A DNA stretch of 34,215 nt from Nitratireductor sp. ZSWI3 (GTDB taxonomy: Bacteria; Pseudomonadota; Alphaproteobacteria; Rhizobiales; Rhizobiaceae). The notes under the pieces are model-generated. The model was given only the letters and a program-made list of their open reading frames with translations, searched no databases and was not told where the DNA came from. Below, in pieces: positions 1-34,215 of this stretch. Location: positions 1 through 34,215 of the forward strand of contig NZ_JANKOF010000051.1 in NCBI RefSeq assembly GCF_024655565.1, in the 5' to 3' direction. The translations under genes and the position numbers were made by a program. Each line of letters opens with the position of its first letter. Positions within the stretch are counted from its first letter, which is position 1.

Positions 1-29
1 AGATGAGGCGCAAAACTGCCCTTCAGATC

Positions 30-590
30 TCAATTGTGGGCGTTGCAGTTGCGGACGTCGAGCGCCCCCTCGACATAGTCGATCTTCGGTCGGCGAAACC
101 CCATCGCGGCCCAGGCGCCGAGCAGCCGGACGAAGAACCCGGCCGAATGCGCCTTGAGATTGGGCACGTCATCCGGCAGCGCCGACGGATCGTCAAGATC
201 GCCGGTCATCGTTCGCAGTTGCAGCGGCGGAAGGCTCCCTTCCGGCCAGAGAGGGCCGTAGAGGTCGACCCAGTGGCCGTCGGTGAAATCGAGAAACATC
301 GGCGTATTGCAGCAGACCGCGACCACCCGACGGGTCTTGGTCTTCTCCGTCAGGCGGAATTCCCGCAGGTTGGCGGCCCCCCTGACGCACCGGACGCGGT
401 CCTTGCGGTACATCTCCATCCGCGTGCCGCCCGTCGCCTCCCGCAGACGCGGCGCGCCCGGCAGGGCCTCCAGCACACCCGCGGCGGTCCGGCACGATGT
501 GCACAGGCACTCGGTGCTCATGATCGGATGGCTCTCGACCTCCATCTCGACCTCGCCGCAGCGGCATTGCAGTTGTGTTGGCTTGCTCAT
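30..590 (-). CDS. GFA-like (DUF6151-type) zinc-binding protein
   Basis: The 186-residue product has the cysteine layout of the GFA / CENP-V zinc fold: a CxC pair at residues 9-11, a CxCxxC cluster at 28-33 and a CC pair at 93-94 followed by NTPMF. The founding family member was described as a glutathione-dependent formaldehyde-activating enzyme, but most relatives have no proven reaction, so the substrate here is unknown. The start codon overlaps the stop of the TetR gene by 4 bases (ATGA), so the two are translationally coupled and this protein is probably the main target of that regulator. No signal peptide or membrane segment is seen, so it is cytoplasmic. The fold is secure; the function is not. 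Confidence 0.82.
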   Translation of the reverse strand: MSKPTQLQCRCGEVEMEVESHPIMSTECLCTSCRTAAGVLEALPGAPRLREATGGTRMEMYRKDRVRCVRGAANLREFRLTEKTKTRRVVAVCCNTPMFLDFTDGHWVDLYGPLWPEGSLPPLQLRTMTGDLDDPSALPDDVPNLKAHSAGFFVRLLGAWAAMGFRRPKIDYVEGALDVRNCNAHN

Positions 591-1222
591 GCTTCAACCT
601 TTTCCGATATATCGAACAGACGACGGATGTACCGATCCAGATGATCGAGACTTTCGCGGGCAAGACCGGGGTCGTTGCCGGCCTTGGCCAATACGAAACC
701 TCCCTGGATGACAGCCTGCGTATGGCGGGCAAGGCTTTCCGGCGTCCAGTCGCCTCGAATGCCACGAGCCCGCATGGCCGCCTCGAGATCCGCCTCCAGC
801 GTGGCGGCATGTCCGAATATGCTTTTGCCGCAGGCCTTCCGAATATCGGGCGAGGTGGCATACACCTCCTGCGCCATGGTTCCGACCAGACAGGTGAACT
901 CGGCGAGTTCGCCGACGATGATCGCCTTGCGGAAGGCCACATAGGCCAGCACACGGTCCAATGGATCGTCGGGCAGGTGGTAGGGCGCCGCCTCGAAAAA
1001 CGCCGAGGTCGTATCAGCCCAGAATTCGGCCGCTGCGACGCCGAGGGCTTCCTTCGAGCCGAAATGATGGAAGAACGCTCCCTTCGTCACCTCGGCCTGC
1101 CTGCACAGGTCATCGACGGTGGTGGCGGCAAATCCCTTTGCACGGATGATATCCCGGGCCGCCTCAAGAAGGCGGGTGCGGGCATCGCCGCGTTCCGGGG
1201 AGAGTTTGGATGGCCTTGGCAT
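587..1222 (-). CDS. TetR/AcrR family transcriptional repressor
   Basis: The 211-residue protein has a classic N-terminal TetR helix-turn-helix. Residues about 14-60 read as an R-LLEAAR helix, the turn AATTVDDLCRQAEVTKGAFF, then HHFGSKEAL. The C-terminal ligand-binding half resembles the family that includes AcrR and NemR-like sensors, so a small hydrophobic or electrophilic ligand is possible. It is the first gene of a two-gene operon with the GFA-like protein. A perfect 9-base inverted repeat begins 4 bases upstream of the start codon, which points to autorepression. The start at 1222 is the first ATG after this palindrome. No strong Shine-Dalgarno is visible. Confidence 0.93.
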   Translation of the reverse strand: MPRPSKLSPERGDARTRLLEAARDIIRAKGFAATTVDDLCRQAEVTKGAFFHHFGSKEALGVAAAEFWADTTSAFFEAAPYHLPDDPLDRVLAYVAFRKAIIVGELAEFTCLVGTMAQEVYATSPDIRKACGKSIFGHAATLEADLEAAMRARGIRGDWTPESLARHTQAVIQGGFVLAKAGNDPGLARESLDHLDRYIRRLFDISEKVEA

Positions 1223-1226
1223 GGAG

Positions 1227-1252
1227 ATTCATACCATACGGTTGGTATGAAT
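1227..1252. promoter_or_regulatory. Probable TetR operator palindrome
   Basis: Two perfect inverted 9-base arms, ATTCATACC and GGTATGAAT, are separated by 8 bases. The repeat sits directly upstream of the TetR start codon at 1222 and nothing else in the 175-base gap to the next gene looks like a control site. Size and position fit a TetR-family autorepression operator. Binding is inferred. Confidence 0.72.
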
Positions 1253-1397
1253 TCAACGCCGTTCTTCCCTGTAAAACGACCTTTGGTCAGGAGGGCGGCG
1301 AGCCGACAAGATGGGCTCGGAGCCGAACGTTCGTGACTGGGCCGGATCTTTCAACTCTGCTCCCGCTTCCTTGGATTTCCGGCCCGACACAGGTTTG

Positions 1398-2207
1398 CTA
1401 TTCGGCCGCCAGCTTCTTCATCTCGCTCTCGCGCAGATGCAGCCCGAAACCGGCTGCGCCAGGCGCGCCGAGGCCCGCACGCAGTTCCATGGCCGGAATG
1501 TGATAGTCGCCGCCGTTCTGACGCCGGTAGGGAATGGGCTCTATCGTTTCCACCGTCCGCATCCGTTCGCGCAGACGCTGCGCAGCGGCCTCGAACAGCG
1601 GCTCGTTGAACCGATCCGTGCTGTAGGTGACGAAGGGCGGCAGCACGTCATAGCCGGGGTAGTAGAGAATGCCGTGATTGATCGGGAACAACAGGTCGTC
1701 GATCGGGCCGTTCACCCCGCGAGGGCCGTAGTGCTCTTCCCAGCCGCCGGCCGCCACGATCAGCATGGCGCGCTTGCCGGCAAGGGTCCCCTCGCCATAG
1801 CGGTCGCCCCAGCGTTTGTCGCTGTGCTCGCCGACACCATAGGCGAAGCCGTAGGCAAACACCCGATCGACCCAACCTTTCAGGATGGCCGGCATGGTGA
1901 ACCACCAGAGCGGGAACTGGAGGATCAGCATGTCTGCCCAGAGAAGCTTTTCGATTTCGGTTTTCACATCGTCCGTCAGCGTGCCGGTCGCGAAGGCATT
2001 CTTCGAGGCCGCGACGGGCAGCAGCCGCTCATCGGCGGAGAGCCCGGGAAAGTCGGCACGATCGACCTCGGACTTCCAGCCCATGGCATAGAGGTCGGAT
2101 ACCCGGACCTCATGGCCGGTTGCTTCGAGTTCGCTGATCGCGACATCGCGCAGCGAGGCGGAGAGGGATTTTGGTTCGGGGTGGGCGAAGACAAGGAGAA
2201 CTTTCAT
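1398..2207 (-). CDS. NAD(P)H dehydrogenase (quinone), flavodoxin-2 fold
   Basis: The 269-residue protein starts MKVLLVFAHPEPKSLSASL, the FMN/FAD-binding first strand and loop of the Flavodoxin_2 family (NQO1, KefF, MdaB). A second family block, LQFPLWWFTMPAILKGWVDRV (about residues 103-123), lies near the flavin, and GKRAMLIVAAGGWEEHYGPRG follows. Such enzymes reduce quinones or similar electrophiles by two electrons with NAD(P)H, in the cytoplasm. The start at 2207 was chosen because the family signature begins there; the longer reading frame to 2282 adds residues unlike the family. It is divergent from a LysR gene, a common arrangement in which that regulator controls the oxidoreductase. 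Substrate unknown. Confidence 0.9.
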   Translation of the reverse strand: MKVLLVFAHPEPKSLSASLRDVAISELEATGHEVRVSDLYAMGWKSEVDRADFPGLSADERLLPVAASKNAFATGTLTDDVKTEIEKLLWADMLILQFPLWWFTMPAILKGWVDRVFAYGFAYGVGEHSDKRWGDRYGEGTLAGKRAMLIVAAGGWEEHYGPRGVNGPIDDLLFPINHGILYYPGYDVLPPFVTYSTDRFNEPLFEAAAQRLRERMRTVETIEPIPYRRQNGGDYHIPAMELRAGLGAPGAAGFGLHLRESEMKKLAAE

Positions 2208-2261
2208 GACAGACCATCCGGTTGAGATTGACACCGGCCGGCAAGATAGCCCTGCCTCGAA

Positions 2262-2303
2262 TATTCCGGTATATATAGGCAATGCATATCATATTGCCGA
2301 ATA
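2262..2303. promoter_or_regulatory. Divergent LysR/oxidoreductase control region
   Basis: The AT-rich gap between the oxidoreductase and the LysR gene carries GGCAAT at 2278-2283 and ATTGCC at 2293-2298, an inverted pair with 9 bases between. These are flanked by TATTC at 2262-2266 and GAATA at 2299-2303. This is the size and location of a LysR-type activation site. The right arm almost touches the annotated LysR start, so the regulator may block its own translation start or promoter. Inferred from position only. Confidence 0.5.
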
Positions 2304-3218
2304 ATGGATAGATCGGACATCACGCTCGAACGGATGCGCACCTTCGTCCGTGTCGCGGAGCGCCGCAGCCTGTCGGCCGTGGCGCGGGAACTGGGGGTTG
2401 GCCAGTCGACCGTCACGCGGCATGTGCGCGAGCTCGAGGAGGCCGTGGGTGCGCCGCTGCTCAACCGGACGACCCGCCGAGTCGCGATGACCGAGGAAGG
2501 CAGCCGCTACCACGCCCAGTGCGTCCAGATTCTCCTTCTGGTCGAACAGGCGTCCGAGGAAATCCGCGACCTGCGCGGCGCGCCGTCCGGCGCCGTTCAC
2601 GTGTCCTGCACGGCCGCGCTTGGTGTGCTGCACATCACACGGCTGGTCTTCGCGTTTCAAGAGCGCTATCCCGATATCCGCATCGACCTCGGTCTGACCG
2701 ACGAACGGATCGACCTCGTGAAGGAGGGCGTCGATATCGCGCTTCGGCTGGGGCCGCTCACCGACAGTTCGATGAAGCTGCATCATCTGGGCGAAAGCAC
2801 GCGGCTGCTGGTGGCGGCGCCAGCCTATCTGGATGCATATGGCCGCCCCGACAGACCAGAGGACCTGGCCGCGCACAACATCATTCGCATGTCGAACGTG
2901 GCGGGCAGCGAAACGCTGGTGCTCGCGGGATTGGACGGCAAGAGGCACTCTGTTGCCGTGAAGGGCGACCTTCGGGTCGACCACGGCTTGGCTGCGCGGG
3001 AAGCGTTCCGAGTCGGGCGCGGGATCGGTCCGGCCCATCGCTGGCTGGTCGATGATCTCCTGGCGAGCGGCGAGCTGGAGGCGTTGCTGCCCGACTATGC
3101 GCTCGCCGCAACCCCGCTCAGCATGCTCATCGTGCCGGAGCGCGCCAAGATCGCACGCGTCCGCCTGTTGATCGACTATCTGGTGGCGGAGGCGGCACAC
3201 CTGCCAGGACTCGGCTGA
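2304..3218 (+). CDS. LysR family transcriptional regulator
   Basis: The 304-residue protein has the standard LysR winged helix at residues about 8-66 (MRTFVRVAERRSLSAVAREL, then GVGQSTVTRHVRELEEAVG, then LLNRTTRRVAMTEEG). A periplasmic-binding-protein-like effector domain follows from about residue 92 to the end. Full length for the family. It is divergent from the quinone oxidoreductase and is probably its regulator, most likely responding to a redox-active or aromatic compound. The start at 2304 has no clear Shine-Dalgarno; a second ATG ten codons later would still leave the helix-turn-helix intact, so the exact start is open. Confidence 0.93.
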   Translation: MDRSDITLERMRTFVRVAERRSLSAVARELGVGQSTVTRHVRELEEAVGAPLLNRTTRRVAMTEEGSRYHAQCVQILLLVEQASEEIRDLRGAPSGAVHVSCTAALGVLHITRLVFAFQERYPDIRIDLGLTDERIDLVKEGVDIALRLGPLTDSSMKLHHLGESTRLLVAAPAYLDAYGRPDRPEDLAAHNIIRMSNVAGSETLVLAGLDGKRHSVAVKGDLRVDHGLAAREAFRVGRGIGPAHRWLVDDLLASGELEALLPDYALAATPLSMLIVPERAKIARVRLLIDYLVAEAAHLPGLG

Positions 3219-3280
3219 ACGCCCGCAAATCCATGCCCTTTGCCCGCCCGGATCGATCGGGGTTTTCGCGGCAACTGCCT

Positions 3281-4111
3281 CTATTCAGGAAGCGGAATTC
3301 GATAGATCGTTCCATCGCCCCACGCGGCGGAGAGCAAGGACGCTCCGTCAGGAGCGACCACCAAGCCGACCGGGCTTCGCAGCCCGTCCGCGACGGCACG
3401 GGATTGCCCGTCCGGCAGGATTTCCCGCACGGTCGTTCCGCCGTAATCCACCACGAACACGCGGCCGTCTTTCGTCATTGCTACGCCGGGGCCGGGTGTG
3501 CCGAAGGCCTCGCCGGCCTCGATGCGCGCGCCGTCCGGGCGCAGGATCGTGACTCCGCCGCCGATATTGGACACGACATAGCCATTGTCTGGCGTCTGGA
3601 CCGCCCCGACCGGCGTTTGCAGGCCGTTGATGACGGGTTCCAGATCGCCAGTCCCGGTCACGGCAAGAATCTGGTTGGTGCGGCGGTTGGCGATCAGCAG
3701 CCGGCCTGACCTGTCGAAGCTCAACCCGGCCGGTGTCGCAAGGCCGGTCACGTGCACGCTGCGCTCGCCGGCCGGCGTGAAGCGATAGATTTCGTCGCGG
3801 GAGTAAGAGGCGACGTAGACCGCGCCATCCGGGCCGACCGCCAGCCCGGAGGGGCCGGATAGCCCGTCTGCGAAAGTGGTTCTGTTGCCGGCAGGATCGA
3901 TACGCGAGACGCGGCCCGCGCTCCATTCGGCTACAAACAGGTTCCCCGCCGCGTCGAAGGCCATGCCAACCGGCGAGCTGAAGCCGCTCCATAGCTTTTC
4001 GGGCGTGGCGGGGTTTGCGTATGCGGTGGTCGGAGCTGCAATCGGCGGGCCTGAAATCGCGACGAGTGCGAGAGCGCCGGCGCCAGCCAAGGTGCGAACA
4101 AAGTCCATCAT
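3281..4111 (-). CDS. Secreted NHL/SMP-30-like beta-propeller protein
   Basis: This 276-residue protein begins with a hydrophobic signal sequence (residues about 1-32, likely cleaved after an Ala-x-Ala near position 30). About five repeats of the type SPxGLAVxPDGxVYVA follow, each ending in an R-I-x-P-x-G turn, which is the NHL / SMP-30 propeller pattern. Relatives bind ligands or hydrolyse lactones, but I see no assignable metal site, so no reaction is proposed. Its start overlaps the stop of the carboxymuconolactone-decarboxylase-like gene by 4 bases, so it is the third gene of a MerR-controlled operon. It probably acts in the periplasm. Confidence 0.85.
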   Translation of the reverse strand: MMDFVRTLAGAGALALVAISGPPIAAPTTAYANPATPEKLWSGFSSPVGMAFDAAGNLFVAEWSAGRVSRIDPAGNRTTFADGLSGPSGLAVGPDGAVYVASYSRDEIYRFTPAGERSVHVTGLATPAGLSFDRSGRLLIANRRTNQILAVTGTGDLEPVINGLQTPVGAVQTPDNGYVVSNIGGGVTILRPDGARIEAGEAFGTPGPGVAMTKDGRVFVVDYGGTTVREILPDGQSRAVADGLRSPVGLVVAPDGASLLSAAWGDGTIYRIPLPE

Positions 4112-4527
4112 GCCACTTCCTCCTGCTGGACGGGAAGCCGGGCGGCGAACACTTCCTTGGCCGCGAACAGCCCGTTGAGCGCCGCAGGAAAGCCGGCATA
4201 GACGGCCATCTGCATGATGATCTCGGTGATCTCGTCCCTGGTCAGCCCGACGTTCAGCCCCGCCTCAATATGGACTTTCAGTTGCGGCGTTGCCGTTCCC
4301 ATTGCGGTCAGTGCGGCGATGGTGGCGACTTCGCGGGCGCGCAGATCAAGGCCGGGACGGCTGTAAATGTCGCCAAACGGAAATTCAAACACATAGTTTG
4401 CAAAGTCGGGAGCAATGTCGGCCAGAGCCGCAATGACGTTGTTGCCGGCCTCTCCGTCGATTTCAGCGAGTGCCCGCTTGCCGCGCTCCAGCCGGTTTTC
4501 GTCGAGGTTCGGGGATTGATGCGTCAT
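4108..4527 (-). CDS. Carboxymuconolactone decarboxylase family protein
   Basis: The 139-residue protein matches the all-helical CMD family: RAREVATIAALTAMG at residues about 82-96, a helix carrying LKVHIEAGLNVGLT, then EITEIIMQMAVYAGFPAALN. This is the gamma-carboxymuconolactone-decarboxylase-like branch; it lacks the CxxC of the AhpD peroxidase branch. Substrate is unknown and many members with this context are not true ring-cleavage enzymes. An AGAGGA ribosome-binding site lies 9-10 bases before the start at 4527, inside the 3' end of the MerR gene, whose last 65 bases overlap this gene. The operon order is MerR, this gene, propeller protein. Confidence 0.88.
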   Translation of the reverse strand: MTHQSPNLDENRLERGKRALAEIDGEAGNNVIAALADIAPDFANYVFEFPFGDIYSRPGLDLRAREVATIAALTAMGTATPQLKVHIEAGLNVGLTRDEITEIIMQMAVYAGFPAALNGLFAAKEVFAARLPVQQEEVA

Positions 4528-4891
4528 AGTCTTTCATCCTCTCATCCATGCCGGCATATCCGGCAATCTTGGTGTCAAGGACGAGAAGGCAGGCCTGCAG
4601 TTTGGCCACATGCGCACGCACACGCTCACGGTGTTGTTCGAGCAACGCACTGCGCTCCGCTTCCGTGCCGACGCCGCGCTCCCGCAAGGTTGCGTAGCGC
4701 AACATCTCCCGGATGGGCATCCCGGTCGTCTTGAGACGGCCGAGAAACTCTATCCAGATCAGGATCGATGCGTCGTAGTCACGTTGGCCCGATTGGTCCC
4801 TGTCGGCATGGGGAAGCAGCCCGATCCGCTCATAATAACGGATGGTATGGGCAGACAGTCCCGAACGCTTCGCCAGTTCGCCAATCTTCAT
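4463..4891 (-). CDS. MerR family transcriptional regulator
   Basis: The 142-residue protein has the full MerR DNA-binding domain at its N-terminus: MKIGELAKRSGLSAHTIRYY followed by ERIGLLPHA and a second wing (YDASILIWIEFLGRLKTTGM). A dimerisation helix spans about residues 75-115. No cysteine pattern for metal binding is seen, so it is probably a drug-, stress- or metabolite-type MerR. The start at 4891 is where the family signature begins; nine more upstream codons are open but do not fit. The 3' end overlaps the downstream CMD gene by 65 bases. A typical MerR promoter with a long spacer lies just upstream. Confidence 0.92.
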   Translation of the reverse strand: MKIGELAKRSGLSAHTIRYYERIGLLPHADRDQSGQRDYDASILIWIEFLGRLKTTGMPIREMLRYATLRERGVGTEAERSALLEQHRERVRAHVAKLQACLLVLDTKIAGYAGMDERMKDYDASIPEPRRKPAGARQAGTR

Positions 4892-4921
4892 GAACGCCCT
4901 TCTTTCGTCACGACGCATCCA

Positions 4922-4952
4922 AGGCTAGGGGTTAGAGCGCGCTCTAAGTCAA
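4922..4952 (-). promoter_or_regulatory. MerR-type promoter with 19-bp spacer and perfect dyad
   Basis: On the minus strand TTGACT (4952-4947) and TAGCCT (4927-4922) are 19 bases apart, longer than the 17 preferred by sigma-70. The spacer carries the perfect 16-base palindrome TTAGAGCGCGCTCTAA (4932-4947), whose last base overlaps the -35 element. This is the known architecture of MerR-activated promoters, where the regulator twists DNA to realign the two elements. The start codon of the MerR gene is about 30 bases downstream, so it should be autoregulatory and drive the three-gene operon. Confidence 0.8.
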
Positions 4953-5181
4953 GGGGTGATTTGTCGCTTTATGGTGTCGCGGAAATCAGACACGGCTGCA
5001 CCGACCTTCTGGAGACGAGAGGCAAGCGGGCGCTGCCGATCCGTGTGCATCGGCGCCGGCCAAGGGTTCACGGTCGCACTCGGAGCTGATAGTCGTCACC
5101 TGGAAGCGCCCCTACGAGAAACGAGATGACCATCAACACCTGCTGCGGAACGCCCCGTGACGGCACTGGTCACGCTGCCCA

Positions 5182-5859
5182 ATGACCGTGCTCCTCGTCA
5201 ATCCCAACACCAATGGTTCGACAACCGCAGCAATGGTCGAGATCGCGCTTTCCGCAGGAACCGGCTTGGACTTCGCCGGCCGCACCGCGCCCTTCGGCGC
5301 GCCCATGATTACCGAACCGGAAGCTCTCGCCGTGGGCGCCAGGGCTGTGTCGGCTCTGCTGGAGGACGCGTGCGCGCGGCGGGAACCTTGGGAAGGCGTC
5401 ATCATCGCGGCCTTCGGGGATCCCGGGCTCGACGAGGCGCGGCAACGCCTCCCCGTGCCGGTCTGCGGGATCGGCGAGGCCAGCTTCCACGAGGCGGCCG
5501 CCGGCGGCCGGCGTTTCGCCGTGGCCACCACGACACCCGCATTGGAAGATGCGATCGCTGCCCGGGTGGCCCGGGCGGGCCTTGCGGCGCAGTTCGCCGG
5601 CACGGTCTTCACCGATGCGGATCCCGTTCGGGCCGTCGCCGTGGAGGCGCGCCTGATCGCGCTCCTGAGGGCGGCGGTTGAGCGCGCTGCGCGATCAGGC
5701 GCCGACGCCGTCATCATCGGTGGCGGACCGCTGGCCAGGGCGGCGGTTCAGTTGCGCGGCGTCTGCGCCATCCCCATCATCGAGCCGGTTCCTGCCGCGG
5801 CGAGGCGCATCAGGTCCATGATTGATGAGCATGCATCAGGCGCGCCGCTGCCGCGATGA
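5182..5859 (+). CDS. Asp/Glu/hydantoin racemase-fold protein lacking both catalytic Cys
   Basis: The 225-residue protein has the signatures of the hydantoin/allantoin racemase branch: LLVNPNTNGSTT at residues 4-15, FGDPGL at 78-83, PVCGIGEAS at 93-101 and PIIEPVPAA at 198-206. Active racemases have a cysteine just before FGDPGL and a second in a GCAGM-like loop. Here these positions are Ala77 (IIAAFGDPGL) and Gly181 (IIGGGPLA), so the two-base mechanism cannot work. It may be an isomerase or lyase using other residues, a binding protein, or a decaying gene. The reading frame is intact and codon use is normal. It converges on the amidase with a 50-base 3' overlap. No strong ribosome-binding site is seen at 5182. 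Confidence 0.82.
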   Translation: MTVLLVNPNTNGSTTAAMVEIALSAGTGLDFAGRTAPFGAPMITEPEALAVGARAVSALLEDACARREPWEGVIIAAFGDPGLDEARQRLPVPVCGIGEASFHEAAAGGRRFAVATTTPALEDAIAARVARAGLAAQFAGTVFTDADPVRAVAVEARLIALLRAAVERAARSGADAVIIGGGPLARAAVQLRGVCAIPIIEPVPAAARRIRSMIDEHASGAPLPR

Positions 5860-7000
5860 GCGAACGGTCCGACCCGCGTGGGCCGATCAGCGAGACGCCG
5901 AAGGGTGCCCCGTCGCCGACCCGGCCGGCGGGCAGAACGAGTTGTGGCAGGCCGGCCAGGCCGGCAACGCACAGGAGCTTCATGGCTTCGTGCCGGTAGC
6001 CGTCGAAGACGGCATCGGGCGCATCCAGGCGGAACGGTGCGTCGTGAACGACCGGCGCGAGCAGGATGCCGTCGGTGGCGAGGAGCGCGTCCAGGTCCTG
6101 CCGCAGCCTTTGACGGAGTTCGTTGGCGGTGACTTCTTTTTCCGCCGTCATGGCACGCGCATAGGCGTAGCGTTGGTCGAGCCCGCGCGCCAGCGGGATG
6201 CGGGCTGCCGTCATCCAGGGCACGACCGAGCGGTTGCAATCCGCCGACTGGATGTCGCGGAATGCCTCGTAGAGCGCATCGGCGTCGCCGTCGGGGTAGA
6301 CGGGAGCCGAATCGGTGGCCAGATGGGCAAAGGGGGCGTCGAAAGCGGCTCTCTGTTCGGGCGCCAGTCTGTCGGCCATGTCCACGGCCACCAGAAGGCG
6401 CGGTTCCTCCGGCAGGACGATGGTATCGTCTCCGAGCATCACCCCGCCCACCGCTTCCATCGTGGCCGCATCGCGGGCGAAGAAGCCGCATGTGTCGAGG
6501 CTGGCGGCAAGCTCCATGCAGCCTTCGAGGGGGATGCGGCCGTGAGTCGGCCGCAGGCCCCAGATGCCGCAGAAGCTGGCCGGCGCACGCACCGACCCGC
6601 CCGTATCCGTGCCGATGCCGATATCGGCGAGGCCGGCGGCAACGGCAACGGCGGAGCCGGAAGACGAGCCGCCCGGAATGCGATCCGGCGCGGCGGGGTT
6701 CACCGGCGTGCCGAAATGCGGGTTCACGCCGTAGAGCGACCAGGCCAGTTCGTCCGTGTGTGTCTTGCCGACGAAGCGGGCGCCGGCGTCGAACACGCGC
6801 TGGATGGCGGGAGCCGTCGCGGCTTTCACATCGCTTTCTGCGAGCTTCAGCGGACAGCCGCAGCCAGTGCGATAACCTGCGACATCGAAGATGTCCTTGA
6901 CCGCCACGCGCAGCCCGGCAAGCGGGCCGGCAGAGGCGGAAGGAACATCGACCGACGGATATGGCACGAAGGCGTGGAAGGGGTCTTCTTGCAGCAACAT
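5810..7000 (-). CDS. Amidase-signature family hydrolase
   Basis: The 396-residue protein is an amidase-signature serine hydrolase. The Ser-cisSer-Lys triad is visible: Lys35 in RVAVKDIFDV, Ser112 in the GGSSSGS loop and Ser136 in DTGGSVRAP. It lacks a signal peptide and should act in the cytoplasm on amides. Family members include AtzE, AtzF, indoleacetamide hydrolase and formylated-peptide amidases; I cannot choose between them. It is the last gene of the peptide-type ABC operon, starting 8 bases after the second-last gene ends, which suggests that it cleaves an imported compound. The 3' end overlaps the convergent racemase-fold gene. Confidence 0.9.
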   Translation of the reverse strand: MLLQEDPFHAFVPYPSVDVPSASAGPLAGLRVAVKDIFDVAGYRTGCGCPLKLAESDVKAATAPAIQRVFDAGARFVGKTHTDELAWSLYGVNPHFGTPVNPAAPDRIPGGSSSGSAVAVAAGLADIGIGTDTGGSVRAPASFCGIWGLRPTHGRIPLEGCMELAASLDTCGFFARDAATMEAVGGVMLGDDTIVLPEEPRLLVAVDMADRLAPEQRAAFDAPFAHLATDSAPVYPDGDADALYEAFRDIQSADCNRSVVPWMTAARIPLARGLDQRYAYARAMTAEKEVTANELRQRLRQDLDALLATDGILLAPVVHDAPFRLDAPDAVFDGYRHEAMKLLCVAGLAGLPQLVLPAGRVGDGAPFGVSLIGPRGSDRSLIAAAARLMHAHQSWT

Positions 7001-7008
7001 CGCAGGGC

Positions 7009-8019
7009 CTATTGCGCAGGCTCATGCAACGGCGCCGGACGGGCCGTTGCGAAAGGGCGTTCTCCGAGGACGCAGGCGACGCGTCGCCGAGGCCCCGGCC
7101 GGAACACCGGCGGCAGCGCCTCAAGGCACGCCGGTTTCACATGCGGGCAGCGTGGCGCGAAGGAGCAGTGATCCGGCACCGTTGCCAACGGCGGCGGACT
7201 GCCGGGGATGGCCTCCAGGCGCGACCCGCGTTCGGCGTCGTGCAGATTGGCGGCCAGGAGGCCGCGCGTATAGGGGTGGCGCGGATCACGGATGATCTCG
7301 GCGGCGGAACCTTCCTCGACGATGCTGCCCGCATACATCACCGCGATGCGGTCGGAGATCTCCACCGCGACGCCGATGTCGTGGGTGACGAATATGATGC
7401 TCATGCCGTACTCCTTCTGCAATTCGCGCAGCAGCAGCAGGACCTGGATCTGGACCGTCGCATCGAGCGCCGTGGTGGGCTCGTCGGCGAGCAGCAGCCT
7501 GGGCTGACAGGCAAGCGCCAGCGCGATCATCGCGCGCTGACGCATGCCGCCCGACATCTCGTGCGGATAGTTCCGCAGGCGCTGCTCCGCCGACGGAATG
7601 CGCACCCGCTTGAGCATGTCGAGTGCCACATCCATTGCCTGCGCGCGGCTTGCGCCGGTGTGGCAGCGCACCGCCTCTGCGATCTGGTCGCCGATCGTGT
7701 AGACAGGATCGAGAGCCAGCGCCGGTTCCTGGAATATCATGGAGACAGTCTTGCCACGATAGTCGGCAAGCGCCCGGCCCTTCAGTCCCGTCACGTCGAT
7801 GCCGTCGACCTTCATCGATCCGCTGATTGACGTCCTCTTCTCGGGGAGCAGCCGCAACAGGGCCTTCAGCGTCACGCTTTTTCCGGAGCCGGACTCTCCC
7901 AGGATCGTCAGCACCTCGCCCGCCCGCAGGCTGAGTTCGAGATCGTTGACCGCGTGCACGACACGCGCGCCTGAGAAGCGGACGTTCAGCCCTGAAATTT
8001 CCACCAGGTTCTCACCCAT
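7009..8019 (-). CDS. Oligopeptide/dipeptide-type ABC ATPase (DppD/OppD-like)
   Basis: The 336-residue ATPase has Walker A GESGSGKS (41-48), the Q-loop MIFQEPALALDP, the signature MSGGMRQR (155-162), Walker B LLLADEP (175-181) and the switch histidine in FVTHDIG. After the nucleotide-binding domain comes the oligopeptide-transporter C-terminal segment with the cysteine motif CSFAPRCP then C. This tail is found only in the peptide/nickel importer class. It overlaps the partner ATPase gene by 8 bases and powers uptake at the inner membrane with it. Confidence 0.95.
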   Translation of the reverse strand: MGENLVEISGLNVRFSGARVVHAVNDLELSLRAGEVLTILGESGSGKSVTLKALLRLLPEKRTSISGSMKVDGIDVTGLKGRALADYRGKTVSMIFQEPALALDPVYTIGDQIAEAVRCHTGASRAQAMDVALDMLKRVRIPSAEQRLRNYPHEMSGGMRQRAMIALALACQPRLLLADEPTTALDATVQIQVLLLLRELQKEYGMSIIFVTHDIGVAVEISDRIAVMYAGSIVEEGSAAEIIRDPRHPYTRGLLAANLHDAERGSRLEAIPGSPPPLATVPDHCSFAPRCPHVKPACLEALPPVFRPGPRRRVACVLGERPFATARPAPLHEPAQ

Positions 8020-9085
8020 CCGCCATCTCCTGACCCCGGGCGCCGGCCATCGTGTGGCCCGACTGCGGGTCCAGCATATGGCATGCGGCCATGTGGGCGG
8101 CCTCGCCGCCGACCGGCCTCGCGGCCGGCTTCATCGTCGCGCAGACCTCCTCGGCAAACCGGCAGCGCGTGTGAAACCGGCAGCCGGTGGGCGGGTTGAT
8201 GGGGTTCGGAGGATCGCCGGTCAGCGGCGGCACCTCCGTGCGGTTGTCGGGGTCCATGGAGGGCATGGCGGCGAAGAGGGCGGCGGTGTAGGGGTGGGCG
8301 CGCTTCTTCCAGAGACTTTCCACCGGACCGATCTCAACCACCTCGCCGAGATACATGACCATGATCCGGTCGGAGATGAACCGAACCACGTTCAGGTCGT
8401 GCGAGATGAAGACGTAGGTCAGGCCGAACTCGGCCTTGAGGTCGGCCAGGAGATTGAGAACCTGCGCCTCCACCGACTTGTCGAGTGCCGAGACCGCCTC
8501 GTCCAGGATGATCAGCCGCGGCCGCATGGCGAGTGCGCGGGCGATGTTCACGCGCTGGCGCTGGCCTCCCGAGAGTTCGTGCGGATAGCGAGCCGCGAAA
8601 CGTTCCGGCGCGAGGCCGACGCGGGCCAGGAGATCGCGCGCGGCCGCATGGGCCTGTTGGGGCGCCACGCCGCGCATCTTCGGGCCGAAGGCGATCGTGT
8701 CCTCGATGGTCATTCGCGGGTTGAGGGAGGCATAGCTGTCCTGGAACACCATCTGCACGCCGGCCCAGAGTTCCTTGTGCGTAAGGGTGGCACCAAGCTT
8801 GTCGCCGTCGAAGATCAGGTCGCCGGAATCGATGTCGGTCAGTCCGACGAGCAGCCGCGCCGTCGTCGACTTGCCGCAGCCGGACTCGCCGACGATGCCG
8901 AGCGTCTCGCCCTTACGGACGGTGAAGGAGACATCGTCCACGGCCTGGACGGCTCCCTTCCTCCGTCCGATCAGCCCCTTGCGAATGGGGAAATAGCGCT
9001 TCAGAGATCTGGCGATCACGAGCGGCTGTGCCGGACCGCCACGATCGGGCGATGCATTCAGGTCGGTTCCTTGCTGATCGGTCAT
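8012..9085 (-). CDS. Oligopeptide/dipeptide-type ABC ATPase (DppF/OppF-like)
   Basis: The 357-residue ATPase begins with the OppF-type leader ([19 protein letters not shown]) that precedes AVDDVSFTV. Walker A is GESGCGKS (66-73), the signature is LSGGQRQR, Walker B is LIILDEA, and the switch region is FISHDLN. The C-terminal cysteine motif [14 protein letters not shown] is typical of the class. It pairs with the neighbouring DppD-like ATPase, giving a heterodimeric motor. The gap to the upstream permease is 4 bases. One residue is slightly unusual: Walker B ends DEA rather than DEP, which is common in OppF-type subunits. Confidence 0.95.
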
Positions 9086-9089
9086 GCGG

Positions 9090-9986
9090 CTAATCCTTCA
9101 CGTTCATCGCGCTTCTGAGGCCATCGCTCAGGAGGTTGAGGCACAGCGAGGTAAGAAAAATCATGACGCCGGGCAGGGCGGCGATCAGCGGATCGATGTA
9201 GATCGCCGTGCGGAGCGTGTTGAGCATCAGGCCCCATTCCGGCTCGGGCGGGCGCACGCCAAGACCGAGGAAGGAAAGGCCGGCGGCCAGGATCATGGAG
9301 ACGCTGGTCAGGCTGGTGGCATAGACGAAGATGGGGCTGAGCACGTTGCCGAGCACGTGCACCCGCACGACCGTCAGGGGGCCTGCTCCGGAAATGCGCG
9401 CGGCATCGACATATTCAAGGGAGCGCACCGAGGCCGTGACACTCTCCGCCACGCGGGTGATCGGCGGGATGAAGACGATGGTCAGCGAGACGAGGCTGTT
9501 GACGATGCCGGCGCCGAGGGCGCCGGAAATGGCAATCGCCAGCAGGATCGACGGGAAGGCGAAGAAAACGTCCACCACCCGCATGATGACCGTATTGAAG
9601 ATGCCGCCGGCATAGCCGGCGAAGACGCCCAGCGCCGTTCCGATGACCAAGGCGAAAAGGACGGGCAGAAGCCCCAGCATCAGGGTCAGCCGCCCACCAT
9701 AGACAAGCCGGCTCAGCATGTCGCGCCCCAGTTCGTCGGTGCCCAGAACATGGCCGGGCGTTCCCACCGGCTTCAGCCGCTGGATCATGCTTCCGGTGAC
9801 CGGGTCCTGCAGGCCGATCCAGGGCGCGAAGATGACCGCAGCCAGAAGAAGGAGGATGAGGGTCCCGCAGGCCATCGCCACCGGGTCGCGGCGCAGTCGC
9901 TGGAAGACCTCGCGCCAATATCCCCTGGAACTGTCGGAGATCTCTTCCCGCGCGATGTTGATAGTCGTTTTGGCCGTCACGCTCAT
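9090..9986 (-). CDS. Peptide-type ABC permease (DppC/OppC-like)
   Basis: The 298-residue membrane protein has the OppC_N segment (WREVFQRLRRDPVAMACGTL), a periplasmic loop with HVLGTDELGRDMLSRLVYGG, and then five more hydrophobic helices. The EAA coupling loop YVDAARISGAGPLTVVRVHV contacts the ATPase. It forms a heterodimer with the DppB-like permease 4 bases upstream. Length and motif order are normal for the family. Confidence 0.95.
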   Translation of the reverse strand: MSVTAKTTINIAREEISDSSRGYWREVFQRLRRDPVAMACGTLILLLLAAVIFAPWIGLQDPVTGSMIQRLKPVGTPGHVLGTDELGRDMLSRLVYGGRLTLMLGLLPVLFALVIGTALGVFAGYAGGIFNTVIMRVVDVFFAFPSILLAIAISGALGAGIVNSLVSLTIVFIPPITRVAESVTASVRSLEYVDAARISGAGPLTVVRVHVLGNVLSPIFVYATSLTSVSMILAAGLSFLGLGVRPPEPEWGLMLNTLRTAIYIDPLIAALPGVMIFLTSLCLNLLSDGLRSAMNVKD

Positions 9987-9990
9987 GCCT

Positions 9991-10944
9991 TCAGGTTCTC
10001 TTGATGCGCGGGTCGACCAGCGGCTGGACCAGATCGACGAGGAGGTTGACGAATACGAAGAACAACGCCAGCACCAGGATCGTGCCTTGAAGGAGCGGCA
10101 GATCGCGCTGGAAGATGGCGTTGGACAGGAGGAAGCCTGTGCCGGGCCAGTTGAAGACGGTCTCTATCAGGATGGAGCCGCCGAGCAGGTAGCCGAGCTG
10201 AAGGCCGACCACCGAAAGCGTGGTCGGCGCGACATTGCGCATCACATGGCGCAATATGCCCGCCCTGCCCATGCCCTTGGCCGCCAGCGCCGTGACGAAA
10301 TCCTGTGACAGGACGTCGCCGACCAGCGCGCGCACCGTGCGCGCGACTATGCCCATGGGTACAACGGAGAGTGTCACGGCGGGCAGGACGATGAAGCGCA
10401 GATGCTCGACGTCCCATCTCCAGGCACTGGAGCCGCCGGGGCCAGCCCCGGTGGACGGCAGCCAGCCGAGCATGACGGAGAAGATCACCACCAAGACGAT
10501 GCCCAGCCAGTAATTGGGAACTGAAACGCCGGTGATCGACAGCGCGGTCACGGCGCGGTCTATCGGCGTGTCCTTGAAATAGCCAGCGATGAAGCCGAAG
10601 AGAATGCCCAGCGAGAAGCCGATCAGCGACGCGGCAAAGGCCAGGATCAGCGTGTTGCCGACCGCGCGCATGACTTCGCCCGCCACCGGGCGCCCGGTGG
10701 CGATGGAGTTGCCGAGATCGCCCGCAAGGGCGTTTCCCAGCCAGACAAGGAATTGCACCGGCAGCGGCTTGTCGAAACCGTATGCCGCGCGCATGGCGGC
10801 CTGCTGCTCGGCCGTTGCGTCGATCGGCATGACCGCCGTCAGCGGATCGCCCGGCGCAATGTGCACGAGCAGAAAACAGAACACGCTGACGCCCAGCGCG
10901 ACGGGGACGACATAGACAAGCCGCTGGATGAAATAGGTAAGCAT
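9991..10944 (-). CDS. Peptide-type ABC permease (DppB/OppB-like)
   Basis: The 317-residue protein starts with the OppB-type first helix (YFIQRLVYVVPVALGVSVFC) and PGDP in the following loop, and contains LPAVTLSVVPMGIVARTVRA and the coupling loop DFVTALAAKGMGRAGILRHV before the last helices. Six transmembrane helices are expected. It is separated from the binding-protein gene by 108 bases that carry a stable hairpin, so its expression is probably lower than that of the binding protein. Confidence 0.95.
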   Translation of the reverse strand: MLTYFIQRLVYVVPVALGVSVFCFLLVHIAPGDPLTAVMPIDATAEQQAAMRAAYGFDKPLPVQFLVWLGNALAGDLGNSIATGRPVAGEVMRAVGNTLILAFAASLIGFSLGILFGFIAGYFKDTPIDRAVTALSITGVSVPNYWLGIVLVVIFSVMLGWLPSTGAGPGGSSAWRWDVEHLRFIVLPAVTLSVVPMGIVARTVRALVGDVLSQDFVTALAAKGMGRAGILRHVMRNVAPTTLSVVGLQLGYLLGGSILIETVFNWPGTGFLLSNAIFQRDLPLLQGTILVLALFFVFVNLLVDLVQPLVDPRIKRT

Positions 10945-11011
10945 GACCGGCTTTCCTGAACGGGTGGCTGCATGCCCGCACGGTCGCCCGTGCGCCCATG
11001 CGGAACGGAAT

Positions 11012-11042
11012 GCCGGACTCCGCGACGACGGCGAAGTCCGGC
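11012..11042 (-). terminator. Intra-operon hairpin after the binding-protein gene
   Basis: GCCGGACT (11012-11019) pairs with AGTCCGGC (11035-11042). After one mismatch the stem is extended by CGC/GCG, leaving a 7-base loop. It lies just after the stop codon of the substrate-binding protein and before the permease. There is no run of T on the minus strand, so it is more likely an mRNA-stabilising or attenuating hairpin than a full terminator. Such structures commonly make the binding protein more abundant than the membrane subunits. Confidence 0.6.
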
Positions 11043-11052
11043 CCGACGCTGA

Positions 11053-12666
11053 CTATTCCTCGATGGTGATCGGGGCAAAGTCCTGGAACCAGTTCTGCGC
11101 CTGCACGAAACCCTTGACCTTCGGGCTCAAGGCCCGCGGCGCCACATCATGGGTGACCATGAGGAAGAGGGCTTCGTTCACGTATTTCTCGTGCGTGCGG
11201 CGCATGACCTCGTCCTGTGCCTCCGGATCGAAGGTGTTGCGGATTTCCTTGAACAGGGCATCCATCTCGGGATCGCAATAGTGGCCCCAATTGGTGCCGT
11301 TCGGTGCGATCAGGTCGCAAGACAGGTGGCGGATCAGGCCGGTGAAGGGATCCTGAATAAAGTAGGAGAAGTTGATCGACTGGGTGCCGAGCGCGTTCTC
11401 GCTTTCAGCGCCGGCCCGCCAGATGTTGATCATGGTGTTCCATTCGACCACCTCGAACTCGACATCGATGCCGACCTCGGCGAGATTTTGCTGGATGAAC
11501 TCGTTCATCGGCAGCGGCAGCATCTGGCCCGAGCCCGAGGGTGAAATCAGAGCCTTTACCTTCAGCCGGTTGTCGGGGCCGTGGCCGGCCTCGGTGAGCA
11601 GCCTCTTGGCCTCCTCCGGGTCGTAGCGAACGTCGAATTCAGGCTTGCCGAACCATTGCGACGACGGCGGCAGGAAGCCTTTTGCCGGCACCATGAGGCC
11701 ACCCAGAAGCTGCTTCATGCTTTCCCGGTCGATTGCCAGATTGGCGGCCTTGCGGACGTTGAGGTCGTTCCATGGCGAGCCCTCGAGACGCGACAGGTGC
11801 CAGGTCCAGTTGTGCGGCAGTGTGTTGGAAACGATCTGGAAGCCATTGCCTTCCAGCGCGGGAACGAGGTCCGGTGCGGGCGCCTCGATCCAGTCGACCT
11901 GGCCGGACATGAGGGCTGCCGAGCGGGCATTCGGTTCAGGGAGCGGCAAAAGCACCAGGCGGTCGAGCTTGGGCACGCGCGTCCCGTCCCAGTAGTCCGG
12001 GTTGGGGACGAGCTCGGCGCGCTCGCGCGGTACGAAGGAATCAAGCTTCCATGGGCCTGTGCCGGACGGGCTGGAGGCGACCTTTTCCCAGTCCTTGCCC
12101 TGCGTTTCCCAATTGGCCGGCGACGACATCATGATCCAGGCAAGCTGGTAGGGCAGGGTGGCGTCCGGTTCCCTGGTGACGATTTCAAGCGTCAGGTCGT
12201 CGACGGCCTTGTAGCTGGAGACGGCGGGAATGCGGCTCTTGCCCTGGGCGGCCTGGCGCGGATCGTATTGCTCGGAATCTTCCTTCAGCAGCTTGTCCAG
12301 GTTCCACACGACGGCTTCGGCGTTGAACGCGCTGCCATCGTGGAAGGTGACGCCCTCACGCAGCTTGAAGGTCCATTTTGTCTTGTCGGCTTCATCGACG
12401 CCCCACTCCACGGCAAGGCCGGGCGTGAGAACGGAGGGCTTTTCGGCGCTGCCCAGATCCCAGTTCACCAGCGCGTCATAGAGCGTATAGCCCATAAAGC
12501 GCATGCCTTCGCCACCCTGGTCTGTCTGGCCGGTCGTCAGCGGAATGTCGGATGCGGTCATGCCGATGCGCAAGGTGCCTGCAGCAAATGCATCGACAGG
12601 GGCCGCTGCGATCGCGGCGGCAGGCAGGGCGGCAAGGGCGGCGCCCCTCAGGAACTTCCAGATCAT
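11053..12666 (-). CDS. Peptide-type ABC substrate-binding protein (SBP family 5)
   Basis: The 537-residue protein has an N-terminal signal peptide (MIWKFLRGAALAALPAAAIA, with cleavage near AFA-A at about residue 28). The SBP_bac_5 core follows: LTPGLAVEWG, KWTFKLREGVTFHDGSAFNA, a LLLPLPEPNARSAALMSGQVD-like region and DVRYDPEEAKRLL. It binds a peptide or other oligo-amide in the periplasm and feeds the DppB/C/D/F-like complex. The start at 12666 is supported by AGGAG upstream; the frame is open further up but without the signal sequence. The ligand cannot be told from sequence; the linked amidase suggests an amide or short peptide. Confidence 0.94.
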   Translation of the reverse strand: MIWKFLRGAALAALPAAAIAAAPVDAFAAGTLRIGMTASDIPLTTGQTDQGGEGMRFMGYTLYDALVNWDLGSAEKPSVLTPGLAVEWGVDEADKTKWTFKLREGVTFHDGSAFNAEAVVWNLDKLLKEDSEQYDPRQAAQGKSRIPAVSSYKAVDDLTLEIVTREPDATLPYQLAWIMMSSPANWETQGKDWEKVASSPSGTGPWKLDSFVPRERAELVPNPDYWDGTRVPKLDRLVLLPLPEPNARSAALMSGQVDWIEAPAPDLVPALEGNGFQIVSNTLPHNWTWHLSRLEGSPWNDLNVRKAANLAIDRESMKQLLGGLMVPAKGFLPPSSQWFGKPEFDVRYDPEEAKRLLTEAGHGPDNRLKVKALISPSGSGQMLPLPMNEFIQQNLAEVGIDVEFEVVEWNTMINIWRAGAESENALGTQSINFSYFIQDPFTGLIRHLSCDLIAPNGTNWGHYCDPEMDALFKEIRNTFDPEAQDEVMRRTHEKYVNEALFLMVTHDVAPRALSPKVKGFVQAQNWFQDFAPITIEE

Positions 12667-13058
12667 GTTGTTGTTCTCCTTTTCGGGAATAGTCCACGAC
12701 CGGCACACCTCCCAGATGCCCGTGGTTCCCTGTTTTCAGGTTTTTTGAACCCCTCTGTTCCTCCCTTGCGCAGCGCATTGCCCCAAGATGACAAGGTGCC
12801 GCCTCCCGGTGGGGCGAAAGCGGTGCCCCAATGGAATGTCGATGGTTCTCCCGTTGATCTGTGCCCGGGTCGGAAGCGTGGCCGGAACAGCGTGGCGGAA
12901 AGGAAGTCGCGACATCGGCTCGATTGCGATCCCATTCTCACCAGTGGCCGAACCATCCATCCGAACGCCTAACGCAGACTGCTGCTTTGACTTGACAGGT
13001 ATCCGGTTCCGGCCTGCGTGGCCTGCCCGGAAGGGAGAGTTCACGGTATTGCGTGCCC

Positions 13059-13088
13059 TATATTTATGCAAGCCTATTTTTTAGGCAA
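13059..13088 (-). promoter_or_regulatory. Candidate promoter/operator for the peptide ABC operon
   Basis: On the minus strand TTGCCT (13088-13083) lies 16 bases before TAAATA (13066-13061), a plausible sigma-70 pair in an AT-rich patch. GCCTA (13072-13076) and TAGGC (13082-13086) form an inverted repeat around TTTTT that overlaps the -35 element, as an operator would. It would give a long 5' leader of almost 400 bases before the start at 12666, which weakens the call. Confidence 0.35.
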
Positions 13089-13214
13089 TTCTGCCGATAA
13101 GGGCGCCATTTGCCATGATCGGCTGGCCTTGGACCCTGCGATGCGGGGCCGCTGCCTCAAGTTCCGATTGTCCTCTGCGCCTGACATCACCCGTGGTTTC
13201 CATGACGCGCGCCG

Positions 13215-13222
13215 TGTATACA
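13215..13222. promoter_or_regulatory. GntR/FCD-type operator half (TGTATACA) near the regulator gene
   Basis: TGTATACA is a perfect 8-base palindrome, 91 bases before the GntR start codon. The same core occurs as TTGTATACAA in front of the TRAP operon. FCD-branch GntR regulators often bind T-G-T-A-x-A-C-A type sites, so autoregulation is likely. Confidence 0.5.
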
Positions 13223-13313
13223 GTTCGCCTACTGAGGGGCTGGATGAAATACAAAGTGGCCCGGTGACGGCGTGGGCGGAGGTGAGGATGGCGGGTTCGC
13301 GGGGTATCGCACG

Positions 13314-13970
13314 ATGAGCGGACGCGTGAAAACGGTTCATAGCGAATTCATCGCCGCACAGCTCGAGCGCGAGATCATCGACCAGCTCTGGCCCGTGGGG
13401 GCGAAGCTCGACGAAAGCGCGCTTGCCAAACGCTTTGGCGTATCGCGCACGCCGATACGCGAAGCGCTGCATATCGTCGTCTCGCGTTCACTGGCGCAGC
13501 GCGTTCCCTATAAGGGTGTTGTGGTGGTCGATGTCGGGCGCGAGCGCATCGATCAGATGTTCGAGGCGATGGGCGAAATCGAGGCCACCTGCGGACGCCT
13601 GGCCGCCACGCGCATGACCATGTCGGAGCGCACCGAACTGGAAATGTTGCACCAGCAGATGCGGCGCATGGCGGAGCTTGGCGATTTCCGGGGCTATGAC
13701 GAGACCAACGCGAAATTTCACACGGCCATCTATGCCGGAGCGCACAATGCGGATTTGATGGAGATCGCCGAGCTGACGCGGCTGAAGCTGGCGCCGTTCC
13801 GAAGCTCGCAGCTTCAGCAGGCCGAGCGTGTCGCCCGCTCGAATGCCGAGCACGAGACGATCATCTCTGCGATACTGGATCGCAATGCCAAGGAAGCCGA
13901 GCGCGCCCTGCGGCGACATTTGACGAGCGCCGCAAAGGCCGTACTCGCCGGCCGCCTAAGAGCGGGATGA
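13314..13970 (+). CDS. GntR family (FCD subfamily) transcriptional regulator
   Basis: The 218-residue protein has a winged helix at about residues 8-72, including LDESALAKRFGVSRTPIREA as the turn and recognition helix. An all-helical FCD ligand domain follows. The FCD metal/ligand residues are present: a His in ETNAKFHTAIY, a His in SNAEHETIISAI and a His in LRRHLTSA. FCD regulators usually sense organic acids. The gene converges on the TRAP/GGT operon, and palindromes of one type lie upstream of both, so it is probably the repressor of that operon. An alternative GTG start at 13272 exists; 13314 is preferred because the family begins there. The stop codon lies inside a palindromic element. 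Confidence 0.93.
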   Translation: MSGRVKTVHSEFIAAQLEREIIDQLWPVGAKLDESALAKRFGVSRTPIREALHIVVSRSLAQRVPYKGVVVVDVGRERIDQMFEAMGEIEATCGRLAATRMTMSERTELEMLHQQMRRMAELGDFRGYDETNAKFHTAIYAGAHNADLMEIAELTRLKLAPFRSSQLQQAERVARSNAEHETIISAILDRNAKEAERALRRHLTSAAKAVLAGRLRAG

Positions 13971-14016
13971 GGAAAAGTGTGAAGCGGTTTTCCGCCCGCA
14001 TCCCGCTCTGACTTTT
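13959..14016. repeat. RIME-like palindromic intergenic element, also a terminator
   Basis: AGAGCGGGATG (13959-13969) is perfectly inverted as CATCCCGCTCT (13999-14009). Inside, GGAAAA (13971-13976) pairs with TTTTCC (13988-13993). TTTTT follows at 14012-14016. The left arm contains the stop codon of the GntR gene, so this is its likely terminator and also faces the convergent GGT gene. Sequence and structure resemble the intergenic mosaic repeats (RIME) known in rhizobia. I recognise the family by memory only. Confidence 0.7.
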
Positions 14017-14082
14017 TGAAAGCGAGCGCGATGATCTCGGTGGTCGTCAATGCGGTGTACAATGCTTCGGGGCCCGTAACGG

Positions 14083-15669
14083 TTAATAGGCGAGCGCCGT
14101 GCCGTCGGAACGCGGGTCGCTCGCCGCTTCCATCAGGCCGCTTTCGTGGAGGACGACGGCGCCGGCGTGGCCGGCAAGGTCCGAATATGGCTCGATGAGT
14201 TCCACCTCGTGGCCGGCCGCCTTGAGCGCGGCAACCAGCGAGGGGGTGAACCGGCTTTCGAGCTTGAGGGTCGTGGTGGCATCGCCCCATGTCTTTCCGA
14301 GCAGCCAGCGCGGCATGGAGACGGCCTGCTGCAGGTTCTGCTTGAACCGGGCATAGCGGGTGAAGATGGCGGCCTGTGTCTGCGGCTGCCCTTCGCCGCC
14401 CATCGTGCCATAGGCCATGATCCGCCCATCGGCGAGCCTCGCCAGCGCCGGGTTCAGCGTGTGGAACGGTCGCTTGCCGGGCGCAAGCTGGTTCGGCCCC
14501 GGCTGCAGCGAGAATCCCGCGCCCCGGTTCTGGAAGAAGACGCCCGTGGCGGGGCAGGTGAGGCCGGAGCCGAACTCCCAGAACACGCTCTGGATGAAGC
14601 TGACGACCGTGCCTTCGCGGTCCACGGCTCCCATCCAGATCGTATCCCCGTCCTTCGGCGGGTAAGGCCAGGGGAGGGCTTTTTGGCGGTCAATCCCTCT
14701 CGCGAGGGCATCGAGCCGATTCGGCGTGAGCCAGGCGGCTGCCGGCTCCTCCATGGTTTCGGGATCGCCGAGCGTTCTGTTGCGGATGAGAAAGGCCTGC
14801 TTCGTGGCCTCGACAAGACCGTGAACATGGTCGAACCCTTCGCCCGCGGTGACGCCGAGCCTGTCGAACAGCGCCAGGATCATCAGCGACGAGATTCCCT
14901 GTGTGGGAGGGGTCATGTTGTACAGAACGCCGTCGGACGTCGTGACCGACAGCGGTTCGACCGTCTGCGTCGAGAATCGGGCGAAATCATCGAAACGAAG
15001 CGGGCTGTCATGCGCCTCCAGGAAGCGGGCATGCTCGGCGGCGATATCGCCGCGATAGAACGCTTCGATCCCCTCGCAGGCAAGCGTCTCCAGCGTCCGC
15101 GCAAGTGCGGGCTGCCGGAGTTTGTGGCCGGCTTCAGGCGGTTTGCCGTCCACGAGAAATACATCCGCAAATCCCGGCACGCCGGCAAGCGAGTCCAATT
15201 TGTCGCGCGTGCAACGGGACTGGTTGCCGGTGATGGCCATCCCGTCATGCGCATGGCCGATGGCCGCCGACAGGAGGTCGGCAAGGGGCATGCGCCGGGC
15301 AGAGGGCACCATGTCGAGCGCGCGCTGCCAGCCGCTAAGCGTGCCAGGCACCGTCAGGGCGGCTGCAGCCCCACGCGCGGGGATGGTCTCGGCCAGGCCG
15401 CGGCGCGCATACCAATCGACCGTTGCAAGTTCGGCGGCGCGCCCGCAGCCCGATATGCCGACAGGCGCCTCGCCGGCCCGCTTTATGAGCCAGAAGCCGT
15501 CGCCGCCGATGCCGTTCATATGTGGATAGACGACCGCCACCGTTGCCGCCGCGGCGACCATCGCCTCGATCGCCGTTCCGCCGCTTTCGAGAACGTCCCG
15601 GCCGGCCAGTGCCGCTGCGCGATGGGGTGCGGAGAAGCTGCAATTGTAGCCGAGTGCGGTGTGAAGCAT
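14083..15669 (-). CDS. Gamma-glutamyltransferase-family Ntn hydrolase, cytoplasmic
   Basis: The 528-residue protein has the GGT layout: an N-terminal block with DVLESGGTAIEAMVAAAATV and HMNGIGGDGFW, then the small subunit. The expected autoprocessing point is Thr343 in GDTIWMGAVDREGTVVSFIQ, with Thr343 as the nucleophile. A GTMGGEGQPQ block near the end corresponds to the oxyanion Gly-Gly. Unlike secreted GGT it has no signal peptide, so it should act on an imported compound. Relatives include oxamate amidohydrolase (HpxW), glutaryl-type acylases and true GGT. Its place as last gene of a TRAP operon (6-base gap to the DctM gene) suggests a carboxylated amide or gamma-glutamyl substrate. Confidence 0.92.
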   Translation of the reverse strand: MLHTALGYNCSFSAPHRAAALAGRDVLESGGTAIEAMVAAAATVAVVYPHMNGIGGDGFWLIKRAGEAPVGISGCGRAAELATVDWYARRGLAETIPARGAAAALTVPGTLSGWQRALDMVPSARRMPLADLLSAAIGHAHDGMAITGNQSRCTRDKLDSLAGVPGFADVFLVDGKPPEAGHKLRQPALARTLETLACEGIEAFYRGDIAAEHARFLEAHDSPLRFDDFARFSTQTVEPLSVTTSDGVLYNMTPPTQGISSLMILALFDRLGVTAGEGFDHVHGLVEATKQAFLIRNRTLGDPETMEEPAAAWLTPNRLDALARGIDRQKALPWPYPPKDGDTIWMGAVDREGTVVSFIQSVFWEFGSGLTCPATGVFFQNRGAGFSLQPGPNQLAPGKRPFHTLNPALARLADGRIMAYGTMGGEGQPQTQAAIFTRYARFKQNLQQAVSMPRWLLGKTWGDATTTLKLESRFTPSLVAALKAAGHEVELIEPYSDLAGHAGAVVLHESGLMEAASDPRSDGTALAY

Positions 15670-15675
15670 GGGATT

Positions 15676-17001
15676 TTACCAGCCGATAGCCTCCGGCAAC
15701 CAGAGCGCCAGAGAGGGAAAGGAGTAGACGAGGGCGAGAGCTGCGGCCTGCAGGCCGATGAAGGGAACGACGCCACGGTATATGTCGCTTGTCCTGACCT
15801 TTGCCGGCGCCACACCCTTCAGGAAGAAAAGGGCCCAGCCGAAGGGGGGCGTCAGGAAAGATGTCTGCAGATTGACCGCCACCAGAATGGCGATCCATGC
15901 CATGTCGACCCCCGATTGCGCGAAGATCGGAAGGAAGAGCGGCAGGGCGATGTAGGAAATCTCGATCCATTCGAGAAAGAAGCCGAGCACGAAGATCAGG
16001 AGCATGAGGAAGAGGATCTGGCCGTCCAGCCCGCCCGGCACGAGCATGAAGGCATCCTGTACGAGGCGCTCGCCGCCCAGGCCCCGGAAGGCGAGGGCGA
16101 ATGGCTGGGAGAAGATGAGAATGAGAAACACCATGGCGCTCGCCGTGAAGCTCGATCGCACGACATCGCGCATGGTCGCATAGTCGAGGCGGCCGGCGAA
16201 GGAGGCCAGGACGATGCTGCCGAGCGCACCCATGGAGGCGGCCTCGGTCGGCGCGGCGACACCTCCGATGATGGAGCCCAGCACCAGGAAGATGAGGGCG
16301 ATGGGGGGAAAGACGACCCCGAGAAGCTTGCCGGCAAGCGCACGGCCCGACACCAGATCGCGCTCCCGCCTGGGGATGGCCGGCACTGCGTCTGGGGTGA
16401 CGATGCCCAGCACCAGCACATAGGCGATGAAGATCAGTGCGAGGATGAGGCCCGGAACGAGGGCGGCGGCAAAGAGCGTGCCGACCGACTCGCCCATGAT
16501 GTCTGCAAGCAGGATCAGGACAAGGCTCGGCGGGATGATCTGCCCCAGCGTGCCGGACGCGCAGATAACGCCGCTCGCGATGCCCCGGTCGTAGCCGCGA
16601 TTGACGACCGGCCCGAGCGCGATGAGGCCCAGCGTCACCACCGTGGCGCCGACGACGCCGGAGGCCGCGCCCATCAGCACACCGACCAGGATGATGGCCA
16701 GAGCCATGCCGCCGCGCAGACCGCCCATGGCGAGGCCGATCACCTCGAGCAGGTCCTCGGCGATCTTCGACTTCTCCAGCATCAGCCCCATGAAGATGAA
16801 GAGCGGCAGGGCGAGAAGCGTGTAATTGGTCACCACGCCGAAGACCCGGGCCGGCAGAAGGCCGAAAAGACCTGTGCCGAAACCCAGATAGCCGAACACG
16901 AAACCTGTCACGCCGAGGCAGACGGCGACCGGAATGCCCACGAGGAGCATCACGAAGAATGCGCCGATCATGCACAGCGCCAGAAGCTCCGTATAAGGCA
17001 T
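15676..17001 (-). CDS. TRAP transporter large permease (DctM-like)
   Basis: The 441-residue hydrophobic protein has about 12 membrane segments and DctM landmarks: VGIPVAVCLGVTGFVFGYLG, LPLFIFMGLMLEKSKIAEDL, GASSGVVGATVVTLG-like residues 112-126, and GQIIPPSLVLILLADIMGES. It is the ion-coupled membrane subunit of a TRAP importer and works with the small DctQ subunit 3 bases upstream. TRAP systems usually import organic acids using the sodium gradient. Confidence 0.95.
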   Translation of the reverse strand: MPYTELLALCMIGAFFVMLLVGIPVAVCLGVTGFVFGYLGFGTGLFGLLPARVFGVVTNYTLLALPLFIFMGLMLEKSKIAEDLLEVIGLAMGGLRGGMALAIILVGVLMGAASGVVGATVVTLGLIALGPVVNRGYDRGIASGVICASGTLGQIIPPSLVLILLADIMGESVGTLFAAALVPGLILALIFIAYVLVLGIVTPDAVPAIPRRERDLVSGRALAGKLLGVVFPPIALIFLVLGSIIGGVAAPTEAASMGALGSIVLASFAGRLDYATMRDVVRSSFTASAMVFLILIFSQPFALAFRGLGGERLVQDAFMLVPGGLDGQILFLMLLIFVLGFFLEWIEISYIALPLFLPIFAQSGVDMAWIAILVAVNLQTSFLTPPFGWALFFLKGVAPAKVRTSDIYRGVVPFIGLQAAALALVYSFPSLALWLPEAIGW

Positions 17002-17004
17002 GGG

Positions 17005-17556
17005 CTATTTCGTCATGGCTGGCGATGGAGATGCTTCGCCGGCGGATGGCGAAAGCAGATCCGCGAGATGCTTCAGAAAGGACGCGGCCGACTGCAGTGA
17101 AAGCAGCGCGAACGCTGCCGGCAGAGCGGCCTTGAGGATATAGCGATAGGCAAGGCCGCCAGGGTCGGGCGAGCCCTCGTTGATGGAATAGCTCTGCTCG
17201 ACATATCCGATCGACAGCCAGGCGAGCACGAGCGCCAAAAGCGCCAGGAGGAGTGCCGAGAGTGTGTCGATGATGCTTTTGGTCCGCGCGTCGAACTTGT
17301 CATAGAGCACATCCACGCGTACCTCGCCGCCCTGGTTGAGCCCGTAGGCCATGCCAAACAGCGCGCCGACCGCCATCAGATGCCATTCCATTTCCTGCAT
17401 GGCGACACTGCTGAGGCCAAACAGATAGCGGCCGAGCACGTTGCCGGCGACGACCAGCACGAGCGCCAGCCCGCACCATGCTGTCAACTGCCCAATCGCG
17501 CGGACGGCGCGCGTGGCGCCGTCCGCCGCATTGATCAACACCGCACGCATGGGCAT
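17005..17556 (-). CDS. TRAP transporter small permease (DctQ-like)
   Basis: The 183-residue protein has four membrane helices and the family block VAGNVLGRYLFGLSSVAMQE followed by EMEWHLMAVGALFGMAYGLN and GEVRVDVLYDKF. It joins the large permease and is needed for uptake. The start at 17556 shares its A with the TGA stop of the binding-protein gene (TGATG), a translational coupling. A longer frame exists inside the upstream gene but is not needed. Confidence 0.93.
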   Translation of the reverse strand: MPMRAVLINAADGATRAVRAIGQLTAWCGLALVLVVAGNVLGRYLFGLSSVAMQEMEWHLMAVGALFGMAYGLNQGGEVRVDVLYDKFDARTKSIIDTLSALLLALLALVLAWLSIGYVEQSYSINEGSPDPGGLAYRYILKAALPAAFALLSLQSAASFLKHLADLLSPSAGEASPSPAMTK

Positions 17557-18638
17557 CAGGCCTTCAGGTTGTAGAGGGGCTTTTCGGCGATGGCCGTCCA
17601 CCCGTCGTGCTCCGCCTTGAAGGCCATGAAGGCATCATGCACCTTGCGGACGACGGGGTCGGAAGCGGCGATCTCTTCAAGCGCCGTCGCCGTCGCCGCC
17701 TTGAGGGCCGCGACGACCTCTGGCGGCAGGACATTGGCCTGAACACCGAAATTGTCGACCAGATCCTTCAGCGCTGCGGCATTGTTGGCTTCGCACCAGG
17801 CATAGCTCTCCAGGTTGCAGGCCATGGCTGCGGTCTGGACGATGGCTTGGAGGTCGGCCGGCAGGCTTTCCCAGGCGGCCTTGTTGATCAGCAGCTCCGT
17901 CACGTTGCAGGGCTCGTGCCAGCCGGTGGTGTAGTAGTATTTGGCCGCGTTCTGCAGGCCGAGGCGGCGGTCCTGATAGGGGCCGACGAATTCGGCAGCG
18001 TCGATGACGCCGCGCTCGAGCGCGGGGAAGATCTCGCCGCCGGGCAAAAGCTTCACGTCGACGCCGAGCGTGGCGTAAACCTTGCCGGCCAGGCCGGGAA
18101 TGCGCATCTTCAGCCCGCGGAAATCCTCGACCGATGTGATGGGCTCGCGGAACCAGCCGGTCATCTGCACGCCCGTATTGCCCACGGGCAACGCCTTCAG
18201 GCCCAGGGGCGCGTAGAGCTCGTCCCACAATTCCATGCCGCCTCCATGGTAGAGCCAGGCATTCTGTCCCTGGAAATTCATGCCGAAGGGAACGGTGGTG
18301 AAATACTGCGCCGCCGGCAGGCGTCCGGCCCAGAAATAGGCATTGGCGGAATTCATCTCCACCGTGCCGTTGCGCACGGCGTCGAAGCCTTCCAGCGCCG
18401 GGATCAGCTCGCCGGCGGCGAAGTGCTGGATCCTGAGTCGGCCGTCGGACATGGCTTCGACCTTCCTGCAGAAATCGGTCGGGCTGCCCGGGCCTTCCAC
18501 ATAGAACGGCGACCCGGGGCCATAGGCATTGGTCATCTTCCAGTTGAAGCTCGTCTGCGCCCGCGCAACGGGTGGGGCGGCGAGTGGGGCCGTCATGGTT
18601 GCAGCGGCTGCTGCCGTGAGGAAATTGCGACGTTTCAC
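17556..18638 (-). CDS. TRAP substrate-binding protein, TakP-like, Tat-exported
   Basis: The 360-residue protein starts MKRRNFLTAAAAA, a twin-arginine signal (RRNFL) with cleavage after ARA near residue 27. The mature part matches the DctP family: FNWKMTNAYGPGSPFYVEGP, the conserved Arg in FRGLKMRIPGLAGKVYATLG that binds ligand carboxylate, then GVIDAAEFVGPYQD and KYYYTTGWHEP. These blocks resemble TakP-type proteins that bind 2-oxo acids through a metal, so an organic acid ligand is favoured over a peptide. Tat export may mean that it folds with a cofactor before export. Confidence 0.94.
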   Translation of the reverse strand: MKRRNFLTAAAAATMTAPLAAPPVARAQTSFNWKMTNAYGPGSPFYVEGPGSPTDFCRKVEAMSDGRLRIQHFAAGELIPALEGFDAVRNGTVEMNSANAYFWAGRLPAAQYFTTVPFGMNFQGQNAWLYHGGGMELWDELYAPLGLKALPVGNTGVQMTGWFREPITSVEDFRGLKMRIPGLAGKVYATLGVDVKLLPGGEIFPALERGVIDAAEFVGPYQDRRLGLQNAAKYYYTTGWHEPCNVTELLINKAAWESLPADLQAIVQTAAMACNLESYAWCEANNAAALKDLVDNFGVQANVLPPEVVAALKAATATALEEIAASDPVVRKVHDAFMAFKAEHDGWTAIAEKPLYNLKA

Positions 18639-18768
18639 TGCTTCTCTCCATGGCTTCGGGAGGATTCGGACTGGCGGGGAGGGGCCGCGAAAGTCTTATA
18701 AGCAATGGCCATGCCAAGAGATCACTATGTTGAAATTATTGAGTTTTATGAACTTGGCGGCTTGATTA

Positions 18769-18778
18769 TTGTATACAA
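18769..18778. promoter_or_regulatory. GntR/FCD operator TTGTATACAA before the TRAP operon
   Basis: TTGTATACAA is a perfect 10-base palindrome 131 bases upstream of the TRAP binding-protein start. It shares its core with TGTATACA before the GntR gene. The 11-base sequence ATACAAAATAG, which covers its right half (18773-18783), is repeated at 18804-18814. The copies are 31 bases apart, about three helical turns, so two regulator dimers on one face are possible. A TTGACT on the minus strand (18787-18782) lies between the two copies. Confidence 0.65.
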
Positions 18779-18845
18779 AATAGTCAATTTTTGCGGATTA
18801 TGAATACAAAATAGGCAGCCGTCATCTGCTGATGATGCGCCATGG

Positions 18846-18970
18846 TCACAAAGCCTGTTGTTGGGCTGCCTCACCGCTTGCACCCATCACGCGAAGCAGG
18901 GCAAATCGAGTTTGTCGCGTCACCGTCGACTGGCCAATCCGAGTTCGTGTGCGATCGCCGCCGATCTTCG
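18846..18970 (-). pseudogene. Frameshifted remnant of a LysR-like helix-turn-helix
   Basis: One frame reads RRSAAIAHELG and, one base out of phase from about 18937, the text continues GQSTVTRQ. Together they match a LysR turn such as the RRSLSAVARELGVGQSTVTR of the intact gene at 2304. The DNA of the second half is 20 of 22 bases identical to that gene. The following residues are unrelated and end in a stop at 18848-18846. A one-base deletion explains the break. A recombinase-type turn is an alternative. Confidence 0.5.
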
Positions 18971-18975
18971 CTAGA

Positions 18976-19020
18976 GCATTTTGCAGTCAGGTGGATTCAC
19001 CTGACGTCCGCATAAAATGC
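18976..19020. repeat. Nested palindromic intergenic repeat
   Basis: GCATTTT (18976-18982) is inverted as AAAATGC (19014-19020). Inside, TCAGGTG (18987-18993) pairs with CACCTGA (18998-19004) around a 4-base loop. The layout is that of short mobile-like intergenic repeats found in many copies in rhizobial genomes. It directly abuts the LysR remnant. Confidence 0.6.
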
Positions 19021-19147
19021 AGAAAAACAATGAGATGCAACGGGACGACGAAACGATGAACCGGTCCAGGGGCGGTTCCGAATGCTGACCTGTCAGGTCA
19101 TAGCGATGGAGGCGGCAAGCATGCACAGCCACGGCAGACCAGGGTTG

Positions 19148-20299
19148 TCATGGCGAATCGGCAGGATCCACATTGCCGCGATCGGCTCGTTCCACAAGGC
19201 TCACCAGCCGTGCGCCATCGATCGCGCGGCAGATCGCCCCGGACGGGCGAGCCGTCGGTGTGTCCTCCGCTGCGAGCATGGCGTTCAGAACCGCCTCCTC
19301 CACCGCCTCCACCGCCGCCAGATAGACGGGATCGAGCAGTTCGTCGTTGAGGCAGGTCATCCGCCGCCAGGGCCCGCTCAGCTGTGGCAGGTCCATGTCG
19401 TTGGCCGTGCTGAAGGCGAGGAACATGTCGCCCGAATTGTTGCCGCCCGGCGTGCCGCCGCGGCCGATGCCGATGGTGGCGCGGCGCGCCAATTTCTGCA
19501 GCTGGGTCGGCAGAAGCGGCAGATCGGTGCCGATCACGCAGATGATGGAACCGCGCTCATGGGACAGGCCGGGTATCCGATCTTCCGTCATGGAGAGCCC
19601 TACCGGCACGCCGAGGACATTGAGCCAAGGCCGCACGCCGTGATTGGCCTGCACCAGGGCTCCCACATGATAGGTGGCTCCGGCAATGTCGAGCCGGCGC
19701 GACGCCGTGCCCGTACCGCCCTTGAACTCGTAGCAGATCATGCCGGCGCCGCCGCCGACATTACCCTCGGCCACCGCTCCGGACGATGCCGAGCGGATGG
19801 CTGCAAGGGCATGCTCGGGCCGCACGTGCTGGCCGTTGATGTCGTTCAGCACGCCGTCATAGGTCTCGGTGACGACCGGCATCGCCCAGAGATGGGTCTT
19901 CTGCCATGCTTCGCCATACTGCTCCAGCATCCAGCGGGTGGCACCGTGATGGACCGCCCCGACACTGTGGGTGTTGGTGAGCAGGATCGGCCCCACAAAA
20001 TAGCCCCCGTCATGGATCCAGTGGGTGCCCGTCATCTCGCCATTGCCGTTGAGCGTGGACTGGCCCGCCCAGACAGGGCGCGGACTGGGCTCCAATCCGG
20101 TCGGAAGGATCGCCGTCACGCCCGTCTGCACGGGCAGCGGGCCGGTCTGCAGTCCCGGCTCACGGTGCGAGTTCAGCGTTTCATAGCCGACCATTACGCC
20201 GGGCACGTCGGTGATCGCGTTGTGGGCGCCGGGCGTGCCGGGCAGGCGAAGGCCGAGCTCGCGGGCGCGCGGCTTTCTGCTGGTCTGCTTTTGATTCAT
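19148..20299 (-). CDS. P1 family (S58, DmpA-type) aminopeptidase
   Basis: The 383-residue protein matches the DmpA/BapA family: ITDVPGVMVGYETLN at residues 29-43, WIHDGGYFVGPILLTNTHSV at 94-113, GNVGGGAGMICYEFKGG at 179-195, and the self-cleavage site GGNNSGD with Ser289 as the expected nucleophile. Autoproteolysis before this Ser should give two chains. Members release N-terminal D-, L- or beta-amino acids and are unusual in this choice. No signal peptide is present, so it acts in the cytoplasm. It is the last gene of the polyamine-type ABC operon, 4 bases after the PotC-like permease. Confidence 0.94.
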   Translation of the reverse strand: MNQKQTSRKPRARELGLRLPGTPGAHNAITDVPGVMVGYETLNSHREPGLQTGPLPVQTGVTAILPTGLEPSPRPVWAGQSTLNGNGEMTGTHWIHDGGYFVGPILLTNTHSVGAVHHGATRWMLEQYGEAWQKTHLWAMPVVTETYDGVLNDINGQHVRPEHALAAIRSASSGAVAEGNVGGGAGMICYEFKGGTGTASRRLDIAGATYHVGALVQANHGVRPWLNVLGVPVGLSMTEDRIPGLSHERGSIICVIGTDLPLLPTQLQKLARRATIGIGRGGTPGGNNSGDMFLAFSTANDMDLPQLSGPWRRMTCLNDELLDPVYLAAVEAVEEAVLNAMLAAEDTPTARPSGAICRAIDGARLVSLVERADRGNVDPADSP

Positions 20300-20303
20300 C
20301 CGG

Positions 20304-21131
20304 TTATTTCCTCCTGGCCCGCAGATAGAGCCCCGCCGAGGCGACCACGATGGAGAAGACGAGCATGATCGTGGCGATGGCGTTGATCTCCGGCTTTATC
20401 CCCCGCCGCAGCATGCCGTAGATGAAGACGGGCAATGTGGTCGAGTCGACACCAGCGATGAAATAGGTGATCACCAGATCGTCCATCGAGATGATGAAGG
20501 CGAGCAGCCCGCCCCCGATAACGCCAGGAAGGATCAGCGGCAAGGTCACACGGCGGAAGGTCTGCCATGAATTGGCGCCGAGATCGGCCGAGGCCTCCTC
20601 GAGCTTTTCGTCCATGTCGGCGATGCGGGCGCTGACGACGATGAAGACGTAGCTGATGAGAAAGGTGCAGTGGCCTATCATGATCGTATAGACACTGAGC
20701 TTTACGCCGGTGGAGACGAAGAAGATCAGAAGCGCGATGCCGAGCACGATGTCGGGCATGATCATCGGCATGAACATGAAGGCGCGGTAGAAGCTCTTGA
20801 GGCGGAAGCGGAAGCGCGCGACAGCTATTGCGATGGCGGTGCCGAAGACGGTCGATACGCTGCTGGCGACAAGGGCGACCAGCAGGCTGTTGCGCACGGC
20901 CCCATAGAGCTGGCGCGTCGATTCCACATAGAGCGTGGATTCGGTGAGCCGCGCGGGAAAGCCGAAGATGGTGCGGTACCAGTCCAGCGTGAAGCCGTCC
21001 CAGATCATCATGTTCACCGGGTTGGCATTGAAGGAGAAGACCACGATCAGCACGATCGGCGCATAGATGAAGGCGAAGAAGAGGAACCCGTAGACCGAAA
21101 GAAGGCGCGAAAGCCCGCCATAGCGCTTCAT
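20304..21131 (-). CDS. Spermidine/putrescine-type ABC permease (PotC-like)
   Basis: The 275-residue membrane protein has six helices, the first in YGFLFFAFIYAPIVLIVVFS, then NSLLVALVASSVSTVFGTAI and the EAA coupling loop KLEEASADLGANSWQTFRRV followed by TLPLILPGVIGGG. This is the PotC class. It is one base from the PotB-like gene and pairs with it. Ligand class is set by the operon; polyamine is not proven. Confidence 0.94.
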   Translation of the reverse strand: MKRYGGLSRLLSVYGFLFFAFIYAPIVLIVVFSFNANPVNMMIWDGFTLDWYRTIFGFPARLTESTLYVESTRQLYGAVRNSLLVALVASSVSTVFGTAIAIAVARFRFRLKSFYRAFMFMPMIMPDIVLGIALLIFFVSTGVKLSVYTIMIGHCTFLISYVFIVVSARIADMDEKLEEASADLGANSWQTFRRVTLPLILPGVIGGGLLAFIISMDDLVITYFIAGVDSTTLPVFIYGMLRRGIKPEINAIATIMLVFSIVVASAGLYLRARRK

Positions 21132-21132
21132 C

Positions 21133-22059
21133 TCAGGCCTCCTGCCGATTGAGCGGCGTCGCCGTCACCCGTTCCTCGCGCGTCATCTGACGCACATAGA
21201 GCAGCAGCGAGACGAGAATGGTGGCCATCACCACCATGCTGAGGGCGGCGCCGAAGGGCCAGTTGCGCGCGGAGAGGAACTGTTGCTCGATCAGATTGCC
21301 GATCATCAGCACCTTGGCGCCGCCCAGGAGCGACGGCACGATGAAGTTCCCCAGGCTTGGTATGAAGACGATGATGGAGCCGCCGACGATGCCGGGCAGG
21401 GTCATGGGCAAGATCACGCGGCGGAAGGTCTGCCAGCGGCCCGCGCCGAGGTCGAAGGAGGCTTCGACCATCGCCATGTCCAGCTTCTCGACGCTCGCAT
21501 AGAGCGGCAGGAACATGAACGGGATGAAGATGTAGACCATGCCCACCACCACCGCGAAGCCGGTGAAGATCATCTCCAGCGGCTGGTCGATGATGCCGAG
21601 GGCCATCAATGCCTGGTTGATGAAGCCCGTGGGGCGCAGGAGCAGAACCCAGGCGAACAGCCGTACGATGAGGCTGACGAAAAAGGGCAGCGTGATGAGG
21701 AAGATGAAGAAGTTCTTGCGCCGCTCCGGTTGCCGGCTGATCCAGAAGGCGGCCGGATAGCAGATGGCGAGGCTCAAGCCGACGGTGCACAGCGCGAGCC
21801 ATACCGAGCGGGCGAAGATCTGCAGATAGGCGGGGTCGAACTGCTCGTAGCGCGTGTTCGCCCAGCCGAAGATCCGGCCGTAGTTCAAATGGTAGAAGTT
21901 CCACACCACGCCGCCGTAGAGCCCGGGCTCCAGCCAGCTGTAGGTGAACATGATGGCAAGCGGGCCCAGGAAGAAGATGCCGAGGAACAGGGTCGGGGCC
22001 CCGAGCAAGCCGACGAGCGCGGCCGCACGCCGCCCTTTGGCCGTACCACGGCCGATCAT
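21133..22059 (-). CDS. Spermidine/putrescine-type ABC permease (PotB-like)
   Basis: The 308-residue membrane protein starts with a hydrophobic helix at about 11-37, then a periplasmic loop of PotB type (NFYHLNYGRIFGW). Its core includes FFIFLITLPFFVSLIVRLFA and the coupling loop MAMVEASFDLGAGRWQTFRR before VILPMTLPGIVGG. It overlaps the ATPase gene by 4 bases, which supports translational coupling in the operon. Confidence 0.94.
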   Translation of the reverse strand: MIGRGTAKGRRAAALVGLLGAPTLFLGIFFLGPLAIMFTYSWLEPGLYGGVVWNFYHLNYGRIFGWANTRYEQFDPAYLQIFARSVWLALCTVGLSLAICYPAAFWISRQPERRKNFFIFLITLPFFVSLIVRLFAWVLLLRPTGFINQALMALGIIDQPLEMIFTGFAVVVGMVYIFIPFMFLPLYASVEKLDMAMVEASFDLGAGRWQTFRRVILPMTLPGIVGGSIIVFIPSLGNFIVPSLLGGAKVLMIGNLIEQQFLSARNWPFGAALSMVVMATILVSLLLYVRQMTREERVTATPLNRQEA

Positions 22060-23237
22060 GAGCCGACCTCCCCGGCCAGCGGGTGCAGCCTGGAGGCGGG
22101 GAACCAGAGTTCGATCATCTGGCCCGGAGCCGGGCCGGCGCCGAGGTCCTCTCCGGCCGGCAGCGATGCCTTGAGCGGTTCATCGGCCTCGCTTGTGCCG
22201 ATCACAAGCTTATAGTGAGTGCCGACGAAGAACACCTCCCGGACCGGCCCCGAGAAGCGCAGGCCCGTCCCGTTGTCCGGCGGGCTCGGCCGCGCATCCT
22301 CCGGACGGGCCAGGAGCTGCACCTTGTCGCCTGCACTGAAGGTCTGCCCGTCCCGCCGCGGCAGCCGCACTTCCTGCCCGTCGGCCAGGCGGAAATGACA
22401 ATGGGCCGGACCGACCTCGCTGACCGTCGCCGCGAAGAGGTTGCTCTCGCCCACGAAGCGCGCCACGAAGACGTTGCTCGGCGTCCGGTAGAGCTCGTGC
22501 GGGGGGCCGATCTGCTGGAGCTTGCCCTGACCCAGCACCGCCACCCGGTCCGACATGGTGAGCGCTTCCTCCTGGTCGTGGGTGACGAAGACGAAGGAAA
22601 TGCCGAGCTCGTGCTGCAGGGCCTTCAGTTCCTGCTGCATCTTCCCGCGCAGGCTCTTGTCCAGCGCTGAAAGCGGCTCGTCGAGCAGCAGTATCTTGGG
22701 CCGCGCCACCAGGGCGCGCGCCAGAGCGACACGCTGCTGCTGGCCGCCGGAGAGCTGGTTGATCCGCCGTTCGCCGAAGCCCGCCAGGCCGACCAGCTCC
22801 AGCATTTCGCTCACCCGGCGGCGGGTCTCCGCCTGTTCCACCTTGGCGATTTCCAGGCTGTAGGCGACATTCCTCGCCACGGACAGGTGCGGAAACAGCG
22901 CATAGGTCTGGAAGACCGTGTTGACCGGGCGGCGATAGGCCGGCCGGCCGGCGATGTCCTGCCGGTCTATGAAGATATCGCCCGCGTCGAGATCCTCGAA
23001 GCCGCTGACCACCCTGAGAAGCGTGGTCTTGCCGCAGCCGGACGGCCCCAGCAGGGTCAGGAATTCATTTGGCGCAACGCTGATGGATACATCGTCCAGA
23101 GCGACGACTTCCTGCCCCTCCGGCGTCGCAAAGCGCTTCATGGCATGCCTGATCTCCAGCACGGGCCGGGCCGGGCCATTCTCGGCCGCGTCCCGCGCTT
23201 GAGCGGCTGCCATCGGGCTCGTCGCCTCCATCTTCAT
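22056..23237 (-). CDS. Spermidine/putrescine-type ABC ATPase (PotA-like)
   Basis: The 393-residue ATPase has Walker A GPSGCGKT (64-71), the Q-loop in [16 protein letters not shown], the signature LSGGQQQR (162-169), Walker B LLLDEP (183-188) and the switch in FVTHDQEEA. From about residue 275 a TOBE domain follows, as in PotA and other CUT1/MOI importers. The first 20 residues are not family-like; a later ATG at 23213, preceded by GGAGG, may be the true start. The gap to the binding-protein gene is 4 bases. Confidence 0.95.
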
Positions 23238-23241
23238 GGTC

Positions 23242-24303
23242 TTACTGCGCCGCCGTCTTCAGCCGTCTCCATTCGCGGGCGTAGAGGCGGATGTCCTCGC
23301 CCAGGTCGTGGAAGATCTGCAGACGCTCCATGACCTCCTTCGGCGGATACATGGTCTCGTTGTTGGCGATCTCCTCGGGAATAAGCTCCAGCGCCGGGAT
23401 GTTGGGCGTACCGTTCATCTGCTGGGCAACGTTCAAGGCGGCGATCTCGGGCCTCAGATAGAATTCAAGGAACTTGATCGCATTGTCCTTGTTCGGCGCG
23501 CTCTCCAGCACGCACATGTCTTCCTGATAGATCGTCGCGCCTTCCTTCGGGATCACATACTCCAGAACGTCCGGCATCTGGCTGACGAAGATATTGGCGC
23601 CGACATACCAGTGGGCGGCGGCGACATCGCCGGACTGGACCAGGGGGATGCTGTCATAGGTGAAGGCGGAAATGTCGCCGATCCGCTCGACGATATAGTC
23701 GGTGGCCTTCACCGCCTCCTCCTCGTCGACCGAATTCACCGAGGTGCCGTTCATGATATGGCCGATGCCGATCGTCTCGCGAGGATCGTCCAGCAGGATG
23801 ATCTTCTTGCCGCTCTCGGCGGCGGCGAACAGGTCCGCCCAGCCCTCGATCGGGGCATCCACCACCTTCTTGTTGTAGACGATGCCGACGCTGCCCCAAG
23901 CATAGGGAAGGCAGTATACGGCCTGCGGGTCCGTCTTGGCGCGGATGAAGTTCGGATCGATGTTCTTGAAATCGGGATGGCTGCCGATGCCGGTCTTGGC
24001 CAGCAGGCCGAGATTGAACATGACATCATGCATCCACACCGAGGGGAACACGATGTCGTATCCCGTGGCCCCGGCCTGGATCTTGGCCAGCATCTCCTCG
24101 TTGGTGCCGTAGGTGTCGAGCGTCACCTCGACGTCGAACTCCTCGCTGAAGCGCTGCAGGACCTCCGGATTGATGTAGTCGCCCCAATTGTAGAGGTTGA
24201 GGCGCCCCTCGGCGGCGGCAGGCGCGCTGACGGCAGCGGCAAGGGCAAGGGCGATTGCGGCGGGCGCCGCCGTTCGCAGGATGGATTTCCCGGATTTTGT
24301 CAT
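23242..24303 (-). CDS. Spermidine/putrescine-type substrate-binding protein (PotD-like)
   Basis: The 353-residue protein has a signal peptide (residues about 1-31, ending AAA-E). The mature start LNLYNWGDYINPEVLQRFSE is typical of PotD/PotF. Further landmarks are GYDIVFPSVWMHDVM and the hinge block YAWGSVGIVYNKKVVDAP. It captures ligand in the periplasm for the PotABC-like complex. The start at 24303 was chosen for GAGGGG 7-12 bases upstream and for the signal peptide. The ligand may be a polyamine or a polyamine-like peptide, given the aminopeptidase in the operon. Confidence 0.94.
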   Translation of the reverse strand: MTKSGKSILRTAAPAAIALALAAAVSAPAAAEGRLNLYNWGDYINPEVLQRFSEEFDVEVTLDTYGTNEEMLAKIQAGATGYDIVFPSVWMHDVMFNLGLLAKTGIGSHPDFKNIDPNFIRAKTDPQAVYCLPYAWGSVGIVYNKKVVDAPIEGWADLFAAAESGKKIILLDDPRETIGIGHIMNGTSVNSVDEEEAVKATDYIVERIGDISAFTYDSIPLVQSGDVAAAHWYVGANIFVSQMPDVLEYVIPKEGATIYQEDMCVLESAPNKDNAIKFLEFYLRPEIAALNVAQQMNGTPNIPALELIPEEIANNETMYPPKEVMERLQIFHDLGEDIRLYAREWRRLKTAAQ

Positions 24304-24374
24304 GGTTGGCTTCCCCTCTTTATGTTTTCGCCGGAAGGGGATCCTGCCGGCATGGCCATCAGGGTGCTGTAATG

Positions 24375-24397
24375 ATAACATTTCTGTCAAACGTTAT
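24375..24397. promoter_or_regulatory. 23-bp palindrome, probable RpiR operator
   Basis: ATAAC (24375-24379) and TTT (24381-24383) are mirrored by AAA (24389-24391) and GTTAT (24393-24397). Eight of eleven base pairs about the centre are perfect. It sits between the divergent PotD-like and RpiR genes and contains TTGACA on the minus strand (24390-24385), a consensus -35 element for the ABC operon, though no convincing -10 follows. This is an operator in both size and place. Confidence 0.65.
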
Positions 24398-24429
24398 TTT
24401 TCTTTCATGTTGTGCTCAGGAGGCCGTTG

Positions 24430-25296
24430 ATGCCGGGCTTTGCCTCATACCCGCAGCTCAATTTCGAGGAATTCGTGGAAGCGATGGAGGAAGCCGTTCC
24501 CGCCTTGCCGCGTCAGGAGGCCAAGCTCGCGCAATTCATCCTGCTCAACCTGAACACGCTCGGGCTCGAAACCGGCAAATCTCTGGCGGCCAAGGTCGGG
24601 GTGAGCGAGGTCACGGTCGGGCGGCTGCTGCGCCGGCTCGGCTGCAACGGCATGAAGGAGTTGAAGGCACTGCTGCGCCAGCAATATTCCGTGGCCACAC
24701 CCGCGCCGGAAGCACGGCAGGGGGTGCATGCGGCGCTCGAGCAGGTGATGGAGGCCGAACTCGGCGTCGTTACGGCGATTTTCCAGCAGACGACCGGCAC
24801 CGATTGGCAGCGCGCCGGCGCCCTCCTGGCCGGGAGCGAGCAGATCTTCGTCACGGGCTTCCAGTCGGTCAGGGGAATGGCGGAGGATTTCGTCCGCCGC
24901 CTGTCGCTCGCGCGCGGAAACGTGGCGTATCTTTCGCCGCATGACGGGATGCTTGCCGAATGGGCGCGGATCGAAAATCGTCCTGCCACGGACACCTGCC
25001 TCGTGCTCGTGGATGTCGTGCCCTATGCCCGGGAGGCGATCGACATGGCGCGGTTGGCAAAGGAGGAGGATCGCGCCTGCATCGTCGTCTCGGATGAATA
25101 TTGCCACTGGAGCCGCGGCATCGCCGACGCGGTGATCTACGCACCGTCGCGGACGGGCTTGTTTCTCGAATCGACCGTCGGCATTTCGCTAGCGCTCAGC
25201 CTGCTCGTCGATGCCGCAGCCGCCGCCCATCCGGAGGAGTCGCGCGAACGGCTTCTGCAGTGGAAGGCCCATGCCAAGCGGCTGCGGCTATTTTGA
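24430..25296 (+). CDS. MurR/RpiR family transcriptional regulator
   Basis: The 288-residue protein has an RpiR-type N-terminal helix-turn-helix (about residues 20-85: LPRQEAKLAQFILLNLNTLG, then LAAKVGVSEVTVGRLLRRLG). A SIS-like C-terminal domain follows, with IFVTGFQSVRGMAEDFVRRL where sugar-phosphate sensors bind phosphate. RpiR proteins usually sense sugar phosphates, yet this gene is divergent from a polyamine-type ABC/peptidase operon, so its ligand is uncertain. The start at 24430 has CAGGAGG 7 bases upstream. A GTG start six codons earlier is less likely. Confidence 0.93.
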   Translation: MPGFASYPQLNFEEFVEAMEEAVPALPRQEAKLAQFILLNLNTLGLETGKSLAAKVGVSEVTVGRLLRRLGCNGMKELKALLRQQYSVATPAPEARQGVHAALEQVMEAELGVVTAIFQQTTGTDWQRAGALLAGSEQIFVTGFQSVRGMAEDFVRRLSLARGNVAYLSPHDGMLAEWARIENRPATDTCLVLVDVVPYAREAIDMARLAKEEDRACIVVSDEYCHWSRGIADAVIYAPSRTGLFLESTVGISLALSLLVDAAAAAHPEESRERLLQWKAHAKRLRLF

Positions 25297-25677
25297 AACG
25301 CGCCCTTTCTCTCTCGTCCGCGCGAATGGCGATTCTGAAGGGCGGATTTCCCATGACCCTGATCTCCGCACCCGCGGCGGCTGTGCTCGCCGCTGATACG
25401 GGAACGGCACGAGCCATTCGGGTGCTCCACGATCGCAAGGGTGGATAGCGAGGATCATCTCCAACCGGAGGAGAACAGGATCAAATTCAGCGACTTACCG
25501 AATTCGAACTAAATCTGATTCCGTAGTTACTGGGCCGCGGTTGGGAAGTATAAATGCCTGACAGTGGGATGGTGAGAGGTGACTGTCCGGAGTGGCGGAT
25601 ATTTGTGAAGCACGAGCGCTCCCAGGCCCGCTTCGGCGCGGCCGTTGCCGCCACGAATACCGGGGAGGATGGAGACG
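25297..25677. other. Intergenic region without a recognisable gene
   Basis: This 381-base stretch lies between the RpiR gene and a small unknown gene on the same strand. The short frames in it lack motifs and ribosome-binding sites. The part at about 25490-25570 is richer in A and T and could hold the promoter of the next gene. I see no repeat or strong hairpin. Confidence 0.4.
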
Positions 25678-26079
25678 ATGCTGTTTCCGCGTCGCATACG
25701 CACTACGCAGTGTGATGCCCAGCTTGACGCATCCCGCTTTCAAAGGTTGGAGAAGACCGTCGGCCGTCTTCACGCTGAAATCGAGGGCGAAATCGACGAT
25801 CTTCGCGCGTGCTATGACAGCGTGGCCGCTTCCGCAGCCTTTTCACAGCAGGCGGTCGAGACCGAAGGGCGCGCAGACCTGTCGCCAAAGGTTGAGGAAC
25901 TGACCGGCGTGCTGATCCGCTGTGCCGATCGCCTCGCTCGGCTCGACCGCCAGCGTCGCTTCATCACCGCGCTGAAGGAAACAATTGCCGCTTTCGACGG
26001 CGGCTACCCGCGCCCGGATCGCAATGAATCCGGTCGGCAAAAATCCGAACATTCGCCCGACTTGGCTCGTTCAGCCTGA
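25678..26079 (+). CDS. Small hypothetical protein, mostly helical
   Basis: I do not recognise this 133-residue protein. It is charged and has no membrane segment or signal peptide. Two helical stretches, RFQRLEKTVGRLHAEIEGEI and LTGVLIRCADRLARLDRQRR, have a coiled-coil-like spacing of leucines. The tail is basic and disordered. The start at 25678 is preferred because GGGGAGG lies 9 bases upstream; an ATG at 25669 directly abuts that site. A strong hairpin follows 20 bases after the stop, which supports a real transcript. Confidence 0.6.
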   Translation: MLFPRRIRTTQCDAQLDASRFQRLEKTVGRLHAEIEGEIDDLRACYDSVAASAAFSQQAVETEGRADLSPKVEELTGVLIRCADRLARLDRQRRFITALKETIAAFDGGYPRPDRNESGRQKSEHSPDLARSA

Positions 26080-26100
26080 TCCCGCCCGAGATTGCCCTGC

Positions 26101-26136
26101 CGGAGCGCCGTGCGTGCGAGGAAGCACGGCGCTCCG
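26101..26136. terminator. Strong hairpin between convergent genes
   Basis: CGGAGCGCCGTGC (26101-26113) is perfectly inverted as GCACGGCGCTCCG (26124-26136), a 13-base GC-rich stem with a 10-base loop. It lies between the stops of two convergent small genes (26079 and 26215). The T-rich tail is weak on both sides, so it may act as a bidirectional terminator with help from Rho. Confidence 0.75.
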
Positions 26137-26214
26137 TCTCGTTGTGTTGCGCGTTTGTGTGGACATCAGCGATTCCACCTGACTGCAACATGCTATCGGC
26201 AGACGTGGCAGCGC

Positions 26215-26619
26215 TCACTGCCGCCCGGTATGCGACTTTGCTTTGGAGGGTTGTGGCAGGGGTTGTCGAGAGATGGCCATCTTTCGTCTCTCCTCGGCGA
26301 TCTCAAGGCTATTGATCGACCCTGCAAGCGCGGCGAGCTCGTTCTTGATGGAGTCAAGTTTCCGACGCAGCAGGAGAAGGTTGCGAAGCAGGAGCAGGAT
26401 GCCGGTCGCCAGCAGGAATACTGCTACGATCGTCGTTTCCGTCCCTCGTGCCAGCAACAGGCCCGCCACGCCCAGAGCGAGAAGCGAGGTGACGCGCTCG
26501 AACCTTCCATGCAGCAGGAAGGCCGCTGTGGGGACGACCGTCAGCGCCACCAGCGCCGCTCCGGAACCGCCAAACAGCCTCGAGAGGTTCTCGGCGCCGA
26601 ACTCAAAATAAGAATCCAT
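26215..26619 (-). CDS. Small membrane protein with C-terminal coiled coil
   Basis: This 134-residue protein is unknown to me. It has three hydrophobic segments (about residues 20-38, 44-58 and 63-83), each 15-23 long, then a charged helix RRKLDSIKNELAALAGSINS with heptad spacing, likely cytoplasmic. The start at 26619 follows a GGTGGAA sequence and gives a product beginning MDSYFEFGAENLSRLF; longer frames add basic residues without a ribosome site. The layout suggests an envelope accessory protein, possibly linked to the surface-glycan genes next door. Confidence 0.65.
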   Translation of the reverse strand: MDSYFEFGAENLSRLFGGSGAALVALTVVPTAAFLLHGRFERVTSLLALGVAGLLLARGTETTIVAVFLLATGILLLLRNLLLLRRKLDSIKNELAALAGSINSLEIAEERRKMAISRQPLPQPSKAKSHTGRQ

Positions 26620-26937
26620 GTTCCACCCGCTCGCACGCTTCATGTCACGATACCCGACAGCCATCAAATCGCAGGCGGCGCGCCGCTTCAAGGGCGCAGT
26701 TCGGCTGCCCCGGCGCCGACGGGGCGCACGGGCCGCGCAGGATCATCAATCTGGTGGACTCCTCGACGAAAGAGGTACGCGTCGTCGTGCGCCCGAACTT
26801 CCAAGGGATGGATTTACCGGCCGGGCGTCTCTTGAAATCATGGAGCATGCGCGGCTCGCCGATTGGCGATCAAGCCATTGCGGTCCGACCGAGCGGAAGC
26901 CATGGCGCATGCTGAGCTGCGACCTGGAGACGGGGTG
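26620..26937. other. Intergenic stretch with possible coding remnant
   Basis: The 318 bases between the small membrane protein and the sulfotransferase are GC-rich. From about 26736 to the stop at 26913-26915 one plus frame reads like real protein (RRIINLVDSSTKEVRVVVRP and on), but no suitable start precedes it; an ATG at 26808 would leave 35 residues. It could be the 3' end of a broken gene. No promoter for the sulfotransferase is obvious. Confidence 0.35.
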
Positions 26938-27816
26938 ATGACGACCGGTAGACTAAAGCCGCCCATATTTCTGATCGGCAACTACCGGTCGGGAACGACC
27001 ATCACGCAAAAGCTGATCGGGCTCCATCCCGATATCGTCACCTGGTACGAGCCGAGAACGCTCTGGCGCTATGCCGACCCGGCGCGGCGCCACGACGAGT
27101 TTGACGAAAGCGATGCCACGGAAGCGGTGGCCCGCTATATCCGCCGCCGTTTTCTCAGTTTCCAGATGCAGGGCGGCAATCGCAGGATCATGGAGAACAC
27201 TCCATCAAACGTTCTGCGCGTGCCGTTTGTCCATCGGATATTTCCCGAAGCGACTTACATGTTCATCGTCAGGAATCCGTTTTCCTGCATCAGCTCGATC
27301 GAGCTCAAATGGAGGAAGTCCAAAACCTGGAAGGGCCTTGTGAGGAGCTTGTCGGACGCGCCGACCATGCAGCTTCCGTATTACGCGCGCGAATTTCTCG
27401 CCAACATGATCGTCAGGAAGGTGCGCCGGACTGCGTATGTGCCGAGCTACGGACCCCGCTACGAGGGGATCGACCAGGATCTGGAGCACTGTGACAAGCT
27501 GCAGATCGCGGCACGCCAATGGGCGTTCGGCAACCGCAAGGCGCGCCGGGATCTGGCAAGGCTCGGTGCCGGCAGCGTCCTGACCATTCGCTACGAGGAC
27601 CTGATGGAGGACACCGAAGCGGTCCTGCTGCGCATCTACGATCACTGCGGACTGGCCTGCGACGACGGCATTCTGCGCGCGGCCAAGAGGATGGTCGACC
27701 CCGGTCGTCAACAGAAGTGGCTGCGCCTCGACAAGGCCGCATTGCGGGCGGTGCTGCCGGAAGTCTCCGAGGAGATGGCGCTCTATGGCTACGAAGTGCC
27801 GGCAATCCTTCAATAA
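26938..27816 (+). CDS. PAPS-dependent sulfotransferase
   Basis: The 292-residue protein has the two PAPS-binding motifs of the sulfotransferase fold: the 5'-phosphosulfate loop NYRSGTT at residues 15-21 after IFLIG, and the 3'-phosphate site FIVRNPFSCISS at 109-120 (Arg112 and following Ser). It is a cytoplasmic enzyme that moves sulfate from PAPS to an acceptor. Its neighbours (flippase downstream, PAPS-type genes on the other strand) point to a glycan or lipid-linked sugar as acceptor, though amino or hydroxyl groups of small molecules are possible. The start at 26938 follows GGAGA by 7 bases. A TTG start upstream is open but unlikely. Confidence 0.88.
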   Translation: MTTGRLKPPIFLIGNYRSGTTITQKLIGLHPDIVTWYEPRTLWRYADPARRHDEFDESDATEAVARYIRRRFLSFQMQGGNRRIMENTPSNVLRVPFVHRIFPEATYMFIVRNPFSCISSIELKWRKSKTWKGLVRSLSDAPTMQLPYYAREFLANMIVRKVRRTAYVPSYGPRYEGIDQDLEHCDKLQIAARQWAFGNRKARRDLARLGAGSVLTIRYEDLMEDTEAVLLRIYDHCGLACDDGILRAAKRMVDPGRQQKWLRLDKAALRAVLPEVSEEMALYGYEVPAILQ

Positions 27817-27905
27817 GGCCCGACATGGCCGCATCCACGGGCAAGGACATGTACTGTTCAGCCGCCGGTGCATCGAACTGCCGGTCACTACTTCTAATGG
27901 ATTAG

Positions 27906-28064
27906 TCCGGTCGCCCCAGATGTCATGCTGCGGCCTTCTCCAGGGCGCGATATTTTAGGGCGTTCGGGCCGGTTCCGTTTCGCCGCGACGGCCACATCCA
28001 CTTCAAGGGCAAGGACGATATGGTGTACGAGCGCGATTTGCTTTCACAGAGATGCCGGCCGTGA
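27906..28064 (+). pseudogene. Possible 3' remnant of a broken gene
   Basis: After a stop at 27903-27905 one frame runs 52 codons to a TGA at 28062-28064, overlapping the flippase start. The text FRAFGPVPFRRDGHIHFKGK followed by DDMVYERDLLSQ is charged and looks like true protein, but there is no ATG, GTG or TTG start with a ribosome site. I do not know the family. Together with the remnant before the sulfotransferase it suggests deletion of genes around 26938-27816. Chance cannot be excluded. Confidence 0.35.
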
Positions 28065-29560
28065 AAGGGCAGGGCGGGCTGGCAAGACGCAGCATTGTGG
28101 GCATTCTCTGGACGGGCCTTTCCATGGGTGCCCTTGCCGTGGCCGAACTGGTCGCGCTGCTCGTCCTCGCGCGGCTGCTCTCGCCTGCGGAATTCGGCCT
28201 TTATGCCGCGGCCCTCGTGGTCATAAAGTTCTCGGCGATCTTTGAGAATCTGGGTGTGACGCCGGCAATCGTGCAAAGGCCGGTTCTCGAGGTCCGTCAT
28301 CTTCGCGTCGGCTTCACGTTGTCGATGCTTCTCAGCCTCGCCGTATCTGCTGCAGTCTGGGTCTCGGCGCCCGTCATCGCCGCGTACCTGCGCCTTGCCG
28401 ACCTCGTTCCAGTGGTTCGGGTGGCGTGCATCATCCTCTTGTGTCAGGGCTTCTCGACGGTGGCGTTGGCCTCGGCGCAGCGCGCTTTGCGCTTCCGCTG
28501 GCTTGCCACTCTGGACGCTTGCGCATTCGCTGCCGGCTTCATCGTCGTCGGGCCGGCACTGGCCCTGCTCGGCTACGGTGTGTGGGCGCTCGTCGGGGCA
28601 TTGGCGACCCAGCACCTTTTGCGTATGGCGGTGCTTCTCCTCGGTCAGCCGCATCCCAAGCGGCCGATGCTGGAGTTGCGCGCGGCGGCCGATCTCCTTT
28701 ATTTCGGTGGAGGCTTCACCCTTGCTAGGATCTGCAATTATCTCGCCACCCAGGTCGATCGGCTCGTCGTCGGCCGGTGGCTCGGCGCCGATGCGCTTGG
28801 GGTGTATGCGCTGGCCTCACAGGTCATGACCGCGCCGGCGGTCATCATCGGGCAGATACTCGATCGCGTGCTCTTCCCCACCATGGCGCGCGTGCAGGAA
28901 GAGCCCGCGCGCCTCGCCCGCGCCTATCGCAGCGGTGTGGCCGCCTGCGCGCTGCTCGTCCTCCCCGCCGGCCTCACACTCGCCGTGATCGCTCCGGAAC
29001 TGGTGCTGGTGGTGCTCGGACCTCGATGGGCCGGCGTTGCCGCGCCGCTGCAGATCCTCGCTCTGGGGATGCTGTTTCGCACCAGCTACAAGCTCAGCGA
29101 CTCGGTCACGCGCGCCACCGGCGTCGTCTATGCCCGGGCGTGGCGCCAGGCCGCCTTCGCCCTGGCAGTCGCCCTCGGCGCGCTTGTGGGCTCGCGCTGG
29201 GGTGTTGCGGGCGTGGCCTTCGGTGTGGTCGCGGCGGTTGCCTTCAACTTCCTGCTCATGGCGCAATTGAGCTTGCGTGTGACCGGTGTGCGCTGGCCTG
29301 AATTCGCCGCGGCTCATTTGCCGGGCCTCGCGCTTGCCGCCGTGGTCGGGGCCGGCGTGTGGACGATGGCCGACTGGCTTCGTGGAAGGGAGGTGTCTCC
29401 TCTGCTTCTGCTTCTCGACGTGGTGGTTTTCGCCCTTGTCATCTCCCTTGTGGTCTGCTGGCTGCTGCCTGCCGTCTTTCTCGGCAGGGACGGGCGGTCG
29501 GTCCTCGGCCTGCTCGTCTCCCTGGCGCCCGCCTGGCTTCGGCGTGGCTCGGCCGGATAA
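28052..29560 (+). CDS. Polysaccharide flippase (Wzx-like, MOP superfamily)
   Basis: The 502-residue protein is almost wholly membrane-embedded, with about 12-14 helices. Its start SIVGILWTGLSMGALAVAEL followed by LARLLSPAEFGLYAAALVVI is typical of oligosaccharide flippases of the MOP superfamily (polysaccharide_synt class, WzxC-like). The DRLVVGRWLGADALGVYALA block at about 235-254 is another family mark. It should move a lipid-linked oligosaccharide across the inner membrane. It lies on the strand of the sulfotransferase, 235 bases downstream, and converges on the antiporter gene, 15 bases away. Confidence 0.92.
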   Translation: MPAVKGQGGLARRSIVGILWTGLSMGALAVAELVALLVLARLLSPAEFGLYAAALVVIKFSAIFENLGVTPAIVQRPVLEVRHLRVGFTLSMLLSLAVSAAVWVSAPVIAAYLRLADLVPVVRVACIILLCQGFSTVALASAQRALRFRWLATLDACAFAAGFIVVGPALALLGYGVWALVGALATQHLLRMAVLLLGQPHPKRPMLELRAAADLLYFGGGFTLARICNYLATQVDRLVVGRWLGADALGVYALASQVMTAPAVIIGQILDRVLFPTMARVQEEPARLARAYRSGVAACALLVLPAGLTLAVIAPELVLVVLGPRWAGVAAPLQILALGMLFRTSYKLSDSVTRATGVVYARAWRQAAFALAVALGALVGSRWGVAGVAFGVVAAVAFNFLLMAQLSLRVTGVRWPEFAAAHLPGLALAAVVGAGVWTMADWLRGREVSPLLLLLDVVVFALVISLVVCWLLPAVFLGRDGRSVLGLLVSLAPAWLRRGSAG

Positions 29561-29575
29561 GCGATCAGGCGCAAC

Positions 29576-30892
29576 TCAGGCTGACTGGCGCCGGGGCGGA
29601 ACGGGCCTGTGACCGCGGTCCAGGGCGCGATCTCCGTCCGGCGGACGGGCTGTCTTGTCGCTGTCGAAGGCGGCTGGATTGCGTGCAAGCCGCTGGCGAA
29701 GCCAGAGACCGGTCATCAGCGAGGTGACGATCGAGGCAAGCACGAGCGCGGTGAACATGCGCTCGTCAATGATGCCGGCGGCCAGCGCCACGCTCGCCAG
29801 GACGATTCCCGGCCCGCCGCGCGTGTTCATCGCCATGCCGTAGTCGAGGGCACGCGCCCATCCCATGCCGCCGGCACGGGCGGCCAGCGTGCAGGTGGCG
29901 AGCTTCGTCGCCGTGCTCGCCGCGATGAAGAACAGCGTCAGCCCGGCGTCAAACTGATGCACCAGGTCGAGCCGCAGCCCTACCAGAGCGAAATAGATCG
30001 GCACGAAGAACCAGATCGCGATATCCGCTATATGCTGCTTCACCGCCACCAGTTGCCGTGAGGAAAAGCGTGTCATCACAAGTCCTGCCAGAAGGGCAGC
30101 GAAGACGATATTGACGCTGAGCAGGCTCGCAGCGGCGACGAAGACCAGGCACAGAAGCATGCTGTAGCCGGTCAGCGAGGCTTCACTGACCTTTCCGATG
30201 ACGTTTCTGCGGATCGTGCGCAGAAGTGTGGGGATGAAGAGGAGCGCCGTCAGCACGAAGGCCACCGTGACGGCGACCACACGTGTGATCGCCGCCGTGT
30301 CGGCTGCGTCGCCATATTGGACAGCGGTGGCTATGGCAAGCACGGTCCACAGCACGAGATCCTGTATGGTCGCGGCGCTGACGACATTGCGCGCAAAGGG
30401 CGTGTTCATCAGGTCAAGATCGAGGAAGATGCGCGAGACCACGGGGATCGACGTGACCGCCACGGCGATGCCCATCACCAGTTTGAAGGCAAACTCGTCG
30501 CCTGCCCGCGTCTGTTCGAAGAACGGTGCGCCGGCGTAGCCGAAGGCAAACGGGACGATCAGTGCGCCCAGCACCAATGCCAATACGGTGCGGCCGGATG
30601 CTGCCGACCCCTCCGCCTGCATCTTGAAGCCGGCGGTGAACATCAAAAGCACGAGGCCGAACCAGTAGAAGGCGGCCAGGAGAGCCTCCTGCGCGGCAAA
30701 ACCGATGAAAAGCCAATCATGCGCATCGCGCGAGATCACGCCGAGAATTGAGGGGCCGAGGACAATGCCGCCGGAAATCTCGCCGATCACGCGCGGCAGC
30801 CTGAGCCGTTCGAACACAAATCCACCGCCGAGCGCGGCGAAGAGCAGGAGCACCAGCGACAGGAAAAAGCGTGCCAGCTCCGCGTCGTTCAT
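29576..30892 (-). CDS. Kef/CPA2-type cation:proton antiporter
   Basis: The 438-residue protein has about 12-13 helices and CPA2 marks: RLPRVIGEISGGIVLGPSIL at 31-50, AVTSIPVVSRIF at 145-156, ATIQDLVLW with the ion-binding Asp178, and GMAMNTRGGPGIVLASVALA near the end. No TrkA-N (RCK) domain follows; the last 40 residues are charged and disordered. It probably exchanges K+ or Na+ for H+. It is the third gene of the fusion/APS-kinase operon, 87 bases after the kinase. The reason for pairing with sulfate activation is not known; it could balance the charge of a sulfated polymer. Confidence 0.92.
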   Translation of the reverse strand: MNDAELARFFLSLVLLLFAALGGGFVFERLRLPRVIGEISGGIVLGPSILGVISRDAHDWLFIGFAAQEALLAAFYWFGLVLLMFTAGFKMQAEGSAASGRTVLALVLGALIVPFAFGYAGAPFFEQTRAGDEFAFKLVMGIAVAVTSIPVVSRIFLDLDLMNTPFARNVVSAATIQDLVLWTVLAIATAVQYGDAADTAAITRVVAVTVAFVLTALLFIPTLLRTIRRNVIGKVSEASLTGYSMLLCLVFVAAASLLSVNIVFAALLAGLVMTRFSSRQLVAVKQHIADIAIWFFVPIYFALVGLRLDLVHQFDAGLTLFFIAASTATKLATCTLAARAGGMGWARALDYGMAMNTRGGPGIVLASVALAAGIIDERMFTALVLASIVTSLMTGLWLRQRLARNPAAFDSDKTARPPDGDRALDRGHRPVPPRRQSA

Positions 30893-30979
30893 GAGGTGCC
30901 CGCCAGCAATAGGTTTCCCTCCCGGATGTGCAGGAAGGGAGTGGTGCGCACGCCGCCCGGAACGCTCGCGACGCTTCGT

Positions 30980-31549
30980 TCAGCGGACGGCATAGCGGGC
31001 AACGATCCGTGCTGCGAGTTCGTCCAGCGTATGCGTTTCGGTGTCGAGGACGAAATCGGGATCTTCCGGCGGTCGGTATTCCGAATTGTAGCCCACGAGC
31101 GTGTCGATCTCCCCATTCATGGCCTTTCGATAGAGACCCTTGGGGTCCCTTCGCGCACAGGTCTGGATGGAGCAGCAGACGAAGCCGACCGACAGGTTCC
31201 GCACATGGCTGCGCACAAGCGCGCGCGCATCCGCGCCGGCTGTCAGGGCCGAAACCACCACATGCAGGCCGGCCTCGGCCGCCTTGTCGGCCAGATGAGC
31301 GAGCGTGGATACGACACGCAGCCTGTTGGCGGCACTGAAATCAAGGTCTGCGCCGAAGAAGTCGCGTACCTCGTCGCCGTCGAAGTGGATCGCGGGAATG
31401 CCGCGCTGTCGAAGCTCGGCGACGACGCGCGCGGCGATCGTGGTCTTGCCGGCCGATGTCGGCCCCAGCAACCAGAGCACCGTGCCCGCCGCCGAATCCG
31501 GCCGCACCTCAAGTGTTGCGTCTTGCGGCATTGTTGCTGACATGGCCAT
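30980..31549 (-). CDS. cysC: Adenylylsulfate kinase-like protein (CysC family)
   Basis: The 189-residue protein has a P-loop GPTSAGKTT (29-37), the magnesium block DGDEVRD (57-63), the DLDFSAANR segment (68-76) and RDPKGLYRKAMNGEI (134-148). All align with APS kinase, which phosphorylates adenylyl sulfate to PAPS. It differs from textbook forms: the P-loop is usually GLSGxGKST, and the DR-x-NIRR segment after FS is here NRLRVV. It may be a divergent APS kinase or act on another adenylylated group. It follows the fusion gene by 9 bases. ATG codons at 31549 and 31543 are both possible starts. Confidence 0.85.
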   Translation of the reverse strand: MAMSATMPQDATLEVRPDSAAGTVLWLLGPTSAGKTTIAARVVAELRQRGIPAIHFDGDEVRDFFGADLDFSAANRLRVVSTLAHLADKAAEAGLHVVVSALTAGADARALVRSHVRNLSVGFVCCSIQTCARRDPKGLYRKAMNGEIDTLVGYNSEYRPPEDPDFVLDTETHTLDELAARIVARYAVR

Positions 31550-31558
31550 CGCCTCATC

Positions 31559-33736
31559 CTATTCCTGGAACAGGGGATGTTTCATCATGCGTTCGGCACG
31601 CACGAGATCCTGCACCTCTGAGCGCATCATCCAGTTCGGCAGGGACTCGCCGGCCATCAGTGCGCGTCTGATCTCGGTGCCGCTTATCGGCCGTGCCGTG
31701 TCGCAGGACCTGATCTCCACATAGCGCTCCGACTGCGCGTCGTAGCCGACCGCCTCGAAGAAGATGGGTTCGATGCCGATATCGCCCAACTCCTCGAATA
31801 GGGCACGGCTGGCATCGGCATCGTAGAAGTTTCCGACGCCGGAATGATCGCGCCCGACGATGAAATGGCTGCAGCCCATGTTCTTCCGGCACAGTGCTGT
31901 GAAGACCGCCTCGCGCGGCCCGGCGAAGCGCGGATAGGTGATGAAGCTCGACAGCACCACCTTGCCGGCCGGATAGACGCCGTAATCCAGCATCGCCTGA
32001 TAGCCATCGAGCACCAGGCGCGGCAGGAAGTCGCCGCGGCGGGCGATGCCGACCACCGGATTGATCAGCAGTCCGTCGGCATAGCTGCGCTCCAGCGCCC
32101 GGATCTGTATCGCCTCATGGGCCCGATGCACCAGGTTGCGGCTGTGAAAGGCCACCACGGTCGTCCAGCCCTTCTGGGCGAAGACCGTGCGCAATTGGGC
32201 CGGCGTCAGGTCGTAGCGCCGGTGGGGCGAGGGCAGAGGGTGGATGAGCGTCACGTCGCCGGCAATGAAATGGTCCCCGCGCGAGGAGATCCGTGCGACA
32301 CCGGCATGTCTGGGCGACTCCGTTCCGAACCACAAGCGCGAAAGCTCCGCGGCGTCGAAGGTGAAGGTCTCCGAGACGTCGATAACGGAATGGAGCGATC
32401 CTTGCCCGTTGGTGAGCAGAACGCGGTCGCCCTTGCCGAGGCGCCGAGCCGCATCGCCGGCGACGGGGAGCACCACCGGCATCGTCCAGGCGAGGCCGCA
32501 GGGGAGGCGGTTGTGTTGCAGGACGCTTTCGAGCGTTTCCCTGTCCATGAAACCTTGCAACGGCGAAAAGGTCCCTCGGGCGATCTGTTCCACGTCGGTC
32601 AGTTCCTCGTCGCCGACCGCAATCGCGGGCAGGTCGGCAACCTCGGCCTCCTCCATCGCTTCCATCGTCCGCCGGACAAGGCGGCCACCATGCGGCTCGA
32701 CTTCCGGCAACGGCGACGATGGTCGCACACGGATCGCCTGTGCACCGTTGCGGTTTCGCCGGAACTGCTCGACAACCCGGACTACCATCCTGGCGCAGCT
32801 TTCGGGATACCGGCCGATTGCGGTCTCGGCGGCGAGCACCAACCCGTCGGCGCCGTCGACCAGCGTGTTGTAGATGTCGTTGACCTCGGCCCGTGTCGGC
32901 GCTGGCGCGGCGGTCATCGATTCGAGCAGGTTCGTGGCAACATAGGTTTTCGCACCATGGCCGCGCGCTTTGCGAATGATCATCTTTTGCAGTGCCGGGA
33001 TCTGTTCGATGGGGACCTCGCGTGACAGGTCTCCGCGGTCGATCAGGATCGCATCGGATTTTCCTGCGATGGCCGCGAGATTGCCGAGCCCGCTCAGGCA
33101 TTCGATCTTGGAAATGATGAATGCGCCGTCGCCGGCCTCGCTTCGGATGGCGTCGACATCGGCGGCGCGATGGGCGAACGAGAGCGCGAAATGGCGGATG
33201 CCCGCCCGGCGGCCGATGGCGATGGCTGCAATATCCTTCTCCGTCATCGGCGGCATATCGAGGGCCCTTTGCACGGTGACGGCCTTGTTCTGGCCAATCT
33301 CTCCGCCGGTGAGGATGCGCAGCGTCGCCTCGTCCTCGCCTTTCTCGACGACCTGAGCGAATACGGCGTTGAAGTCGATGCTGATGAAATCGCTCACCCG
33401 CAGGCCGCTTACGATATAGGGCGGGTAGAAGCTGAAGCTCGACGGATCACCGGAGGCCGGCCGCGCGCGCACGGTGAGAAAGCGGTTCTCCCGCACCGAA
33501 ATCCTTCCGTCCGCCAGCGGCCCGGTGCGCACTTGCGCACCCTCCGTGTCGAGGCAGATGGGAACGGGCGTTCGCTGCTGGATGAATGCGATAATCTTCT
33601 CCAGGTCTTCGAGCCTGGTATGGGAGAGGTTGAGGCGCAGCAACGAGGTGCCGGCGCGCTCGAGGCAATGGATCACCCTGTCGTTCAGGGAGGCCGGACC
33701 GAGAGTGCACAAGAGCTCCACCTTCTTGATCGTCAT
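31559..33736 (-). CDS. Pyruvate kinase-ATP sulfurylase fusion protein
   Basis: This 725-residue protein joins two enzymes. Residues 1-330 are pyruvate kinase domains A and B: TLGPAS then LRLNLSH (Arg34, Asn36, Ser38, His39), LDTEG (Asp63, Thr64), IISKIE (Lys210, Glu212), RGDLSREV (Asp236) and VATNLLESM (Thr268). The effector-binding C domain is absent and the B-domain DDG is DFN. Residues about 345-725 are a Sat-type ATP sulfurylase: PHGGRLVRR, ARGTFSPLQGFM, FHSRNLVHRAH (530-540), GRDHSGVG (628-635) and PISGTEIR (683-690). The usual QTRNP reads HSRNL here. The start at 33736 follows GGTGGGA; the frame stays open to 33874. It leads an operon with an APS-kinase-like gene and an antiporter. Confidence 0.92.
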   Translation of the reverse strand: MTIKKVELLCTLGPASLNDRVIHCLERAGTSLLRLNLSHTRLEDLEKIIAFIQQRTPVPICLDTEGAQVRTGPLADGRISVRENRFLTVRARPASGDPSSFSFYPPYIVSGLRVSDFISIDFNAVFAQVVEKGEDEATLRILTGGEIGQNKAVTVQRALDMPPMTEKDIAAIAIGRRAGIRHFALSFAHRAADVDAIRSEAGDGAFIISKIECLSGLGNLAAIAGKSDAILIDRGDLSREVPIEQIPALQKMIIRKARGHGAKTYVATNLLESMTAAPAPTRAEVNDIYNTLVDGADGLVLAAETAIGRYPESCARMVVRVVEQFRRNRNGAQAIRVRPSSPLPEVEPHGGRLVRRTMEAMEEAEVADLPAIAVGDEELTDVEQIARGTFSPLQGFMDRETLESVLQHNRLPCGLAWTMPVVLPVAGDAARRLGKGDRVLLTNGQGSLHSVIDVSETFTFDAAELSRLWFGTESPRHAGVARISSRGDHFIAGDVTLIHPLPSPHRRYDLTPAQLRTVFAQKGWTTVVAFHSRNLVHRAHEAIQIRALERSYADGLLINPVVGIARRGDFLPRLVLDGYQAMLDYGVYPAGKVVLSSFITYPRFAGPREAVFTALCRKNMGCSHFIVGRDHSGVGNFYDADASRALFEELGDIGIEPIFFEAVGYDAQSERYVEIRSCDTARPISGTEIRRALMAGESLPNWMMRSEVQDLVRAERMMKHPLFQE

Positions 33737-34125
33737 GATTCCCACCATCTTGTTTTGGGTTCGGTGCGGCTGGATGCCCGGGTGGAAATGACAGGTGGTC
33801 GCGCCTGTGACAGGTGCGCAGTCGGCGCCCGGGACATCGCCCCACCCACGTCCCACGATGGCGCCGGTGCGCATCTGGACGACCCTTCTCGGTCCGTCGT
33901 GTCGATAATCCTAGGCGCAGCAACGTGTCGCCGGAAAGCTCGACAATTGGATAGCGCCGGCGAGAGAGCTACCACAAAAGTGGGTGGCAAAAAGGGTGCG
34001 GTTAGCCCGGATTCGGAATGGCATTGCCCGGGCGCGGTCCTTCATAATCGATTTTTGTTGGTGTGCCTGCACCATGGGGGAGGCATGCCGTATTGGTCAT
34101 CGCAATCCTTGCCGAGAGTAATCTC
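33737..34125. other. Divergent intergenic region
   Basis: This 389-base gap separates the fusion operon from a plus-strand gene. TGACAGGTG occurs twice (33789-33797 and 33808-33816), 19 bases apart, and the second copy lies in the palindrome CCTGTGACAGG (33804-33814). This could be a regulator site for the fusion operon. The part near 34040-34110 is AT-richer and could hold the plus-strand promoter. No gene is supported inside. Confidence 0.4.
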
Positions 34126-34215
34126 ATGATCTTCGAGACACAGATTGTTTCGGGTGCCGACGACATCGAGGAGGGACCCAGCGGCTCGGTGAAGATGACG
34201 AGCAGCGACCTGGAG
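34126..34215 (+). CDS. Start of an unidentified protein, cut by window end
   Basis: Only 30 codons are present, reading MIFETQIVSGADDIEEGPSG then SVKMTSSDLE. This resembles the beginning of large bacterial surface or secreted proteins in which an S-S-D-L-E-L motif leads a beta-sandwich domain, but I cannot be sure from so few residues. No signal peptide is visible. GAGAG lies about 7-11 bases upstream of the ATG. It is divergent from the fusion operon. Confidence 0.6.
   Translation, partial: MIFETQIVSGADDIEEGPSGSVKMTSSDLE

Follow-up and report, generated by a model that had tools for sequence, protein, structure and literature searches.

Fusions of ATP sulfurylase to a helper enzyme are already known, among them the ATP sulfurylase-pyrophosphatase fusions of stramenopiles and haptophytes (PMC2275785). 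In these, as in the fusion described here, the partner enzyme could drive sulfate activation, but the pyrophosphatase would hydrolyse PPi, whereas the pyruvate kinase (PK) core of our fusion could remove ADP at the expense of PEP. Bifunctional PAPS synthases also combine the ATP sulfurylase and APS kinase steps; at our locus, in contrast, the APS kinase has its own gene next to the fusion, and a PK core is present in addition. In the CysD/CysNC complex, which contains an APS kinase, sulfate activation is coupled to GTP (PMC4373884). Like the fusion as we propose it to work, this complex has a second energy source, GTP there and PEP here. Its ATP sulfurylase is of a type unrelated to Sat. The coupling proposed here also has a counterpart in vitro: a PAPSS1 cascade run without PK gave an ADP peak with PAPS practically missing, and in the presence of PK no ADP peak was seen and the amount of PAPS rose clearly (PMC9885120). 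ADP together with APS locks APS kinase (PMC3734648), for which reason added PK and PEP were needed for PAPS to build up in that cascade (PMC9885120). That system is a laboratory mixture supplied with PK/LDH (PMC9885120), whereas the present case is a natural gene fusion. Our literature search, which covered open-licence PMC papers, found no description of a PK-ATP sulfurylase fusion, and to our searches PK is a new fusion partner for ATP sulfurylase.

The fusion lies on the minus strand of a 34,215-nucleotide stretch of Nitratireductor sp. ZSWI3 (NZ_JANKOF010000051.1, positions 1 to 34,215), called the window below (Table 1). The initial annotation had described one uninterrupted frame with a PK core lacking its C domain followed by Sat, and an APS-kinase-like gene 9 nucleotides further on; our analysis bears out this layout. 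The frame is single and contains no internal stop codon. For its start we followed the relatives, which begin at about the equivalent of position 33736, the longest in-frame ORF beginning upstream at 33874. A domain search on the full protein, which the initial annotation had suggested, placed PK (215.8 bits, cut-off 30), PUA_2 (130.3 bits, cut-off 27) and ATP-sulfurylase (215.8 bits, cut-off 24.3) all above their Pfam cut-offs. The PK match stops at residue 313 and PUA_2 comes next, with no Pfam match to the PK C-terminal domain in the fusion. The NCBIfam equivalog models scored the PK part (TIGR01064, 253.1 bits, cut-off 306.4) and the Sat part (TIGR00339, 299.8 bits, cut-off 322.95) of the window below cut-off, as was also the case for the neighbouring APS kinase (TIGR00455, 125.5 bits, cut-off 138.7), which matches PF01583 with 116.9 bits (cut-off 21.1). 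The structure model of the fusion had a mean pLDDT of 86.3 and a pTM of 0.76, with linker residues 331-344 poorly modelled, and Foldseek searches with this model returned ATP sulfurylase 8a8d as top match (TM 0.94 by target length) as well as many pyruvate kinases.

Table 1. Coordinates of the fusion gene, its domains and neighbouring genes in the window.
Feature	Coordinates	Strand	Length or basis
PK-ATP sulfurylase fusion CDS (P0001), stop codon counted	31559..33736	-	725 aa
Pyruvate kinase barrel PF00224, residues 4-313	32798..33727	-	Pfam
Linker, residues 314-346, poorly conserved	32699..32797	-	residues 331-344 with pLDDT <50
PUA_2 domain of ATP sulfurylase, PF14306, residues 347-499	32240..32698	-	Pfam
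ATP-sulfurylase catalytic domain PF01747, residues 507-713	31598..32218	-	Pfam
APS kinase-family gene (P0002), 189 aa	30980..31549	-	9 nt past fusion stop
CPA2-type cation/proton antiporter gene, next in same direction	29576..30892	-	cluster in 13 loci including the window
Polysaccharide flippase-type gene (Polysacc_synt_3)	28052..29560	+	Pfam
Sulfotransferase gene (Sulfotransfer_3), start codon uncertain	26863..27816	+	93.1 bits, cut-off 27

The fusion belongs to a rare family, thinly scattered over several phyla, and is not one of a kind. Listing genomes with the same architecture, as the initial annotation had proposed, yielded 23 other fusion loci and two more genomes (G573 and G713), which indicates that the fusion is not an assembly join. 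A frameshift or assembly artefact between the halves, named at the outset as a possible flaw, is ruled out by the 23 further loci, which span several lineages and include complete replicons (chromosome NZ_CP015318, plasmids NZ_CP118611 and NZ_CP144206). Our scan of genome_contigs gave 43 loci, 21 of them fusions (L025-L045), counting L043, which ends at a contig edge, and L045, a fusion with a decayed Sat end. Two plasmid records carry a full-length fusion of 74-75% identity, and rhizobial full-length fusions of 74-77% identity were found in Mesorhizobium, Sinorhizobium/Ensifer and Pseudaminobacter. Fusions of 48-56% identity came from metagenome-assembled genomes labelled Rhodospirillales, Halobacteriovoraceae, Rhodopirellula, KSB1 and Anaerolineae, labels that can be wrong in genomes of this kind; L025 and L027 represent one species in two assemblies. 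With the genome of the window included each time, at least 4 of 394 genomes sampled from the family, at least 1 of 199 from the order and at least 2 of 398 from the phylum had a full-length fusion, all lower bounds given that the first pass scored few candidates per genome. The fusion was absent from the nine other genomes of the same genus that were searched. Two of the four matches from one of these samples (G307 and G450) share coordinates with L031 and L032 and were not counted as new, and in another genome (G743, locus L087) PK and Sat form a split pair of two neighbouring genes. Gene calls within the loci are heuristic. A phage origin was considered and set aside, no relative having been found among the pattern-matched stretches of viral_contigs.

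We propose, with a probability of roughly 0.55, that the fusion and its neighbour form a PAPS-supply module in which PK uses PEP to recycle the ADP of APS kinase to ATP. The ATP sulfurylase part would convert ATP and sulfate to APS, the neighbouring APS kinase would convert APS to PAPS with release of ADP, and the PK core, devoid of its usual C domain, would regenerate ATP from this ADP next to the kinase at the expense of PEP. Removal of ADP would spare ATP and, chiefly, keep the APS kinase from a dead-end enzyme-ADP-APS state. The net reaction would thus be sulfate + ATP + PEP to PAPS + PPi + pyruvate, and the PAPS would be destined for sulfation, probably of surface glycans. For this module, we infer PK activity, the APS kinase as the source of ADP, any physical contact, and glycans as what is eventually sulfated. 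Cells already hold ATP high, so that the gain would hinge on local coupling. If the proposal is correct, sulfate activation would have a third natural power source beside PPi removal and GTP hydrolysis, and nature would be using the PK/PEP coupling found necessary in one in vitro PAPS cascade. For the sulfation of glycans and drugs, the fusion would also be a PAPS enzyme ready for use and possibly self-recycling, and it would allow a clear-cut test of whether APS kinase in cells is truly held back by the removal of ADP. Furthermore, it would hint that rhizobia and marine bacteria may have sulfated surface polymers not yet studied.

The PK part is under purifying selection, with dN/dS values of 0.06-0.13 in all five rhizobial pairs, lower than those of the Sat part in every pair. 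As first noted in the initial annotation, Lys210, Glu212, Asp236 and Thr268 are kept: these residues are invariant in a 22-row alignment and correspond to K220, E222, D246 and T278 of E. coli PykF. In E. coli numbering, the equivalents of R32, N34, S36, H37, D66, R73, K156, K220, E222, R244, G245, D246, T278 and E314, among them the catalytic and ADP-site residues, are present in all 34 PK sequences scored (23 fusions and 11 PK-alone proteins, truncated L043 excluded), and that of T67 is Ser in four of the 34. In the trees, housekeeping Pyk is separated with 100/100 support from a clade that unites the fusion PKs with the eleven PK-alone proteins (labelled gamma, SAR11 and Acidobacteria). The interior of this clade is weakly resolved, L056 falling amid the fusions in one tree and near the base in another. 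While the fusion PK shares its barrel and catalytic residues with housekeeping Pyk, it differs in the missing C-terminal domain, the separate clade, the linkage to APS-kinase-like genes and its own motif states, namely Glu68, Asn279 and Ala312 (E. coli numbering; 34/34 members, 0/22 Pyk rows). These clade-specific states and the absence of the C-terminal domain would also suit a PK core that senses PEP or acts as a scaffold, tuning or holding the enzymes of sulfate activation while its own chemistry goes unused, much as the fungal APS-kinase domain fused to ATP sulfurylase is described as regulatory and not catalytic (PMC2275785). We consider such a role unlikely, given that the equivalents of K220, E222, R244, D246, T278, R32, N34, R73 and K156 are retained in all members scored and also in L088, a further fusion with a decayed Sat, and that PK is found alone beside APS-kinase-like genes.

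An APS kinase gene is the next same-strand gene in 17 of the 24 fusion loci, separated by at most 32 nt or overlapping, and it overlaps by 4 nt in L088, the 25th fusion. In L034 only the start of the APS kinase precedes the contig end, in L033 the gene lies upstream of the fusion, and in L036, L037, L038, L043 and L044 it was not found in the fetched locus; nor was one evident among the ORFs listed for the split pair L087. APS-kinase-family matches were present somewhere in all 31 genomes searched. Among the PK-alone loci, an APS-kinase-like gene directly follows in nine of eleven (three gamma loci with clear APS kinases and six SAR11 loci with a divergent kinase), but not in L055 and L056. 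Taken together with three fusions in which Sat has decayed, these counts make APS kinase the most constant partner of PK. More tentatively, the PK subfamily as a whole, to our searches undescribed, might be devoted to scavenging ADP for CysC-type 3'-nucleotide kinases, in marine bacteria perhaps for non-PAPS donors, with PEP powering the synthesis of sulfation-type donors. This idea is weakened by several PK-alone genomes that show no second PK match. Its members occur fused to Sat, as a split pair, in a sulfotransferase-PK-Sat triple fusion and alone beside kinases. The SAR11 kinase beside PK is only distantly APS-kinase-like, and Sat was found in none of the seven SAR11 assemblies, which measure 0.7-1.1 Mb and are of unstated completeness. 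In L050, L051 and L054, all SAR11, the kinase after PK has a second domain, which in L050 weakly matches NMN-adenylyltransferase models; this two-domain gene is a possible analogue of the Sat and APS kinase pair.

The initial annotation had called the Sat part complete, a description that holds for the PUA_2 and ATP-sulfurylase domains, HxxH (537, 540) and GRDH (GRDHSG, 628-633) but not for the QTRN motif, which reads HSRN in the window (531-534). Gln199 of A. vinosum Sat contacts sulfate (PMC3779200). The corresponding Gln was present in six of six ordinary Sats scored and in three solved Sats aligned, whereas His replaces it in 22 of 25 fusions and in the split Sat gene of L087; the other three fusions, all with decayed Sats, have Tyr (L039, L045) or Pro (L088). 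The Ala of GRDHAG varies across fusions between Ser, Thr and Ala. A change is also seen in the kinases: APS kinase holds the adenine of APS with two Phe (PMC4373884), of which the window kinase keeps the first and has Leu for the second, and the fusion-linked kinases have Leu or Met for one of the two. Given the replacements in both enzymes, the substrate may differ from ordinary APS. The module might then activate a compound other than sulfate, or use another base, with Sat-like and APS-kinase-like enzymes making a PAPS-like donor and PK recycling the matching NDP, a reading also in line with gene sets near L035, L048 and L052 that we take to resemble the Campylobacter phosphoramidate genes. 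We regard this as quite unlikely, since all 22 non-decayed fusions, the window's included, retain R533, N534 and HxxH and 21 of them GRDH (GRNH in L043), and since several loci have a sulfotransferase gene with Pfam support, either fused or close by. Despite the pocket changes, the sequences suggest sulfate and adenosine as likely, though not certain, substrates.

In L039, L045 and L088, the fused Sat has lost key motifs, the PK residues and the adjoining APS kinase are retained, and another Sat is present in each genome. L045 has a short frame in which a metagenome assembly error is possible, and the frame of L088 comprises 718 aa. Given that L045 and L088 are sisters in the tree and L039 is separate, such losses occurred at least twice. 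That PK was kept with APS kinase when Sat was lost is consistent with ADP recycling beside APS kinase. ATP sulfurylase releases PPi, not ADP, so PK would not pull the Sat step directly. It is on this ground, and given that PK persists beside APS kinase where Sat is decayed or unfused, that we find it very improbable that PK pushes the ATP sulfurylase step itself via high ATP, as the initial annotation had it, even with PK fused to Sat and APS formation by ATP sulfurylase thermodynamically unfavourable (PMC3728988). The recycling of ADP to ATP by PK, which was part of the same suggestion, stands as the best-supported role, and removal of ADP from APS kinase is the likelier benefit.

The fused PK is not necessarily the glycolytic copy, since a separate Pyk was found in the genome of the window and in 18 of the 20 other fusion genomes searched; the three gamma PK-alone genomes all have one as well. 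A glycolytic role was thus not favoured. It could apply, as a general pyruvate kinase role, to G068 and G073, in which the fusion is the only PK match, and to G090 and five of seven SAR11 assemblies, in which the PK-alone gene is the only one, although absence of a second PK is weak evidence in these small or metagenome assemblies. Routine sulfur assimilation is probably independent of the fusion, given that the genome of the window encodes two other long APS-kinase-domain frames, which we read as CysNC, and four PAPS-reductase-family matches. A requirement of the fusion for cysteine synthesis was not favoured in view of the same genes. Elsewhere in this genome (G000:C13, ~19422-36990), a 795-aa second APS-kinase-domain frame occurs with a PAPS-reductase-family match, and the same contig has a sulfotransferase match just above cut-off; this may be a second sulfation locus.

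Sulfated surface glycans are a plausible target of the PAPS-supply module, and the sulfotransferase encoded in the window is a possible user of PAPS. Sulfotransferase genes were detected in six of 24 fusion loci (the window, L023, L033, L036, L037 and L044), with weak matches in L036 and a distance of ~17 kb in L023, and in three of eleven PK-alone loci (L048, a weak match, L053 and L056). The sulfotransferase model was made from seven sequences, including those of the window, L033, L037, L044, L053 and L056, and Pfam supports these six above cut-off. In L044 (4106-7315), sulfotransferase, PK and Sat are fused in one frame of 1069 aa; another PK-Sat frame, 738 aa long, is present in the same genome (G078:C51). 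The nine rhizobial loci (L025-L032 and L041) gave no sulfotransferase match. Rhizobial loci instead contain a gene of the O-antigen ligase type, together with genes for an HprK-related kinase (below cut-off) and an uncharacterised nucleotidyltransferase. The HprK-related kinase and nucleotidyltransferase-type genes adjoin the module in L023 (24131-30743) and the rhizobial equivalents, as do genes for a small protein of ~95 aa and a very large one of ~1300 aa.

Other gene sets accompany the module or PK in some loci. PEP-utilising/PPDK-like, class I glutamine amidotransferase-type and NTP transferase genes were found in L035 (3465-5819, 14335-18095), L048 (2778-6995) and L052 (16130-19843), the L052 set being assigned by clustering only and that of L035 including a second APS-kinase-like gene. 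Runs of TPR-type proteins flank the fusion on both sides in L036 (3012-9764, 14066-20575); five of them weakly match the sulfotransferase model, and another combines TPRs with a methyltransferase domain by Pfam. In L088 (5939-7903), a gene converging on the APS kinase gene encodes a TPR-like protein whose C-terminal part appeared sulfotransferase-like by reading. In the window itself, an ABC transporter set of two permeases, an ATPase and a binding protein (20304-24390) lies beside an RpiR-type regulator gene (24412-25296).
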